Origin: Ectothiorhodospira shaposhnikovii
Lineage (GTDB): Bacteria > Pseudomonadota > Gammaproteobacteria > Ectothiorhodospirales > Ectothiorhodospiraceae
Direction of reading: 5' to 3'
DNA: 64,000 bases
Assembly: GCF_022227765.1 (NCBI RefSeq)
Contig: NZ_JAJMLZ010000005.1
Location: 62,001-126,000 of the forward strand
Shown here: positions 1-64,000 of the stretch, piece after piece
Layout: every line of letters begins with the position of its first letter
Position numbering within the stretch: position 1 is the first letter of the stretch
Notes under the pieces: generated by a model
Database searches by the model: none
The model's input: the letters and a program-made list of their open reading frames with translations, nothing else
Told to the model about the DNA's origin: nothing
Made by a program: the position numbers and the translations under genes

Positions 1-664
1 TCAGCTCCTGCTCCTGTTCGGCGCGCACTTCCTGCTTGATCCTCGCCACCTCGCTGGCCACCACCCGGTTGCGCAGCACCTCGTCCAGGGAATCCATGTT
101 GTAGGCATGCACTGCGCGCAGGGTTTCCTCGGGGGAAAGCGCCGCGGCCAGGCGGAGGGCGCTGCGGGTCCGTTCGGAATAATCCACCGGCACCACGATA
201 TGGCGGTAAGCCCCCTGCACCGGCTTCTTCACCACCAGGATGGGGCGATCAGCATGGTGGACCAGGTTCTGGGTGGTGGTGCCCAGCAGGATCTCCTTGA
301 AGCTGCGCTGGCCGTGGGAGCCCACCACGATCAAGTCCGCTCCGAACTCGCGGGCCTCCGCCAGGATCTGCTTGTGACCCTGACCCCGCACGCAGCGGAT
401 GTCCATGTCCAGGTCGTCGGCGGCGCCCAGCGCCGTCATCCGCTCCGCCATGGCCTGCTCGGTGGCCTCCACCAGATCCGCCATGAGGGTGTCCGCATCA
501 CCCCGCCATCGCTTGAGGACGGTCTCGTCCAGGGTCGGGGCAGGAATCACGTTGACCACCCGCAGTCGGGCGCCTTCCGAAGCGGCCAGCTGCAGGGCGC
601 GTCGACCGGCGTTGTCGGCGCCGGCGGAAAGGTCGGTGGCAAACAGGATCTTGCTCAGCTTCAT
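1..664 (-). CDS. Universal stress protein, tandem UspA domains (3' end outside window)
   Basis: The leftward reading frame opens with ATG at 664 (MKLSKILFATDLS) and is still open at base 1, so the C-terminus is missing. The first ~145 residues form one UspA domain: N-terminal strand ending in ATDLS, then the nucleotide-binding loop seen as VVGSHGQRSFKEILLG. A second domain begins at about residue 157 (YRHIVVPVDYSERT), so this is a tandem UspA protein. Such proteins bind ATP or AMP in the cytoplasm and are tied to stress survival; the exact role is unknown. A purine-rich GAGAGAG stretch lies upstream of the start. It is divergent from the MFS gene at 847. Confidence 0.85.
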   Translation of the reverse strand, partial: MKLSKILFATDLSAGADNAGRRALQLAASEGARLRVVNVIPAPTLDETVLKRWRGDADTLMADLVEATEQAMAERMTALGAADDLDMDIRCVRGQGHKQILAEAREFGADLIVVGSHGQRSFKEILLGTTTQNLVHHADRPILVVKKPVQGAYRHIVVPVDYSERTRSALRLAAALSPEETLRAVHAYNMDSLDEVLRNRVVASEVARIKQEVRAEQEQEL

Positions 665-846
665 GGTATATCTCTCTCGTGCAGGACATGGCTCTTTGCT
701 GTCTCGGCGCGCCAGTCCACCCTGACATGGCACCGGTCGCACTGATTGTCGCACAGTTACTGCCGCTGTCACGTGACCGGCTGTAAAATGCAACCCACGG
801 TCATCGCCCCGTCCAGCAGCATTGCGCCTGCGTCAGGAGCACTCCC

Positions 847-1989
847 TTGCATATCAGTCATCTTCTTATCGTGCAGTATTGCGCGATTCTGGTCTTTTCA
901 TCCCTCTATGCCCCCCAGCCCCTGCTGCCTGTGCTGGCGGAGGCATTTGCCGTCAGCGAGGCCAGGGCCTCGCTGCTGATCACCGTGGCCCTGCTGCCCC
1001 TGGCCATCGCGCCGGTGGCCTATGGTTTCCTGCTGCAGAGACTGTCGGCCAGGCGCCTGCTGATCGGCGCCACCTGGCTGCTGGCCGTCACCCAGGTGGC
1101 GGTGTATCTGGTCACCAGCTTTGAACTGCTGCTGGCCCTTCGCCTGGCCCAGGGGCTGATCATTCCCGCCATGCTCACTTCCCTGATGACCTACCTGGCC
1201 GCCAGCGCCCCGCCGGGACAGATCGCCCGGGTGATGGCCATCTACATTGCCGCCAGCGTGCTGGGAGGCTTTCTGGGGCGCATGATCTCCGGGCTGATCT
1301 CCACCCAGTTCGGCTGGCGCTGGTCATTCCTGTTCCTGGCCGTGGCCATCGCCCTGTGCGCTTTGCTGTTGCAGCGCCTGAAGGCCGACCCGCCGGTGAG
1401 CTTCCAGCGCCTGGACCCGCGGACCATCCTGCAGGTGCTGCGGCAACCCAGCTTCCTGCGTCTGTACCTGGTGGTGTTCTGCGCCTTCGGTGCCTTTGCC
1501 TCGCTACTCAACTTCCTGCCCTTCCGCCTGGTGGAACTGGGCACCGGACTGAGCGAGACCGGCATCGCCTTCATGTATGCGGGTTACCTGATGGGCGTGG
1601 TCACTTCCCTGCTCTCCCTGCGCATCGCCGACCATATCGGCGGCGCGGTGAACACCATGCTGCTGGGCAGCGCGGTGTTCCTGGCCGCCCTGCTGTTCTT
1701 CACCGGTTCCCAGGTGTGGGTGATGTTCGTGGGCATGTTCGTGCTCTGCGCCGGCATGTTCCTGATCCATTCCCTGGCACCGGGGGTGCTCAATCAGGCC
1801 GGCGGCGAGCAGCGGGGGGTGGTCAACGGACTGTATATTGCCTTTTACTATGCGGGCGGTACCACCGGGTCGTTCCTGCCGGGATTTCTGTATCACGGCC
1901 TGGGCTGGCACGCGTATCTGGGCGCGCTGGCCGTGACCCTCAGCTTCGGCGGGTGGCTGCTCTGGACCTTGCGACGCAGCGGCCTTTGA
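847..1989 (+). CDS. MFS transporter (drug/arabinose-efflux-like)
   Basis: A 380-residue protein with about twelve hydrophobic segments, the normal size of a major facilitator superfamily permease of the inner membrane. The first segment runs into YAPQPLLPVLAEAFAVS, typical of the YnfM/AraJ-type efflux subgroup. The start is TTG at 847, supported by CAGGAGC about 8 bases upstream; no ATG lies near the right place. The next gene follows after 46 bases on the same strand. Substrate cannot be told from sequence. Confidence 0.85.
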   Translation: MHISHLLIVQYCAILVFSSLYAPQPLLPVLAEAFAVSEARASLLITVALLPLAIAPVAYGFLLQRLSARRLLIGATWLLAVTQVAVYLVTSFELLLALRLAQGLIIPAMLTSLMTYLAASAPPGQIARVMAIYIAASVLGGFLGRMISGLISTQFGWRWSFLFLAVAIALCALLLQRLKADPPVSFQRLDPRTILQVLRQPSFLRLYLVVFCAFGAFASLLNFLPFRLVELGTGLSETGIAFMYAGYLMGVVTSLLSLRIADHIGGAVNTMLLGSAVFLAALLFFTGSQVWVMFVGMFVLCAGMFLIHSLAPGVLNQAGGEQRGVVNGLYIAFYYAGGTTGSFLPGFLYHGLGWHAYLGALAVTLSFGGWLLWTLRRSGL

Positions 1990-2035
1990 GACCCGGCCGG
2001 AAAACCGAAACACCCTGGAGGCACGAGGAGGATAG

Positions 2036-2473
2036 ATGAGCCAAGACACTGCCAAGCCGTCCCGCAAGGGACTGCCCCGCTGGGCCAGACTGCTGATGAC
2101 GCCCCTGATCCTGCTGGCGGCCGCCGCCCTGATCTGGAGCCAACTGCCCAAGGGCGCCTACTCCACGGATTTGAGCCGCATCGGAGACGGGCGCCCTGCC
2201 CTGGTACTCACTTACGACGCCTCCTTCCTGGCGGGCATGCGGGTGATGGGCTACATGGACGAGATCCGTGATGACTACATGCCGCAGGTCCACTTCCTGG
2301 TGGCCAATGTGGGCACCCCCGACGGACGCAGCCTGGCGAACCGGCACGGGGTTCGGGACGGGGCCGTGCTGCTGTTTTCAGCTCAGGGGACACTGGTGGA
2401 ACAATTGCCGGCACCGGCCGGCGCGGAGGAACTGCGTCAGGCCCTGGATCGGACCCTGATGGCGACCCGGTAG
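2036..2473 (+). CDS. Membrane-anchored thioredoxin-like small protein, unknown function
   Basis: A 145-residue protein with one N-terminal membrane segment (about residues 18-36) and an exposed domain with a weak thioredoxin-like pattern (LVLTYDASFLAG, then QVHFLVANVGTPDGRSLANR, then GAVLLFSAQGTLVEQL). No CxxC pair is present, so redox catalysis is unlikely. The start ATG has a strong AGGAGG 5 bases upstream. It probably shares a transcript with the MFS gene. I do not recognise a named family. Confidence 0.6.
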   Translation: MSQDTAKPSRKGLPRWARLLMTPLILLAAAALIWSQLPKGAYSTDLSRIGDGRPALVLTYDASFLAGMRVMGYMDEIRDDYMPQVHFLVANVGTPDGRSLANRHGVRDGAVLLFSAQGTLVEQLPAPAGAEELRQALDRTLMATR

Positions 2474-2497
2474 GCACCGGGCGCAGGGGGCGGGCAG

Positions 2498-2513
2498 GGG
2501 GCAGGGATGCCCC
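2498..2513. terminator. Short GC hairpin between convergent genes
   Basis: GGGGCA pairs with TGCCCC across a four-base loop, between the end of the thioredoxin-like gene and the end of infA. No T-run follows on either strand, so terminator activity is only suggested by position. Confidence 0.3.
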
Positions 2514-2524
2514 CACGAACCGGA

Positions 2525-2749
2525 TCAATGCTTGTAGCGGTAGCTGATACGGCCCTTGGTCAGGTCGTAGGGAGACATCTCCAGCTTGACCTTGTCGCCG
2601 CTGACCACACGGATACGGTAGCGGCGCATCTTGCCGGAGGCGTAGGCCTGCACCTGCACGCCGTTCTCCAGTTCCACGCGAAAACGCTGATCGGGCATCA
2701 CGTCGGTGACGGTGCCTTCCATCTCGATGAGATCTTCCTTATTGGACAT
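2525..2749 (-). CDS. infA: Translation initiation factor IF-1
   Basis: A 74-residue OB-fold protein that binds the A site of the 30S subunit during initiation. The family core is present: IEMEGTV near the N-terminus, [26 protein letters not shown] and [15 protein letters not shown] at the C-terminus. The long basic tail (YRYKH) differs from the E. coli protein and resembles the form common in beta- and some gammaproteobacteria. It is a single-gene unit, convergent with the gene before it. Confidence 0.97.
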
Positions 2750-3139
2750 GGGGTACCTCTCTTTCCGTCAGGCGGGACACATGAGGGAACCGCGTTTCTG
2801 TCCGGCCTGAGTGAGTGTCGGCCTGGCCCTGTGGGCCTGTGCCATGGGGTCGTGCGTCTGCCGATGCAGCGCAGATAAGGTGGGGCAAGGCGGTCTTGAT
2901 GCCGCTTGACAGGGTCCCGATGCCGGTCGTCATGCCCAGGACCGCTGCAGTATACACGAATCAGGATTCATTTTCAGGGACTTACGCGCATACCCCTGAA
3001 AAGGAGAGCGGAACGGGGTTGCCACGATGAAATTAAGCGATGGCTAATATTGCCCGTTTCCCTTAAAGTGTGCGGCATTCAAAGGGCGCCGGAGTCCGGC
3101 TTCGGGCGTCGCCGGATCAACTGCTCACGGGGGCATCCG
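2750..3139. other. 390-base intergenic region, no gene seen
   Basis: Divergent promoter region of infA (leftward) and the TehA-like gene (rightward). It contains only tiny frames, including a six-codon frame at 3027 (MKLSDG) with no clear sign of being a leader peptide. No hairpin or RNA was recognised. Confidence 0.5.
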
Positions 3140-4096
3140 ATGGAATCACAACCGAGACTGCCGCACTTCCCTGTCGCCTGGTTCGCCATGATCATGGGCC
3201 TGCTGGGCTTCGCCATCGTCTGGGACCGGGCCGATGCCCTGCTGGCCGCCCCCCCGGTCATCGGTGATGTCCTGAGGGGCTTCGCCGTGGTGGCCCTATT
3301 GGGAGTGGCGGCACTCTATCTGACCAAGCTGGTCCGCTACCGGGAAGCCGTGGTCAAGGAACTCAACCACCCCATCAAGCGCAATTTCTTCGCCACCATC
3401 TCCATCAGCCTGGTCCTGCTGTCCATTGCCTTCCTGGAGGACGCCCCCGGCCTGTCGCTGGTGCTCTGGTCCGTGGGCGCGGCGCTTCACCTGCTGTTCA
3501 CCCTGTACGTGATGTCGGTGTGGATCAATCACACCAGCTTCCAGATCCAGCACATGAATCCAGCCTGGTTCATCCCCGTGGTGGGTAACATCCTGGTGCC
3601 CATCGCCGGAGTACACCATGCCAGCCCGGAAATCTCCTGGCTGTTCTTCAGCATCGGCCTGGTATTCTGGATCGTACTGCTGACCATCGTGTTCTACCGG
3701 ATCATTTTCCATGATCCACTGCCGGAAAGGCTGGTGCCCACCCTGTTCATCCTGGTGGCGCCGCCGGCCGTGGGCTTCATTTCCTATCTCAGCCTGACCG
3801 ACAGCCTGGATCCCTTTGCCCGGGTGCTGTTCTACACCGGCCTGTTCCTGACCCTGCTGCTGTTCTCCCTGGTGGGTCGCTTCGGACGACTGAAGTTCTT
3901 CATCTCCTGGTGGGCCTATTCATTCCCCATGGCGGCCATGACCCTGGCGGCCATCAAGATGCACGGCCTGACCGGTGATCCCCTCCATTACGTGATCGGC
4001 GTGGTCATGATCGGCGTGCTCACCTTCATCATCGGCGCCCTGCTGATCCGCACGGGCATCGCGATCAGAAGGCGGGAGATCTGCGTCGAGGAATGA
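3140..4096 (+). CDS. TehA/SLAC1-family membrane channel
   Basis: A 318-residue, almost wholly hydrophobic protein with about ten membrane segments. Features of the TDT/SLAC1 family are visible: the N-terminus HFPVAWFAMIMGLLGFAIVW, the stretch MNPAWFIPVVGNILVPIAG, and a conserved pairing of short loops with paired prolines. Members carry anions, tellurite or dicarboxylates across the inner membrane. The start at 3140 was chosen because it is the first ATG that opens directly into the family N-terminus; the frame is open further upstream (from 2906) but without family-like residues. Confidence 0.85.
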   Translation: MESQPRLPHFPVAWFAMIMGLLGFAIVWDRADALLAAPPVIGDVLRGFAVVALLGVAALYLTKLVRYREAVVKELNHPIKRNFFATISISLVLLSIAFLEDAPGLSLVLWSVGAALHLLFTLYVMSVWINHTSFQIQHMNPAWFIPVVGNILVPIAGVHHASPEISWLFFSIGLVFWIVLLTIVFYRIIFHDPLPERLVPTLFILVAPPAVGFISYLSLTDSLDPFARVLFYTGLFLTLLLFSLVGRFGRLKFFISWWAYSFPMAAMTLAAIKMHGLTGDPLHYVIGVVMIGVLTFIIGALLIRTGIAIRRREICVEE

Positions 4097-4105
4097 TCCG
4101 GCGCC

Positions 4106-4411
4106 TCATTCCGGCGGCCCTGTCCGCGGAGTATCGGCCATCTCGATCCTGATGGCCTTGCCCTGCAGCAGGGCCTCAGAGACCTTTTTGCGGGCAGAGT
4201 CCAGCATGCGGGAAAACGTGCTGCGCGACACGCCCATGCTGTCCGCCGCATCCGCCTGATAGCGGCCTTCCAGGTCCGCCAGACGCAGGGCTTCCACCTC
4301 CTCCAGTGCCAGCACGACCTCCTCCAGATCCCGCAGCGGGATGCCGGCCGGCTTGAAGTAGGTACAGTCGGGACGACAGGTGATCCGGCGTGGACCGCGT
4401 GGCCTTGGCAT
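4106..4411 (-). CDS. DUF134 DNA-binding protein
   Basis: A 101-residue protein with the DUF134 signature MPRPRGPRRI, then YFKPAGIPLRDLEEVVLALEEVEALRLADLEG, and a helix-turn-helix at about residues 52-80 (AADSMGVSRSTFSRMLDSARKKVSEAL). It is divergent from the NifX-like gene at 4492, an arrangement often seen for this pair. It is likely a transcription regulator of that neighbour, binding the short 80-base space between them; this is inference. Confidence 0.9.
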   Translation of the reverse strand: MPRPRGPRRITCRPDCTYFKPAGIPLRDLEEVVLALEEVEALRLADLEGRYQADAADSMGVSRSTFSRMLDSARKKVSEALLQGKAIRIEMADTPRTGPPE

Positions 4412-4491
4412 GGGCTGCTCCGTGATGGATGCTTGTATCTATTATGGTCATATGCGCATAATTGGCCACGAATCTTGACGGAGAAACCAAC

Positions 4492-4845
4492 ATGCGCATT
4501 GCCGTGACAAGTCAGAATTTTCGCACCATCACCGGCCATGCGGGCAAGTGCCGGCGCTTTCTGGTCTTCGGGCCGGGCGCGGCGGATGCCCCGGAAGAAC
4601 TGCAACGCCTGGATCTTCCCATGGAGATGGCCCTGCACGAACATCGGGGCCAATCCCACCCTCTATTCGAGCTGGGACTCACCGACCTGATCACCCAGGG
4701 GGCGGGTCCCGGCTTCATTCGCCGTCTGGCGGCCCAAGGGATCCGGGTCCATGTGACCAGCGCCACGGACCCGATCGCCGCCGTTCGCAGCCTGTTGACC
4801 AAAGAACCCCTGCCGCAACCATTGGAGGGGGCCTGCCGACATTGA
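4492..4845 (+). CDS. NifX/NifB-like iron-molybdenum cofactor family protein
   Basis: A 117-residue protein of the dinitrogenase iron-molybdenum cofactor (NifX/NafY-type) fold: it opens with MRIAVTSQNFRTITGHAGKCRRFLVF and has the central LTDLITQGAGPGFIRRLAAQGIRV. No other nitrogenase gene is in the window, so a role in nitrogen fixation is not implied; stand-alone members are common. Start at 4492 is set by GGAG 8 bases upstream. It faces away from the DUF134 gene. Confidence 0.85.
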   Translation: MRIAVTSQNFRTITGHAGKCRRFLVFGPGAADAPEELQRLDLPMEMALHEHRGQSHPLFELGLTDLITQGAGPGFIRRLAAQGIRVHVTSATDPIAAVRSLLTKEPLPQPLEGACRH

Positions 4846-4887
4846 AACGCCCACCGGGCGGCGCCGGGACACAACCCATCCGGCAGA

Positions 4888-6573
4888 TCACCTCTGATCC
4901 CGGGGCCGCTCGCGACGCGTCTGCTTGATGCGATACATGGCCTCGTCGGCTCGGTTGAGAAAGTCCTGGGGCTTGTCCGTGTGCCTGAATAACGCCACGC
5001 CGACGCTGCAACCCACATTCACCATGTGGCCCTTGGCCTCGATGGGCAGGGAAATCTGTTCTTCGGCACGCAGTGCCAGTTTGCCGGGATCGGCGTTCCT
5101 GCCGCCGTTCTCCGAAAGCAGCAGGGCAAATTCGTCCCCTCCCAGACGGGCCGCGATATCATCACCACGCACCAGGTTGCGCAGGCGCTCCGCCACCACC
5201 TGCAGCACGATGTCTCCCGCCTCGTGCCCCAGACGGTCATTGATGGGCTTGAACCCGTCCAGATCCAGATAAAGCAATGTCAGACGCCCCCCATCATGCC
5301 GGTGCTTCTCCATCCGTTGTCCGAGTGTTTCCATGAACCGGCGCCGATTCACCAGCCCGGTGAGTGCATCCGTATTGGCAAGATCGGCCAGCTTCTGCTG
5401 TGAACGACGCCGTGCCTCCACCTCCCGGCTCAGGTCCCGGGTGCGGCGGGTGATGATGCCGGCGGACTGGTTGAAGGATCGGGTCAATTCGGTGAATTCC
5501 CCCCAGAACGGCTCCTTGACGAAGACATCGCTCTGATGCCTGCGCAAGGCTCGGGTGGCCTGGGTCAGCAGGCTCACCGGCCTGGAGATCATGCGGGTCA
5601 ATACGAGTGCCATGACCAGACAAAGCAGCAGGACGAACAATACCGTCACCAGGAGAAACTGCGTCTGTTCCCTGAGCGCCGCCTTCAGCACCTGGAGCGA
5701 TACATAAACCACCACGTCGCCCAGGCCATGGTCCAGGGGCATCGCCAGCAGCAAATGGTCACAGACACGGACCGGTCCGGCATCGGGGACGAATGGAACC
5801 TCGCCGAAGGCGACACAGATACCGTGATCCAGACCGGCATCGACACCGAGGATACGAAGACCTTGCTGCCCCTCACGCAGTAGCAGCAAGGTTTTCCCGC
5901 CCAGATCCTCATAGGGGAAGTCTTCCACCACGGCCAGCAGATCATCCATCAGTACCAACAGGTGCAGACTGCCGATATGACGATCATCAAGCACCAGAGG
6001 GCCGCTGACCCAGAGCGTGGGCCGGTCGCCGTTTTCCGGCCAGTGAACCTCGAGACTGATCTCCGGCTGCCGCAACACGGGCGGTCGCATGCCGGTCTCA
6101 CCCAGGCGCCCGTCATGGTATACACCCGTCACGGAGCGACCCTCCCCGTCGCGAATCCAGATCCCGCCGAGCGCTTCCACGGGTTCCAGTGCATCCCGCA
6201 GGATGCGATCAATCAGCCGGTGATGGACGGGATCTCCGGTCCGCAGATAAGCCTCCAGGCTGATGCGCATCTGGGTCCGGCTGGCCACCAGGTCCAGGTG
6301 ATCGATCATGCGCCGGAACTCCAGATTCAGGCGCCGCTGCTGAACCTGGGCAATCCGCTCCAGGCCGGCCTCCGCAAGGGACAAGGTGAGGACACGGGTG
6401 TGATGGTATTGAGCCAGGAACAACACCCCCTGGGGAACCAGTGCCACCAGCAGAAACGCCATCAGCAGCCTGTGGCGCAGCCCCAGGCTGCGCCACAGGC
6501 GACGCACTCCGGCATGGGGCTTGGCAGGCCTTTCCCGCTGCCCGGTGTCATCGCCCTGTTCGGCATGCCCCAT
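4888..6573 (-). CDS. Membrane-bound diguanylate cyclase with periplasmic sensor and HAMP
   Basis: About 561 residues. Membrane segment near residues 35-55, a periplasmic sensor of about 270 residues, a second membrane segment (FLLVTVLFVLLLCLVMALVL), a HAMP-like linker starting at RMISRPVSLLTQATRAL, a coiled linker, then a GGDEF domain. The active site is GGDEF and an intact I-site RGDD lies five residues before it, so it should make cyclic di-GMP and be product-inhibited. The frame opens at a TTG (6606); ATG at 6573 has GGGAGAGGG just upstream and is preferred, with ATG at 6600 also possible. Confidence 0.88.
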   Translation of the reverse strand: MGHAEQGDDTGQRERPAKPHAGVRRLWRSLGLRHRLLMAFLLVALVPQGVLFLAQYHHTRVLTLSLAEAGLERIAQVQQRRLNLEFRRMIDHLDLVASRTQMRISLEAYLRTGDPVHHRLIDRILRDALEPVEALGGIWIRDGEGRSVTGVYHDGRLGETGMRPPVLRQPEISLEVHWPENGDRPTLWVSGPLVLDDRHIGSLHLLVLMDDLLAVVEDFPYEDLGGKTLLLLREGQQGLRILGVDAGLDHGICVAFGEVPFVPDAGPVRVCDHLLLAMPLDHGLGDVVVYVSLQVLKAALREQTQFLLVTVLFVLLLCLVMALVLTRMISRPVSLLTQATRALRRHQSDVFVKEPFWGEFTELTRSFNQSAGIITRRTRDLSREVEARRRSQQKLADLANTDALTGLVNRRRFMETLGQRMEKHRHDGGRLTLLYLDLDGFKPINDRLGHEAGDIVLQVVAERLRNLVRGDDIAARLGGDEFALLLSENGGRNADPGKLALRAEEQISLPIEAKGHMVNVGCSVGVALFRHTDKPQDFLNRADEAMYRIKQTRRERPRDQR

Positions 6574-6707
6574 ACCCTCTCCCGCGGGACGAAATCCCAT
6601 TTCCAAATGCCGTCACGATACCGCCACCGGGCATGATTGCAAACCTCCGTGAACCAAAGAAAGACAGGCCTGCCAAAAACTTGAAAGACCTTCACGGAGT
6701 ATCCGCG

Positions 6708-7409
6708 ATGATCAGGATCAGACGTTCCCATGAACGCGGCCATGCCGATCACGGCTGGCTGCAGTCCCGTCACTCCTTCTCCTTTGCCGATTACCACGAC
6801 CCGGCGTGGATGGGCTGGGGCAATCTGCGCGTCATCAACGAGGACCACATCGCGCCGGGGGGCGGCTTCGACACCCATGGGCACCGGGACATGGAGATCA
6901 TCACCTACGTGATCAGCGGTGAACTGGCCCATCGGGACAGCCTGGGCAACGGCACCGCCATTCCCCCGGGGGACGTGCAGCGCATGAGCGCCGGCAGCGG
7001 CATCCGTCACAGCGAGTTCAATCACGCCCCGGACCGCATCACCCACCTGCTCCAGATCTGGATCCTTCCCGATCGGAAGGGCATCCCGCCCAGCTACGAG
7101 CAGAAACACTTTGGCGACGAAGAAAAGCGTGGACGACTGCGCCTGCTGGCCTCGCCGGACGGTGCCCAGGGTGCCGTGACCCTCCACGCGGATGCCCGCC
7201 TGCTGGCCGGCCTGTTCGATGGCGCCGAACAGGCCGCGCTGGATCTGGATCCGCAACGCAGATACTACGTACATCTGATCAAGGGGACGCTCACCGCCAA
7301 CGACCATCGCCTGGCGGACGGCGATGCCCTGCTCCTGACCGGAGAGACGCGACTGGCGCTGAGTGACGGAGACGGGGCCGAGGTGCTGGTCTTCGATCTG
7401 GCCGCCTGA
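6708..7409 (+). CDS. Pirin family cupin protein
   Basis: A 233-residue bicupin. The N-terminal cupin has the pirin signature: SRHSFSFADYHDP, PGGGFDTHGHRDMEIITYV and GIRHSEFNH, supplying three His and one Glu as metal ligands. Family members are iron-binding proteins, some with quercetin dioxygenase activity. The start ATG at 6708 follows CGGAG. The open frame upstream (to 6441) overlaps the cyclase gene on the other strand and has no family-like residues. The SRPBCC gene follows on the same strand after a short gap. Confidence 0.92.
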   Translation: MIRIRRSHERGHADHGWLQSRHSFSFADYHDPAWMGWGNLRVINEDHIAPGGGFDTHGHRDMEIITYVISGELAHRDSLGNGTAIPPGDVQRMSAGSGIRHSEFNHAPDRITHLLQIWILPDRKGIPPSYEQKHFGDEEKRGRLRLLASPDGAQGAVTLHADARLLAGLFDGAEQAALDLDPQRRYYVHLIKGTLTANDHRLADGDALLLTGETRLALSDGDGAEVLVFDLAA

Positions 7410-7485
7410 AAGGATGCCGCCATGAGCAACCGAAATGACAGCAGCTATACTCACACTCGATACGGGTTTCCGGAGACCCCCGGCC

Positions 7486-7950
7486 ATGGTCAAGGCCCAG
7501 ACACGCACGCTGATAAGACGCCCGCTGGAACAGGTCTTTCGTTTCGTGGTGGAAGACTTCGTCACCAACTACCCGCGCTGGTCCCCCGAGGTGAAGAGCC
7601 TGCGGGTGCTCACCCACGGCCCCTTGCAGGTAGGCTGGACCGGGCATCAGGTGCGGGTGGACCAGGGGCGGCGCACGGAATCCGACTTCAGGGTGATCGC
7701 ACTGGAGCCGGGGCGGCAGGTCACCTTTCGCGGCGTGAGGGACCCCTACCGCATCGACTACCGGTTCGAACCCCGGGAGCAACATACCGAACTGCACTTC
7801 AGCTTTGAGATGGGGAAGCTCAGTCTGCCCCTGCGTCCGTTCGAGAAACTCATCCGTCTGGCGGTACAGGAGGGTACCGAGCGCACGGTGCGCAACCTCA
7901 AGGGACTGGTCGAGGCGGAGATCGAGCCGCCATCCCCCTCCGCGGCCTGA
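7486..7950 (+). CDS. SRPBCC (polyketide cyclase/START-like) protein
   Basis: A 154-residue protein with the helix-grip pattern: MVKAQTRTLIRRPLEQVFRFVVEDF, a beta-rich middle and a long C-terminal helix (RPFEKLIRLAVQEGTERTVRNLKGLVE). These proteins bind small hydrophobic ligands; the ligand is unknown. ATG 7486 matches the family N-terminus; an upstream in-frame start at 7435 would add 17 residues without family likeness. It ends 36 bases before the LOV gene and may share a transcript with pirin and LOV. Confidence 0.75.
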   Translation: MVKAQTRTLIRRPLEQVFRFVVEDFVTNYPRWSPEVKSLRVLTHGPLQVGWTGHQVRVDQGRRTESDFRVIALEPGRQVTFRGVRDPYRIDYRFEPREQHTELHFSFEMGKLSLPLRPFEKLIRLAVQEGTERTVRNLKGLVEAEIEPPSPSAA

Positions 7951-7986
7951 AACCCGCCCCGTTCAACCTTCAGAGTCATCGCCTCC

Positions 7987-8439
7987 ATGGACTTCATTCC
8001 CGAAAAAGATGCCTCCGGCCTGATCCCTTCCGTACTCGCCCAGATCCTGGATACCTGCGTCAACGGCGTGACACTCTCGGACCCCGATCTGCCGGACAAC
8101 CCGATTGTCTACGCCAACGCGGTATTCGAGCACATGACCGGCTACTCCCGCGCGGAAATCATCGGTCACAATTGTCGTTTCCTGCAGGGAGAGGACCGGG
8201 AACAGCCGGCCATCGAGGAGATCCGCAAAGCGCTGGCGGAAAGACGGGAGGTGGAAGTCACCCTGCGCAATTACCGCAAGGACGGCACCCTGTTCCATAA
8301 CCGCCTGAGCATCCGGCCCCTGTTCGATGCCTCCGGCAAACTGATCTATTTCCTCGGTGTGCAGTACGACGTCACCGACCTGGTGAATGCCCAGACCGAA
8401 GTGGCCCGACTGGAGGCACTGCTCCGGCAGGGGGGCTAG
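7987..8439 (+). CDS. Short LOV-domain blue-light photoreceptor
   Basis: A 150-residue protein that is a single PAS/LOV domain with short N- and C-terminal helices and no output domain. It carries the LOV signature GHNCRFLQ at residues 60-67, with Cys63 placed to form the flavin C4a adduct, plus the flavin-contact residues Asn95 (LRNYRKDG), Asn105 (FHNRLS) and Gln126 (GVQYD). Size and layout match the 'short LOV' class known from Pseudomonas putida, which dimerises through its terminal helices. An effector partner is not evident nearby, though two diguanylate cyclase genes flank it (4888 and 8917). Confidence 0.9.
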   Translation: MDFIPEKDASGLIPSVLAQILDTCVNGVTLSDPDLPDNPIVYANAVFEHMTGYSRAEIIGHNCRFLQGEDREQPAIEEIRKALAERREVEVTLRNYRKDGTLFHNRLSIRPLFDASGKLIYFLGVQYDVTDLVNAQTEVARLEALLRQGG

Positions 8440-8916
8440 CCAGCCTGGCTTGAAATGCCCGCTCGGGCCATTCCATCCCCCCTCCCCTCATCCCCGACCC
8501 TTCTCCCCCAGAGGGAGAAGGGAGCATCCGTGGCCGAACCCAGGTTCATGCGTCATTCCCGCGCACACGGGAATCCAGACACTGACCCGCTGAATCCTTG
8601 ACTCCCGCTTTCGCGGGAGTGACGGCAAAGGACAAGCACTTGACGGCAAAAGACATGGGAGCGACGGCAAAGGACAAGCGCTTGAGCCGCCCCAAAACTG
8701 TGGACAAGACTGTGGATGTCATGTCGATACCCTGATCACCTTCAGGCGCCGACACCACGGCAGGAAACAGAGCAAAAAAATATAGCATTGATTTAAAAAG
8801 ACTAAACCACCCAACACTCAAAGACTTCCGACTGCGGGAAAGGCGATTCCGGGCCAAGGCCAACCATGGCAAGCCTGTGCATAACCGGCCCTGAAAATAA
8901 CAGGCGCGGACGAATC
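8440..8916. other. 477-base intergenic region with repeats, AT-rich patch and DnaA-box-like sites
   Basis: Contains an inverted-repeat element (8551-8624), a degenerate tandem array of the unit ACGGCAAAGGACAAGC (three copies between about 8621 and 8683), DnaA-box-like sites TGTGGACAA (8699-8707) and TGTGCATAA (8876-8884, exact to TTATNCACA read leftward), and an AT-rich patch around 8770-8805. No gene was seen. Confidence 0.55.
8551..8624. repeat. Small inverted-repeat element (dRS3/MITE-like)
   Basis: The ends are CGTCATTCCCGCG and CGCGGGAGTGACG, nearly perfect inverted copies. Each end also folds internally: ATTCCCG/CGGGAAT and ACTCCCGC/GCGGGAGT. A related copy lies at 28728-28798. The attcccg...cgggaat core resembles the dRS3-type repeats widespread in proteobacterial intergenic DNA. 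Confidence 0.65.
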
Positions 8917-10245
8917 TCAGATGATGGCGGGAATGCTGATGACCCGGTTTCGGCCCTGGCGCTTGGCCTGATACAGCGCCGAATCCGCACGCCGCAGCAG
9001 GTCATCGGGATACTGATCAGAAGCCTGACACTGTGTCAGGCCAAAGCTCGCCGTGACACCGAAGGTGGCATCCCTCGCACCGCTCAGCCGGATGGCCGCC
9101 ACATCCACCCGGATCTCCTCCCCCAACCAGAAAGCCTGGTCCAGCAAGGTATCCGGCAGGAAGATCACGAACTCCTCGCCCCCCAGACGGGCCGAGACAT
9201 CCGTGCGGCGCAAACGCGCTTTAAGGATGCCTGCGAAGGCGATCAGGACCTCATCGCCCTTGGCATGACCGTGCTGGTCGTTGATGGCCTTGAACTTATC
9301 CAGATCCACCATGATCACGCAGAACGGGGAGGCCGTCCTGCCGAACCGGTCCAACTCCCGGGATACCACGTCGAAAAAATAGCGCCGGTTGAACAGACCG
9401 GTCAGGGCATCGCGGATGCTCATTTCCCGCAGTTCCTGTTCCAGCTGCTTCTGGCGGGTGATGTCCATGACCAGACCATGCCAGAGGGTTCCCCCTTCAG
9501 GGGTCCGTTCCGGAGTGGACTGCCCGTGCAGCCAACGCACTTCACCATCCACGCAGACCCGATAATCAACGCTCCAGAACGTCTGGGTGCGTTCCGACGC
9601 TTCGACACTCTGCATCACCCGTTCGACGTCATCGGGATGAAAGACGTTCAGCAGCCGGTCCAGATCATTCTCCACATCCCCGGGATCGACACCAAAGAGA
9701 TCCCGCATCTGATGGCTGGCATAGGGTATGCAATAACGCCCGTCGGCACGGCGTTCAAACTGATAGATCATGCCTGGAGCCGCCTCGGCGATCTTGCGCA
9801 ATGTTTCTTCCACCTTCTGCTGGCGGGTGATATCCAGCGCGGCACCGGCAATGTGCATCAGCCGTCCCTCCTTGAAGACCTTGCGGCAGGTATCCTCGAC
9901 CCAGATGTAACTGCCTTCGTGGGTCATGATCCTGTAACGACGGTTAAGATCCCGGGTTGAATCCCCCTGCAGCCAGGTCTCGAATTGAGCCAGGGTGGGC
10001 GCCACGTCATCGGGATGTACGAGATGGAACCACCCCCCGGGGGCGGTGAGTTTCTCGTCATCAATGCGCAGGAACAGGCGTAGATTGGGTGAAATGTATT
10101 CGATGCGGTAAGGAGGGACGGCTTCGGTGTAATAAACCACGGCCGGAGACAGCCGGAGTATCTCGTCCAGCATCGCTGGGAGGCCGGAAGAATCCGTCGG
10201 TTTGCTGTCTTCGGCGTCGAACGAGCCGTTCACCGGGGTTGCCAA
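8917..10245 (-). CDS. PAS-PAS-GGEEF diguanylate cyclase, soluble
   Basis: A 442-residue cytoplasmic protein with no membrane segment. Two PAS domains of the PAS_3 type (HPDDVAPTLAQF near residue 80 and HPDDVERVMQSV near 205, each ending in a DITRQ motif) are followed by a GGDEF domain. The active site is GGEEF and the I-site RRTD sits five residues before it, so product-inhibited cyclic di-GMP synthesis is expected. The start is TTG (10245), with a weak GGTGGA upstream. It lies just after the LOV gene, convergent with it. Confidence 0.88.
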   Translation of the reverse strand: MATPVNGSFDAEDSKPTDSSGLPAMLDEILRLSPAVVYYTEAVPPYRIEYISPNLRLFLRIDDEKLTAPGGWFHLVHPDDVAPTLAQFETWLQGDSTRDLNRRYRIMTHEGSYIWVEDTCRKVFKEGRLMHIAGAALDITRQQKVEETLRKIAEAAPGMIYQFERRADGRYCIPYASHQMRDLFGVDPGDVENDLDRLLNVFHPDDVERVMQSVEASERTQTFWSVDYRVCVDGEVRWLHGQSTPERTPEGGTLWHGLVMDITRQKQLEQELREMSIRDALTGLFNRRYFFDVVSRELDRFGRTASPFCVIMVDLDKFKAINDQHGHAKGDEVLIAFAGILKARLRRTDVSARLGGEEFVIFLPDTLLDQAFWLGEEIRVDVAAIRLSGARDATFGVTASFGLTQCQASDQYPDDLLRRADSALYQAKRQGRNRVISIPAII

Positions 10246-10374
10246 GAGAGATCCACCTTAAGAGGGAACCACGAATCCACCTTAGCAGATTTGCCGACAT
10301 GGTAAGGCACATCCTGCGCCCTACCTGCCCCGCCCCTCACCGGTCAGGGGCGGAACAACCGCTTCGCCCGTGTC

Positions 10375-12045
10375 TCAGGCCCGGCGCAGCCAGGCCAGCA
10401 GCAGCATCCCCAGACCGGCGATGCCGGCCAGCCAGGCCGGCCAGGGCGCGCCCATCACCGCCGGCAACTCCGGCGCCAGGGTCAGCATCAGCACTCCGCT
10501 GATCAGCAGGCTGCCCCCGGCCACCGCCAGGATGGTGGCCCGGTTGCCCTCCCGGACTTCCGTCCGCAGGGCCTGGAACTGGGCCTTGTCCATGCCCCGC
10601 ACCCCCACGCCGCGGGCCTGAAGCCGCAGGGCCTCGTGGATCAGACCCGGCATGTCCGGGGCCTTTTCCAGGATCAGGGGCAGATTGCGCCGCAGACCCT
10701 TGACCAGGGCCCGCACCCCCACCTGCTCGTCCATCCAGCGCTGGATGAAGGGACGGGCGGTCTGCCACAGGTCCAGTTCCGGGTAGAGATCCCGACCCAT
10801 GCCTTCGATGTTCAGCAGGGTCTTTTCCAGCAACACCAGCTGGGGCTGGACCTCCATGTTGAATCGCCGGGCGGTCTGGAACAGGCGCACCAGCACGTAA
10901 CCGAAGGAGATGTCCTTGAGGGGCTTTTCGAAAATGGGTTCGCACACGGTGCGGATGGCCGCCTCCAGCTCCGTGATCCGCACATCCGGCGGCACCCAGC
11001 CGGACTCCACGTGCAGCTCCGCCACCCGGGCGTAGTCCCGATTGAAGAAGGCATAGAAATTCTCTGCCAGATAGCGCTGATCCGCCGGCGAGAGGGTGCC
11101 GACGATGCCGAAATCCACCGCCAGATAGCTGGGGTCCGCCGGATCGGAGACATCGATGAAGATGTTGCCCGGGTGCATGTCCGCATGGAAGAAATTGTGG
11201 CGGAATACCTGGGTGAAGAAGATCTCCACCCCCCGCTCAGCCAGCAGCTTCAGGTCCACCCCAAGGGCCTTGAGGGTGGCCACGTCGGACACCGGCACCC
11301 CCTGGATGCGCTCCATCACCATCACGTCCTTGCGGCAGTAGTCCCAGAACACCTCGGGCATGTAGAGGATATTGGAATTCTCGAAGTTGCGGCGGATCTG
11401 GGAGGCGTTGGCGGCCTCCCGCAGCAGGTCCAGCTCGTCCAGGATGGTCTGTTCGTACTCGGCCACCACCTCCACCGGTCGCAGCCGCTTGCCCTCGGGC
11501 CAGTAGCGCTCGGTCAGCTCGGCGATGACGTACATGAGTTCCACGTCCCGGCGGATGGCCTTCTCGATGTTGGGCCGCACCACCTTGACCACCACCCGGC
11601 GACCGTCATGCATGACCGCCCCATGGACCTGGGCGATGGAGGCGGAAGCCATCGGGGTCTCCTCAAAGGAGGCAAACAGGCTCTCGATGGGACGCCCCAG
11701 GGACTTCTCGATGATGGCCCGGGCCTGCTCGTTGGGGAACGGCGGCACCCGGTCCTGGAGCTTGGCCAGTTCCACCGCGATATCCTCGGGCAGCAGGTCC
11801 CGCCGGGTGGAAATCATCTGGCCGAACTTGATGAAGATGGGGCCGAGATCTTCCAGGGCCCGGCGAATCCGTTCGCCCCGTCCATAGGGTACGGTGCGGA
11901 ACCAGTTCCACGGACCCAGGTAGCGCAAGAAGCGCACGGAGCGCAGCAAACGGATCGTCAGCACCACGTCATCCAGCCCGTGGCGGATGAGGACACGATT
12001 GATGGTGATCAGTCGAAGCAACTGGGAAGGGTGCAGATGACGCAT
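10375..12045 (-). CDS. ubiB: Ubiquinone biosynthesis protein UbiB (ABC1/ADCK kinase-like ATPase)
   Basis: A 556-residue member of the atypical kinase family needed for ubiquinone synthesis. Visible are the KxGQ motif in FIKFGQMISTRRDLLP, the alanine-rich loop MASASIAQVHGAVM, the invariant Lys in VVVKVVRP, and HADMHPGNIF with VDFGIVG as catalytic and metal-binding loops. Two C-terminal membrane helices (about residues 500-550) anchor it to the inner membrane. It follows ubiJ by 18 bases; ubiE-ubiJ-ubiB is the standard gene order. Confidence 0.96.
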   Translation of the reverse strand: MRHLHPSQLLRLITINRVLIRHGLDDVVLTIRLLRSVRFLRYLGPWNWFRTVPYGRGERIRRALEDLGPIFIKFGQMISTRRDLLPEDIAVELAKLQDRVPPFPNEQARAIIEKSLGRPIESLFASFEETPMASASIAQVHGAVMHDGRRVVVKVVRPNIEKAIRRDVELMYVIAELTERYWPEGKRLRPVEVVAEYEQTILDELDLLREAANASQIRRNFENSNILYMPEVFWDYCRKDVMVMERIQGVPVSDVATLKALGVDLKLLAERGVEIFFTQVFRHNFFHADMHPGNIFIDVSDPADPSYLAVDFGIVGTLSPADQRYLAENFYAFFNRDYARVAELHVESGWVPPDVRITELEAAIRTVCEPIFEKPLKDISFGYVLVRLFQTARRFNMEVQPQLVLLEKTLLNIEGMGRDLYPELDLWQTARPFIQRWMDEQVGVRALVKGLRRNLPLILEKAPDMPGLIHEALRLQARGVGVRGMDKAQFQALRTEVREGNRATILAVAGGSLLISGVLMLTLAPELPAVMGAPWPAWLAGIAGLGMLLLAWLRRA

Positions 12046-12063
12046 CGAGAGTCCTGAATGTTC

Positions 12064-12690
12064 TTATCGCTGGGCCCGTTCCCGGGCTTGTTCCAGGCGC
12101 TGGATACGGGCCTGGAGGCGGTCTGCGTCGCTGCGCAGACGGTCCACCTCGTCCATGAAGACCTCCACCTCGCCCCGGGTGGGCAGGCTGCGGGTCTCTT
12201 CCTGCAGGTATTCCTTCACATCCAGGCGCAGGGATTCACGGCTGCGTTGCAGCCAGGCCGACAGGCCTCGCCAGGCCTCACCGGCACGATGGGCCACCAG
12301 ATCACCGGTGAGGCCGGCCAGCAGTTCTTCCCAGTCCAGATCCACCTGCCGCAGCAGGTCGCTGAAAAGGCGGGCCAGCTGAGGGTCGCCGATCACGCCG
12401 ACCCCTTCCGGCAACCGGGCGCCGGGCTCCCCCGCCATCAGGCTCGCCAGGGTGGCGGGGGCACCGCTGATGGTCACTCCCGGCTCGCCGTCATACTGCC
12501 CCAGCACCTGCAGGTAGTCCTGCGCCGGCACGAAATACAGACACAGATCCACGCCGGTGACCTGCAGCGCCACCACGCCGCCCCGCAGGGCCGCCAGGCG
12601 CTCCCCGCTGTCGGGGTCCAGCGCCAGGTAACGACGGATGGCCTGCTCCAGCAGGGCCGTGACCAGGGTGGGCGGTGTAGGCATGGGCAT
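12064..12690 (-). CDS. ubiJ: Ubiquinone biosynthesis accessory factor UbiJ (SCP2 domain)
   Basis: A 208-residue protein with an N-terminal SCP2 lipid-binding domain (about 15-115) and a C-terminal coiled coil (VDRLRSDADRLQARIQRLEQARERAQR). UbiJ with UbiK organises the soluble Ubi complex and carries the hydrophobic ubiquinone intermediates. It sits between ubiE and ubiB, as in E. coli, and this position supports the assignment as much as the sequence does. Confidence 0.92.
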   Translation of the reverse strand: MPMPTPPTLVTALLEQAIRRYLALDPDSGERLAALRGGVVALQVTGVDLCLYFVPAQDYLQVLGQYDGEPGVTISGAPATLASLMAGEPGARLPEGVGVIGDPQLARLFSDLLRQVDLDWEELLAGLTGDLVAHRAGEAWRGLSAWLQRSRESLRLDVKEYLQEETRSLPTRGEVEVFMDEVDRLRSDADRLQARIQRLEQARERAQR

Positions 12691-12716
12691 CTCTCCCGTG
12701 GGGCAGGCCCGCGGCG

Positions 12717-13466
12717 CTAGAGCTTGTAGCCCTTGTGCAGCGCCACGATGCCGCCGGTCAGATTGTGGTAGTCGCAGCGCTCGAAACCGGCCGTCTGCAT
12801 CATCTGCTTGAGGGTTTCCTGGTCCGGGTGCATGCGGATGCTCTCCGCCAGATAGCGGTAGCTGTCCGCGTCTCCCGCCACCACCTTGCCCATCAGCGGC
12901 AGGGCCTTGAAGCTGTAGACATCGTAGACCGACTGCAGGGGCTTGCTGGTGGGCTGGGAGAACTCCAGCACCAGCAGCTTGCCGCCGGGACGCAGCACCC
13001 GCAGCATGGAACGCAGGGCGGCGTTCTTGTCGGTGACGTTGCGCAGGCCGAAGGCAATGGTGATGAGATCAAAATAGTCGTCCGGATAGGGCAGGCATTC
13101 CGCGTTGCCCTGGACGTAGTTGATGTTGCCCACCAACCCCTCGTCGATCAGCCGGGCGCGGCCGCAGGCGAGCATGGAGGCGTTGATGTCGCACAGCACC
13201 ACCTGACCGGTGGGACCGACGATGCGGGAAAAACGGGAGGTCAGGTCGCCGGTGCCGCCGGCCAGGTCCAGGATCTTCTGACCGGGACGCGCCGCGGCCA
13301 CCTCGATGGTGAACCGCTTCCAGATCCGGTGAATCCCCATGGACATGAGGTCGTTCATGACGTCGTACCGGCTGGCCACGGAATGGAACACCTGCCCCAC
13401 CCGTTTGACCTTGTCCTGCACCGGCACCTGTTCGTAGCCGAAATCAGTGGTTTTGTCGTCGGACAT
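12717..13466 (-). CDS. ubiE: Ubiquinone/menaquinone C-methyltransferase UbiE
   Basis: A 249-residue class I SAM methyltransferase adding the C2 methyl group in ubiquinone synthesis. Signatures: [20 protein letters not shown], the SAM loop [12 protein letters not shown], and [14 protein letters not shown] with LKPGG-like [14 protein letters not shown]. Start ATG 13466 ([14 protein letters not shown]) gives the normal family length. It heads the ubiE-ubiJ-ubiB run, downstream of the DUF971 gene by 14 bases. Confidence 0.97.
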
Positions 13467-13480
13467 GCATGCTCCAGTTA

Positions 13481-13837
13481 TCAGCCCTGGCGCTGGTGGC
13501 CGGCGGCCTCCAGTCGCTCCAGATAGGTTTGCCACAGCCGGGCCTGATCGACGCCCAACCGGTAAAGATATTCCCAATCGTAGATGCCGGTATCGTGCCC
13601 ATCGGAGAACACCAGCTTGATGCCGTAGTTGCCCACCGGCTCGATGCCGGTGATGGTCACGGCTTCCTTGCCCACCTGCAGCACTTCCTGGCCGGGACCA
13701 TGGCCGGTCACCTCGGCGGAAGGGGAGTAAACCCGCAGGAATTCGCAGCTGAGCCGGTGGCTCTCACCGTCGGCGTAGACCATTTCCAGCATCCGCGCCT
13801 GACGGTGCAGGCGGATGTCGGTGGGGCGATGTTTCAC
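13481..13837 (-). CDS. DUF971 protein (gamma-butyrobetaine hydroxylase N-terminal-like)
   Basis: A 118-residue stand-alone DUF971 domain: [62 protein letters not shown]. The domain resembles the N-terminal part of gamma-butyrobetaine hydroxylase and appears as a separate protein between hslU and ubiE in many proteobacteria. Its function is not known; a link to Fe-S or ubiquinone metabolism has been proposed from context only. Confidence 0.92.
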
Positions 13838-13858
13838 GGCACGTTCCTCCCGCGGGGT

Positions 13859-15199
13859 TCACAGGATGTAGCGGCTCAGATCCTCGTCCTGCACCAGTTC
13901 GCCCAGACGCTCGCTCACATAGGCGGCATCGATGACCAGGGGGCTGCTGCAGTCGGGGGCCTCGTAGGAGATCTTCTCCAGCACCCGCTCCATGACCGTA
14001 TGCAGGCGCCGGGCACCGATGTTCTCGGTACGCTCGTTCACCTGGAAGGCGATCTCGCCCAGACGGCGCACACCGTCCTCGGTGAATTCCACGGTAACGC
14101 CCTCGGTGGCCAGCAGGGCCGCATACTGTTCGGTGAGGGAGGCACGGGGTTCGGTGAGGATGCGCACGAAATCCTCGGCGGTGAGGGCCTCCAGTTCCAC
14201 CCGGATGGGCAAACGACCCTGCAGTTCCGGGATCAGATCCGAGGGCTTGGCCAGGTGGAAGGCACCGGAAGCGATGAACAGGATGTGGTCGGTATGCACG
14301 GAGCCGAACTTGGTGGAGACGGTGCAACCTTCCACCAAGGGCAACAGATCCCGCTGCACCCCTTCCCGGGAGACGTCGGCGCCGCTGTATTCACCGCGAC
14401 GAACCACCTTGTCGATCTCATCGAGGAAGACGATGCCGTTCTGCTCCACATGGGAGACGGCCCGCAGCTTGATGTCGTCCTCGTTCACCAGGCGGGCGGC
14501 CTCCTCGTCGGTGATCAGCTTGAAGGCCTCGGCGATCTTCAACTTGCGGGTGCGGGTACGCTGCCCGCCCAGGTTCTGGAACAGACCCTGCAGCTGACTG
14601 GCCATGTCCTCCATCCCCGGCGGGGTCATGATCTCCACGCCCGGCGGCAGGGCCTGAACCTGGATCTCGATCTCCTTGTCATCCAGCTTGCCTTCCCGCA
14701 GGCGCTTGCGGAATTTCTGCCGGGTCTCGGAATCGGCGCCCCGGGACGGGGTATCGTCGGCCATGAAGCCGCCGCTGCCGCGCGGCGGCGGCAGCAGGGC
14801 ATCCAGGATGCGTTCCTCGGCGGCCTCCTCGGCCCGGTGGCGCATCTTGTCCATCTCCTGCTCCCGCAGCATCTTGACGGCGGCATCCACCAGATCCCGG
14901 ATGATGGATTCCACGTCCCGGCCCACATAGCCCACCTCGGTGAACTTGGTGGCCTCCACCTTGATAAAGGGGGCATTGGCCAGGCGAGCCAGGCGGCGGG
15001 CGATCTCGGTCTTGCCCACGCCGGTGGGGCCGATCATGAGGATGTTCTTGGGCGTGACCTCGCGGGCCAGGGCCGCGGGCAACTGCTGGCGGCGCCAGCG
15101 GTTGCGCAGGGCAATGGCCACCGCCTTCTTGGCGGCATCCTGACCGACGATGAAACGGTCCAGCTCCTGAACGATTTCGCGGGGAGTCATTTCAGTCAT
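13859..15199 (-). CDS. hslU: ATP-dependent protease ATPase subunit HslU
   Basis: A 446-residue AAA+ unfoldase that forms a hexamer on the HslV peptidase. N-terminal [17 protein letters not shown], Walker [10 protein letters not shown] (57-65), pore motif GYVGRD, Walker B IVFLDEID, the insertion I-domain (about 110-240) and the C-terminal tail DEDLSRYIL that docks into HslV. It follows hslV by 45 bases on the same transcript. Confidence 0.98.
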
Positions 15200-15244
15200 G
15201 GCACATCTCTTTACGCTGACACGGGGGGCTGCGATCCACCGGGA

Positions 15245-15778
15245 TCACAGTTCCTCGATGGTCAGGTGATGATTGGTGTAGATGCAGATGTCGGCGGCGA
15301 TGTTGAGGGATTTTTCGGTGATCTCCCGAGCCGACAACTCGGTGTTCTCGTACAGGGCACGGGCGGCGGACTGGGCGAATGGACCGCCGGAGCCGATGGC
15401 GATGATGCCGTCTTCCGGCTCGATCACGTCACCGTTGCCGGAAATGATCAGGGAGTTGTCCTTGTCGGCCACCGCCAGCAGGGCCTCCAGGCGGCGCAGG
15501 GAACGTTCGGTGCGCCAGTCCTTGGCCAGTTCCACGGCGGCACGCAGCAGGTTGCCGCTGTATTTTTCCAGCTTGCCCTCGAAGCGCTCGAACAGGGTGA
15601 AGGCATCGGCGGTGCCCCCGGCAAAACCGGCCACCACCCGATCATGGTGCAGACGCCGGACCTTGCGGGCATTGCCCTTCATGATGGTATTGCCCAGAGA
15701 AACCTGCCCGTCCCCACCGAGGGCGACCTGCCCGTTGCGGCGCACGGAGACGATGGTGGTACCACGGAACTGTTCCAA
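15245..15778 (-). CDS. hslV: ATP-dependent protease peptidase subunit HslV
   Basis: A threonine peptidase of the proteasome fold forming a double hexamer with HslU. The mature N-terminal nucleophile is the first Thr of [10 protein letters not shown], with downstream [21 protein letters not shown] at 15793 would open the frame earlier, but AGGAG overlaps that codon and is correctly spaced (8 bases) for the TTG at 15778, giving a propeptide MEQFRG as in relatives. The TTG start is therefore preferred (177 residues). Confidence 0.95.
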
Positions 15779-15856
15779 GGGGAGACTCCTCACGTCTTGA
15801 TGCCGACGACTGAGGGGGCATTGTAACGGAACTGGGGCACGAGGGGAGAAGGGCGG

Positions 15857-16783
15857 TCAGGAGTTTTGCTTTTGCCGCCGCGCTCGGGGATGGGCGGCAT
15901 CATAGACCCGGGCCAGGTGCTGGTAATCCAGATGGGTATAGATCTGCGTGGTACCGATGTCCGCATGCCCCAGCAGTTCCTGCACCGCGCGCAGATCCTG
16001 GGACGATTCCAGGATGTGGCTGGCAAAGGAATGGCGCAGCAGGTGGGGGTGCACATGCCGCTCCAGTCCCTGGCTCAGGGCGCGGCGTGCCATCCGCTGC
16101 TGGATGGTACGGGGCGTCAGGCGCCGTCCATGACGGGCCACGAACAGGGCCGGTTCGTCCACCGCGGCCCACTGGGAGCGCACCCGCAACCAGGCCGCCA
16201 ACGCCTCCCGCGCCTTGCGGCCCACCGGAACCTGGCGCACCTTGCGGCCCTTGCCCAGCACCCGCACCATGCCATCCTCCAGGTCCAGTTGGGTACAGTC
16301 CAGGGCGGTCAATTCCGACAGGCGCAGCCCCGAGGAATAGAACAGCTCAAGCACCGCCCGGTCACGCACCGCCGGCAGGCTGTCGCCGGGAATCTCCAGC
16401 AATCGCCCCACCTCCTCCACATCCAGCACTTCGGGCAACTTGCGGGGGGTCTTGGGCGCCCTCACCCCCTGGGCCGGATTGGCCCCCACCACGCCCTCGC
16501 GGATGAGGAAATTGAAAAATCCCCGCACGGCGGACAGCAGACGTTGCAGACTGCGCCCGGAGGCACCGGCCCGGTGACGGGCCGCCACCAGGGCGCGAAT
16601 GTCATGGACGGTCACGCGGGACCAGTCCGGCTCGGCACCGGGGAGCAGGACATGACCGCGCAGGGCAATCAGGTCCCGCCGGTAATTGCTCACCGTATGG
16701 GGAGAGCAGGCCCGCTCACGGGCCAGATGGTTCAGATAGGCCTGGATGCGGCCATCCATGGGAGCGGTATCGGGCGTGTTCAT
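15857..16783 (-). CDS. xerC: Tyrosine recombinase XerC
   Basis: A 308-residue site-specific recombinase that with XerD resolves chromosome dimers at dif. N-terminal SAM-like core-binding domain (about 12-95), then the catalytic domain with Arg in SSGLRLSELTALD, HPHLLRHSFASHILE and the Tyr nucleophile in TTQIYTHLDYQHLARVYDAAHPRA. The start overlaps the DUF484 stop by four bases (ATGA), so the two are translationally coupled; dapF-DUF484-xerC is the conserved order. Confidence 0.97.
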   Translation of the reverse strand: MNTPDTAPMDGRIQAYLNHLARERACSPHTVSNYRRDLIALRGHVLLPGAEPDWSRVTVHDIRALVAARHRAGASGRSLQRLLSAVRGFFNFLIREGVVGANPAQGVRAPKTPRKLPEVLDVEEVGRLLEIPGDSLPAVRDRAVLELFYSSGLRLSELTALDCTQLDLEDGMVRVLGKGRKVRQVPVGRKAREALAAWLRVRSQWAAVDEPALFVARHGRRLTPRTIQQRMARRALSQGLERHVHPHLLRHSFASHILESSQDLRAVQELLGHADIGTTQIYTHLDYQHLARVYDAAHPRARRQKQNS

Positions 16784-17478
16784 CCCGCGGCCAGACGATG
16801 ACCCACCGCGTGGGAGAGGATCTCGCCCAGATAATCCAGGAACAGGGTACCCATGCCGGGATGGAAACGGGCGCCATCCCGGCTGCCCAGCCCCAGCACC
16901 CCCAGGGGACGGGTCCCTTCCAGCAGGGGTACGGCAACGGCGGAATGCAGCGACTTGCCCTCGTCCTCGGGGAACAGTGCCTTGAACTGGACGGCGGACA
17001 GCCGTCCGCACAGGGGACGACGGGTTTCGAAGAGCTTGTCGAAACTGCGCATGGCCGGGTCATCGGGGGCGGTGAAGTGAAGGCCCCTTTGCGGATCTCC
17101 GCACAGGCGCACCACCACCGCGTCGGCCCGGAATTCGTTGCGCAACTGTTCCTGAGTGGTGGCCAGCACCGCATCCAGGCTGTCCGCCTCCATCAGCCCC
17201 AGGGCCAGCTGATGCAGGCGCTGGCTCAGGCGCTCGTTCTCCCGCGCCACCTGCACCAGATCCATCAGCTTGCGCTCCAGACCCCGGTTGCGTTCCCGCA
17301 GGAGCCCGATCTGACGCTCGATCAGGGACACCGCGTCACCGCAGGGATGGGGCACCCGCATCACCTCCAGCAGGGGAAGATGACGTTCGAAGAAATCGGG
17401 ATGGGCTCGCAGGTAGGATTCCACGGCCGTTTCGGAGAGGGTCTCGTCCGCGAGAGCCCCCTTGTCGGATATGCTCAT
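16780..17478 (-). CDS. DUF484 family GAF-like protein
   Basis: A 232-residue protein: a short N-terminal helix pair ([27 protein letters not shown]), a coiled coil ([28 protein letters not shown]) and a GAF-like C-terminal domain (ALLFPEDEG region, [21 protein letters not shown]). This is the yigA/DUF484 family, always found between dapF and xerC, with no known activity. It overlaps both neighbours by ATGA. Confidence 0.92.
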
Positions 17479-18311
17479 AGTTCGATGGTCCCCGTAAAGA
17501 CCGAGGTGGCGGGACCGGTCATGAAGACCGGGTCGTCTTCGCGACCCGCCCACTGTATCACAAGCCGGCCACCCGGCAGATCCACGTTCACCCGGTCTTC
17601 CAGCAGCCCCTGAATCCGGCCGGCGACGACGGCGGCGCAGGCCCCCGTGCCACAAGCCAGGGTCTCGCCGGCACCGCGCTCATAGACCCGCAGACGGATA
17701 TGAGTGGGAGACACCACCTCCATGAAACCGGCGTTCACCCGCCGGGGAAAACGGGGATGCCCCTCGATGGCCGGCCCCAGCCGGGCCACCTCGGCAGTCT
17801 GCACGTTATCCACCCGCAGCACCGCATGGGGGTTGCCCATGGAGACGGCACCGATTTCCAGGGCCTGATCATTCACCATCAGGGTGTACCAGGGTGCCGC
17901 CTTGTCGGCCTCGAAAGGGATCTCCCAGGGGGTCAGCCGGGGCGGACCCATGTCGACGGTCACCTGCCCGTCCGCCTCCACCTGCAGGGTGATGAGTCCG
18001 GCGGCGGTTTCCACGGGGATCCGGGTCTCTCCGGTCAACCCCTGATCCCGGACGAACACGGCAAAGCAGCGGGCGCCGTTGCCGCACTGCTCCACCTCGT
18101 TGCCGTCGGCATTGAAGATGCGATAGCGAAAGGCCGCCCGGGACGGATCGGTGGGCGGCTCCACCATGAGCACCTGATCGCAGCCGACCCCCAGGCGCCG
18201 ATGGGCCAGGAACCGGACGTGGTCCGGGGTGAGACGGACCTGGCGACGCACGCCGTCGATGACGACGAAGTCGTTGCCCAGGCCGTGCATTTTCGTGAAT
18301 CGGATCATCAT
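17475..18311 (-). CDS. dapF: Diaminopimelate epimerase
   Basis: A 278-residue cofactor-independent epimerase turning LL- into meso-diaminopimelate for lysine and peptidoglycan. Both catalytic cysteines are seen, in [11 protein letters not shown] and [10 protein letters not shown], and the N-terminus is [16 protein letters not shown]. Two ATG codons stand in tandem (18311 and 18308); either could be used. The stop overlaps the DUF484 start. lysA and lptM, its usual neighbours, are at 34.6-36.0 kb instead. Confidence 0.97.
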
Positions 18312-18427
18312 GGCAGGGAGATTAAAGGCTTGGCGGGCTGCTGGGAAGCACTTGAGCAGGGCAAAAAGATGACGACCGCGCCCAATTTTGTCACCCTGTG
18401 AACAGGCCCCGACCAAGGGAGCATCCC

Positions 18428-19432
18428 ATGACTGCATTCGCCCCCCTGCCCCAACCCCGCACCACCGACGGCAGCCTGCGCCGGGTCGGCGTGGAAATGG
18501 AGATGGCCGACATCTCCCTGGACGCCATCGCCGGGATCATCATCGACGGTTTCGGCGGCGAGCAGCAACGTCTATCCCCATTCGAGCAGACAATCACCGG
18601 TACCCGTTTCGGTGATTTTCAGCTGGAACTGGACAGCAGCCTGCTCAAGCGCCGTGAGTATCTGGATTATCTGGAAAGCATGGGCGTCACGGTGGACCGG
18701 GAGGCGGAACCGGGCACCCTGGAACGCGCCCTGGCGGAAGTGGCGGGGCTGATCGTCCCCCACGAAGTGGTGGCCCCGCCCATTCCCCATGACGCCCTGC
18801 CGGAACTGGACCAGCTGCGGGCACGCCTGCGGGCAGCCGGCGCCAGGGGCACTCACGCCTCCCTGGTCTATGCCTTCGGCCTGCAGCTCAATCTGGAGCT
18901 GGCCCGGCAGGATGTCGATTCCATCCTGCGGCACCTGCAAGCCTTCCTGCTGCTCCATGACTGGCTGCTGGAAGAGGCACAGACGGACCTGTCACGGCGA
19001 CTGACACCCTTCGTGGAGCCCTTCCCTCCCAGCTGGGAGCAACGCATCCTGCAACCGGACTATGCCCCGGATCTGGAACGGCTCATCGACGACTACCTGA
19101 CCGACAACCCCACCCGCAATCGCCCCCTCGACATGCTGCCCCTGTTCGCCCATCTGTCCCCCGGGCAGATCGAGGCGGCACCGGTGGAACATCACCTGAT
19201 CCGCCCCCGGCCCACCTTCCACTATCGCCTGCCGGACTGCCGGATCGACGAGCCGGACTGGGACCTGAGCGTGCCCTGGAACGGCTGGGTGGCGGTGGAG
19301 CGTCTGGCGGAGGATCCTCCACGGCTGGCGGCCATGGCCCATGCCTACCTGAACCGGCCCGAGGAAACCCTGCTGGACAAGGGACGCCGATGGGCTGCCC
19401 AGGTGAGTGACTGGCTACGGAGCGGAACATGA
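18428..19432 (+). CDS. Amidoligase-family (glutamine-synthetase-fold) protein
   Basis: A 334-residue protein resembling the Amidoligase_2 family: an N-terminal [20 protein letters not shown] and a following [14 protein letters not shown] supply the acidic metal-binding residues of the glutamine-synthetase-like fold, and [18 protein letters not shown] holds the next conserved strand. Members are predicted to form amide bonds using ATP. The stop overlaps the start of the amidotransferase-like gene (ATGA), a pairing known for this family. The product is unknown. Confidence 0.8.
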
Positions 19433-20211
19433 CACACAGACCTCGTATCGGCGTCACCGGCCCCGACCAGGGGGGCATGGCGGCCTGGCTGATGACCGCT
19501 TGGTGCATCCTGCGGGCCGGGGGTATACCACTGCGGATCACCCCCGCCCGTCCCCATGACGGCACCGGCCTGGATGGCCTGGTGATCGGCGGCGGCGCCG
19601 ATGTGGACCCTGCCCTCTACGGCCAGGACCCGCTGAGCCTGATCCGGGAGATCGAGGCCACCGAGCGCGGCGGCCGGCAACGACTGCTAGGGTTCGTGTT
19701 CTACCCCCTGCTATGGCTGCTGCGACGGACCCTTTTCACCCGCCTGGAAGGCGAGGATCAGGGCCGGGACCGACTGGAAGAAGCCTTGATCCGCACCGCC
19801 CGGGAACACAATCTGCCGGTGCTGGGCATCTGCCGGGGCATGCAGCTGCTGAACGTGGTGCATGGCGGCACGCTGCATCAGGAACTGAGCGGTTTCTACC
19901 GGGAATGTCCTCAGGTACGCAGCATTCTGCCTCGCAAGCAGGTGACGCTGGAACCGGACTGCCGCCTGGCCCAACTGGTGGGGCCGGAACCCCTGGCAGT
20001 GAATGCCCTGCACAACCAGGCGGTGGATCGCCTGGGAGAAGGGGTCGTCATCGCCGGTCGGGAGCCCAGCGGCGTGGTCCAGGCCATCGAGGTCCGGGAC
20101 GGCGCGATGGCCATCGGGGTGCAGTGGCATCCGGAGTTCCTGCCCCACAAGGCACGGCATCAGGCCCTGTTTCGGGGCTTGGTGGCGGCAGCCAGGGCGA
20201 GCAGCTCTTGA
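19429..20211 (+). CDS. Class I glutamine amidotransferase-like peptidase (C26)
   Basis: A 260-residue protein of the gamma-glutamyl-gamma-aminobutyrate hydrolase type. The Cys nucleophile lies in LGICRGMQLLNVVHGGTLHQ and the His-Glu pair in GVQWHPEF. An early GLVIGGGADVDPALY and ALHNQAVDRLG are family marks. A hydrophobic stretch near residues 86-100 (LGFVFYPLLWLLRR) is unusual and could associate with the membrane. It probably removes or trims the bond made by the upstream amidoligase (inference from coupling by ATGA overlap). Confidence 0.88.
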   Translation: MTHRPRIGVTGPDQGGMAAWLMTAWCILRAGGIPLRITPARPHDGTGLDGLVIGGGADVDPALYGQDPLSLIREIEATERGGRQRLLGFVFYPLLWLLRRTLFTRLEGEDQGRDRLEEALIRTAREHNLPVLGICRGMQLLNVVHGGTLHQELSGFYRECPQVRSILPRKQVTLEPDCRLAQLVGPEPLAVNALHNQAVDRLGEGVVIAGREPSGVVQAIEVRDGAMAIGVQWHPEFLPHKARHQALFRGLVAAARASSS

Positions 20212-20289
20212 TCTTGGCCGATACCGGGTCCAAGATTGAACCCATGGATGCTTTCGGCGGCGTGACCGCCATCACAGGGAGAAGATGCC

Positions 20290-20742
20290 ATGGAGGCAGC
20301 TCAGGTGAAACCCGTCCGGCCCGTGTCGCCGGACCCGATGATACAGACCGGCCCCTTCACCCTGGCCCGGGTCCTGGAGGCTCAGGCCGGCGAGGCCCGC
20401 TGGGTGGAGTGTCCCGACGGCGCCACCCTGGCCCCCATGGCCCATGCCCAGGGCGTACCGGCCCTGCGTCCGGGGGACCGGGTCCTGCTCCTGACTCAGG
20501 CCGCCACCGGCCCCATCGTCCTGGACCGCCTGCGACACCACGGGGAAGCCCCACCCTGCACCGCCCTCACGGAACGGGACGGCCGGGTCCATCTGCGCGC
20601 GGAACAGGGGCTCTACCTGCGCTGCGGTGCCTCCTCCATCAGCCTTGACCCGGAAGGTCGCATGGAGATGCGCGGCCGGGAACTGCACGGCATCATGGCG
20701 CGGGTGATGCATTTCCTGGCGGCCCGCATCCATTTCAACTGA
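20290..20742 (+). CDS. DUF6484-like protein, type VI secretion accessory type
   Basis: A 150-residue protein. The first half has the small beta-barrel pattern of DUF6484 (PFTLARVLEAQ, then ALRPGDRVLLLTQAATGPIVLDRL), and the C-terminal third is a repetitive beta stretch (LYLRCGASSISLDPEGRMEMRG) like those of spike-associated proteins. Families of this kind sit with DUF2169 and TIGR02270 genes in type VI effector loci. No vgrG or PAAR gene is next to it. It starts the four-gene run ending at 23820. Confidence 0.7.
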   Translation: MEAAQVKPVRPVSPDPMIQTGPFTLARVLEAQAGEARWVECPDGATLAPMAHAQGVPALRPGDRVLLLTQAATGPIVLDRLRHHGEAPPCTALTERDGRVHLRAEQGLYLRCGASSISLDPEGRMEMRGRELHGIMARVMHFLAARIHFN

Positions 20743-20751
20743 GTTGGCACC

Positions 20752-21876
20752 ATGATCCTCCCCCTGTGGCGTGATCATGAACGGCTGGCCGTCCAATGTT
20801 ATCGGATGCTGCGCCATCACCGTGCCCTTGCCCTCGGCCCGGCCACGCCCCTGGCCCGCCTGGAACGGCGGCTGCTGGCGCACTGGCTGATCCTGGCGCA
20901 GGACCCCGCGTCGGTCTGCCCGGATGACGGCGGCGACCTGATTCACGTCACCCGCTGCGCGGCTCGGTGGCTCTCGACCCGGCCGCCCGCGCCCGAGGAA
21001 GTCCGTGATTGCCTGCGGGAGCATCCCGGGCATCCCTGGGGCTGGTTGCTGGAACATCTGCCGCCCGAACACCCCCAACCCTGGCTTGAGGCCCTGACCC
21101 CATGCCCGACCCTGGCCCCATGGCGGTGGCGGATGCTTGCACACCTGGCCGTGCCGGCCCCGGAAATCTGCCCGGCCCATGTCCCGGCGGCACCGGATGA
21201 GGCCCTGGCGGCCCTGCGCTGGGGTGCCGATGTCCCATGGGCACCGGCCGACTGGTTCAGGCACCCGGACCCGACCTTGCCCCCCGAGGCCCTGGGCTGG
21301 CAACTGCGGGGCGGCCTGGTGCGCGGCCTGCTCCCACCATCGCGGATTCAGCGCCATGAAGCGTCCCTGGCCGGATCCGCCCAGGGACTGCGCCTGCTGG
21401 GCGCCACCGGTCTGCCGCAGGTCCTGCCCAGGCTGCTGGATGCCCTGCCCGAACACCCGGCCGCCGCCTGGGGGCTGGCATTGCACGGCACCCGCGCCGC
21501 CACCGACATCCTCATCGGCGCCCTTGCCGATCCTCGCGCCCTGCCCCATGCACTGCCGGCCTTCGAGGCAGTGAGCGGCCTGACGCTACCCGGAATCCAG
21601 GGGCCGCGCCCCCTGTCGGTACCGTCCCCCCAGGAACAGGCCATGGTCTGGTGGCGACGGGTCCAGCGCGACGGCCTGGGTACAATCCCCTTGTGGCAGG
21701 GGCGGCCCCGCGGCCACGGGACCCTGCTGAACTGGCTCGAAGCCCATGCCGGACAGAACACCGACGGCCCGCAACTGCTGCTTTCCCTGGGCCTGGGGCG
21801 CCCCTTGGGCATCCCGCCCGGCGCCTGGCAGAATCGGCGCCACCCAGCCCTGAGACAGCTGCGCCATGACACTTGA
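20752..21876 (+). CDS. TIGR02270-like helical-repeat protein, type VI accessory type
   Basis: A 374-residue protein rich in Ala, Leu, Pro and Trp with repeated helical units resembling HEAT repeats (for example EASLAGSAQGLRLLGATGLP and ALHGTRAATDILIGALADP). The layout matches the TIGR02270 family found beside DUF2169 genes. It follows the DUF6484-like gene by 9 bases and overlaps the next start by 11 bases. Function is unknown; a scaffold or chaperone role is only inferred. Confidence 0.6.
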   Translation: MILPLWRDHERLAVQCYRMLRHHRALALGPATPLARLERRLLAHWLILAQDPASVCPDDGGDLIHVTRCAARWLSTRPPAPEEVRDCLREHPGHPWGWLLEHLPPEHPQPWLEALTPCPTLAPWRWRMLAHLAVPAPEICPAHVPAAPDEALAALRWGADVPWAPADWFRHPDPTLPPEALGWQLRGGLVRGLLPPSRIQRHEASLAGSAQGLRLLGATGLPQVLPRLLDALPEHPAAAWGLALHGTRAATDILIGALADPRALPHALPAFEAVSGLTLPGIQGPRPLSVPSPQEQAMVWWRRVQRDGLGTIPLWQGRPRGHGTLLNWLEAHAGQNTDGPQLLLSLGLGRPLGIPPGAWQNRRHPALRQLRHDT

Positions 21877-22744
21877 ACTGTACAATCGCAGCCCCTGGTC
21901 CGTGGGCCTGTTTTCCGGCCGGGCACGGGATGGAACGCCCCGGTACACCCTGGTCGTCAAGCGCACACACCGGTTTGTACCTTCACGGGAAGACCCGGAA
22001 CCCCTGCATCCCTGCGCCCCCCTGATCACCGCGGACATCTATCAGGACGAACCGGGCGACAGCCCCCTGCTGCGGGCCACGGAAACCGTCCCTTTCAAGC
22101 AGGGGGCCGATGTCCTGATCACCGGCCTGGACGGACTCATGGACGGCCTGGATGCACGCACACTGAAACTGACCCTGTGCCGTGAAGGCCGGATACTGCT
22201 GGACAAGATCCTGCACCGGCAAGGCGTCACATCCCGGCGACGGGGCTGGCCGCGGCCCTGGGCCGGCCCCATGTCCCGGCGCATGGGATCGGGACCCGTG
22301 CCCGGCCATGCCGCCCCCCAGACCCGAAGGCTGCTCGGCCTGGCACCGCTGCCCACGCGACTCATGACCCTGCCCTTCCAGGAGTCCCTGCCCGCCGACG
22401 CCTTCAACCAGGCGCCCCCTGATCAGCGACTGGCGGAGCCGCTGGAGGGCCATGAAATCCTGAGCCTGCAACCCATGTCCGGCCGCCCCGGGGCGGAGCC
22501 CCTTCGACTCAGGCTGCCGGCCGAACCCATCACGGCATGGTGCCGGATCCGGGGTCAGCAGATGAAACCCCTGACCCCGGTCTGCGATACCCTCTGGCTG
22601 GAAGGGGATACCGGCCTGCTGCACCACATTCATCGGGCCGGGATACCCGCCACGGCCGATACCCGGGGACAAGGCTGGGTCATCGTGGAAGACCGGCGCC
22701 AGGCCATGGCCCGGATACCCGTTACGGAACCACTTGCGACATGA
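21866..22744 (+). CDS. DUF2169 family, type VI secretion effector adaptor-like
   Basis: A 292-residue protein with the family marks TLVVKRTHRFV, a DIYQDEPGDSPLL segment, and the strongly conserved TLPFQESLPADAFNQAPPDQ followed by LEGHEILSLQ. DUF2169 proteins act as adaptors that load PAAR-type effectors on the secretion spike in known systems. No effector or PAAR gene is seen here. The stop overlaps the next ATG (ATGA). Confidence 0.85.
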   Translation: MTLELYNRSPWSVGLFSGRARDGTPRYTLVVKRTHRFVPSREDPEPLHPCAPLITADIYQDEPGDSPLLRATETVPFKQGADVLITGLDGLMDGLDARTLKLTLCREGRILLDKILHRQGVTSRRRGWPRPWAGPMSRRMGSGPVPGHAAPQTRRLLGLAPLPTRLMTLPFQESLPADAFNQAPPDQRLAEPLEGHEILSLQPMSGRPGAEPLRLRLPAEPITAWCRIRGQQMKPLTPVCDTLWLEGDTGLLHHIHRAGIPATADTRGQGWVIVEDRRQAMARIPVTEPLAT

Positions 22745-23816
22745 CCATGCCCCTGCATCTGCATGGCCCACGGCTGTGGACGGCCGTTGGCGGAGATCCG
22801 TCGGCCCTGTGGGCGGCGGCCCAGACCGGAATGGGGACACAGCAGTTTTCCGATCACCTGGCGGCGCTCATCGCCGGCGCAAACCACAGCCAGGGGCGGA
22901 TGCGGGTATCCCCGGCCCTTGAGGATATCCCGGACGGCCGTGACCGTGTCCGGCGGGTGCTGGAACAGGCATTGCAAACCCCGCTGCCGGCAGACTGCAC
23001 GGTACTCTGGCCCTGCCGGCCCGACACCCTGGAACACCCCTGGCTGGCACCCGAACAGATCTGGGACTGGATGGGGAGAACGGGACTCCGGCATCATCGA
23101 GCCCGGCTGCGGATCGAGGTACAGGACGGGTCCGCCGTGGCACTCATGGACAGGGCGCTAGAGGCCCTGCAGGAACAGCCCGCACAGCACTGGATGCTGG
23201 GTTGCGTGGACAGTCTGCTGATACCGGAGGTCTTGTCCACGCTGGCGGCGGAGGGGCCGGGGCCGGCCTGGGATGAAGATGACGGCCTGGTGCCCGGAGA
23301 AGCGGCCATCTTCATGTCCGTCTCCCTGTCCGGCACCGGTCCGCGCATCCGTGCCTGGGATGCATGCCCGGAACCCCGTCATGCCGATCCATCGGGTGGC
23401 GAGTACCTGGCCTGGGCCATGGCCCTGCGGGGCAGCCTGGATCAGGCGGGCCTGGATGCCTTCGATCTGGACGGCGTGGTGCTGCCGGGCAATCCGGGGT
23501 GGGATGCCGCCATGGAATGGTACGGATGCCACGCCAGGATCTGGCCGCTACGGGATGGCGACACCCCCACCCTGGCCGACACGCACCCTCCCGCCATGGA
23601 CCTGAGGGGCGTGCTGGGAGATGCGGGCGCGGCCGGGTATCTGCTGCAACTGGCGCTGGGCATGGGCTGGATGGAGGGGGGTCGGCGACTGGCTGCCCGG
23701 GGGTGCGGCAGAGGACCGCGAACGGTGGCGATCCTGGATCGTCCCCTGGCGGCGGAACGGGGTGCCGCAATCCTGGAAATGGCGGAACCGGATCCGCTCC
23801 ACGGACGGCCCGAGTC

Positions 23817-23820
<4 letters not shown>
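22741..23820 (+). CDS. Degenerate beta-ketoacyl-synthase-like protein
   Basis: A 359-residue thiolase-fold protein. The pattern [19 protein letters not shown] followed by [15 protein letters not shown] matches the ketoacyl synthase region that normally reads GEGAG, but the usual Cys nucleophile motif before it is not recognisable, and only a loose His region follows. It is likely non-catalytic or altered. Ketoacyl-synthase-like proteins recur in DUF2169 loci. Its TAG stop shares the CTAG tetranucleotide with the msrA stop on the other strand. Confidence 0.65.
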
Positions 23821-24482
<662 letters not shown>

Positions 24483-24548
24483 CACGTCATACCTCTGGGA
24501 TGGGGTATGACGCATCATAGTTGATTTCTTTACTCGGGAAAACGGTGG

Positions 24549-25100
24549 CTACCGGTTCCATCCGTGATGATGATCCTGAAATGACGCCATCGGGTCGGAT
24601 TCCGGTTTCGGGTCGGGCCCGGGGGTCAGGCTCAGATGACGGATATCGATCCTCGGTTCCGGCACTTCCCGGTGCTCACCCAGGGTGACCCCCGGTTCCG
24701 CCAGGGTCAGGCCGGACAGATCCACTTCCAGATCGGGAGGCGGCACCCGGTCACTCAGATCAGCCCCCGGCGGTGCCAGGGTCAGATCCGGTGCCGCGCC
24801 GACACCACCATCGGACTCGGCTATCGCGGCAGGGGCGGCATCCTGCCCTTCGGTGGTCGGTTCGGCGGCGCAGGCCATGATCCGTGCCACCACCCCGGCC
24901 TCTCGCAGCAGCTGAAGGTAACGGCGTGCGGTCGCCTCGTCCACTCCCTTTTTGACCACCACCGGCTTACCGGCCAGCATCCCTTCCACGCGGGTTTCCG
25001 GCACCCGGAACAGGGTCGCCAGTCGGGCTCTGGCAGTGGCCACATCCACACCGTCCAAGGGTGTACCGGTCACGGCCACCAGATAGGCCTTGTCCGTCAT
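24549..25100 (-). CDS. Unknown protein with N-terminal MTDKAYLVAVTG domain
   Basis: A 183-residue protein. Residues 1-70 form a small alpha/beta domain (AYLVAVTGTPLDGVDVATAR ... VVVKKGVDEATARRYLQLLREAGVVARI) that I recall as an N-terminal add-on in other gammaproteobacterial proteins of unknown role. The rest is Pro- and acid-rich and likely disordered. The start at 25100 has AGGAGG 6 bases upstream. No function is proposed. Confidence 0.6.
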   Translation of the reverse strand: MTDKAYLVAVTGTPLDGVDVATARARLATLFRVPETRVEGMLAGKPVVVKKGVDEATARRYLQLLREAGVVARIMACAAEPTTEGQDAAPAAIAESDGGVGAAPDLTLAPPGADLSDRVPPPDLEVDLSGLTLAEPGVTLGEHREVPEPRIDIRHLSLTPGPDPKPESDPMASFQDHHHGWNR

Positions 25101-25194
25101 CTCATGCCTCCTTTTCGATTCGGATTCGATTCGGAGCGACACCTTCAGTGCCCGGTCCGGCCCCGCAACGGGGCCGGACCGTCGGCGACATGGC

Positions 25195-27354
25195 TCAGGA
25201 ACCAGTGGCCGGCGCCGGCTTGCTCCCGGCCATCTTGCGCTGCCACAGGAACAGGATCACCGCCAGCCCCAGACCCAGCAGGTCGGTGAGCAGATCCCCG
25301 GAAATGGCCATCAGCGCACCGACGAACAGCAGTACGCGGATGGGCCATCCCGCCGCCCCGAAGAACCAGCCCTGGGCCGCACCCGCGAGCATGAAGACGC
25401 CGATCATGGCGGTGGCAAAGCTCTGGGCGATCTCGGTCCATTCACCTTCCATCAGCAGGGCCGGATGATAGAAGAAGATGAACGGCACGATGAACGCCGC
25501 CAGGCCCACCTTGAAGGCGGTCACCGAGGTGCGCATGGGTTCGGAACCCGCAATCGCCGCGCCCGCGTAAGCCGCCAGGGCCACCGGCGGGGTGATGGCG
25601 GAGATCACCGCAAAGTAGAACACGAAGAAGTGTGCCACCAGCGGGGCCACGCCCATCTGGATCAGGCCCGGCGCCACCACCGAGGCCGCCACCGCATAGG
25701 CCGCCGTGGTGGGCATGCCCATGCCCAGCAGCACGGAGATGCACATGGCAAACAGCAGGGCCAACAGCTGGCTGTTCTCCGCCACGCCCAGGAGCAGGGA
25801 GGAGAAGCGCAGACCCACCCCGGTCAGGCCGATCACACCCACGATGATCCCGGCACAGGCACAGACGGCGATCAGCTGGATGGACATGCGTGCCGCCAGT
25901 TCCAGGGCGCGGGCAGACCCGAACAGCCCGAGACGGAACGGCGTCAGCCAGCTCACCACCACGGCACTCATCAGGGCCACCGTACCGGCGCGAATGACCG
26001 AGTAACCCATGAACAGGGCGCCGATGAGGATGATGATGGGGGCGAACAGATAGACCTGACGCAGCAGCTTGCCGATCTGGGGCAGCTCCTTGGAGGGCAG
26101 CCCCTTCATGCCGGTCTTGGCCGCCTCCATGTCCACCATGAAGTAGACGGAGGCAAAGTACAGCAGGGCCGGGATCAAGGCGGCAATGATCAGGTCGGTA
26201 TAGGGAATCCCCGTCACCTCCGCCATGATGAAGGCACCCGCCCCCATCACCGGGGGCATGATCTGCCCGCCGGTGGAAGCCGCCGCCTCGATGGCGCCGG
26301 CGCTGCGGGGCTTGTACCCCACCCGCTTCATGAGGGGGATGGTCAGAGAACCGGTGGCCACCACGTTACCCGCGGAGGTGCCGTTGATCATGCCCATCAG
26401 GCCGCTGGCAAACACCGCCACCTTGGCCGGACCGCCGCGGGCGCGACCGGCGGCGGCAAAGGCGAAGTTGACGAAGTAGTCACCCACCTTGGAGGCCTGC
26501 AGGAAGGCGGCAAAGGCGATGAACAGCACGATGTAGGTGGAGGATACCGCCGTGGTGGGACCGAGGATGCCGTTGTCCGTGTAGATGTAGGTGATGAAGC
26601 GGTCGGCATCATAGCCGCTGTGCTCCAGGACGCCCGGCAACCAGGGTCCGACGAAACCGTAAAGAATGAAGATGCCGGCGATCACCACCAGGGCCATGCC
26701 CGCCACCCGCCGGGTCAACTCCAGGATCAGCAGGATACCGGCCGTGGCGACCCAGAAATCGGTCTGTTCGGGGATCACGCCCATGCGGAACTGCAGCACG
26801 TCCAGGTTGGACAGCAGGTAGGCACAGACCGAGATGCTGGCCGCCATCAGGGACCAGTCATACCAGCCGATGCGATCGGAACGGGGCTTGAACATCCAGG
26901 CAAAGACGATGCCCAGCACGACGCTGGCCAGCAGCGCCCAGCTGAAAGTCTGGAATATCCACCCGGGCAGACTGTAGGTGTCGTAGCCCAGGCGCAACTT
27001 CATGTACAGCGCGACGGCCATGGCCGCCAGGGCGTAGAGGGTCAGACCCACGGTCAATACCATGGGCAGCAACTCCAGGAACCATCGTCGTTTTCGCGGA
27101 TCCGCCGGTGGCACACAGGCGGCCACGATGGCAAAACCGATCACCAGGGCACCCGCCACGTGGACGATGCGGAAAGCCCAGGTTTCCATGGGAATGACGT
27201 TGAGGACCAGGAGGTGGAAACTGGTATAGGTCAGGCCGAGGAAGAACAGCAGCACCTTTTGCCAGCGGGTGAGATTCCGCTGTGATGACATGCCCTCTTC
27301 GGCATCGGCAAGGGACGCGGCATCAATGGGGCCCGATTTTTCGGAGCTCGTCAT
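25195..27354 (-). CDS. TRAP transporter fused permease (DctQM-type, TAXI family)
   Basis: A 719-residue inner-membrane protein with about 16-18 hydrophobic segments, the fused small plus large permease form that partners TAXI-type binding proteins. Marks of the large subunit are visible: GMINGTSAGNVVATGSLTIPLMKRVGYKP, EAAASTGGQIMPPVMGAGAFIMAE and LGMGMPTTAAYAVAA. It is driven by a sodium or proton gradient. It lies downstream of the binding-protein gene on the same strand, separated by the hairpin at 27408-27436. Confidence 0.95.
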   Translation of the reverse strand: MTSSEKSGPIDAASLADAEEGMSSQRNLTRWQKVLLFFLGLTYTSFHLLVLNVIPMETWAFRIVHVAGALVIGFAIVAACVPPADPRKRRWFLELLPMVLTVGLTLYALAAMAVALYMKLRLGYDTYSLPGWIFQTFSWALLASVVLGIVFAWMFKPRSDRIGWYDWSLMAASISVCAYLLSNLDVLQFRMGVIPEQTDFWVATAGILLILELTRRVAGMALVVIAGIFILYGFVGPWLPGVLEHSGYDADRFITYIYTDNGILGPTTAVSSTYIVLFIAFAAFLQASKVGDYFVNFAFAAAGRARGGPAKVAVFASGLMGMINGTSAGNVVATGSLTIPLMKRVGYKPRSAGAIEAAASTGGQIMPPVMGAGAFIMAEVTGIPYTDLIIAALIPALLYFASVYFMVDMEAAKTGMKGLPSKELPQIGKLLRQVYLFAPIIILIGALFMGYSVIRAGTVALMSAVVVSWLTPFRLGLFGSARALELAARMSIQLIAVCACAGIIVGVIGLTGVGLRFSSLLLGVAENSQLLALLFAMCISVLLGMGMPTTAAYAVAASVVAPGLIQMGVAPLVAHFFVFYFAVISAITPPVALAAYAGAAIAGSEPMRTSVTAFKVGLAAFIVPFIFFYHPALLMEGEWTEIAQSFATAMIGVFMLAGAAQGWFFGAAGWPIRVLLFVGALMAISGDLLTDLLGLGLAVILFLWQRKMAGSKPAPATGS

Positions 27355-27407
27355 GGGAGGATCTTCTGAACGTACAGGTTGAGTCAGCCGGTTTTCCGGA
27401 TAAAACA

Positions 27408-27436
27408 CTTTGGGCCGCGCTCAGCGCGGCCCAAAG
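27408..27436 (-). terminator. Intra-operon hairpin (partial terminator / mRNA 3' stabiliser)
   Basis: A perfect 13-base inverted repeat (CTTTGGGCCGCGC and its complement) with a 3-base loop, placed between the binding-protein gene and the permease gene. On the coding strand only a short TGTTTTAT follows. It probably reduces read-through and protects the upstream mRNA so that more binding protein than permease is made, a usual pattern. Confidence 0.7.
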
Positions 27437-27471
27437 CAGCGAACCTTTCCGGGTTCTCGATCAGTCCTCGA

Positions 27472-28470
27472 TCAGTCCTTGTACTCGGGCGGAATCAGGT
27501 GCTCGGGCACCTCGATGCCCCGCTCCTTGTAGTAACGCACCGCACCCGGATGGAACCACATGAAGGTGTTGTGGACCATGTTCTCGGCCAGGGTTTCCTC
27601 GGCGGAGCGGTGGATGGTCACCATGCGATCGTTGTTGTCCAGCACCGCCTTCATGATCTCGTAGACGAAGGACTCCGGCATGTTCTTGTTGGCAATGGCG
27701 AAGTTCCACAGGGCCACGGTCGGCTGCTCTTCAGCCACGGTGCGGTAGGTGTTGGCGGGGATGACGAAGCGGCTCACCGGGTGATTCTCGGTGATCTTGG
27801 CGATCTCTTCCTCATTGAGGGAGAAGATGTTCACCGGCTGCTGGGCCTCGATCTGGCTGAAGGCGGAGATGGGTACGCCGGCGGCAAAGGCGAAGGCATC
27901 CAGCATGCCGTCCTGCACCTGACCCACCTGGTCGGCGGCACCGCCGTAGCGGACACGCACGTTCAGGCCCAGATCACTGAAGAAGCGGGGCCAGAACACG
28001 CTGGCGGTACCGCCGCGGGGACCCACGCCGACGCGCTTGCCGTCCAGGTCGGAGATGCTGCTGATACCGGAGCGCTTCAGTGCCACCACCTGCAGGGGGG
28101 TCTGGTACATGGGGAAGAGGGCACGCACGTCGCGGGTCTGCAGACCGCGGGCCACTTCCAGTTCACCATCCCAGCCTTCGCGGGCGGGACCCATGGTGGT
28201 CATGCCGAATTCCAGACGACCCTGATGCACCAGCACCATGTTCTGGGTCGGACCGCCGGTGACCTCGGCGGAGGCATTGACGCCCACCATTTCCTGGATC
28301 AGGCCGCCCCAACCGGCGCCGTAGATGAAGTAAGTCCCACCCTGGGATGCCGTACCGATGTTGACCGAATTCGGCCACCCGGCACGATCCTGTGCCGACG
28401 CCGCCCCCGCGGTCATCAGCATGCAGCTCAGGGCGGCAACACCCGCCCAGCGGAAACAACTTCTCAACAT
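27472..28470 (-). CDS. TAXI family TRAP transporter substrate-binding protein
   Basis: A 332-residue periplasmic protein with a signal peptide ending near AASA-QD (residue ~25). The TAXI signature VNIGTASQGGTYFIYGAGWG follows, then GPTQNMVLVHQGRLEFGMTTMGPA and LDGKRVGVGPRGGTASVF. AGGAGGAG precedes the ATG. The ligand is not known; relatives bind C4-dicarboxylates or glutamate-like compounds. Confidence 0.93.
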   Translation of the reverse strand: MLRSCFRWAGVAALSCMLMTAGAASAQDRAGWPNSVNIGTASQGGTYFIYGAGWGGLIQEMVGVNASAEVTGGPTQNMVLVHQGRLEFGMTTMGPAREGWDGELEVARGLQTRDVRALFPMYQTPLQVVALKRSGISSISDLDGKRVGVGPRGGTASVFWPRFFSDLGLNVRVRYGGAADQVGQVQDGMLDAFAFAAGVPISAFSQIEAQQPVNIFSLNEEEIAKITENHPVSRFVIPANTYRTVAEEQPTVALWNFAIANKNMPESFVYEIMKAVLDNNDRMVTIHRSAEETLAENMVHNTFMWFHPGAVRYYKERGIEVPEHLIPPEYKD

Positions 28471-28832
28471 GGCAACACTCCTCCTGGGAGTACGGGCAAC
28501 CATCGAGGGTTGCCTGGGATGTCTTGATGGTTTCGGATCTTCTGGGCAACCCCGAGAGACTGCCATGTCCCAGACGGCCAAGCCCGTTGCCGAAGATAGC
28601 ATAGACTGCGGGAGGATTTTCATGCGGGTGTAAGATTCCATTGACACGGATCGGTATCGGCGCCGTGCCCGGGATGACGGAAGTACATGGGAAGCCATCC
28701 CGTGGTAGTTCCGGAGATGTCCCCCGCCGTCACTCTCGAACATGCGGGAGTCCAGGATTTTCAGTCTGTTACCGGATTCCCGCTTACGCGGGAATGACCC
28801 ATCATGAACATTTCGAGGCACCTGATGCCTGG
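28471..28832. other. 362-base intergenic region with one repeat element
   Basis: Promoter region of the TRAP genes and 3' flank of the CHAD gene. Apart from the inverted-repeat element at 28728-28798 nothing is recognised. Confidence 0.5.
28728..28798. repeat. Second copy of the dRS3/MITE-like inverted repeat
   Basis: Starts CGTCACTCTCGAAC and ends CGCGGGAATGAC, with an internal ATTCCCGC/GCGGGAAT hairpin at the right end. It has the same length and layout as the copy at 8551-8624, but the left end is degraded. Confidence 0.6.
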
Positions 28833-29834
28833 TTAATCCACGGCAGGGTCGGTACCGACCTGCTGCAACCGGGCCACGCCGGCGGCCAGATGTTCCAGAA
28901 AACTGGCCCCCTCGCCTTCCAAAAGCTTTGCCTTCAGCCGGGACATCAGGTGCTCATGCCGATCGTGCAGCTCCCGGGCCAGGCTCATGAGTCCGGCCCG
29001 TTCGTCCTGACGGCGGGCGGTTTCTACGTCCGGATGGTCCGGATTCAAGGTGAGAGAAAGGTCGATCAGCCGCCGCAGCCGCTCGGCCCCGGCCTCCTCG
29101 GAGGCTTCGCCCAACTCCTGGGCAAAGACCTGGATGTCATGGATTTCCCCCATCAGGTTCTGCATGTCCTTGAGTTCGCGGACCAGCTCCTTGCCTCCTT
29201 CCAGTTCCGCCGCCACCGGCTCCAGCAGGTAGCGCAGGCGCTTGCCCGCAATACGGGCCTGATGCACGGCCTCGTCCGCTTCACCGTCATCCCCGACCAC
29301 ACGCTGCAGTTGGTGGCGGAAGTCCTCCGCGGACTCCAGCAGCCGGGCGGCGGTGACGGTACCGAAGGGCGGGCTGTCATCATCCCGAATCAGATCCAGT
29401 CGCCCCTGTATGCGCTTGTTCAGGCGCCGGAAGGCATCGGGCAGGGCGTCGTGCAGATCCTGATACTCTTCCCGCAGCCGCAGTTCCAGGCGGGCCATCA
29501 TCCACTGATAGCCGGGCCGCTGGTGGGATTTCACCTGGCCATGCTGCTGTTTCATCCAGGCAATCTGTACTTCCGTGTCCCGGGCCAGGCCCGTACCGGC
29601 GGCCAGTTCCTTCACCCGGCGGCGCAGTTTTTTCGGCAGCCAGGTCTTGACGAAGGTCTTGTGGGCGGCCAGCAGGCTGCGCAAGCGCCGCAGGGCGACC
29701 CGAAAATCATGCAGGGCTTCCGTATCCTGCGGGTCTGACAGCCGATGGGCGGCCTGGGCCGCCTGATCGAGATAGTTTCGAGCCAGATCACGCACCACGC
29801 GGGCCGCGGGCTGGGTCGCCAGGCTTTCTTTCAT
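28833..29834 (-). CDS. CHAD domain protein
   Basis: A 333-residue all-helical protein covering a complete CHAD domain (two four-helix bundles). The basic, His-containing motifs ALHDFRVALRRLRSLLAAH and AVHQARIAGKRLRYLLEPV are the family's polyphosphate-binding sites. CHAD proteins target polyphosphate granules. No CYTH triphosphatase partner is nearby. The short AT-richer space upstream leads to the DoxX gene. Confidence 0.93.
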   Translation of the reverse strand: MKESLATQPAARVVRDLARNYLDQAAQAAHRLSDPQDTEALHDFRVALRRLRSLLAAHKTFVKTWLPKKLRRRVKELAAGTGLARDTEVQIAWMKQQHGQVKSHQRPGYQWMMARLELRLREEYQDLHDALPDAFRRLNKRIQGRLDLIRDDDSPPFGTVTAARLLESAEDFRHQLQRVVGDDGEADEAVHQARIAGKRLRYLLEPVAAELEGGKELVRELKDMQNLMGEIHDIQVFAQELGEASEEAGAERLRRLIDLSLTLNPDHPDVETARRQDERAGLMSLARELHDRHEHLMSRLKAKLLEGEGASFLEHLAAGVARLQQVGTDPAVD

Positions 29835-29959
29835 GAATCACCGTTCATCCAATGGTCAACAAGCGCCGCCATTAACGCCCATATAGATGACATTTCAATG
29901 AACCCGGCGGCAACCCCTCACAAGGCACGGACTCCTGAGACATGGGTTGGCCTGGAAGG

Positions 29960-29983
29960 GGCCTGCCCGCGAACGGGCAGGCC
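29960..29983 (-). terminator. Hairpin after the DoxX gene
   Basis: GGCCTGCCCG and CGGGCAGGCC form a 10-base stem with a 4-base CGAA-type loop, just past the stop codon of the DoxX gene. No strong T-run follows. Confidence 0.55.
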
Positions 29984-29993
29984 TCACTATTGG

Positions 29994-30437
29994 TTACCGC
30001 CGAAACACGCTGTCCACACTGTAACGGCCGGCACCGGCAAACAGGAATGCCACCATCACCGCGCCGTAGAGCAAGGAAAGCTCCTTGCTGGAGCCACCTG
30101 CGGCAAAGATCGGATCACCGCCATGGGCGATGAAGGCCGCCACCATCATGGCACCCAGGATCGCCGCCGCCGAAGCCCGGGTCAGCAGCCCCGCCGCCAG
30201 CAGCAGGCCACCCACCGCCTCCGCCAGTCCCGCCAGCCAGGCAAAGAACAGGGGGGATGAAAACCCCAGGCTCTCCACGAACCCCACAAAGCCCGCGGAC
30301 GGGGGCAATTTGTCCAGGCCATGCCCGAAGGCCATCATCAGGCCGGCCGCCACCCGCAGCACCGTCATGCCCGCATCGGCGAGGGCGGAAGCGGGGGTGG
30401 TACCGCCGAAAAGCAGGGTCTGGCTGTTGAACTGCAT
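29994..30437 (-). CDS. DoxX family membrane protein
   Basis: A 147-residue inner-membrane protein with four hydrophobic segments and the family marks AGLMMAFGHGLDKL, AWLAGLAEAVGGLLLAAGLLTR and AAFIAHGGDPIF. DoxX proteins relate to quinol oxidation or oxidative stress; the role here is unknown. ATG 30437 was chosen over upstream in-frame codons because it opens right before the first segment. Confidence 0.88.
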   Translation of the reverse strand: MQFNSQTLLFGGTTPASALADAGMTVLRVAAGLMMAFGHGLDKLPPSAGFVGFVESLGFSSPLFFAWLAGLAEAVGGLLLAAGLLTRASAAAILGAMMVAAFIAHGGDPIFAAGGSSKELSLLYGAVMVAFLFAGAGRYSVDSVFRR

Positions 30438-30674
30438 GAATCTGAGTCTCCTTATTGGATCTTGTGAAGGCATTGACCACGAAACGGCGGGCCAACGGAA
30501 CCGACGGACGCATATCACCGACGAATGCCGCCCCCACCGGGTCCGTGGGCACTACACTGCAGGACAGGAAAGATCCACTGAACATCAGGATCCGTTCCTG
30601 AAGGGATTTGGTGTCCTTTTGCACCGATTCGTTCCATGCATCCACACAGTCAAAAAGAGATTTGGGGGAAACAC

Positions 30675-31337
30675 ATGCACAACCAAGGAATGTCCCGTCC
30701 CATCCTGGCCAGCACCCTGGCCATGGCACTGCTCGCCGCCGGCACGACGGCCGCGGCCGACTCCCGCTTCGGGATGGCGGCCAAGGTGGGGACTACCGGC
30801 CTGGGCCTGGAAGGCACGGTCGGGCTGAGCGAGCGGGTGAACCTGCGAGCCGGCCTGTACGGCTTTGACTACAGCAAGGACTTCGAAGAGGAAGGCATCG
30901 ACTACGACGGTGACCTGAAACTGCGCAGCGCGGCCCTGCTGGCGGACTGGCATCCCTTCGGCGGCAATTTCCGGGTGAGCGCCGGGGCCTATCACAACGG
31001 CAACGAACTCAAGGGGAAGGCGGACGGCAGCCTGGACATCGGTGATAACACTTATGACGCCAGCCTCGACGCCACCATCGACTGGCGTTCCTTTGCCCCC
31101 TATGTGGGGATCGGCTACGGCAACGCCATCCGCGGCAGCCGCTGGTCCTTCGCCATGGATGCCGGGGTGATGTTCACAGGATCGCCGGATGTACGGTTGA
31201 GGGGGCAGGTCAGTGATCCAGCCTTGGAAGACGCCTTCAACGACGACCTCAAGCGTGAAGAAGACAGCCTCAAGGAAGAACTCAAGGACGTGAAATACTG
31301 GCCCGTCCTGAGCCTGGGCGTGTCCTACCGGTTCTAA
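30675..31337 (+). CDS. Outer-membrane beta-barrel protein, unknown
   Basis: A 220-residue secreted protein: signal peptide (to about TTAAA-DS), then alternating beta strands and a C-terminal Phe after SLGVSYRF, the usual outer-membrane insertion signal. RF-GMAAKVGTTGLGLEGTVGL and LRAGLYGFDY resemble the small OmpW/opacity-like barrels. A charged helical insert (DLKREEDSLKEELKDVKY) precedes the last strand. Start ATG at 30675 follows GGGGGAA. Confidence 0.8.
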   Translation: MHNQGMSRPILASTLAMALLAAGTTAAADSRFGMAAKVGTTGLGLEGTVGLSERVNLRAGLYGFDYSKDFEEEGIDYDGDLKLRSAALLADWHPFGGNFRVSAGAYHNGNELKGKADGSLDIGDNTYDASLDATIDWRSFAPYVGIGYGNAIRGSRWSFAMDAGVMFTGSPDVRLRGQVSDPALEDAFNDDLKREEDSLKEELKDVKYWPVLSLGVSYRF

Positions 31338-31363
31338 GCCAACGACAGCCCTTCTCCACCGGA

Positions 31364-32053
31364 TCACCGGTCCCGACGCGAAGCCAGCCGATCCGCCCGG
31401 CGGATCGGCTCCGGCAACCGGTAGCGGGGAGCCGCCTCCAGCACCAGCCGGCAGGCCGTCTCCAGACACACACGATGACCGATGGAGACGAATACCGGCT
31501 TCACCCCGGTCCGAGTGCGCAGCACCCGGCCGATCACCTCGTCATCCGCCATCAAGGGCGATCCATCACCCCGCTGTTCCCCCGGCATCTCAAACCGTCC
31601 CGTCAACCGGGACTTCCCCACCCCCAACGCCGGCAACCCCGTCAGCACACCCAGATGGGCCGCGACGCCCATACGCCGGGGATGGGCAATCCCCTGGCCG
31701 TCGCAGAACAGCAGATCCGGCGTCACCGACAATCTCGCCAGGGCCTCCAGCACCGCCGGAATCTCCCGGAAGGACAACAGCCCGGGCACATAGGGAAACA
31801 CGGTGGGCACCCGTGCCAGCGCATCCTCCAGCGGCACCATGTCCGGCCAGGTCAGCACCGACACCACCGCCCGGGTCAAGCGCCCTTCGTCCTCAAAGCC
31901 CACATCCACCCCCGCCACATGACGCAGCGGACCCAGACGGTCTTCCCGAATCACCCGAGGTGCCAGGGAGGCCTGCAGGTCGCGGGCCTGGGCCGGGGTC
32001 AGGTCCCAGTGGTGACTGACACCCCCCACATCCGTCTCAACCCACGCGACCAT
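31364..32053 (-). CDS. nfi: Endonuclease V (deoxyinosine 3'-endonuclease)
   Basis: A 229-residue repair nuclease that cuts beside deaminated adenine. Active-site marks: Asp in HVAGVDVGFED, wedge and Glu in VFPYVPGLLSFREIP, Asp in LFCDGQGIAHPRRMG, and LGVGKSRLTG. All metal ligands are present. Its start lies within the last codons of recG (17-base overlap). Confidence 0.95.
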   Translation of the reverse strand: MVAWVETDVGGVSHHWDLTPAQARDLQASLAPRVIREDRLGPLRHVAGVDVGFEDEGRLTRAVVSVLTWPDMVPLEDALARVPTVFPYVPGLLSFREIPAVLEALARLSVTPDLLFCDGQGIAHPRRMGVAAHLGVLTGLPALGVGKSRLTGRFEMPGEQRGDGSPLMADDEVIGRVLRTRTGVKPVFVSIGHRVCLETACRLVLEAAPRYRLPEPIRRADRLASRRDR

Positions 32054-34097
32054 ATTCCTCCGCCCCGCTCAGCCAGCGCCGGATCAGCGGCTCCACATGG
32101 TCGGGGTAATCCCGCATCAGCCGGGTCGCCGCCGCCTTCACCGTATCCAGCAGATCCTGATCACGCACAATCTCGGCAATGCGAAACTGCATCATCCCCG
32201 TCTGCCGGGTGCCCAGCACCTCCCCCGGCCCCCGCAACTCCAGGTCGATGCGGGCAATCTCGAACCCGTCGGTGGTGGCCCTCAGAGCCTCCAGGCGGCG
32301 CTGGGCAGTGTCGGACAGAGGGGGATGATAGAGCAGCACGCAGACGCTTTCCGCCGTTCCCCGCCCCACCCGGCCCCGCAGCTGATGCAGCTGAGCCAGA
32401 CCCAGGCGCTCCGCGTTCTCGATAATCATGAGGGAGGCATTGGGCACGTCCACCCCCACCTCGATCACCGTGGTGGCCACCAGCAATTGCAGCTCGCCGG
32501 CCTTGAAAGCGGCCATCACCGTCTCCTTCTCCCGGGGCTTCATGCGCCCGTGCACCAGCCCCACCCGGATACCGGTCAGGGCCTCCCGCAATAGGGCATG
32601 GGTGTCCTCCGCCGCCTGGGCCTGCAGGGCCTCGGACTCCTCGATCAAGGTGCAGACCCAGTAGGCCTGCCGCCCCTGGCCGATGGCATGGTGGATGCGT
32701 TCCACCACCTCCGCCCGACGGGCATCACTCACCGCCACCGTCTTCACCGGGGTACGCCCCGGGGGCAACTCGTCAATGACCGAATAGTCCAGGTCGGCGT
32801 AGGCGGTCATGGCCAGGGTGCGGGGAATGGGGGTGGCGGTCATGATCAGCTGATGGGGCAGACGGCCGTCCCGGGCACCCTTCTCCCGCAGGGCCATGCG
32901 CTGATGCACACCGAATCGGTGCTGTTCGTCCACGATCACCAGGGCCAGGTCCTCGAAGCTCACCTCGTCCTGGAACAGGGCGTGGGTGCCCACCGCCACC
33001 CGGGCGGTACCCTCGGCCAGCGCCGCCAGGGACTCCCGACGGGCGCGCACCCCCTGTCTGCCGGAAAACCAGGCCACCGGAATGTCCAATGGCCCCAGCA
33101 GGGCGCGAAAGTTGTGGTGATGCTGTTCCGCCAGGATCTCCGTGGGGGCCATCACCGCAGCCTGATGACCGGCCTCCACCGCGTGCAGGCAGGCGGCCAC
33201 CGCCACCAGGGTCTTGCCCGAACCCACGTCCCCCTGTACCAGACGCAGCATGGGACTGGGCCGCGCCATGTCCCGTTCCAGTTCCCGGATCACCCGGTCC
33301 TGGGCGCCGGTGAGTGCAAACGGCAGGGACCGGCGCAGACGACCGAGCAGATTGCCGTCCACCCGTATCACCGGGGCGGGCCGGGCGGTGGTGCGGGTGC
33401 GCAGGCGGTACAGGCTCAGGTGATGGGCCACCAGTTCCTCGAAGGCCAGACGTCGCTGGGCGGGGTGACGGCCCGCCAGCAGTGCCGCCACGGAGACGTC
33501 CGGCGGCGGCCGATGCACGGTGCGCAGGGCCGATTCCAGATCCGGCAGGCCGGCGGGATCCAGTACCCCCGGCGGCAGCCAGTCCGGCAGGTGTTCCAGG
33601 CGGGCCAGGGCCTCGTCGGTGAGACGGCGCAGACTGATCTGATGCAGCCCTTCCGTGGTGGGATAGACGGGAGTGAGGCAATCCTCCACCGGAGCCGAGT
33701 CATCCTGGATCACCCGGTACTCCGGGTGCACCATCTCCAGCCCCTGCCGGCCGCCGCGCACTTCACCAAAACAGCGCAGCCGCACCCCGCGCACCAGGTT
33801 GTGCTGCTGGGCGGCGGAGAAATGGAAAAACCGCAGATTGAGGGCGCCGGTGCCGTCGGCCAGGCGCAGGATCAGCATGCGCCGACCGCGGGACTGAACC
33901 TCGGCGAGGGCGATCTCCCCTTCCACCACCGCCTCGTCTCCGGGGCGCAGACCGGCAACGGGCAGGACCCGGGTACGGTCCTGGTAACGCAGGGGCAGAT
34001 GGAACAGCAGGTCGGTCAGGGTATGGATGCCCAGCTTTTCCAGCCGGGCCGCCTGTTTCGGGCCGACGCCCTTGAGAGTGGTGACGGGTTCGGTCAT
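32037..34097 (-). CDS. recG: ATP-dependent DNA helicase RecG
   Basis: A 686-residue branch-migration helicase acting at stalled forks. N-terminal wedge/OB domain (about 1-170, VAGLRPGDEAVVEGEI), Walker A LVQGDVGSGKT, DEQHRFG box, TATPIPRT motif III, LVHGRMKPREKE and ATTVIEVGVDVPNASLM, then QLRGRVGRG. It is full length. The gene is convergent with nothing; it is followed by nfi with overlap. Confidence 0.98.
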   Translation of the reverse strand: MTEPVTTLKGVGPKQAARLEKLGIHTLTDLLFHLPLRYQDRTRVLPVAGLRPGDEAVVEGEIALAEVQSRGRRMLILRLADGTGALNLRFFHFSAAQQHNLVRGVRLRCFGEVRGGRQGLEMVHPEYRVIQDDSAPVEDCLTPVYPTTEGLHQISLRRLTDEALARLEHLPDWLPPGVLDPAGLPDLESALRTVHRPPPDVSVAALLAGRHPAQRRLAFEELVAHHLSLYRLRTRTTARPAPVIRVDGNLLGRLRRSLPFALTGAQDRVIRELERDMARPSPMLRLVQGDVGSGKTLVAVAACLHAVEAGHQAAVMAPTEILAEQHHHNFRALLGPLDIPVAWFSGRQGVRARRESLAALAEGTARVAVGTHALFQDEVSFEDLALVIVDEQHRFGVHQRMALREKGARDGRLPHQLIMTATPIPRTLAMTAYADLDYSVIDELPPGRTPVKTVAVSDARRAEVVERIHHAIGQGRQAYWVCTLIEESEALQAQAAEDTHALLREALTGIRVGLVHGRMKPREKETVMAAFKAGELQLLVATTVIEVGVDVPNASLMIIENAERLGLAQLHQLRGRVGRGTAESVCVLLYHPPLSDTAQRRLEALRATTDGFEIARIDLELRGPGEVLGTRQTGMMQFRIAEIVRDQDLLDTVKAAATRLMRDYPDHVEPLIRRWLSGAEEYGRVG

Positions 34098-34149
34098 GAC
34101 GCTATTCGCTTGATTCCTTTCCCGATGATGCCATGTCCCTGGCCATGAT

Positions 34150-34176
34150 GGCCCCTCCCCCCCAGGAGGAGGGGCC
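34150..34176 (-). terminator. Hairpin between ridA and recG
   Basis: GGCCCCTCC and GGAGGGGCC form a 9-base stem with a 9-base loop, located just after the ridA stop. No T-run was seen, so strength is uncertain. Confidence 0.45.
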
Positions 34177-34187
34177 GCCGGATTCCG

Positions 34188-34571
34188 TCAGGACAGATCC
34201 ATGATCCCGTCCATCTCCACCTGGGCGTCCTTGGGCAGGCTGGCAACGCCGATGGCGGCACGGGCCGGATAGGGCTCGTGGAAGTATTCGGCCATGACCT
34301 GGTTCACGGTGGGGAAATGGGTCAGGTCGGTGAGGAAGACATTGAGCTTGACCACGTCGTCCAGGGTGCCGCCGGCGGCTTCGGCCACGGCCTGCAGATT
34401 GTCGAACACCCGGCGGATCTGGGCCTCGATGGGGCCTTCCACCATATCCATGGTCTCGGGCACCAGGGGGATCTGGCCGGACAGGTAGACGGTGGACCCC
34501 ACCTTCACGGCCTGGGAATAGGTACCGATGGCCTGCGGAGCCTTGTCGGTGGCGATAATTTCACGGGACAT
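34188..34571 (-). CDS. ridA: RidA family enamine/imine deaminase
   Basis: A 127-residue trimeric protein that hydrolyses reactive 2-aminoacrylate-type enamines. Signatures: [33 protein letters not shown] and the catalytic Arg in [21 protein letters not shown]. The start ATG 34571 is the family start; an earlier ATG adds 12 unrelated residues. It lies between lysA and recG; spoT, often near here, is absent. Confidence 0.95.
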
Positions 34572-34603
34572 GGGAGATTCCTTCTGGTCGTCGATGTGGA
34601 GGA

Positions 34604-35851
34604 TCAACCGGGCAGCAGCGTTTCCCCGGCCAGGAGTTCGTCCAGGGTCTGGCGGCGATGGATCAGCCAGTCCCGGTCCCCGTCCACCATCACCTCCGCG
34701 GGCCGGGGACGGGTGTTGTAGTTGGAGCTCATGGTGAAGCCGTAGGCCCCGGCGGATCGCACCGCCAGCAGGTCTCCGGCGGCCAGGTCGAGGGTTCGCT
34801 CCTTGCCCAGGAAATCCCCGGTTTCGCAGACCGGACCCACCACGTCGTAGGGGATGCCCTCACCGCCCCGGGGACGCACCGGCACGATGTCCATCCACGC
34901 GCTGTAGAGGGAGGGCCGGATGAGATCGTTCATGGCCGCGTCCACGATGGCAAAGTGCTTGTGGCGGGTGGGCTTGAGGTATTCCACTCGGGTGAGCAGC
35001 ACCCCGGCATTGCCGGCGATGGCCCGTCCGGGTTCCACCAGGATCTCGTAATGGGTATCCCGCAGCGCCTCCAGCATGGCCCGGGCATACGCTTCGGGCA
35101 GGGGCGGATGCTCGTCCCGGTAACGGATTCCCAGCCCGCCCCCCAGATCCAGATGATGGAGCCGGATGCCCTCGTCCTCCAGGGTCCGGGCCAGGTGCAG
35201 GACCCGGTGCAAGGCGTCCACAAAGGGTTCCAGGCGGGTGAGCTGGGAACCGATGTGGCAGTCGATGCCGATGATATTCAGGTGCGGCAGTGCCGCGGCC
35301 CGCCGATAGAGATCCAGGGCATCGGCCACGTCCACGCCGAACTTGTTTTCCTTCAGCCCGGTGGAGATGTAGGGATGGGTCTGGGCATCCACGTCCGGAT
35401 TGACCCGCAGGGACACCGGCGCCGTCACCCCCAGGGCACCGGCCTCGGCATTGAGGCGCTCCAGTTCCGCCGCCGATTCCACGTTGAAGCAGCGGATGCC
35501 CAGTTCCAGGGCACGGCGCATCTCGTCGGTCCGCTTGCCCACGCCGGAGAAGACCACCTTGCCCGGATCACCGCCGGCCCGCACCACCCGCTCCAGTTCG
35601 CCGACGGAGACGATGTCGAACCCGGACCCGAGCCGGGCCAGCAGGTTGAGTACCGCCAGACTGGAATTGGCCTTCACCGCATAGCACACCAGATGGGGAT
35701 GATCCCCCAGGGCGCGATCAAACGCGTGCCAGTGACGCTCCAGGGTGGCCCGGGAATAGACGTAAAGCGGCGTTCCGTGACGCTGCGCCAGGTCTTCCAG
35801 GCTCAGGTCCTCGGCATGCAGGACCCCGTTGTGATAGTTGAAATGATCCAT
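34604..35851 (-). CDS. lysA: Diaminopimelate decarboxylase
   Basis: A 415-residue PLP enzyme making lysine from meso-diaminopimelate. The PLP Lys is Lys60 in [45 protein letters not shown] and the C-terminal substrate site [15 protein letters not shown] are all present. lptM lies 57 bases upstream on the same strand, the usual lptM-lysA pair, but dapF is not next to it in this genome. Confidence 0.97.
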
Positions 35852-35908
35852 GGAGGTGTATGTCCGTCGCGACGCGACATGGAATGGAACAAGGTCGGAA
35901 ACGCGGTC

Positions 35909-36040
35909 TCAGTCCGCCGCGCGACGCTCTTCCTGGGGCAGGTAGAGGTCGCCTTTCTGGCCGCAACTGGCCAGCATGCTGGCGGTGCCCAGTACCACGA
36001 CCACGCCGATCAGCATCAGGTTGGACCAGCAAAAGCGCAT
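35909..36040 (-). CDS. lptM: LPS translocon maturation lipoprotein LptM (YifL-like)
   Basis: A 43-residue lipoprotein: short signal helix (LMLIGVVVVLGTASM), lipobox LASC, and the mature motif CGQKGDLYLPQE typical of YifL/LptM, which helps LptD fold in the outer membrane. It is directly upstream of lysA, as in E. coli relatives. The start ATG at 36040 gives the normal signal length. Confidence 0.88.
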   Translation of the reverse strand: MRFCWSNLMLIGVVVVLGTASMLASCGQKGDLYLPQEERRAAD

Positions 36041-36093
36041 GGGGGGGTTCCTCATCTTTTCACAGGCAACCCGCATGATAGCATCGGGCGGGA

Positions 36094-36594
36094 TCACCCG
36101 GCTTCATAGCGGATCTTCACGATCTCGTAATACTGCTCCCCCGCCGGGGTCTGCACCTTGACCTCGTCATCCAGGGCCTTGCCGAGCAGGGCACGGGCCA
36201 CGGGAGAATCCAGACTGATCCAGCGCCGGTCCGGATCAAACTCGTCGGCACCCACGATACGGTATTCCACCTCCCGGTCCGACTCGTCCAGCAACGTCAC
36301 CCAGGCACCGAAATAGACCTTGCCCCGGTCGGCCGGCGGCTCGCGCACCACCTTGAGGCCGGGCAGGCGCTTCTGCAGATAACGGATCCGTCGATCGATC
36401 TCCCGCAGTTCCTTCTTCCGATAGATGTATTCCGCGTTTTCCGAGCGGTCGCCTTCCGCGGCGGCGGCGGCCAGATGGCGGGTGACATCGGCCCGGCGAA
36501 TCCACAGGCCGGACAGCTCCGTATCCAGGGCGGCATAGCCCTGGGGCGTGATATGGGGCGAGGATCGGGGTGCGGGTGGGCGCCAGCGGCTCAT
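36094..36594 (-). CDS. greB: Transcription elongation factor GreB
   Basis: A 166-residue Gre factor that rescues backtracked RNA polymerase by stimulating transcript cleavage. The coiled-coil tip GDRSENAEYIYRKKELREID has the two acidic catalytic residues, and VYFGAWVTLLDE, SLDSPVARALLGKALDDEV and TPAGEQYYEIVKI match GreB rather than GreA. The N-terminus is slightly extended and proline-rich. Confidence 0.95.
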   Translation of the reverse strand: MSRWRPPAPRSSPHITPQGYAALDTELSGLWIRRADVTRHLAAAAAEGDRSENAEYIYRKKELREIDRRIRYLQKRLPGLKVVREPPADRGKVYFGAWVTLLDESDREVEYRIVGADEFDPDRRWISLDSPVARALLGKALDDEVKVQTPAGEQYYEIVKIRYEAG

Positions 36595-36845
36595 GGGATG
36601 ACACGTCTATGAACACAGGGCATAGCATACAGCAAGGCAATCATCCGGCCACGGGCCACCCACGGCCATGACTCGCACGGGCGGATGGGCGCGATACCGT
36701 AAACCTTGGCAAACCCACCATTGCCCACCACAATGGACGAATCCACTTGCATTTCGCCATTTGCCATCATGCTGTCAGGAAGACATCGCTCGTACACATC
36801 AGGTACGGGCACGACGGTGTGAGACTGTCATTGGAGGTGGGAGTT

Positions 36846-39131
36846 TTGAAGTTCTGGCGCAAATTGGCGTTGACCTTCGTGGGCACGGCGGCGGTGATTA
36901 CCGGCCTGTTCGTCATGGCCAGCTATAACAGCCTGCGCCAAACCCTTCTGGAAGAATCCGATCAGCGCCTGAGAGCGGGGGCCTATGCCGTGCTCGCCTT
37001 GCTGCCACCCGATTATCACCAACGGATCAGCGGCCCGGATTCCGTCACCAGTGAGCGCTTTTTGGCCGACATGGCGGTGCTGTCGGACTATGCCGATCAT
37101 GCCGGCTTTGCCTACGTCTATACGTACATGAAATTCGGTGACCGCATCGTGACTACCGCAAGCTCGGCCACCGTCGACGAACGCCGGCACCTGACCCATG
37201 ACCGCTTCTTTCAACATTATGACACCGCCCCGCCGGAACTCCATGCCAGCTTTGATGACGGCAGGACCCGCTATCTGGAATACAGCGACGCCTATGGGGA
37301 GTTCCGTTCCATTTTTCTCCCCATCCGGATCAATGACGATCGCTACTATGTCATCGGTGTCGATCTGGAGCTGAGCTATCTGCGGGAAAAACTGGCGGCC
37401 ATGCGCCGGCAATCCATCGGCATAGGCCTGGCCCTGTTTTCCGTCACCCTGCTCTTGCTGCTGAGCGGTTCGCGCACCTTCATTCAGCCCTTGCAGCGCG
37501 AGGAGCGCCTCACCGGCATCTTCGACGGGCTCGACACCGTCGTATTTGTCTGTGACCCTGAAAACCGGCACATTCTTTTCGTGAATGCCCACGGTCGACA
37601 AGCCCTGGGCATCAGGGAGCATGGAGCCTGTGAACAGGAGGCGATCGCTCCAGGGGAGTGGCGCTGCGCACTTTGCGGCATACACCATCACGGCTCCGAT
37701 GGGGCAAGTGATCCGTGGATACCGCGTTGGGAAATGCACAGTAGGCGCAACGGCCGCTGGTATGACTGCCAGCGCAAGGTCATGCAATGGAGTGATGGGC
37801 GTAACGTGCACCTGCAGATTGCCCACGATATCACCGAGCGCAAGCAGATCGGGCAGCATCTGGAGCGCAGCGAGGCACGCTTTCGTCAGCTATTCGATGA
37901 AATGCTGGATGGCTATGCCTTGCATGAAATCCTCTGCGACCCCCGGGGCAAGCCCATTGACTACCGCTATATCGAGGTCAACCCCGCCTTTGAGCGGATG
38001 ACCGGCCTCAAGGCGGACAACCTGATCGGCCGTCGGGTGCGGGAAGTCCTGCCGGGGACGGAGGACTACTGGATTGACACCTATGGCAAGGTGGCCCTCA
38101 CCGGCGAGCCGGCGTGCATCGAAAACTATTCCCGGGAGCTGGGCAAATTTTTTGAGGTACGCGCCTATCGGCCGGCCCCGGGCGAATTCGTGGTGGTGTT
38201 TGCCGATACCACGCAACGCAAGCGTTCCGAACAGGCCCTGCAACGCAGCGAACAGCATTTCCGCGCACTGTTTACCGACCTTCCGGTACCCATCCTGATT
38301 TGCGAGACCGAAACCGCCGACATCATCGACGCCAACCATGCCGCAATGGCGGCCTATCACTGCGACAATCTGGAATCGTTGCAAAAAGGCCAGGCCTGGT
38401 ATTCGGCACCGCCTTATTCACGCGCCGACGCCGTGCGCTGGCATCACAAGGCCGTTGCCGAAGGACTTCAAGTCTTCGAGTGGTGCTACACCGACCGTGA
38501 CGGCCAACCGGCCTGGATCATGATCTACCTGAACGTCGCCATGATCCATGGACAGCAGCGGATGCTGGTGATCCAGCTGGATATTACCGAACGCAAGCGC
38601 ATGGAAGCCGAGCTGCGACGCATTTCCAGCATTGATGCCCTCACCGGGCTGCTCAATCGCGGCCACTTCTTCACACTGGCCGAGCGGGAATATCAGGTTT
38701 TTCGGCGCCATCAGCGCCCCCTCTCATTGCTGATGATCGACATCGACCACTTCAAACCGATCAACGACCGCTACGGCCATGGCATCGGCGATCAGGTACT
38801 GCGCGCCGTGGCCAACAGGCTACAGGAAAACCTGCGGCAAACCGATCTGCTGGGACGCTATGGCGGAGAGGAGTTCGTGATGTTGCTGCCGGATACCCAT
38901 GAGGAGATGGCCGTGGTCCTGGCCGAGCGCCTGCGCCAAACCGTCGCGCGGCAACGGATAGAAACCCCGCGCGCGGTACTGTCCGTCACCCTCAGCCTTG
39001 GGGTAGCCGTATTGCACAAGGACCGCCCGGCAACCCTGGGTGAACTCATCGAACAAGCCGATCAGGCCTTGTATCGAGCCAAACAGACCGGCCGCAATCA
39101 GGTGGCCTGCTGGGTGTGTTCAGACGGCTGA
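36846..39131 (+). CDS. Membrane sensor diguanylate cyclase with three PAS domains
   Basis: About 761 residues: membrane helix (5-28), periplasmic sensor of about 150 residues, second helix (SIGIGLALFSVTLLLLLSG), three PAS domains, then GGDEF. The active site is GGEEF with an I-site RQTD five residues before. The first PAS has an odd Cys/His patch (RCALCGIHHHG) that could hold metal or haem. The start is TTG 36846 with GGAGG 8 bases upstream; the frame extends to an ATG at 36747 without a ribosome site. It stands alone. Confidence 0.85.
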   Translation: MKFWRKLALTFVGTAAVITGLFVMASYNSLRQTLLEESDQRLRAGAYAVLALLPPDYHQRISGPDSVTSERFLADMAVLSDYADHAGFAYVYTYMKFGDRIVTTASSATVDERRHLTHDRFFQHYDTAPPELHASFDDGRTRYLEYSDAYGEFRSIFLPIRINDDRYYVIGVDLELSYLREKLAAMRRQSIGIGLALFSVTLLLLLSGSRTFIQPLQREERLTGIFDGLDTVVFVCDPENRHILFVNAHGRQALGIREHGACEQEAIAPGEWRCALCGIHHHGSDGASDPWIPRWEMHSRRNGRWYDCQRKVMQWSDGRNVHLQIAHDITERKQIGQHLERSEARFRQLFDEMLDGYALHEILCDPRGKPIDYRYIEVNPAFERMTGLKADNLIGRRVREVLPGTEDYWIDTYGKVALTGEPACIENYSRELGKFFEVRAYRPAPGEFVVVFADTTQRKRSEQALQRSEQHFRALFTDLPVPILICETETADIIDANHAAMAAYHCDNLESLQKGQAWYSAPPYSRADAVRWHHKAVAEGLQVFEWCYTDRDGQPAWIMIYLNVAMIHGQQRMLVIQLDITERKRMEAELRRISSIDALTGLLNRGHFFTLAEREYQVFRRHQRPLSLLMIDIDHFKPINDRYGHGIGDQVLRAVANRLQENLRQTDLLGRYGGEEFVMLLPDTHEEMAVVLAERLRQTVARQRIETPRAVLSVTLSLGVAVLHKDRPATLGELIEQADQALYRAKQTGRNQVACWVCSDG

Positions 39132-39171
39132 CCCGGTCTATCATCAGTCGATATCCATCCGGGACAAATCC

Positions 39172-40326
39172 ATGCAGACACCCGACTACCAGGGTCATTG
39201 CCTGGCCAATCTGATGACCTCCCTGATCGGCGGCCTGGGCGGCACGCCCTCCTGTCACGGTCCCCTGCGTGCCCTGCCTCCCGAGGAAGTGAGCCGCCAT
39301 CGCCACGTGGTCCTGGTGGTGGTGGATGGATTGGGCGACGGGTTCCTGCGGACCCGCCCCGCCCCGTTCCTCAACGGACATCGTCGCGCCGGCATCCATG
39401 CCGTCTTTCCCACCACCACGGCCACCGGGATCACCACCTTCATCACCGGCGATGCCCCGGCCCAGCATGGCCTCACCGGCTGGCATGTGCACTTTCGCGA
39501 ACTGGGGGCGGTACTGGCGGTACTGCCCGGCAAACCCCGCTACGGCGGTAGCGGGTATGACCGGGCGGAAGGCCTGGATGTCCTGCGATGGCTGGGCCAT
39601 GACGTCACCTTCAATCGCATCCCGGTTTCCAGCACCATGGTGGCCCCCAACAAGATCGCCAATACCCCTTTCAACAAGGCCCACAAAGGCCGGGCCCGGC
39701 TACTGCCCTTCAGCGGTCTGCAAGACATGGTGAACCGGGTGGAACAGGCGGTAAAGGGCCGGCACGGCAACCAGTATGTCTATGCCTACTGGTCGGAACT
39801 GGACAGCCTGGGCCATTACCACGGCCCCGACTCCCCCCAGACCCGCAAGCACCTGGAAGAGGTCGACCGGGCCCTGGCAAATCTGGCCGCCCGCCTGGCG
39901 GGGACCGACACCCTGCTGATCATCACCGCCGACCATGGCATGACGGCGGTGGAACACCGACTGATACTGGCGGACCATCCCGAGATCGCCGACTGCCTGA
40001 CCCTGCCCCTGTGCGGTGAGCCGCGGGTGGCCTGGGCCTATGTGCGGCACGGCCGGCATGAGCGGTTCGAACACCTGGTCCGGGAACGGCTGGGGCATGC
40101 CTGCACCCTGCGCCCCAGCACGGAACTGCTGGAAGAAGGCTGGTTCGGCCCGGGCACGCCCCACCCCGAGCTGTCCGCGCGGATCGGGGACTATGCCCTG
40201 CTGATGCAACCGGGCTGGATCGTCTCGGACCGGTTGCTGACGGAAAAACCCTTCGACATGAAGGGAGTGCACGGGGGCCTGGCGCCCGAGGAACTGGAAA
40301 TCCCGCTGGTGGTGACGGTCTGCTGA
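39172..40326 (+). CDS. Alkaline-phosphatase-superfamily phosphodiesterase/pyrophosphatase
   Basis: A 384-residue protein of the type I phosphodiesterase / nucleotide pyrophosphatase group. Metal and catalytic sites: VVVDGLGDGFL, the Thr nucleophile region PTTTATGITTFITGDAPAQHG, ELDSLGHYHGPDS, and ITADHGMTAVEH, plus GVHGG near the C-terminus. No signal peptide is clear, so it is probably cytoplasmic. Substrate is unknown. Confidence 0.88.
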   Translation: MQTPDYQGHCLANLMTSLIGGLGGTPSCHGPLRALPPEEVSRHRHVVLVVVDGLGDGFLRTRPAPFLNGHRRAGIHAVFPTTTATGITTFITGDAPAQHGLTGWHVHFRELGAVLAVLPGKPRYGGSGYDRAEGLDVLRWLGHDVTFNRIPVSSTMVAPNKIANTPFNKAHKGRARLLPFSGLQDMVNRVEQAVKGRHGNQYVYAYWSELDSLGHYHGPDSPQTRKHLEEVDRALANLAARLAGTDTLLIITADHGMTAVEHRLILADHPEIADCLTLPLCGEPRVAWAYVRHGRHERFEHLVRERLGHACTLRPSTELLEEGWFGPGTPHPELSARIGDYALLMQPGWIVSDRLLTEKPFDMKGVHGGLAPEELEIPLVVTVC

Positions 40327-40378
40327 ACCGGGGGTCCGTGCTATCATTGCCGGTCACCCACTGGAACAGGACACCGCC

Positions 40379-40678
40379 ATGTCAGAAGCCCACACCCTGT
40401 TCGACAGCGCCGCCAGCCAGACCGTGGAACTGGCCAATCGTCTGAGCGACGCCGATCCCCAGGCCGACCTGTGGGAGATTGCCGACGGCCTGCTGGCGGG
40501 CGCGGTCCATTACTGGCTCTATACCCGCCAGCCCTGCGGCGACCCCCGCTGCGAGCAGTGCGCCACCATCAGCACGGCCGAGGAGCGCCTTGCGGTCCTG
40601 CTCAAGGACCTGGAACAGTACGCCCGGGACAGTGATTACTTCCACTCCCCCACGGATGTGAACGTGGGCAGGGCCTGA
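40379..40678 (+). CDS. Small conserved-looking protein, unknown
   Basis: A 99-residue soluble, acidic protein. It has a cluster of cysteines, QPCGDPRCEQCATIS (residues ~51-65), that could bind zinc, between helical regions. It follows the phosphodiesterase gene by 52 bases and ends at a bidirectional hairpin. I do not recognise the family. Confidence 0.6.
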   Translation: MSEAHTLFDSAASQTVELANRLSDADPQADLWEIADGLLAGAVHYWLYTRQPCGDPRCEQCATISTAEERLAVLLKDLEQYARDSDYFHSPTDVNVGRA

Positions 40679-40686
40679 AGATGCCG

Positions 40687-40714
40687 CATGCCCCTCTCCG
40701 AGGAGAGGGGCATG
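40687..40714. terminator. Bidirectional hairpin between convergent genes
   Basis: CATGCCCCTCTCC and GGAGAGGGGCATG form a perfect 13-base stem with a 2-base loop, sitting between the stop of the small cysteine-containing gene and the stop of the histidine kinase gene. Confidence 0.65.
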
Positions 40715-40715
40715 A

Positions 40716-42002
40716 TCATCCCGGTAGCCGGATCTCCACCTGGGCGCCCCCCAGGGCCTCCGACGTCCCGATGGTCAGACGCCCCTCGTAGGCACTGACG
40801 ATCTCGTTCACCACCGCCAGACCGATCCCCTGCCCCGGCACCGCCTCGTCCAGCCGGCCGCCCCGGGCCAGGATGACCGGGACCCGATCCGCCGGGATGC
40901 CCGGGCCATCATCCTCCACCCTCAGCACCAGCCAGCGCCCTTCCATCGCCGACGCCACCCCGACCCGACCGCGGCCGTATTTCCAGGCGTTGTCCATGAG
41001 GTTGCCCAGCAGTTCCATCAGATCCCCCTCGTTGCCGCGGAAACGACTGTCGGCGGAGACCTCATCGAACAGGACCACCCCCTTGTCCGGGTAGACCTTG
41101 TCCAGGGTCCGGCCCAGACGTTGCACCAACGGTGCCACCGCCATGGGCGCGGCCAGGGCCCGGTGACCGGCGGTGGCCGCCCGCTGTAGCTGATAGGCGA
41201 CGATCCGGTCCATGCGCTCCAGTTGTTCAAGATCCTGCCGGCGGTCTTCATCACGACGGGATTCCAGACTGCCCCGCAGGACCGCCAGCGGTGTCTTGAG
41301 GCTATGGGCCAGATCCGCCAGGCCGTCGCGATACCGGGCCAGCTGGGCACGCTCCTGTCGCAACAGGGCATTGAGGTTATCGGTCAGGGCCTTGAGTTCC
41401 ACCGGATAGCGACCGGTCAGGGCGGATTGCTGTCCCTGCTCCATGGCGCGTAGCTCACGTGCCACCCGCCGCAGCGGAATCAGGCCCAGATACAGGGCCA
41501 GGGACTGGGCCGCCAGCAGCAACACCGCCAGCACCGCCAGCCAGCCCCACAGGCTGCGCCGGTAGGTACGCAGTTGAGCCTCCAGACCGGAACGGTCCTC
41601 GCTCAGGGTGAAGGTCAGAGGCACCACCCCACCGGGGGTTTCCCAATCCACGGTCATGCGGGCCATGAAGGCGCGCTCGTCCGGTTGCAGTCCATAATGG
41701 GTTCCCAGGGCCGAGGGGGACCGCCACAGCGTATTGCCGGCTTCATCACTGATGCGGGCATGGAGTCCCGAGTCCGGCAGCATGAGACGGGATTCGGGCA
41801 AGCGTTCCGGCAGGCTGACCCGACCGGCCGGGTCCACCTCGGCCACGCCCATCAGCAGGAACAGCTGGGCCTGCAGGCGTTGTTCCACCGCATAGACGGC
41901 ACTGTCCCGGAACGCGCGCTCCAGGGCCAGGGCGGTCATGACGGCAAAGACCGCCACCACCAGGGCGGCGATCAGGCCTACCCGCAGGGTCAGGGAGTTC
42001 AT
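40716..42002 (-). CDS. Sensor histidine kinase, PhoQ-like
   Basis: A 428-residue membrane kinase: helix 1 (residues 8-28), periplasmic sensor of about 130 residues, helix 2 (LWGWLAVLAVLLLAAQSLALYLG), HAMP, His phospho-acceptor in DLAHSLKTPLAVLRG, N-box NLMDNAWKYG, DDGPGIP, and a final GGAQVEIRLPG. The order and short ATP-binding lid resemble PhoQ-type kinases. Its start overlaps the response-regulator stop by ATGA. Confidence 0.92.
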   Translation of the reverse strand: MNSLTLRVGLIAALVVAVFAVMTALALERAFRDSAVYAVEQRLQAQLFLLMGVAEVDPAGRVSLPERLPESRLMLPDSGLHARISDEAGNTLWRSPSALGTHYGLQPDERAFMARMTVDWETPGGVVPLTFTLSEDRSGLEAQLRTYRRSLWGWLAVLAVLLLAAQSLALYLGLIPLRRVARELRAMEQGQQSALTGRYPVELKALTDNLNALLRQERAQLARYRDGLADLAHSLKTPLAVLRGSLESRRDEDRRQDLEQLERMDRIVAYQLQRAATAGHRALAAPMAVAPLVQRLGRTLDKVYPDKGVVLFDEVSADSRFRGNEGDLMELLGNLMDNAWKYGRGRVGVASAMEGRWLVLRVEDDGPGIPADRVPVILARGGRLDEAVPGQGIGLAVVNEIVSAYEGRLTIGTSEALGGAQVEIRLPG

Positions 42003-42682
42003 GCCTGATCGGGGGGCAGGGCCAGACGATATCCCCGTCCCCGCAGGGTCTCGATGGGGCCGAGCCGGCCGTCCGGGTCCAACTTGCGGCGCAGGCGGCC
42101 GATGAGCACCTCCAGCACGTTGCTGTCCCGGTCCTCGTCATGGGGGTAGAGATAGTCGGTGAGGCTCTGCTTGGAGATCACCTGTCCGGGATGACGGGCC
42201 AGATGTTCCAGCAGACGGTATTCGAAGGTGGTCAGCCCGATCGGCTGTCCGGCCATGGTCACGGTCTGGGCCTGGGTATCAAGCACCAGCGGCCCGAAGG
42301 CAAGCCGACCATCCGGTCGCCCCGCGGCCCGCCGCGCCAGTGCCCGGAGACGGGCGATCAGCTCTTCCATGTGAAACGGCTTCACCAGATAGTCATCCGC
42401 GCCGGCCTCCAGACCTTCCACCTTTTCCTGCCACTGTCCGCGGGCGGTCAGGATCAGGATGGGCAGTCGCCGTCCCTCGGCGCGCACCTGGCGGATCACC
42501 TCCAGGCCGGGCAGACCGGGCAGACCCAGGTCCACCACCGCCGCATCGGCCGGATACTCCAGCAACCGATAAAGACCGTCGCGCCCGTCACCGCTGGTAT
42601 CCACCATCCAGCCTTCCTGCTCCAGCCTTTCCCTGAGCCGGATCTGCAACGCGGTTTCATCCTCGATGATCACCACGCGCAT
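41999..42682 (-). CDS. OmpR/PhoP-type response regulator
   Basis: A 227-residue regulator: receiver domain with EDE, Asp phosphorylation site in AAVVDLGLPGLPGLEV and LTARG, KPF; then a winged-helix DNA-binding domain (LEHLARHPGQVISKQSLTDYLYPHDEDRDSNVLEVLIGRLRRKL in part). It lies between the PepSY gene (5-base gap) and the kinase gene (overlap), so all three form an operon. Confidence 0.94.
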   Translation of the reverse strand: MRVVIIEDETALQIRLRERLEQEGWMVDTSGDGRDGLYRLLEYPADAAVVDLGLPGLPGLEVIRQVRAEGRRLPILILTARGQWQEKVEGLEAGADDYLVKPFHMEELIARLRALARRAAGRPDGRLAFGPLVLDTQAQTVTMAGQPIGLTTFEYRLLEHLARHPGQVISKQSLTDYLYPHDEDRDSNVLEVLIGRLRRKLDPDGRLGPIETLRGRGYRLALPPDQA

Positions 42683-42687
42683 GGGGC

Positions 42688-43020
42688 TTACCGCCACTCA
42701 CCGGTGACGGCATCCACCAGGATGTTCCGCACCCGCTGATCGTCGGTGAGGATGCGGATGCGATGCACCCGGCGACCGTTCTGGATCTGGGTCTCCGCCG
42801 ACAGGACCCGCCCCCCGATGCCAGCCTGAACCAGGGCCACGGCTTCATCGAGGGACACTTCGCCCGACGGCTCCTGCACCGGAAGCAGCAAGACCGGGCG
42901 GGACGGCTCCACGAGGGTGGCGGCACCCGCCGGGAAAGCCAGCGACAACACCAGGCACAGCCACCATCCCGAACCTTTGGCCGGGATCAGGGCATGGCGA
43001 TGGCGGTGGCTGTGCTGCAT
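42688..43020 (-). CDS. PepSY domain periplasmic protein
   Basis: A 110-residue secreted protein: basic His-rich N-terminus, signal helix (WWLCLVLSLAFPAGAA), then a PepSY domain (VSLDEAVALVQAGIGGRVLSAETQIQNGRRVHRIRILTDDQRV). PepSY proteins beside two-component systems are thought to modulate the sensor or a protease. First gene of the operon with the regulator and kinase. Confidence 0.88.
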   Translation of the reverse strand: MQHSHRHRHALIPAKGSGWWLCLVLSLAFPAGAATLVEPSRPVLLLPVQEPSGEVSLDEAVALVQAGIGGRVLSAETQIQNGRRVHRIRILTDDQRVRNILVDAVTGEWR

Positions 43021-43050
43021 GGATCCGAGTGTACCAGTAGCCGTCGGCAG

Positions 43051-43088
43051 GGTCAGGTCCCGGGTCAGTCCTGACCCGGGACCTGACC
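43051..43088. repeat. Perfect 18-base inverted repeat
   Basis: GGTCAGGTCCCGGGTCAG and its exact complement are separated by only 2 bases, between the start of the PepSY gene and the stop of the next leftward gene. It may be a terminator for 43105-43485 or an operator for the two-component operon; no T-run is present. Confidence 0.7.
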
Positions 43089-43104
43089 GATACCGAGTGA
43101 AGGA

Positions 43105-43485
43105 TCAGAACCGATATCGATAATTGACATTCACGTCCACCCGCCCCCCGGCGTCACGATGATAGGTCGGGCGCGGTGGTGGCGGCGGGGGTGGTTGCCG
43201 GTAATGGCTCCGGTAATGGGACGGCCCCCGCTGCTGGGCACGGGCATCCCGGTAACCTTGGCGATAGCCGTCCTGATAACCGGCGCCATACCCCTGCCGG
43301 TAGCCATGGGCGGGGGCCCAAGGGGGAGGACCGCCTCTGGACACGGGTTGCACGTGGGGCGACGGCACCTGATGACCGGGGTGCCAGGGTTGCCCCCACC
43401 CCGGGCCTGCCTGCGCGATCATGGGCACCAGCAGCAGGCTGCCGACGGCGCCCAGGAACCACATTCCGCGAATGAAGGGTTTCAT
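43105..43485 (-). CDS. Secreted Gly/Pro/Tyr-rich small protein
   Basis: A 126-residue protein with a signal peptide (cleavage near AQA-GP), then low-complexity sequence: a run of repeats around YRQGYGAGYQDGYRQGYRDA, a poly-Pro stretch and a C-terminal VDVNVNYRYRF. AAGGAG precedes ATG 43485. The ending in an aromatic-Arg-Phe suggests surface or outer-membrane association, but no family is recognised. Confidence 0.65.
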   Translation of the reverse strand: MKPFIRGMWFLGAVGSLLLVPMIAQAGPGWGQPWHPGHQVPSPHVQPVSRGGPPPWAPAHGYRQGYGAGYQDGYRQGYRDARAQQRGPSHYRSHYRQPPPPPPPRPTYHRDAGGRVDVNVNYRYRF

Positions 43486-43641
43486 GATCGTGATCTCCTT
43501 GACTGGAGGGTTACGGACCGGTCCCGTGCATGGGGATCGGCCACCGCCGCCATCCGGCGATGATGTCATTGATACTCCCCCGCCCCTGAATGGCGCCTGA
43601 ACCCCTCGTCATGAGGCCGTGAATCAGGTATACAAAGGGGC

Positions 43642-44031
43642 ATGGATAGCATCGGCTGGATCATCATCAGTCTCATCACCCTGTTCCTGCTGGGACAGTT
43701 CGCCCTCGTCTATCGCACCCGAGGCATGCAGGGGCGACCGGCCCCGGACCTGAGCGATCTGATCAGCGAGGAGCAAAAGGCCCACGAGACCCTGTATTTC
43801 TACTTCCACAGCCCCCGCTGCGGCATGTGCAGGGAGGTGTCCGCTGTTCTGGACCCCCTCATGTCCGAGCGCACCGACATCATCGGCATCGACGTGAGCC
43901 GTCGCCCGGACATGGCCCGGCGGTTCAAGGTCATGGGCACCCCCACCCTCATGCGGGTACGGGACGGCCGGATCGAGAAGGTGCTCATGGGTACCCGTAA
44001 CGAAGACGTCGTGCGCGCCTTCATCGGCTGA
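43642..44031 (+). CDS. Membrane-anchored thioredoxin-family protein
   Basis: A 129-residue protein with one N-terminal membrane helix (IGWIIISLITLFLLGQFALVY) and a thioredoxin domain. The redox motif is CGMC in FHSPRCGMCREVSAVL, with the cis-Pro loop VMGTPTLMRVRDG. Because the domain follows an N-in helix it is probably periplasmic. It starts a five-gene rightward run. Confidence 0.88.
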   Translation: MDSIGWIIISLITLFLLGQFALVYRTRGMQGRPAPDLSDLISEEQKAHETLYFYFHSPRCGMCREVSAVLDPLMSERTDIIGIDVSRRPDMARRFKVMGTPTLMRVRDGRIEKVLMGTRNEDVVRAFIG

Positions 44032-44058
44032 GCGCGCCCCGGCGCAGGAATCCTCCTC

Positions 44059-44361
44059 ATGCAACAAGATCCCGCGGCCCTGCGCGCCCATCTGCAAGGC
44101 GAAATGGGCGTCATTACCTGGCCCGAACTGCAGACCCACTTCGCCCGTGGCGCCCTGCTGGCGGTCACCGATTCCCTGGATCTACTGGATGTCGCCATGG
44201 CCCTGGTCCGGGATGACCGGGATACCGTCGAGGACTGGCTCAGGTCCGGTACCCTGCGGCAGCCCGGCATCGAGCATGCCCGCGACTGGGAGACCCGTCG
44301 CCCCCGGTTCCAGGCCGTGGTGGTGGCGCCCTGGGTGCTGGTCAAGGAATCCGCCCACTGA
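44059..44361 (+). CDS. DUF2288 protein
   Basis: A 100-residue protein matching DUF2288: MGVITWPELQTHFARGALLAV, DSLDLLDVAMALVRDD and VVVAPWVLVKE. The family is small, cytoplasmic and of unknown function. It follows the thioredoxin gene by 27 bases. Confidence 0.85.
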   Translation: MQQDPAALRAHLQGEMGVITWPELQTHFARGALLAVTDSLDLLDVAMALVRDDRDTVEDWLRSGTLRQPGIEHARDWETRRPRFQAVVVAPWVLVKESAH

Positions 44362-44438
44362 CGGCTCGGCCCCCCTGCGGTCCCCCCCGTGATCCGTTAT
44401 CATCAGGGTTTGTAACCTCTTTGAAGGAGGAGGCAACC

Positions 44439-44831
44439 ATGATGCAACTCAGCCCCCGCTTCGTCTGCGGGATCATCAGCCATGCCCGGGAATTCCATGC
44501 CCAGGAAGACGTGATGCTGCCCGAGGAACCGGACAACCAGAACGACGGCTGGATCGACGAGGCCCTGGCGGAACACGCGGACAATCCGGTGTACCTGGAG
44601 ATCAAGAACACCATCGACGAGTTGGAGCCGGAACTGCAGGCCAATCTGGTGGCCCTCATGTGGCTGGGCCGCGGGGACTATACCGAGGACGAATGGGACG
44701 CCGCCCTGGAAGAGGCCAAGGACAACTGGACCCCCCGTACCGCCGACTATCTGCTGGCCACCCCCATGGGGGCCGACTACCTGGCAGAGGGGCTGGCCAT
44801 GCTGGGCCATTCCTGCGAGGACGACGAATAA
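44439..44831 (+). CDS. DUF3775 protein
   Basis: A 130-residue acidic protein matching DUF3775: FVCGIISHAREFHAQEDVMLPEEP, then LEPELQANLVALMWLGRGDYTEDEWDAAL and TADYLLATPMGADYLAEGLAMLGHSC. The start at 44439 is fixed by AAGGAGGAGG upstream. The function is unknown. Confidence 0.88.
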   Translation: MMQLSPRFVCGIISHAREFHAQEDVMLPEEPDNQNDGWIDEALAEHADNPVYLEIKNTIDELEPELQANLVALMWLGRGDYTEDEWDAALEEAKDNWTPRTADYLLATPMGADYLAEGLAMLGHSCEDDE

Positions 44832-44845
44832 GACCCCGTCTGAAC

Positions 44846-45352
44846 ATGGACATCCTCTACAGCATGCGCCTGCAGGCACGCTTCAACCGCTGGTCCAACA
44901 GCCGGATCCTGGAATGCTGTGACGACCTGCGGGACACGGAGCGCAAGCAGGAGATCCCGGGACCGCAGGCCTGGTCGATCCACGGCCTGCTCAACCAGAT
45001 GCTGCTGCAGGACCGGATCTGGCTGGGGCGCATGCTGAACAAGCCCTATGTGTACCGCTCCCTCGACCAGGTGCTCTATACCGAATATGCCCTGCTGCGC
45101 ACCGAACGCCTGCGCACCGACAGCGAGATCATGAATTTCGTGCAGAACCTGGCCTATCCCAACCTGGACCGGCAAATCAGCTTCCGCCACGAGCGCAGCC
45201 AGCGGGAATGCACCCTGCTGCTGGGGGATTGTCTGCTCGGCATGCTCCACCACCAGTCCCTGCAGCGGGGGCGGATGACCGTCCTGCTGTCCCAGCTTGG
45301 CGTGTCCATGGCCCCGCTGAACATGAGTGCCATGCCCGGCATCGTCGAGTAA
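44846..45352 (+). CDS. DinB-like helical protein
   Basis: A 168-residue four-helix-bundle protein of the DinB type. The N-terminus MDILYSMRLQARFNRWSNSRIL and the HGLLNQMLLQDRIWLGRM and LLGMLHHQSLQRGRMTVLL segments carry the His residues that usually bind a metal ion. It starts 14 bases after the DUF3775 stop. The substrate is unknown. Confidence 0.8.
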   Translation: MDILYSMRLQARFNRWSNSRILECCDDLRDTERKQEIPGPQAWSIHGLLNQMLLQDRIWLGRMLNKPYVYRSLDQVLYTEYALLRTERLRTDSEIMNFVQNLAYPNLDRQISFRHERSQRECTLLLGDCLLGMLHHQSLQRGRMTVLLSQLGVSMAPLNMSAMPGIVE

Positions 45353-45385
45353 CCCCTTTCACACCCCCCTTTTCAGGTACCCTCC

Positions 45386-46366
45386 ATGACCAACCACCCG
45401 ACCCTGATCCGCTCCGTCACCTATCATGGCCTGGAGCCGGGTGCGCGGCTCATCGTGCTGGGCGCCGTGCATGGCAACGAGACCTGCGGCACCCGGGGCA
45501 TCGAGCGGGTGATGGCGGAACTGGACTGTGGACAGCTGACCCTGAACCGTGGCCTGGTGACTTTCGTGCCCGTCACCAATCCCCTGGCCTTCAGGCTGGG
45601 GCAGCGCATGGGGGAACGCAACCTCAACCGCAACTTCCGCATCAGCGACACGCCGTTGGATTTCGAGGATCGCATCGCCAACCGCCTGGGGCCATTGCTG
45701 GCCCAACATGAGGTGCTGCTGGACCTGCATTCATTCCATACCCCGGGGGAGCCCTTCGTCATGCTCGGCCCCCGGGACAACGACGGCGAGCTGGAGCCCT
45801 TCACCCACGCCGCCGCCGAGGAGGCCCTGGCCCGACGCCTGGGGGCACGTCGCATCGTCGAAGGCTGGCTGGATACCTATGCCCGGGGCGTGGCCCGGCG
45901 CCTGCGCAATCCCAATGCGGACCTACGCGCACAGATGCTCAGCACCGACCCCAGCTACGGTATCGGCACCACGGAGTTCATGCGCGCCCGGGGCGGTTAT
46001 GCCCTCACCCTGGAATGCGGCCAGCACGAGGCCCCGGAGGCGCCCGCGGTGGCCTACCAGGCCATCCTCAATACCCTGGCCCATCTGCGGCTGGTGGACA
46101 GTCTGCCGGCACCCGCCCCGAGGCAGGATCCGGAGGTGCTCAGGTTGGTGGACGTGATCGACCGGGACCATCCGGAAGACCACTTCAGCCGCCAGTGGAC
46201 CAGCTTCGACCCCATCCGCAAGGGAGACGAGATCGGCCGGCGCCACGACGGAACTCCGGTGCTCGCACCCGCGGATGGCTTCATCGTCTTCCCCAACCCC
46301 AATGCCCTGCCGGGCAACGAGTGGTTCTACCTGGCCGAAGCCAGTGAACGGATGAACACGGTCTAA
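45386..46366 (+). CDS. Succinylglutamate desuccinylase/aspartoacylase-type M14 peptidase
   Basis: A 326-residue zinc hydrolase of the AstE/AspA group. Zn ligands: HGNE in LGAVHGNETCGTRGIE and His in LDLHSFHTPGEP; the catalytic Glu is in LTLECGQHEAPEA. GERNLNRNF supplies the substrate Arg. The C-terminal beta domain ends in ADGFIVFPNP. No arginine-succinyltransferase genes are nearby, so the substrate is open. Its stop overlaps that of atpC on the other strand. Confidence 0.88.
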   Translation: MTNHPTLIRSVTYHGLEPGARLIVLGAVHGNETCGTRGIERVMAELDCGQLTLNRGLVTFVPVTNPLAFRLGQRMGERNLNRNFRISDTPLDFEDRIANRLGPLLAQHEVLLDLHSFHTPGEPFVMLGPRDNDGELEPFTHAAAEEALARRLGARRIVEGWLDTYARGVARRLRNPNADLRAQMLSTDPSYGIGTTEFMRARGGYALTLECGQHEAPEAPAVAYQAILNTLAHLRLVDSLPAPAPRQDPEVLRLVDVIDRDHPEDHFSRQWTSFDPIRKGDEIGRRHDGTPVLAPADGFIVFPNPNALPGNEWFYLAEASERMNTV

Positions 46367-46827
46367 CCGCCGTTACGCTTGCCCCGCTTCTTGCGCGCCT
46401 TCTCCACCACCGCCAGCTGGGCCATGGCCTGCAACAGGACGGCGTGGGCCTCGTCACGGTCGGTGTAGAGCACGCTGTCGCGCATCACGTCTTCCGCCCG
46501 GCGCTTGGCCTCCCGGGCGGCCTCCTCATCGATGTCCTCACAGCGCATGGCCGTGTCCGCCAGCACGATCACCCCGGCGGGCTGGACTTCCAGCATGCCT
46601 CCGGAGACATACAGGTAGTCTTCCTCGTCGGAGCCGGCCGGGATGAAGCGCACGACACCGGGACGGATGGAGGTCAACAGGGCGGAGTGGCGGGGAAAGA
46701 TGCCCAGCTCACCATTGGCTCCGGTGATGCAGACCTGGTGGACCTCTCCGGAATAGAGCCGCTCCTCGGCACTGACGATATCCAGCACCATGGTGGCGCC
46801 GGTACGCGGCATTCTCGACACGGTCAC
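46363..46827 (-). CDS. Isolated ATP synthase epsilon subunit (AtpC-like)
   Basis: A 154-residue complete epsilon subunit: LDIVSAEERLYSGEVHQV, NGELGIFPRHSALLTSIRPGVVRF, YLYVSGGMLEVQP and VLADTAMRCEDIDEEAAREAKRRAE, followed by the C-terminal helical hairpin. No other atp gene is in the window; the neighbour is a cytidylate-kinase-like gene that it overlaps by four bases. The start is GTG 46827 with GGGAG upstream; ATG 46812 or 46791 is also possible. It may be a paralogue with altered role. Confidence 0.85.
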   Translation of the reverse strand: MTVSRMPRTGATMVLDIVSAEERLYSGEVHQVCITGANGELGIFPRHSALLTSIRPGVVRFIPAGSDEEDYLYVSGGMLEVQPAGVIVLADTAMRCEDIDEEAAREAKRRAEDVMRDSVLYTDRDEAHAVLLQAMAQLAVVEKARKKRGKRNGG

Positions 46828-47537
46828 GGTCTGCTGCTCCCTCTGGACAGGTGTTCGGATCGGGCAAGGCCTGCCTCCTTCATCGCCGACAGGATCATGG
46901 CGGCGACCTTGTCCCAGTCATGAAGCTTGTCGGTGTTGATGGTCAGGTCGAACTGGGTCGGATCGTTGGTACGTCTCTGGATCAGGCTCCAGAGAAACTG
47001 CTGGCGCTGCTGGTTGATGGTCTCCACCTTCTCCCTTGCCTCGTCCTCGGACAAACCTTCCTTGGCGGCCACCCGCCGGGCGCAATGCAGCGGAGAGCCG
47101 CAGATCCGTATCCGGAAAGCCCCCCGGTCGCGCAGGAACACATGTCCGCCCCGCCCCATGATCACCCCGCCCTCCGCGCTGATGGCCAGCAGGACGTTCA
47201 CCAGGGCCTTGCGATAGGTCGTCATGAAATAGGCATCCCCGGACAGGACCGAGTAAACCCATGTGCTCTTCCAGGCCGACACCTTTTCATCCAGTTCCCG
47301 TAGCAGTTCCCGGTCCTGCTCGGTATGCTTGGCCAGCCGCTCCAGCAACACCTCGTCGAAATAGGATACCTTGAGCTCACGGGCCAGTATCGCGGCAATT
47401 TCCTCCCCTCCGGCGCCGTAGTCACGGGCCATGGTGACCAGGGGCATGGGCCTGGAAGCCTCCCGACCCGAAGTATCCTTGCCATAGGTCTGCGACCGGA
47501 TGTATCGCTGGATGAGATCATTCACATCATGATGCAT
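46824..47537 (-). CDS. Cytidylate kinase-like family protein
   Basis: A 237-residue P-loop protein: ITMARDYGAGGEEIAAILARELK is the altered P-loop (GAGGEEIA), then GVIMGRGGHVFLR and the Arg-rich LHCARRVAAKEGLSEDEAREKVE lid. These features match the cytidylate-kinase-like family seen beside CBS/DUF294 proteins; here such a gene (47740) is divergent from it. The nucleotide substrate is unknown. Confidence 0.82.
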   Translation of the reverse strand: MHHDVNDLIQRYIRSQTYGKDTSGREASRPMPLVTMARDYGAGGEEIAAILARELKVSYFDEVLLERLAKHTEQDRELLRELDEKVSAWKSTWVYSVLSGDAYFMTTYRKALVNVLLAISAEGGVIMGRGGHVFLRDRGAFRIRICGSPLHCARRVAAKEGLSEDEAREKVETINQQRQQFLWSLIQRRTNDPTQFDLTINTDKLHDWDKVAAMILSAMKEAGLARSEHLSRGSSRP

Positions 47538-47739
47538 GGGGCACCTTAGTCTGACTCCGGATGTCCTTCCATGTTACTCAGCCTGGCATGAACAACACCA
47601 TCCTCCCGGCCATGTCATCCGCGCGCGGCACGCGGACCGGGCGGGCCGGGCATCACTTCCAATCAACCGCGGGCAACCCCTCCCACGGTGTTTATCGACC
47701 CAGAATGCCGGTCAGGATTCCGGCAAAGGACAGTCAAGC

Positions 47740-49182
47740 ATGAACGACGAGAACCAATTCTTTCGCCCCGTGGGCGAGATCTGCCAGCGCCAGGTCGTGA
47801 CCTGCCGGCCCGGCGAAGGGCTCGTTGATGTGGTAAAAGTAATGAAGGAGAAGAACATCTCCAGCGTGGTGGTCTGCGATGACGCCGGTGCCCCCATCGG
47901 CATCATCACCGACCGGGACCTGAGGAACAAGGTGGTGCCGTCGGGACGGGACCCGGGTTCCTTCAAGGTGGCGGACGTGATGAACAGTCCCCTGACCACC
48001 ATCCGTGAAGAAGACGTGCTCTACGAGGCGCTGTACCGGATGTCGCGGCAACACATCCACCGTCTGGTGGTGGTGTCCGAGGACGGCGCCCTCAACGGGA
48101 TCATCACCGACACGGACATCCTGCGCATGCAGAATCATTCGCCCCATCAATTGGTGCGGGACATCGAGAAGGCCGGCACCCCCGAGGATCTCAAGGTCCT
48201 GCATGCCCGCATTCAGGATCTGGTGGTACGACTCAGCGGCACCACCACCGGGATCCAGGATCTGGTCAAGCTCATTGCCCATCTCAATGACCAGATCCTG
48301 CTGCGCCTGATCCATCTGGTCCGGGAGACCCGCTTCCCCGACCTGCCCCGGGGTTTTGCCTTTGTGGTGATGGGCAGCGAGGGACGCAGCGAGCAGACCC
48401 TCTCCACCGACCAGGATAATGCCATCGTCTACGCCGATGATCTGTCCGAGGATGACATCAGGAAGATCGAGGCCTTTTCCAAGGAGCTCATCGAGCATCT
48501 CATCGAGATCGGCGTCCCTCCCTGCCCCGGTGGCATCATGGCCAGCAATCCCGCCTGGCGACGCAGTCTTTCCGGCTGGTACAAGGAGCTGGATCAGTGG
48601 CTCACCACACCCAGCCCGAAAAACATCCCCAATGTGAGCATGTTCGCCGACATCCGCACCCTTTACGGCGATGCCTCCCTGGAACGCAAGCTCAAGGCCC
48701 ATATCTACCACCGCCTGGCGGAAAACCGGCTGTTCATCATGCGCATGGCGGAAAACATGCTGCGCTTCACCCCGCCCCTGGGCTGGCTGGGCAAGATCAA
48801 GACCGGTACCCAGGGCGCCCCCCGGGGGGAAGTGGACCTGAAGAAAGGCGGTATTTTCGCCCTCACCGACGGCATCAAGGCCCTGGCCCTGGAACTGAAC
48901 GCCCTGGACGGGGGCACCCACCAACGTCTCCAGGCCCTGGTGAAACAGGGGGTGCTGAAGCAGGATCAGGCCGGCGATCTACAGGAAAGCTTTGATTTTC
49001 TGGTGCTGATGCGTCTGCGAGCCCAGGTCCGCTCCGTGGAGCAGGGGAAAAAACCGGACAATTGCGCAGCCCTGGAGCAACTGAGCCAGATGGAACAGGT
49101 GAAACTCAAGATCGCCTTCGAAGATGTGACCAAGTTCCAGAGCTTCATCAGCGGTCACTTCAACCTCAGCCTGTTGCGCTGA
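47740..49182 (+). CDS. CBS pair - DUF294 nucleotidyltransferase-like signalling protein
   Basis: A 480-residue cytoplasmic protein. A CBS pair (about residues 15-130: VVCDDAGAPIGIITDRDLRN, VVSEDGALNGIITDTDIL), then a nucleotidyltransferase-like domain with VVMGSEGRSEQTLSTDQDNA (GS...D.D metal site) and a C-terminal helical domain. It resembles the GlnD-like DUF294 family that senses adenine nucleotides. The divergent cytidylate-kinase-like gene is a common companion. Confidence 0.88.
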   Translation: MNDENQFFRPVGEICQRQVVTCRPGEGLVDVVKVMKEKNISSVVVCDDAGAPIGIITDRDLRNKVVPSGRDPGSFKVADVMNSPLTTIREEDVLYEALYRMSRQHIHRLVVVSEDGALNGIITDTDILRMQNHSPHQLVRDIEKAGTPEDLKVLHARIQDLVVRLSGTTTGIQDLVKLIAHLNDQILLRLIHLVRETRFPDLPRGFAFVVMGSEGRSEQTLSTDQDNAIVYADDLSEDDIRKIEAFSKELIEHLIEIGVPPCPGGIMASNPAWRRSLSGWYKELDQWLTTPSPKNIPNVSMFADIRTLYGDASLERKLKAHIYHRLAENRLFIMRMAENMLRFTPPLGWLGKIKTGTQGAPRGEVDLKKGGIFALTDGIKALALELNALDGGTHQRLQALVKQGVLKQDQAGDLQESFDFLVLMRLRAQVRSVEQGKKPDNCAALEQLSQMEQVKLKIAFEDVTKFQSFISGHFNLSLLR

Positions 49183-49198
49183 TTGCAAGGCAGACCGG

Positions 49199-50143
49199 AT
49201 GCCAACCCAGCCCCCCGCCCAACTCCCCGTCGCCACCTATTCCATCGTGGCCCGTGACCCTGCCAGCGGTCACCTGGGCGTGGCAGTCCAGTCCCATCAC
49301 TTTGCCGTGGGCAGTGTCGCTCCGTTTGCCCGGGCGGGCGTGGGGGCCGGCACCATCCAGTCCTTCGCCAAGCTCATCTATGCCGCCGAAGGCCTGCGCC
49401 TGATGCGGGACGGCGCCAGTGCCGGCGAGGCACTGCGCCGCCTGCTGGCCCGGGATCACCACATGGATTACCGCCAGGCCGCCATGATCGACACCCAGGG
49501 AGACGTGGTGGCCCATACCGGCCGCCTGTGCATCGACGAGGCCGGTCACTGCCTGGGGGATGAGTACGCATGCCTTGGCAACATGCTGCTCAATGACGGC
49601 ACCTGGGAAGCCATGGGACGGGCCTACGAGGCCGCCGAAGGTGATTTTCCCCATCGCCTGATCAGTGCCCTGGAAGCCGCCCAGGCCCAAGGCGGCGATC
49701 TGCGGGGACGACGCTCCGCCGCCATGATGGTGGTCAGCGGCAGGGCCACCGGAGACCCGGCCCAGGACACCCTTCTGGATCTGCGGGTGGAGGACCACCC
49801 GACCCCGGTCCGGGAGCTGAAGCGCCTTGTCATCCTCAAGGAGGCCTACGAATTCAATACCCTGGGCGGGCATCATCTGCGGCATGGTGAATACGACAAG
49901 GCCATTCAGGCCTTCACCCGTGCCGAAACACTGGCCCCGGAAGAGGATGAACTCATCTTCTGGCGATCCGTGGCCCTGGTCAATGCGGGCCATGAAGCCG
50001 AAGCCCGGGCACTGCTCGGGGCGCTGTTCCAGCGCGCTCCCCACTGGTCCCTGCTCCTGAAGAGGGTGGCAAAAAGCCGATTTTTGCCCGATGATCCGGC
50101 GTTGATCCAGCGGCTGCTCCAGCCGCAATCCGGCACATCCTGA
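49199..50143 (+). CDS. DUF1028 domain protein with C-terminal TPR region
   Basis: A 314-residue protein. Residues 10-215 match the Ntn-hydrolase-like DUF1028 family (TYSIVARDPASGHLGVAVQSHHFAVGS, IDTQGDVVAHTG, GNMLLNDGTWEAMGRAYE, GDLRGRRSAAMMVV). The C-terminal ~90 residues (FNTLGGHHLRHGEYDKAIQAFTRAETLAP) form TPR-like helices. It follows the CBS gene by 16 bases. No substrate is known. Confidence 0.85.
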   Translation: MPTQPPAQLPVATYSIVARDPASGHLGVAVQSHHFAVGSVAPFARAGVGAGTIQSFAKLIYAAEGLRLMRDGASAGEALRRLLARDHHMDYRQAAMIDTQGDVVAHTGRLCIDEAGHCLGDEYACLGNMLLNDGTWEAMGRAYEAAEGDFPHRLISALEAAQAQGGDLRGRRSAAMMVVSGRATGDPAQDTLLDLRVEDHPTPVRELKRLVILKEAYEFNTLGGHHLRHGEYDKAIQAFTRAETLAPEEDELIFWRSVALVNAGHEAEARALLGALFQRAPHWSLLLKRVAKSRFLPDDPALIQRLLQPQSGTS

Positions 50144-50196
50144 ATCCTCCCCTGACCCAGTTCTCCCCCCTCACCACATTCCGGGCAATACACGGC

Positions 50197-50955
50197 ATGA
50201 CGTTCGGTACTGAAGAGATCCTCATCGGCCTGCTGGTCACTCTGATCGCCGGCCTGGTCCACGGCGCCTTCGGGCTGGGTTTCCCGATGATCGCCACCCC
50301 CATCCTGGCGCTGATCACCGACGTCAAGACGGCCATTCTGCTCACCCTGGCCCCCAATATCGCAGTCAACGTCTGGAGCCTGATCCGGGGCGGCAACTGG
50401 CTCGGCAGTGTGGCCCGTTTCTGGCCGGTGGCGGTATGGATGCTGGTGGGATCGGCCCTGGGCACCCTGGTGCTGGTGGCCATGGACCCTAATCCCTTCC
50501 GTCTGCTGCTGGCCGCCACGGTGGTGCTCTACCTGATGTCCGACCGCATCAAACGCATCGACTGGAGTTGGATCGGCCGCCATCCCCGTCCCAGCGGTGC
50601 CGGGGCCGGTCTGCTGGGAGGCCTGCTGGGGGGGACCGTGAACGTGGGCGGCCCGGTGATGATGATCTATTTCCTGGAACTGCGACTGGCCCCCGTGGTC
50701 CTCGTCCAGGCCATCAACCTGTGCTTCCTGCTGGGCAAGGGGACCCAGGCCATCACCTTTGCCTTCCTCGGCATGCTGGGACTGGACCTGCTGCTGATTT
50801 CCCTGCCCCTGGGCATCGCCGCCCTGATCGGACTGCGCGGGGGTATGTGGATCCGGGAGCGGGTGGCCGCGGACACCTATCGGGGCTGGCTCAAGGGTCT
50901 GCTGTGGATCCTGTGCATCCTGCTGGTGGTGCAGTTCTTCCGTGAACTGGGATGA
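50197..50955 (+). CDS. TSUP family (TauE/SafE) membrane transporter
   Basis: A 252-residue permease with about eight hydrophobic segments and the family marks LIAGLVHGAFGLGFPMIATPIL and GLLGGLLGGTVNVGGPVMMIYFLE. TSUP proteins export or import sulfite, sulfonates or other organic acids. It follows the DUF1028 gene on the same strand. The substrate is unknown. Confidence 0.9.
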   Translation: MTFGTEEILIGLLVTLIAGLVHGAFGLGFPMIATPILALITDVKTAILLTLAPNIAVNVWSLIRGGNWLGSVARFWPVAVWMLVGSALGTLVLVAMDPNPFRLLLAATVVLYLMSDRIKRIDWSWIGRHPRPSGAGAGLLGGLLGGTVNVGGPVMMIYFLELRLAPVVLVQAINLCFLLGKGTQAITFAFLGMLGLDLLLISLPLGIAALIGLRGGMWIRERVAADTYRGWLKGLLWILCILLVVQFFRELG

Positions 50956-51012
50956 CGGCGGGACGGTCCCGGAAGCGACAGGCAACCCGCTCCGGGACCA
51001 TCGTGACGCGGA

Positions 51013-51489
51013 TCAGGCCTTTTCCTGATCCTTTTTGGCGGACATATCCTTGAGTTCCTGCAGCAATTCCCGGAAACGCTGATCCAGTCGCTCCATGGCC
51101 GCTTCCTGGGCCAGTCGCATGGATTCAAAGGTCTCCCGGGTATGGCTGCTCATGCGATCGTAGACCTTGCCCACCATTTCCACCTGTCTGGCCGGCAACT
51201 CGTCCTGTTTTGCCTCCCCCATGGCACGGGTCATCTCCGTGGCCTCATTCATTGCCTGGCTCAGCACCTCCGTCTGACGCTTCATCAGGGCCTCGCTGCT
51301 TTCCATCATCGCCCGGTTGGCGGCCATCATGGCCTCCACGTTCTTCTTTTGTACTTCCATCAATGCGGACATATCCATGTGCGGGATCTTGAACTGCTTC
51401 ATGAACTCGTTCATCTGATCCATGTAGCGCTGAGGATCCATCAGTTTCATCAGTTCGGACATGTCGAACGGATTTTTCTCTTGCGGCAT
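51013..51489 (-). CDS. Phasin-like protein
   Basis: A 158-residue all-helical, Met- and Gln-rich protein with an amphipathic pattern: an N-terminal motif PFDMSELMKLMDPQRYMDQM, long helices (VQKKNVEAMMAANRAMMESSEALMKRQTEVLSQAM) and a Lys/Glu-rich tail. This matches the phasin family that coats polyhydroxyalkanoate granules, though no pha genes are in the window. Just beyond its start is the AT-rich DnaA-box region. Confidence 0.75.
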   Translation of the reverse strand: MPQEKNPFDMSELMKLMDPQRYMDQMNEFMKQFKIPHMDMSALMEVQKKNVEAMMAANRAMMESSEALMKRQTEVLSQAMNEATEMTRAMGEAKQDELPARQVEMVGKVYDRMSSHTRETFESMRLAQEAAMERLDQRFRELLQELKDMSAKKDQEKA

Positions 51490-51630
51490 GGCTGCGATCT
51501 CCTTCTCTGGTTACAGGGGAATACGGGATTGATCCTCCAGTGGTAGAGCTTAGTCCAATGGACAGGACTCGCCTGCGCACGGGCCCCCATTTTCAAGGAA
51601 ATACAGGCTATCATCAGCCCGTGACAACCC

Positions 51631-51862
51631 TGTGGATAAACTGTTTCGAAACCGTGGGTAAGATTTTCCCACAGATTTATCCACAATCCTCGCACAATTT
51701 CCCGTTAGGTTACCCGCAGATTTCCTCACATGTTGAAATGTGAATAACGTGTTGAAATTAAAAATTTTTAAAATTCTTTTCCCCAGGCGAGGCGTCCCCT
51801 TATTACAGTCATTAAAAAGATTTTAAAAAGATAGTCATCATACAGAAACCGCGTCATCCACA
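51631..51862. other. oriC-like cluster of DnaA boxes and AT-rich DNA
   Basis: DnaA boxes: TGTGGATAA at 51631-51639 and TTATCCACA at 51677-51685 (exact, opposite orientation), TGTGAATAA at 51739-51747 (fits TTATNCACA), TCATCCACA at 51854-51862 (one mismatch), with a weaker TTTCCCACA at 51665. Two AT-rich stretches, about 51751-51780 and 51811-51835, could be unwinding elements. A short TCACAT...ATGTGA palindrome lies at 51726-51743. It is the best origin candidate in the window, about 10.6 kb from dnaA. No gene is encoded here. Confidence 0.6.
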
Positions 51863-51864
51863 GC

Positions 51865-52038
51865 TCAGGTGCCGTTTTGGGTAATGCGATTCGCCTGCAG
51901 GCGGATGGTTTCCGCTTCAATCCGGACCTCGCGCCCCTGGATCACCAGATCACCGTTGGCATCGATCAAAATGCAGGCCCTGTCGTCACCGATACGTATC
52001 CCCCCGGCCGTGGTTTTCCACAACATGTCCCCCGCGAC
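51865..52038 (-). pseudogene. 3' remnant of a spike-like beta-repeat protein gene
   Basis: Leftward frame, TGA at 51865-51867, open back to the IscB element. The last ~53 residues read as regular beta repeats (WKTTAGGIRIGDD, ILIDANGDLVIQG, VRIEAETIRLQANRI), like the C-terminal needle of phage or type VI spike/DUF6484-type proteins. A 53-residue version could start at ATG 52026, but no ribosome site is seen; more likely it is the tail of a longer gene cut by the mobile element. The other part is not visible beyond 53.7 kb. Confidence 0.45.
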
Positions 52039-52039
52039 G

Positions 52040-52321
52040 TCAACTACCCCCGCCTGAAGGCCGGAGCTTGTGAAAGCAGGCTGGGTTGACCAGGGAAAGC
52101 GGTGAAAACCCGCTACGTTTGCAACAGGTCGTCAAGACCCACCGGCGGATGCTTCCTCAGTCCGCCGCTCTGGAAGGTTGGGATCATGCTGGTGAAAGGT
52201 AAAGCGCCGAAGGTTCCAGCCGCCGCGAAAGCGGGAGCCGGTTGCAGACATTCCCGAGGGGAGATGGGGCGCAAGCCCTACGTCACCGGACCCGTAAGGG
52301 TTCTGTTTTGGGAGGTTTGAA
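52040..52321 (+). ncRNA. omega RNA (HEARO-type guide RNA) of the IscB element
   Basis: The 240-280 bases before iscB are rich in nested hairpins: AGCGG/CCGCT (52098-52114), GGCGGA/TCCGCC (52144-52166), CGC-GAAA-GCG (52223-52234), GGGC-GCAA-GCCC (52267-52278) and ACCC-GTAA-GGGT (52289-52300), with GNRA-like loops. Position directly 5' of iscB and this density of stems match the known omega RNA. The guide should lie at its 5' end, taken from DNA just outside the left end. The 5' boundary is uncertain (52040-52080). Confidence 0.8.
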
Positions 52322-53653
52322 ATGGCGGTTTTGGTACTGGACAAGAGGAAAAAGCCCCTGATGCCCTGCCCGGAGAAACGGGCACGGTTGCTATTGGAGC
52401 GGGGCCGGGCCGTGGTCCACCGGATGCGCCCGTTCACCATCCGGCTCAAGGATCGTGCGGTGGAAGAATCCGTGCTGCAACCGATCCAGATCAAGATTGA
52501 CCCCGGCAGCAAGACCACCGGAGTCACGGTGATCCGCGAGGACGTCGCCAATCCGGAGCAGCAGCAGGTACTGATGCTGATGGAGATCGAGCATCGCGGC
52601 CAACAGATCCGTGAAAATTTGACCCAGCGCCGGGCCTTTCGTCGGCGGCGCCGGAATCAGTTACGCCACCGGGCGCCCCGGTTCGACAACCGGACCCCAC
52701 CCCAAGGCCAGCTGGCCCCCAGTCTGCAACATCGAGTGGACACCACGATGGCCTGGGTGAACCGATTGTGCCGGCTGGCCCCGGTGACGGGGATCACCAT
52801 GGAGCGGGTTCGGTTCGATATGCAGATTATGGAAAATCCAGAAATCAGCGGCGTTGAATACCAGCAGGGCACCTTACAGGGCTATGAAGTGCGGGAATAC
52901 CTGTTGGAGAAGTGGCAACGCTGCTGCGCCTACTGTGGTGCGACACAGGTGCCCCTGGAAATTGATCACATTCACCCCAAAAGCCGGGGCGGTTCGGATC
53001 GGGTCAGCAATCTGACCCTGGCCTGTCGTGATTGCAATCAGGCCAAGGGGAATCAGCCCGTGGAAATTTTTCTGGCCGATGATCCCAAGCGCCTGCAACG
53101 GATCGAGGCCCAGGCCAAGGCACCCCTCAAGGATGCCGCCGCCGTCAACAGTACCCGCTGGGCACTGTTCCGACAGCTTCAGGCCACGGGCCTGCCCGTG
53201 ATCACCAGTAGTGGTGGCCGCACCAAATACAACCGACAGCGGTTGGGTGTCCCCAAGACCCACGCCCTGGACGCGGCCTGTGTCGGGCCAGTCACCGCCA
53301 TCACCCACTGGAATGTGCCCACATTGACGGTGCGGGCCACGGGCCGGGGCAGTTATCAGCGCACCCGGCTCAACCGTTTCGGCTTCCCCCGTGGCTACCT
53401 GATGCGCCAAAAGCAGGTGAAAGGCTTTCAGACCGGGGATCTGGTTCAGGCCAACGTACCGACCGGTAAAAAGGCCGGCACCTATCAGGGCCGGGTGGCC
53501 ATTCGCGCCACCGGTAGTTTCAATATCCAGACCCGAGAGGGTGTGGTTCAGGGCATTTCACACCGCCATTGCCGCCTGCTTCAAAGAGCCGATGGCTATG
53601 GCTATACCTTTCAACCCAAACCGATACAGGAGGACGCGACCAGGGCCGCGTGA
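52322..53653 (+). CDS. iscB: RNA-guided endonuclease IscB
   Basis: A 443-residue IscB. PLMP domain with KKPLMPCPEKRARLLLERGR (10-29); RuvC-I Asp60 in KIDPGSKTTGVTV; Arg-rich bridge helix (103-121); RuvC-II Glu161; HNH 198-245 with zinc Cys202/205/235/238 and catalytic DHIHP at 215-219; RuvC-III His314 and Asp317 in THALDAA; then a C-terminal TAM-interacting-like beta domain. Every catalytic residue is intact, so both strands should be cut. The ATG follows GGGAGG. IscB is the ancestor group of Cas9, guided by an omega RNA. Confidence 0.96.
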   Translation: MAVLVLDKRKKPLMPCPEKRARLLLERGRAVVHRMRPFTIRLKDRAVEESVLQPIQIKIDPGSKTTGVTVIREDVANPEQQQVLMLMEIEHRGQQIRENLTQRRAFRRRRRNQLRHRAPRFDNRTPPQGQLAPSLQHRVDTTMAWVNRLCRLAPVTGITMERVRFDMQIMENPEISGVEYQQGTLQGYEVREYLLEKWQRCCAYCGATQVPLEIDHIHPKSRGGSDRVSNLTLACRDCNQAKGNQPVEIFLADDPKRLQRIEAQAKAPLKDAAAVNSTRWALFRQLQATGLPVITSSGGRTKYNRQRLGVPKTHALDAACVGPVTAITHWNVPTLTVRATGRGSYQRTRLNRFGFPRGYLMRQKQVKGFQTGDLVQANVPTGKKAGTYQGRVAIRATGSFNIQTREGVVQGISHRHCRLLQRADGYGYTFQPKPIQEDATRAA

Positions 53654-53673
53654 TCGTGCTGTGCACGATGCGC

Positions 53674-53713
53674 TATCCCTCCCCGCCCTGAAGTTATGGG
53701 GTCTCTCGCGAAA
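53674..53713 (+). other. Right end of the IscB element
   Basis: CTATCCCTCCCCGCC-CTGAAGTTA-TGGGG then TCTCTCGCG is the hairpin-type right end common to IscB/TnpB elements; the stem is slightly degraded compared with usual copies. The next 175 bases to 53887 hold no gene that I can recognise. Confidence 0.55.
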
Positions 53714-53887
53714 TGAGCGGAAAGTGAGTCGTTGAGTCGGTGGAGAAGCCGTGTAGGTCACGGACTCCGCCTCTGAGAGGCTCGTAGCGAAGCGTTCTCG
53801 CCCCGTCGCCACCCGCCCTTACGGGAATGGTCCTGAATCACCAGCACGGGCTTCTCAGGCCCTGCTCGAAGCAAGTGACGCGCTCCT

Positions 53888-54349
53888 TCACGGATCTGGA
53901 TCTCCATCCATCGCCCTCACCTGCGCCTGGCTGATGACGTGCCCGTGTTCAGCGGCGCGGCGTATCCAGGCCATGCCTTCCTGCTCGTCCTTGTCCACGC
54001 CTTGCCCGGAGACGTAGCACCGACCCAGCCAGTGCATGGCGTCGGGGTACTCCTGCCGGGCCGCCAAGCGCAGCCAGTGGATGGCCAGGTCGTAGCGGTC
54101 GGCGTCCATCAGGATCAGGGCCACGTCGTTCTGGGCCTCGGCCTCGCCCTGGTCGGCACGGATGATCACCTCGTCATCCTCCGGCTGAAGAGCGGCGGGG
54201 ATGTCGGCCCGCACGGCCGCCAGGGGGATGCAGCCCCGATCCACGGCGTCACTGCGCTCCTGGCGGGGCATTTCAGTGGCCAGCCTGCGACGCAGGGATC
54301 GGCGGCTCAGGCCGGTGAGTCTTTCGGCGGTATCCAGGGAAATTTCCAT
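53888..54349 (-). CDS. Sel1-like repeat protein with N-terminal helix-turn-helix-like part
   Basis: A 153-residue protein. Residues 1-35 ([23 protein letters not shown]) look like a small DNA-binding helix-turn-helix. The rest has two or three Sel1/TPR-type helix pairs ([65 protein letters not shown]). It is divergent from pilA, with a pair of inverted repeats between. A role in pilin control is only suggested by position. Confidence 0.7.
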
Positions 54350-54367
54350 CCATCCCTCCGTTTCTAC

Positions 54368-54420
54368 GGCCGACTGTTTTTGTCGGCCATTCATTTCACG
54401 GCCGACCATTTTTGTCGGCC
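54368..54420. promoter_or_regulatory. Two tandem inverted repeats upstream of pilA
   Basis: GGCCGAC-(7 bases)-GTCGGCC occurs at 54368-54388 and again at 54400-54420, with start-to-start spacing of 32 bases, three helical turns. Both loops are T-rich and read TTTTTGTCGG, like a PilR-type enhancer site. They lie 80-130 bases before the sigma-54 promoter and just upstream of the Sel1-like gene start. Confidence 0.65.
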
Positions 54421-54496
54421 ATTTCTGGCGACGGCTCACAGACCGCCTATCCGGCGCAGGATACCATTTACGCTACGGCGGGCCGCTGTTGGATGT

Positions 54497-54512
54497 TGGC
54501 ACGGCCCGTGCA
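54497..54512 (+). promoter_or_regulatory. Sigma-54 promoter of pilA
   Basis: TGGCACGGCCCGTGCA has GG and GC separated by exactly 10 bases, a near-consensus -24/-12 promoter, ending about 54 bases before the pilA start. Type IV pilin genes are typically driven by sigma-54 with PilS/PilR. Confidence 0.85.
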
Positions 54513-54565
54513 TTATCCAGACTGCCCAGGCCAGCACAGGCCACACACTGACGAGGGATTTGACG

Positions 54566-54967
54566 ATGAAGAAGCAAGCAGGTTTTACCCTGATCGAACT
54601 GATGATCGTGGTGGCGATCATTGGTATCTTGGCGGCGATTGCGTTGCCGGCGTATCAGAACTATACGGTTCGGGCTCAGGTAACTGAGGGTATCAATATC
54701 GCCGCTTCTGCCAGGGCTACCGTGGCTGAAAACATCATGACCGGTCGCACTGATCTTTGTGAGGGTATTGACGAAACTGATGCCAGTACACCCAACGCCG
54801 CGCTCACTTGCGATGCTGGCGTTATTACCGTGGAGATGTCAAATCTGGGTGGCGGAGTAAGTGATTTCGAAATCACCTTTACACCTGACGCCGCCGGTCG
54901 TTCTTGGACTTGTGCGGTGGACGATGCAGATAATAATCCTTACGTTCCTGCAAACTGCCGAATCTAA
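54566..54967 (+). CDS. pilA: Type IV major pilin PilA
   Basis: A 133-residue prepilin. MKKQAG leader, PilD cleavage before Phe7, then [22 protein letters not shown] with the conserved Glu5 of the mature protein. The globular part has four cysteines (in LCEG, TCDAG, WTCAV, ANCRI), enough for two disulfides including the D-loop near the C-terminus. Sigma-54 promoter upstream and strong terminator downstream make it a single-gene unit. No other pil genes are in the window. Confidence 0.95.
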
Positions 54968-54993
54968 GTCGAAGCTGCATTAGTCAGCACCCC

Positions 54994-55017
54994 AAGGGGC
55001 GCCTCCGGGCGCCCCTT
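54994..55017 (+). terminator. Rho-independent terminator of pilA
   Basis: AAGGGGCGCC and GGCGCCCCTT form a 10-base perfect stem with a 4-base loop, followed by TCTCGTT. The group IIC intron fragment starts 7 bases later. Confidence 0.88.
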
Positions 55018-55023
55018 CTCGTT

Positions 55024-55345
55024 GTGCGCCCAGCATGAGCGCACACCTGTGGGTGTAAGTCCCGCCGTAAGTTGATCATAGCGAACGAAGTGAAGCGCAA
55101 CCGCATGAGGGTGACCGATCGTGGGGAGGAAGCGTGGAGCGTAAGCTGCGAACCGATGGACAAGAATCGGATAGAAGGCGCTGCCGGGCAGGGCGAGCAG
55201 GCAAGAGGCCGCAAAGCTCTCGTGATCAAGGCGAAGTGGCGTAAATCCGGCGGTTGTGCAGCGAAGGAGTGCGTTCTTACCTGGGGAGATCTCGCCTTAT
55301 GCCTGAAAAGGCGACGGTGCTGAACCGGAGCAAGAAGTCAGCAGA
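55024..55345 (+). mobile_element. Truncated group IIC intron (5' part only)
   Basis: Begins GTGCGCCCAGCATGAGCGCA and GGGTGTAAGTCCCG, the group II GUGYG 5' end and early domain I that closely follow the Oceanobacillus group IIC layout. Further on are the TTACCTGGGGAGATCT block and GAAGTCAGCAGA (55334-55345) that precede domain IV. Then similarity stops: no reverse transcriptase, domain V or VI. It sits right after a terminator hairpin, the known IIC target. It is non-autonomous and presumably cannot splice. 55346-55500 holds nothing recognised. Confidence 0.85.
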
Positions 55346-55500
55346 CGAACCGCTTCTGGCCGAGCCGGTTGTCGGGGTGAACGTGGCCGCCTGCGGTCAC
55401 GGTGAAAAACAGCACACAGATGATGGCCCCAACCGCTGATTGTTGCCTTGGGGCGTCTGGTCTTGGCCGGAACCTTGAGGTCTTCCCGCCGGAACCGAAT

Positions 55501-55797
55501 TCAGTCTCCTGGCGCCTCGCCGGGCAGTTCCATTGCACAGAATACCCGGGCTTTCACCGAAAGATCCCCCACCACGCGCAATTCCGGCTCCGGGCGCTTC
55601 CTGATGAGAACCGGCGTGACCAGGATGCGCTCGGTCTCGGCCACCTGCAGATCTTCGAGAATGTCCACCACCTCCATGCTCACGGGGATGCCCCGCGCTT
55701 CCAGCAACCGGACATAGTCGTGCAGATGATCCATGGCCCTTCGCGCGGTATGTGTCTGGCCGGCGATGAACAGCCTGAAATGGTATTCAGGGTGCAT
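55501..55797 (-). CDS. KaiB-like protein
   Basis: A 98-residue thioredoxin-like protein of the KaiB family: FRLFIAGQTHTARRAMDHLHDYV, VSMEVVDILEDLQVAETERILVTPVLIRK and LRVVGDLSVKARVF. This pattern (AG.T, VIDV, Q.AE...I.ATPTL, GDLS) is that of the clock protein KaiB. No kaiA or kaiC is in the window, and it lies alone between the intron fragment and a thioesterase gene. Solo KaiB homologues exist with unknown, possibly stress-related, roles. Confidence 0.85.
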   Translation of the reverse strand: MHPEYHFRLFIAGQTHTARRAMDHLHDYVRLLEARGIPVSMEVVDILEDLQVAETERILVTPVLIRKRPEPELRVVGDLSVKARVFCAMELPGEAPGD

Positions 55798-55836
55798 CGA
55801 CCGCTCGCATGGGTGGGCAAGGTGACAGGCAGAGGA

Positions 55837-56331
55837 TCATGAGCGGAAGATATCCAGCACCCGGCGCTCGTCATCGATCACCGTGAAGGCGTTGCGGAAG
55901 GCCTCCGGCACCGGTCTGGGTCGGCCTGTCCCGGCATCCACATAAACCCACTCGGTTTTGGCCCGGACCACGGGACGATGATCATCGGCGCGCAGAAACA
56001 GGTAATGGCGTGGCGAGCCGCGGTGAGAAAATCCTCCGATCCAGGTCAGTAGCCGCAAGTCATCCCCCGCATGGGCGGGACGCAGGTATTCGATGAGGTG
56101 GGAGCGCACCACCCAGCTACTGCCTTCCTGTTGATAGCGATCCCAGTGCCAGCCGCGGGCTGCGGAGTGGGCCAGGGCAATCTCCTGCATCCATTTCAGG
56201 TATTCCAGATTGTTGACATGGCCATTGATGTCGATGGCTGACTCGGGCACCGTGAAACGACGGGAAAAGATCCCTTGCTGATCCATCGTTTCATGGGATG
56301 CCGTCCGGGAATCGGGCTGTGTGTCGGACAT
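55837..56331 (-). CDS. Hotdog-fold acyl-CoA thioesterase
   Basis: A 164-residue 4-hydroxybenzoyl-CoA thioesterase-like protein. The hotdog signature DINGHVNNLEYLKWMQEIA and the SHLIEYLRPAHAGDDLRL and VVRAKTEWVYVDAGTGRPRPVP strands are present. The start ATG 56331 (MSDTQPDS) is chosen. It is divergent from the methyltransferase gene. The acyl group is unknown. Confidence 0.85.
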   Translation of the reverse strand: MSDTQPDSRTASHETMDQQGIFSRRFTVPESAIDINGHVNNLEYLKWMQEIALAHSAARGWHWDRYQQEGSSWVVRSHLIEYLRPAHAGDDLRLLTWIGGFSHRGSPRHYLFLRADDHRPVVRAKTEWVYVDAGTGRPRPVPEAFRNAFTVIDDERRVLDIFRS

Positions 56332-56461
56332 GCTGAAAACCATTGGGAGCCGTTGAATTCAGGTCATGATGACGGTGTGAAGCGGTCATCCGAGCATCGG
56401 CATTCTACTGTTCCGCGCGGTGTCATGCGAACATTACCGTTTGCTCCCACGAATGCCTGCC

Positions 56462-57148
56462 ATGCCCTTGTATCGCTGCCCCCTGTGCCGGGGCCTGGAG
56501 ACACCGCTTTTTCATCGTGAAGACCGACCCCGGGTGCACTTCCGCGACTATCATCGCTGCCTGCAATGCGATCTGACCTTCGTGCCTCCCCCCTATCATC
56601 TCTGCGCCACGCAGGAGAGGGCCTATTACGATCTGCATCAGAATCAGGGCACGGATGAAGGTTACCAGCGGTTTCTGGGGCGCATGCTCACACCCCTGCT
56701 GGCGCGGGTGAACCCCGGTGCCGCGGGGCTGGACTTTGGTTGCGGCGCCGGCCAGGTCCTGGTGGGGATGTGTCGCCGGGCCGGGCTGTCCTGCGTGGGC
56801 TATGATCTCCATTATCACCCGGACCCCGCACCGCTGGCGCAGCAGTATGACTTCATCGTCAGTACGGAGGTCTTCGAGCACCTGGCCGACCCCGCCGGGG
56901 TGCTCGAACACTTGCTGACCCTGCTCAAGCCCGGCGGCTGGCTGGGCATCATGACCAAGCGGGCCCTGGACCGGCAGCGTTTTGCCCGCTGGCACTATAC
57001 CCTGGACCCCACCCATGTCTGCTTTTTCAGCGAGCAGACCTTCCGCTGGATCGCCGCGCGGAGGGGCATGACCCTGGAGGTGGTGGGTAATGATGTGGTG
57101 ATGTTGAGAAAGCCCGACTTGGCCCCCTACTCCGCCAAGCAGACCTGA
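56462..57148 (+). CDS. SAM-dependent methyltransferase with N-terminal zinc ribbon
   Basis: A 228-residue class I methyltransferase. The first ~40 residues have two CxxC pairs (YRCPLCRG and HRCLQCDLTFVPPPY), then SAM motif I GLDFGCGAGQVL and a following VSTEVFEHLADP. The C-terminal part ends in GMTLEVVGNDVVML. Such zinc-ribbon methyltransferases act on sugars or tRNA-like substrates. ATG 56462 was chosen as it precedes the first CxxC. It overlaps the convergent GGDEF gene by 22 bases. Confidence 0.82.
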   Translation: MPLYRCPLCRGLETPLFHREDRPRVHFRDYHRCLQCDLTFVPPPYHLCATQERAYYDLHQNQGTDEGYQRFLGRMLTPLLARVNPGAAGLDFGCGAGQVLVGMCRRAGLSCVGYDLHYHPDPAPLAQQYDFIVSTEVFEHLADPAGVLEHLLTLLKPGGWLGIMTKRALDRQRFARWHYTLDPTHVCFFSEQTFRWIAARRGMTLEVVGNDVVMLRKPDLAPYSAKQT

Positions 57149-58377
57149 TTGCGTCCGGCCTGCTTGGCGGCATACAGCGCCTGGTCCGCTGCCTTGATGA
57201 CGCTCTGAGGGTCAGGATGATCCACGCTGCGTTCGGCCACCCCCATGCTGATGGTGACGGATACGGTTCTTTCCTTGCCCGGCCCGCGTCTGGCTCTACC
57301 CTCCCGCTTGTTACTGGGCCGCGATGCTTCGTTGCGAATGGCGATCTCATAAGCCTCGATGGCTTCCCTGACGGCTTCCAGATGGGGGACGCATTGTTCC
57401 GCCGTCTTGCCGGGAAAGACGATGGTGAATTCCTCCCCGCCATAGCGATAGGCCTTGCCGCCGCCCCTGACCTTGCGCAGTTGGGCCGCCACGACTCGCA
57501 GTACCTGGTCTCCCAGGTCGTGGCCATGGGTGTCGTTGAATTTCTTGAAATGGTCCACGTCGGTCATGGCGATGGCGTAGCAACGCCCCAGGCGTTGCAG
57601 CCGTTCATTGAGGGCGCGACGGCCGGGTAGACCAGTAAGATCGTCGCGAAAGGCCATCTGAAAGGACTCATGCACCACGGCGATGGCGAGAATCAGCAGC
57701 AGGGTGGCGGTGAACAGGGGCACCGCATAGGCGTGGAAGAGTTGCGGCAGCATCCAGCCGATGCCGGCCAGGGTGATCCACTGTCCGGCCCACTGGGGCG
57801 TCGGACGGCGCACCACGAAAAATCCCATCACGGCAAGGCACAGGATCAGGCTCCAGAAGGAAAGCTGGGGCATGCCGTAGCCGTCCCAGTGCAGGGCGGG
57901 CAAGTGAGTCGTCAGCAACAGGTCGGCCATGCCTTCCGGAAACTGCGTGGCGAAGAGAACGGCGAATCCCGCCAGGCTTCCAAATACCGACAGCCTGAGC
58001 AATAGATCCATCATCAGGTGGTAACGTTCGGACCAGAAGGCGTTGACCAGGAACACCAGGGGGACCATCAGGGTCATGAGGGCGTAGCCCAGGGCGGGCA
58101 GTAGATCCGCTTCCGTCGTCATGGCCATGGGCCGGATCTGAAACATGCTGCCCAGATAGACCATCAGCACCAGGATCACACAGATCAGCGTGCGGGTGCG
58201 GCCGTAGAGAAAGGCCAGTACCCCCGCCAGCACTCCCGTCAGCCAGGGGATCACTTCCACCAAACCCTGGGGCAACTCCGGTAGCCAGGCCCCTTGAATG
58301 GCCGCGCCCATGCCCAGGGCCAGCATTACGGGCGGGAGCAGGATGAAGATCAGGGTTTTGAGGTGTTCCTGGGTCAT
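57127..58377 (-). CDS. Membrane GGDEF protein without an I-site
   Basis: A 416-residue protein with six or seven N-terminal membrane segments (MASE-like sensor, residues 8-230) and a GGDEF domain with the active-site GGEEF in RYGGEEFTIVF. The inhibitory RxxD is replaced (RGGG before KAYRY), so product inhibition is probably lost. An extra basic insert (SNKREGRARRGPGKERTVSV) lies in the domain. The start ATG 58377 opens right before the first segment. Confidence 0.86.
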   Translation of the reverse strand: MTQEHLKTLIFILLPPVMLALGMGAAIQGAWLPELPQGLVEVIPWLTGVLAGVLAFLYGRTRTLICVILVLMVYLGSMFQIRPMAMTTEADLLPALGYALMTLMVPLVFLVNAFWSERYHLMMDLLLRLSVFGSLAGFAVLFATQFPEGMADLLLTTHLPALHWDGYGMPQLSFWSLILCLAVMGFFVVRRPTPQWAGQWITLAGIGWMLPQLFHAYAVPLFTATLLLILAIAVVHESFQMAFRDDLTGLPGRRALNERLQRLGRCYAIAMTDVDHFKKFNDTHGHDLGDQVLRVVAAQLRKVRGGGKAYRYGGEEFTIVFPGKTAEQCVPHLEAVREAIEAYEIAIRNEASRPSNKREGRARRGPGKERTVSVTISMGVAERSVDHPDPQSVIKAADQALYAAKQAGRNQVCLAE

Positions 58378-58396
58378 GGTTGGTTTGGGCAGTGTG

Positions 58397-59737
58397 TCAC
58401 TTTCCGATGCAGAAGGAAGAAAAAATCTCCCCCAGCAGATCATCCGCGCTCACCCGTCCGGTGATCTCTCCCAGTGCTTCCTGGGCCAGGCGCAGTTCCT
58501 CGGCCACCAGTTCCGTGGCGCGGGTGATGATGAGCTGATCGTTGGCGGCCTGAACATGGTCGCGGGTGCGAGCCAGGGCGTCCAGGTGGCGGCGACGGGC
58601 GGTGAACAGGCCCTCCGGGTGACCGCTGTAGTGGAGCTGGGCCTTGAGGGCCTCGCGCAGGGTGCTGATGCCTTCGCCGGTGCGGGCCGAAATGAACAGC
58701 ACGTCACTGGCATCCGCCGGCAGTTCGGTGAGCCGGTCCAGTTTGTTATAGACGGTGATGACCGGTAGCCGGGGCGGCAGGCGGCGACGGATCTCCCCTT
58801 CTTCTTCGCCCTCCCCCTGGGTGGCGTCCACCACCAGCAATACCAGGTCGGCCCGCTCGATCTCGGCCCAGGCCCGGCGGATGCCTTCCTGCTCCACCGG
58901 ATCATCGGATTCCCGCAGGCCGGCGGTATCCACCAGGTGCAGGGGCAGACCGTCCAGGCTCAGGTGTTCCCGCAGCACGTCCCGGGTGGTGCCGGGAATG
59001 GCGGTGACGATAGCGGCTTCCCGGTCCACCAGGCGATTGAGCAGGCTGGATTTGCCCGCATTGGGGCGCCCGGCGATCACCAGGTGGGCGCCTTCCCGCA
59101 GCAGATTGCCCTGCCGGGCCTGTTCGGTCAGGGTGGCCAGTTGATCCAGCAGGGACTCGATCCGGTACTGGATATCCCCTTCCGCCAGCAGATCCAGTTC
59201 CTCTTCGGAGAAATCCAGATCCGCTTCCACGAACACTCTCAGTTCGGTCAGGGCCGACAGGATCAGGTCCACCTGGCGGGAAAATCCGCCTTCCAGTGAT
59301 CGGCGGGCACTGCGCACGGCGGCGGCGGAACCGGCATCGATCAGATCGGCCACGGCCTCGGCCTGGGCCAGGTCCATACGGTCGTTCAGGAAGGCGCGCT
59401 CGGTGAATTCCCCGGCCCGGGCCATGCGGCAACCCATCTCCAGACAGGCCCCCAGCAACAGGTCCATGACTACCGGGCCGCCATGGCCCTGCAGTTCCAG
59501 GACATCCTCGCCGGTATAGGAATGGGGGCCGGGAAAATACAGGGCGATGCCATCGTCGATGACCTCTCCCCGGGCATCTAGGAAGGGGCCGTAGAGCGCC
59601 TGTCTGGGGCTGGGCAGTCTGCCCAGGCAGCGCCGCGCCACCTCGGCGGCATGAGGGCCGGAAACCCGCACGATACCCACGCCTCCCCGTCCTGGCGCGG
59701 TGGCAATGGCGGCGATGGTATCGAAGCTGCGGTGCAT
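58397..59737 (-). CDS. mnmE: tRNA modification GTPase MnmE
   Basis: A 446-residue GTPase that with MnmG makes 5-carboxymethylaminomethyl uridine at tRNA wobble positions. N-terminal formyl-THF-binding domain ([21 protein letters not shown]), helical domain, P-loop GRPNAGKS (223-230), [13 protein letters not shown], and the C-terminal FCIGK with the conserved Cys. Start ATG 59737 is the family start. It follows yidC leftward, as usual, but mnmG is not next. Confidence 0.98.
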
Positions 59738-59867
59738 GGCGGTGAGTCCCACGAAAAATAGCCCGGATGGAGAAAACCGGCGGTTTCCGAAATCCCCACC
59801 GTGGTGGTTTTTTCGAAGACCGCCGGCCGTCCCCAGCCGGGCCATGGATGGCCAGCAGGAAGTGGAG

Positions 59868-61550
59868 TTACTTCTTGCCGCCGCCCTTGCCGTTGGCCGT
59901 CTTTTCGATCTGGCGCGTGATGTAGTACTGCTGGGCAATGGACAGCAGGTTGTTGACCAGCCAGTACAGCACCAGGCCCGCCGGGAAGAAGGCGAAGAAC
60001 ACGGTGAAGACGATGGGCAGGGCCATCATGATCTTCTGCTGTACCGGGTCCATGGGGGCCGGGTTCAGCTTGTACTGGGCGATCATGCTGGCACCCATGA
60101 GCAGCGGCAGCACGAAGAAGGGATCACGGATGGACAGATCCTGAATCCAGAAGATCCACGGCGCCTGGCGCAGTTCCACACTCTCCAGCAGCACCCAGTA
60201 GAGGGCGATGAAGACGGGGATCTGAATCAGGATGGGCAGACAGCCGCCCAGCGGATTGATCTTCTCCTTCTTGTAAAGCTCCATCAGAGCCTGGTTCATG
60301 CGCTGCTTGTCGTCGCCGAAACGTTCCTTGAGAGCCATCATCTTCGGCTGCACGGCGCGCATCTTGGCCATGGAGCGGTAGCTGGTCTCGGACAGCTTGT
60401 AGAACACCAGCTTGATCATCAGGGTCAGGATGATGATGGCCCAACCCCAGTTGCCCACGACGTCATGGATCACTCGCAGCAGCCAGAACAAGGGCTTGGC
60501 CAGCACCGTGAAGATGCCGTAGTCCACCGTCAGTTCCAGGCCATCGGCAATCTTGGACAGGGGTTGCTGTTTCTTGGGGCCGATCCAGATGCGGGATTGC
60601 AGGACGTCATAGGCGCCGGGGGCGATGCTCACCGGCTCGGAGCGCAGGCCGATGATGTACTGGGGCCGATCCGGTGTGCCGATGGCACGGCTGTAGAGCA
60701 GGTTCACCTCATCGGCATACGGAACCCAGGCGGTGAGGAAGTAATGCTGGATGATGGAGATCCAGCCGGCGGAAATATTGCGGTCCTGGACGTTCCTGCC
60801 CAGGTCTTCCAGGGATTCCTTGATGTACTTGCCGTCATAGAGGGCGGCACCGGTGAAGGTGTACAGGAACCAGGAATCACGGGCCGGGGTGGGGCCATGA
60901 CGCAGCTGCCGGTACTGGCGACCGGTCCAGGTGACGTCACTGTTGTTCTCCACCCGATGACTGACATCCACCAGGAAGTCGCCACGGCGGAAGGTGTAGG
61001 TCTTGGTCACGCGGATGCCATCCTCGCTTTCCCAGGTCAGGGGGACCACGAGTTCATCCTGCCAGTCCTCCATGCGGTATTCGGTGCGCTCGGCACGGAA
61101 CACGGCGTGGTGGGATGGAGCACGGTCGGCGTGCTCGACGCCGGGTACACGGTCATGGATCAGGCCGGACTGGGCCACATAATCGCGCAAGCGCTCGTCC
61201 AGGATGCGTACCGGATTGTCCGGCTCCTTCAGGCTCACCGGATAGGTGGGCAGGTCGGCGCGTACCAGATCCCCGCCACGGGTGTCGATGAGCAGGTCCA
61301 GGGTATCGGTGACCACGCGGATGCGCTGGCGATCAGCGGCCATCACCGGGTCCATGCCCACGGGGGCATCCATGGCCTCGGAAGCAGGGGCATCGGGGAC
61401 GTCGTCGCGGAATTCCTGGCCATTGAGGGTGGCTTCCGCGCGTTGGGGATCGAACTGGGGCTGGGGACCATAGTCCACACGCCAGGCCTGCCAGATCAGG
61501 AACAGCAGGAAAACCAGTGACAGGTACAGGATCGGTCGGAGATTATCCAT
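59868..61550 (-). CDS. yidC: Membrane protein insertase YidC
   Basis: A 560-residue insertase of the inner membrane: N-terminal helix ([18 protein letters not shown]), a large periplasmic domain (about 50-340), and the five-helix core with [44 protein letters not shown] in part and [20 protein letters not shown]. The C-terminal is basic. The gene follows yidD with overlap of 8 bases and precedes mnmE. Confidence 0.98.
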
Positions 61551-61794
61551 GATTTCGCGGCTGTTTGTGATGGCCTGGAGCGGGGTCTGGTACAGGATCG
61601 TACCCGCCTTCGCAGAAGGGGTGACAACGCGCCAGTCGCCGGACGGTGAGCCACAGGCCGCGCAGGGCGCCGTGTCTCTCGATGGCCTCCATTCCATAAC
61701 AGGAACAGGAGGGGGTGAACCGGCAATGCTGCCCGATGAAGGGGCTCAGGGTATAGCGGTAGACCTGGATCAGGAAGATAAGGACTTTTCGCAT
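61543..61794 (-). CDS. yidD: Membrane protein insertion efficiency factor YidD
   Basis: An 83-residue protein with the family core [34 protein letters not shown] and [16 protein letters not shown], which contains the four conserved Cys. It helps YidC insertion. It overlaps both rnpA (25 bases) and yidC (8 bases), implying coupled translation. Confidence 0.95.
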
Positions 61795-62171
61795 TGGCTA
61801 CTCATCCGTTTCCAGAGTCTTTCCAGGGCCTGATGCAGATCGGCGTTATTGAAGCGCTGGGCGCCCGGCTTGCACATGATGACCATGTCCATGGGGGCCA
61901 TGCCGGACCGATGCCGGCGAAATGACTCCCGAATCAGGCGCTTGATTCGATTGCGCTGGGTGGCCTGGCGGACATTCTTCTTTGCCACGGCCATGCCCAG
62001 GCGCGGTCCTTCGGTCGGGCTCGGCACCCAGAGCCCGGTGAAGGGCGGCTGGGATACCCGATGTGCATCCTTGAAGACCCGTTGGTAATCGCTCGCCTGT
62101 ACCAGTCGGACGTGGCGAGGAAACCCCTGGTCATTCAGCCCGATCAGAGGATCAGGGGCAAAGACGGGCAC
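61770..62171 (-). CDS. rnpA: Ribonuclease P protein component
   Basis: A 133-residue basic protein that binds the RNase P RNA for tRNA 5' processing. The core is [44 protein letters not shown], with the RNR motif intact. GTG at 62171 is the most likely start and lies inside the last codons of rpmH; a farther ATG at 62240 would run deeper into rpmH. The exact start is uncertain. Confidence 0.9.
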
Positions 62172-62286
62172 GGCCCCGGGCGCGGCGAGCGGCCAGCACC
62201 TTGCGGCCACCACGGGTAGCCATGCGGGCACGGAAGCCATGGGTGCGCTTGCGGTGCAGGTTACTGGGCTGGAATGTTCTTTTCAT
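62152..62286 (-). CDS. rpmH: 50S ribosomal protein L34
   Basis: A 44-residue basic ribosomal protein: [20 protein letters not shown] and [16 protein letters not shown], as in all bacteria. First gene of the rpmH-rnpA-yidD-yidC-mnmE series, divergent from dnaA. Confidence 0.97.
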
Positions 62287-62361
62287 GACGGCAGACCGTG
62301 GCTGAGTTCTATTTACGGGCGATAGAGAGCGCCCAATCTAAGGCGCGTAAAAGTACCTGCG

Positions 62362-62429
62362 ATTGACATGGGTGTCAATCCGCGTCAACCAAGGTCTGGG
62401 GACAAGGATGTGGAAAAAGGTGTGGATAA
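62362..62429. promoter_or_regulatory. dnaA/rpmH intergenic control region with DnaA boxes and a palindrome
   Basis: ATTGACA-TGGG-TGTCAAT (62362-62379) is a 7-base-arm palindrome that may serve as an operator or overlap a -35 element (TTGACA). Two DnaA boxes follow: TGTGGAAAA at 62409-62417 (weak) and TGTGGATAA at 62421-62429 (exact). They lie 60-80 bases before dnaA and fit autoregulation by DnaA. Confidence 0.7.
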
Positions 62430-62488
62430 GTTTGCGGGCCTGCGGGTAGACTTACGCATCCCTCAACCCCCTACCACTGGAGATACCC

Positions 62489-63877
62489 TTGGTTGGCAAC
62501 TCCTTGTGGCAGCAATGCGTGTCGCGTCTGGAGAGTGAACTCTCCGAACAGCAACTCAATACCTGGATTCGTCCCCTGCATGCAGTGGAGGAACAGGGCG
62601 TATTACGGCTGCTCGCTCCCAATCGATTCGTGCTGGACTGGGTCAAGGACCATTTCTTCCAGCGTATCGCCCAGGTCGTCACCGAGGTCCTGGGCAATGA
62701 CTCCATGCGTGTGCTGCTGGAAGTGGGCAGCAGCCGCCCGCCGACACCGGTGGCGCGCCCTGCCCCGCCGACGCCGGTGACACCGGTGACCACGGCCGCG
62801 GATGCGGCCCAGGCCCGCGGTCCGGCTCCGGCTCCGGCGGCCAGTTCACCCCAGTTCACCAACAACCTGAATCCCAACTTCACCTTCGACAACTTCGTCG
62901 AGGGCAAGTCGAACCAACTTGCCCGCGCCGCCAGCTTGCAGGTGGCCGCCAATGTGGGCAAGGCCTATAACCCTCTGTTCCTCTACGGCAGCACCGGCCT
63001 GGGGAAGACCCACCTGATGCATGCCATCGGCAACACCATCCTCAAAGAGCGACCGGATGCCAAGGTGGTGTACCTGCATTCAGAGCGATTCGTGGCCGAC
63101 ATGATCAAGGCGCTGCAGCACAACTCCATCGACGAGTTCAAGCGCTACTACCGGTCGGTGGATGCCCTGTTGATTGACGACATTCAGTTCTTTGCGGGCA
63201 AGGAGCGTTCCCAGGAGGAGTTTTTCCATACCTTCAATGCCCTGCTGGAGAGTCAGCAGCAGGTGATCCTGACCTGTGACCGCTACCCCAAGGAAGTGGA
63301 CGGCCTAGAAGACCGGCTCAAGTCCCGATTCGGTTGGGGACTCACCGTGGCCATCGAGCCGGCGGAGCTGGAAACCCGGGTCGCGATCCTCAAGCGCAAG
63401 GCGGAAGAAGCCGGCGTCAATCTGCCCAGCGAGGTGGCCTTTTTCGTCGCCAAGCGCATCCGCTCCAATATCCGCGAGCTGGAAGGGGCCCTGCGTCGGG
63501 TCATCGCCAATGCCCATTTCACCGGCCGTCCCATCACCCTGGAGTTCGCCAAGGAAGCACTCCATGACCTTTTGGCCCTGCAGGACAAGCTGGTCACCAT
63601 CGACAACATCCAGAAGACCGTGGCGGAGTATTACAAGATCCGGGTGTCCGACTTGCTGTCCACCCGGCGCAGCCGGTCCATCACCCGACCCCGCCAGGTG
63701 GCCATGGCCCTGGCCAAGGAGCTGACCAATCACAGCCTGCCGGAGATCGGCAAGGCCTTTGGGGGACGGGACCACACCACCGTGCTGCATGCCTGCCGCA
63801 AGGTAGTGGAGCTGCGCGAGTCCGATGCGCGGATCAATGAGGATTTCATCAACCTGCTGCGGACATTGACCACCTGA
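62489..63877 (+). CDS. dnaA: Chromosomal replication initiator DnaA
   Basis: A 462-residue AAA+ initiator. Domain I 1-80 ([20 protein letters not shown]), a Pro/Ala-rich linker (81-125), Walker [11 protein letters not shown] (166-175), Walker B LLIDDIQF, and the DNA-binding domain IV with [20 protein letters not shown] and [14 protein letters not shown]. The start is TTG 62489 with GGAG 6 bases upstream; there is no better ATG. dnaN should follow beyond the window. Confidence 0.98.
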
Positions 63878-63890
63878 AAACAGCCAACCC

Positions 63891-63945
63891 TGTGGAAAAG
63901 GTGTGCACCCACACTGAGGAAAGCCCGAGCCCGGATTTATCCACA
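63891..63945. promoter_or_regulatory. DnaA boxes after dnaA
   Basis: TGTGGAAAA (63891-63899, weak) and TTATCCACA (63937-63945, exact) lie in the dnaA-dnaN spacer. They may regulate dnaN or be part of a second origin candidate; the window ends 55 bases later. Confidence 0.5.
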
Positions 63946-64000
63946 ACTCGTCAACACGTGCCAGGTTCGCTTATACGGCGATCATTTCACAGGGTTTTTT

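Follow-up and report, generated by a model that had tools for sequence, protein, structure and literature searches.

A HEARO/IscB element family lying in front of ATGA, mostly at host start codons, with a right end that may serve as a new leader

Can an IscB nuclease gene that stands beside its omega RNA, with no transposase next to it, still be part of a mobile element, and where does such an element settle? The question was raised by a locus in the window, i.e. the whole 64,000-nucleotide stretch of DNA analysed here, which a preliminary description had taken for a complete and apparently active IscB/omega RNA locus lacking TnpA.

The window locus: an intact nuclease and a decayed right end

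The omega RNA predicted upstream of the nuclease gene was confirmed by the covariance model HEARO (RF02033), which matched positions 52039–52269 on the plus strand over its whole length (cmscan: model 1–211, 113.7 bits, E = 1e-22; gathering score, 83 bits). This segment, ending 52 bases before the iscB ORF, is also the left end of the element, with a GTCAACTACC hairpin, and is common to the copies on contigs C1 and C22 of the same genome. Directly 5′ of it, at 52023–52038 on the plus strand, lies the presumed guide, whose length we take to be 16 nt from published IscB work; it belongs to the 3′ portion of a vgrG-like gene that is broken and runs on the minus strand. The element extends from 52039 to 53712 (1674 bp), one base further to the left than the start at 52040 given earlier, and is followed by ATGA at 53713–53716.

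The iscB gene at 52322–53653 (plus strand, start ATG) encodes 443 residues, an ordinary size for IscB, with PLMP, RuvC I–III and HNH parts. It scored 462.2 bits against the NCBIfam model NF040563 'RNA-guided endonuclease IscB' over profile positions 1–314 of 314 (cut-off, 175 bits), gave Pfam matches to RRXRR and HNH, and its motifs aligned with those of IscB chains in PDB. All catalytic residues named beforehand (D60, E161, DHIHP at 215–219, H314 and D317) were in place. Its dN/dS against six related IscB genes was 0.11–0.14, indicating that purifying selection has kept the protein. Judged from its sequence, the locus is a HEARO/IscB locus with an intact nuclease; as such it belongs to a known kind, and as a plain IscB locus it adds little.

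The right end tells a different story about completeness. At 53674–53712 (plus strand), by comparison with the right ends of the C1 copy, of Ectothiorhodospira magna (E. magna) and of G007, the hairpin CCCCGCCC/TTATGGGG has decayed, and fewer terminal bases remain than in the sister copy on C1. The ATGA abutting it is not a gene start here, as only M-S-G-K-stop follows. The element lies antisense in the vgrG-like gene, of which the C-terminal part lies to its left and an inner piece to its right. The left flank (50689–52033, minus strand, including the last ~57 codons of the gene) is homologous to locus L045 of the related genome G004 (blastn, 81% over 1368 aligned positions), and the right flank (53759–53872, minus strand) matches L045:2615–2728 at 77% (blastn). 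Between the two matches, 1252 bp of G004 sequence are absent from the window. In G004, which has no HEARO match, the gene is whole (686 aa, gene call), and Pfam assigns it Phage_GPD (187 bits) and Phage_base_V. Thus the nuclease of the 'apparently active' locus does look intact, but the element as a whole is not complete, and we rejected the window copy as a perfect active element on account of its decayed right end and a host gene lacking ~1.2 kb. An exact placing of the right junction in vgrG was likewise rejected, since the 43 bp after the right end remained unaligned.

In G004 the left-flank homology continues directly with GTGA, a plausible TAM, so that the intact gene would match the guide. 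The nuclease may, as suggested earlier, retain its site by cutting empty copies, a reading consistent with the sequence. No perfect guide + RTGA target was found in the window's own genome; the nearest was the locus itself with one mismatch, followed by one site with two mismatches. The window copy may have arisen by recombination of two element copies, one at this GTGA and one further along the vgrG-like gene, with deletion of the intervening DNA. That the left flank stops exactly at the GTGA and that the 1252 bp are missing speak for such an origin, to which we give slightly less than even weight, because the 43 bp past the right end show no clear alignment and a simple one-sided deletion fits equally well. 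It is very improbable, in our view, that the window IscB has been domesticated for another host function and no longer belongs to a mobile element: the lack of TnpA in cis and the decayed right end would agree with this, but the same element, with its ends intact, lies at different genes on C1 and in E. magna. Beside the broken gene, a Sel1-repeat protein is encoded at 53888–54439 (minus strand), and a group II intron D1-D4-3 match lies at 55105–55276 (plus strand, 93.6 bits); the latter may be a remnant, since no reverse-transcriptase ORF was seen in the ORF list to 58 kb.

Relatives, transposase and placement in front of ATGA

A search for the same element elsewhere in the genome (G000, assigned to the genus Ectothiorhodospira from the closest named relatives, with the window on contig C35) gave three HEARO copies in all, namely that of the window, C1:466287–466517, whose IscB is 93% identical to the window IscB, and C22:62260–62523 (L003), which has no IscB. 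Among 144 genomes searched as relatives, including G000, HEARO matched at E ≤ 0.001 in 11 and above the cut-off in 5. Matches were numerous in E. magna (G003, 15), G013 (10) and Vreelandella rituensis (G144, 33). The 15 of E. magna comprise two with a near-complete iscB, three internally deleted, one with only the first codons before the contig end, and nine whose examined stretch contains no iscB (two lie at contig ends and one is a weak match); partial iscB genes at L024, L026 and L048 represent intermediates. In G013, iscB accompanies one HEARO and is missing from nine. Most of 30 Vreelandella and Marinobacter loci carry IscB, some partial and some distant, and the script pattern described below found the right end in none of the five IscB-less loci among them. 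At L181 and L194 of V. rituensis a high-scoring HEARO lies beside a far more distant IscB (32–35% identity), and hence two IscB lineages occur in one genome. Viral contigs searched for IscB relatives gave only two distant HNH matches.

Subterminal hairpins at both ends and the absence of target duplication were found for the family, as judged from right ends and empty sites; the window copy has a degraded hairpin on the right. As had been described, no TnpA (Y1) was seen in cis among the ORFs at 48–58 kb of the window. In G000, Y1_Tnp matched twice, once on C3 and once on C36, and not on C35. The C36 locus (L153, ~1450–1700) is a tnpA-tnpB remnant. Its left end abuts GTGA and, once reverse-complemented, is similar to the right end of the IscB elements, making the locus a possible source of transposase in trans; scanning the other 19 Y1 loci for shared ends gave no clear match and one doubtful pattern match (L156). 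G013 combines ten HEARO copies with no more than two Y1_Tnp matches, both weak, so it may have lost the transposase by which the copies spread.

Placement was analysed in 79 fetched IscB loci, of which 34, ten of them from V. rituensis alone, yielded both ends by a script whose pattern accepted ATGA or GTGA after the right end. These 34 loci held 35 IscB-sized elements, and ATGA abutted the right end in all 35. A site was counted as gene-start-like when, after the flanks were rejoined, the ATG opened at least 100 codons and an in-frame stop lay less than 50 codons upstream. This applied to 25/35 elements against 199/2316 control ATGA/GTGA sites from these loci (Fisher p = 7e-19). The p-values assume more independence than there is, given the kinship of elements within a genome, and because the control takes in sites inside genes, selection against disruption accounts for part of the excess. 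A Shine-Dalgarno 4-mer preceded the ATG of the rejoined empty site in 15/35 versus 161/2316 controls, and a 5-mer or longer in 10/35 versus 36/2316.

When the Ectothiorhodospiraceae set was taken together with G114, 20 of 27 elements were at a gene start (IscB-less, 13/16; IscB, 5/8; internally deleted, 2/3), with Pfam support for 18 of the 20 placements. The other seven were the window copy, L030, in which the start codon lies 4 nt further on, L032, which is inside a response-regulator gene and domain, L052, L158, L161 and L163.

Annotated plasmids allowed a comparison restricted to non-disrupting sites. From 52 plasmid records with a match, 12 stretches were taken, and ten of them, with 11 elements, were usable (L169 has no annotation and L175 no recognisable right end). 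A CDS start was annotated at the junction of 7/11 elements, either exactly at ATGA (L165, first copy of L166, L168 and L172) or at an in-frame ATG one codon earlier, within the element's own end (second copy of L166, L167 and L171); L164, L170, L173 and L174 had no annotated CDS start there. Non-disrupting ATGA/GTGA sites in the same ten stretches were annotated CDS starts in 30/340 cases, and binomial tests against this background gave p = 1e-5 for 7/11 and p = 0.012 for the four exact starts alone.

Short elements without IscB and their empty sites

Sixteen IscB-less elements, of which both ends were measured (G000, 1; G003, 6; G013, 9), are 380–457 bp long and have kept the omega RNA, and ATGA follows the right end in 16/16. 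In 14/16 the right end carries a Shine-Dalgarno motif 4–6 bases from the ATG, compared with 1/53 IscB-bearing copies (L174, plasmid; Fisher p = 1e-11, with copies related). These 53 ends comprise the 35 scripted ones, C1, two of G007, G114, G013, the window and 12 plasmid copies. The same holds within G013, where the IscB copy has no motif and 8/9 short copies have one at their right end. L003 (C22) is at a gene start yet misses the motif by one base, and L052 has neither an ORF at the junction nor the motif. Control of translation by the right-end hairpin was also considered, but the folds were no stronger than in shuffled sequence (z = −1.18 and −1.92; IscB-type end, −0.99).

Behind 11 of the 13 IscB-less elements at gene starts, a Pfam domain begins near the N-terminus: nucleotidyl transferase of the glgC type, GFO/IDH, TrkA, M3 peptidase, PEPCK, ABC transporter, pyrophosphatase, citrate synthase, anthranilate synthase, MCP sensor and PUCC. 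The remaining two are L022, without a Pfam match, and L013, which was outside the Pfam search.

Empty alleles were available for two of these genes. In glgC of G002 and G004, which have no HEARO, the sequence left of the C22 element runs directly into ATGAAA..., and the last 22 bases before the junction are identical to those of G000. In pckA of G000, which is empty, the left flank known from the E. magna element leads straight into ATGACTTTC..., and the 19 bases before the junction are identical. Both alleles indicate that insertion was exact, without target duplication and just 5′ of the start codon. Guide/TAM continuity holds in the rejoined glgC and pckA alleles, where a guide from one species finds its match beside ATGA in the empty allele of another. 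Short copies within a genome are 94–98% (21 pairs) or 87–98% (36 pairs) identical; this high identity, together with the empty sister sites, indicates recent mobility of the short copies.

A proposed mechanism and its relation to known systems

Reading the family from these sequences, we consider it probable that it inserts 5′ of ATGA, mostly at a host start codon, that its right end becomes the new leader, and that IscB may protect the short copies in trans. The window element would be a non-autonomous element of the IS200/IS605 type, composed of a left-end hairpin with the omega RNA, iscB and a right-end hairpin. Insertion would take place just 5′ of ATGA without target duplication; where, as appears to be so in most copies examined, the ATG is the host start codon, the element thereby separates the native ribosome-binding region from it. 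The native 5′ leader would then serve as the guide, and the start codon with the next base as the TAM. The requirement for ATGA on the right means that any insertion at a start codon points the same way as the host gene, and hence guide, scaffold and iscB could be transcribed from the host promoter in the correct orientation. The host gene would stay translatable because the right end acts as its new leader. In IscB-less copies the right end would supply the Shine-Dalgarno motif; five IscB copies, a minority (L166, L168, L172, L059 and L064), have an iscB stop codon that overlaps the start codon of the host gene, which could permit termination-reinitiation; in the remaining IscB copies no translation signal of the new leader was found. 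IscB produced by a few full copies could also act in trans: charged with the omega RNA of a short copy, it could cut the empty alleles, and each short copy would thereby protect its own site.

The placement could also result from ordinary targeting of ATGA/GTGA at random, followed by purifying selection that spares copies at gene starts, where the right end happens to do no harm. Integration of HEARO at ATGA/GTGA has reportedly been published, and control sites inside genes would be purged by selection, inflating the contrast of 25/35 with 199/2316. We regard this as a possible but rather doubtful account, because the excess persists among non-disrupting plasmid sites, both for all 7/11 insertions and for the exact 4/11, and because the Shine-Dalgarno motif in 14/16 short right ends suggests adaptation over mere tolerance. 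That motif, which is able to fold into a small hairpin, and the position of short copies 5′ of the core genes glgC, trkA, pckA, ppa, citrate synthase and trpE might instead mean that they have been domesticated as regulatory 5′ leaders of host genes and have lost mobility. This seems unlikely to us: the copies are too similar within each genome, glgC and pckA, the two sites checked, are both empty in sister species, and the hairpin does not go beyond shuffled sequence.

If insertion in front of start codons with a replacement leader is indeed how the family lives, this would account for the expression, after each jump, of a guide RNA and nuclease that lack a promoter of their own, namely by the promoter of the host gene, for the choice of ATGA as the target, and for the survival of cells with insertions before core metabolic genes. 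The element-bearing and empty alleles of glgC and pckA in sister species are natural pairs for testing IscB-driven retention in trans. We see an even chance that the proposal extends further, to HEARO/IscB as a class of start-codon mobile elements, in which the start codon and next base would be TAM and target, the displaced leader the guide and the right end the replacement leader, and in which short copies would have gained a Shine-Dalgarno motif in two genera, carrying a guide RNA invisibly before core genes and being defended in trans by IscB.

In a literature search we found no report of the start-codon rule or of the right-end Shine-Dalgarno motif; the founding papers (Weinberg 2009, Kapitonov 2016 and Altae-Tran 2021) were outside its reach, and the novelty of the rule is therefore provisional. 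IscB, HEARO, the scarcity of TnpA, the NTGA TAM of IsrB, standalone omega RNAs and the preference for ATGA/GTGA are already known. This preference was reportedly noted by Weinberg in 2009, and standalone omega RNAs working in trans with IscB are said to have been described by Altae-Tran in 2021. Short derivatives of IS200/IS605 elements of the MITE/PATE type are internally deleted and non-autonomous and keep both ends. The elements described here are likewise internally deleted and non-autonomous with both ends, and L024, L026 and L048 of E. magna represent intermediates; unlike MITE/PATE, the IscB-less elements have retained a guide RNA and bring a translation signal with them.

With the IscB/HEARO loci of IS200/IS605-like ISC elements, the window locus shares the IscB architecture, the HEARO upstream of the ORF, the lack of TnpA in cis and ATGA beside the right end; it differs in its degraded right end and its position in a broken gene, whereas its relatives are mostly at start codons. 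Few HEARO nucleases were found with TnpA, and 65% of their 5′ UTRs match RF02033, according to the part of the source consulted, in which placement at start codons did not come up (PMC9755519). In the consulted part of another paper, DtIsrB, the IsrB of Desulfovirgula, has the TAM NTGA and cuts with TTGA and ATGA (PMC9581776); this is similar to the putative ATGA/GTGA TAM here, although IsrB is without HNH and start-codon placement is not mentioned for it in that part (PMC9581776). The same portion also cites earlier work on standalone omega RNAs that act together with IscB in trans (PMC9581776), and the IscB-less loci resemble these in that they retain the omega RNA while an intact IscB is encoded elsewhere in the same genome. 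They differ in being defined elements of 380–457 bp with both ends, at start codons and with a Shine-Dalgarno motif in 14/16, and it is this motif and the start-codon rule that, as far as found and provisionally, are new.
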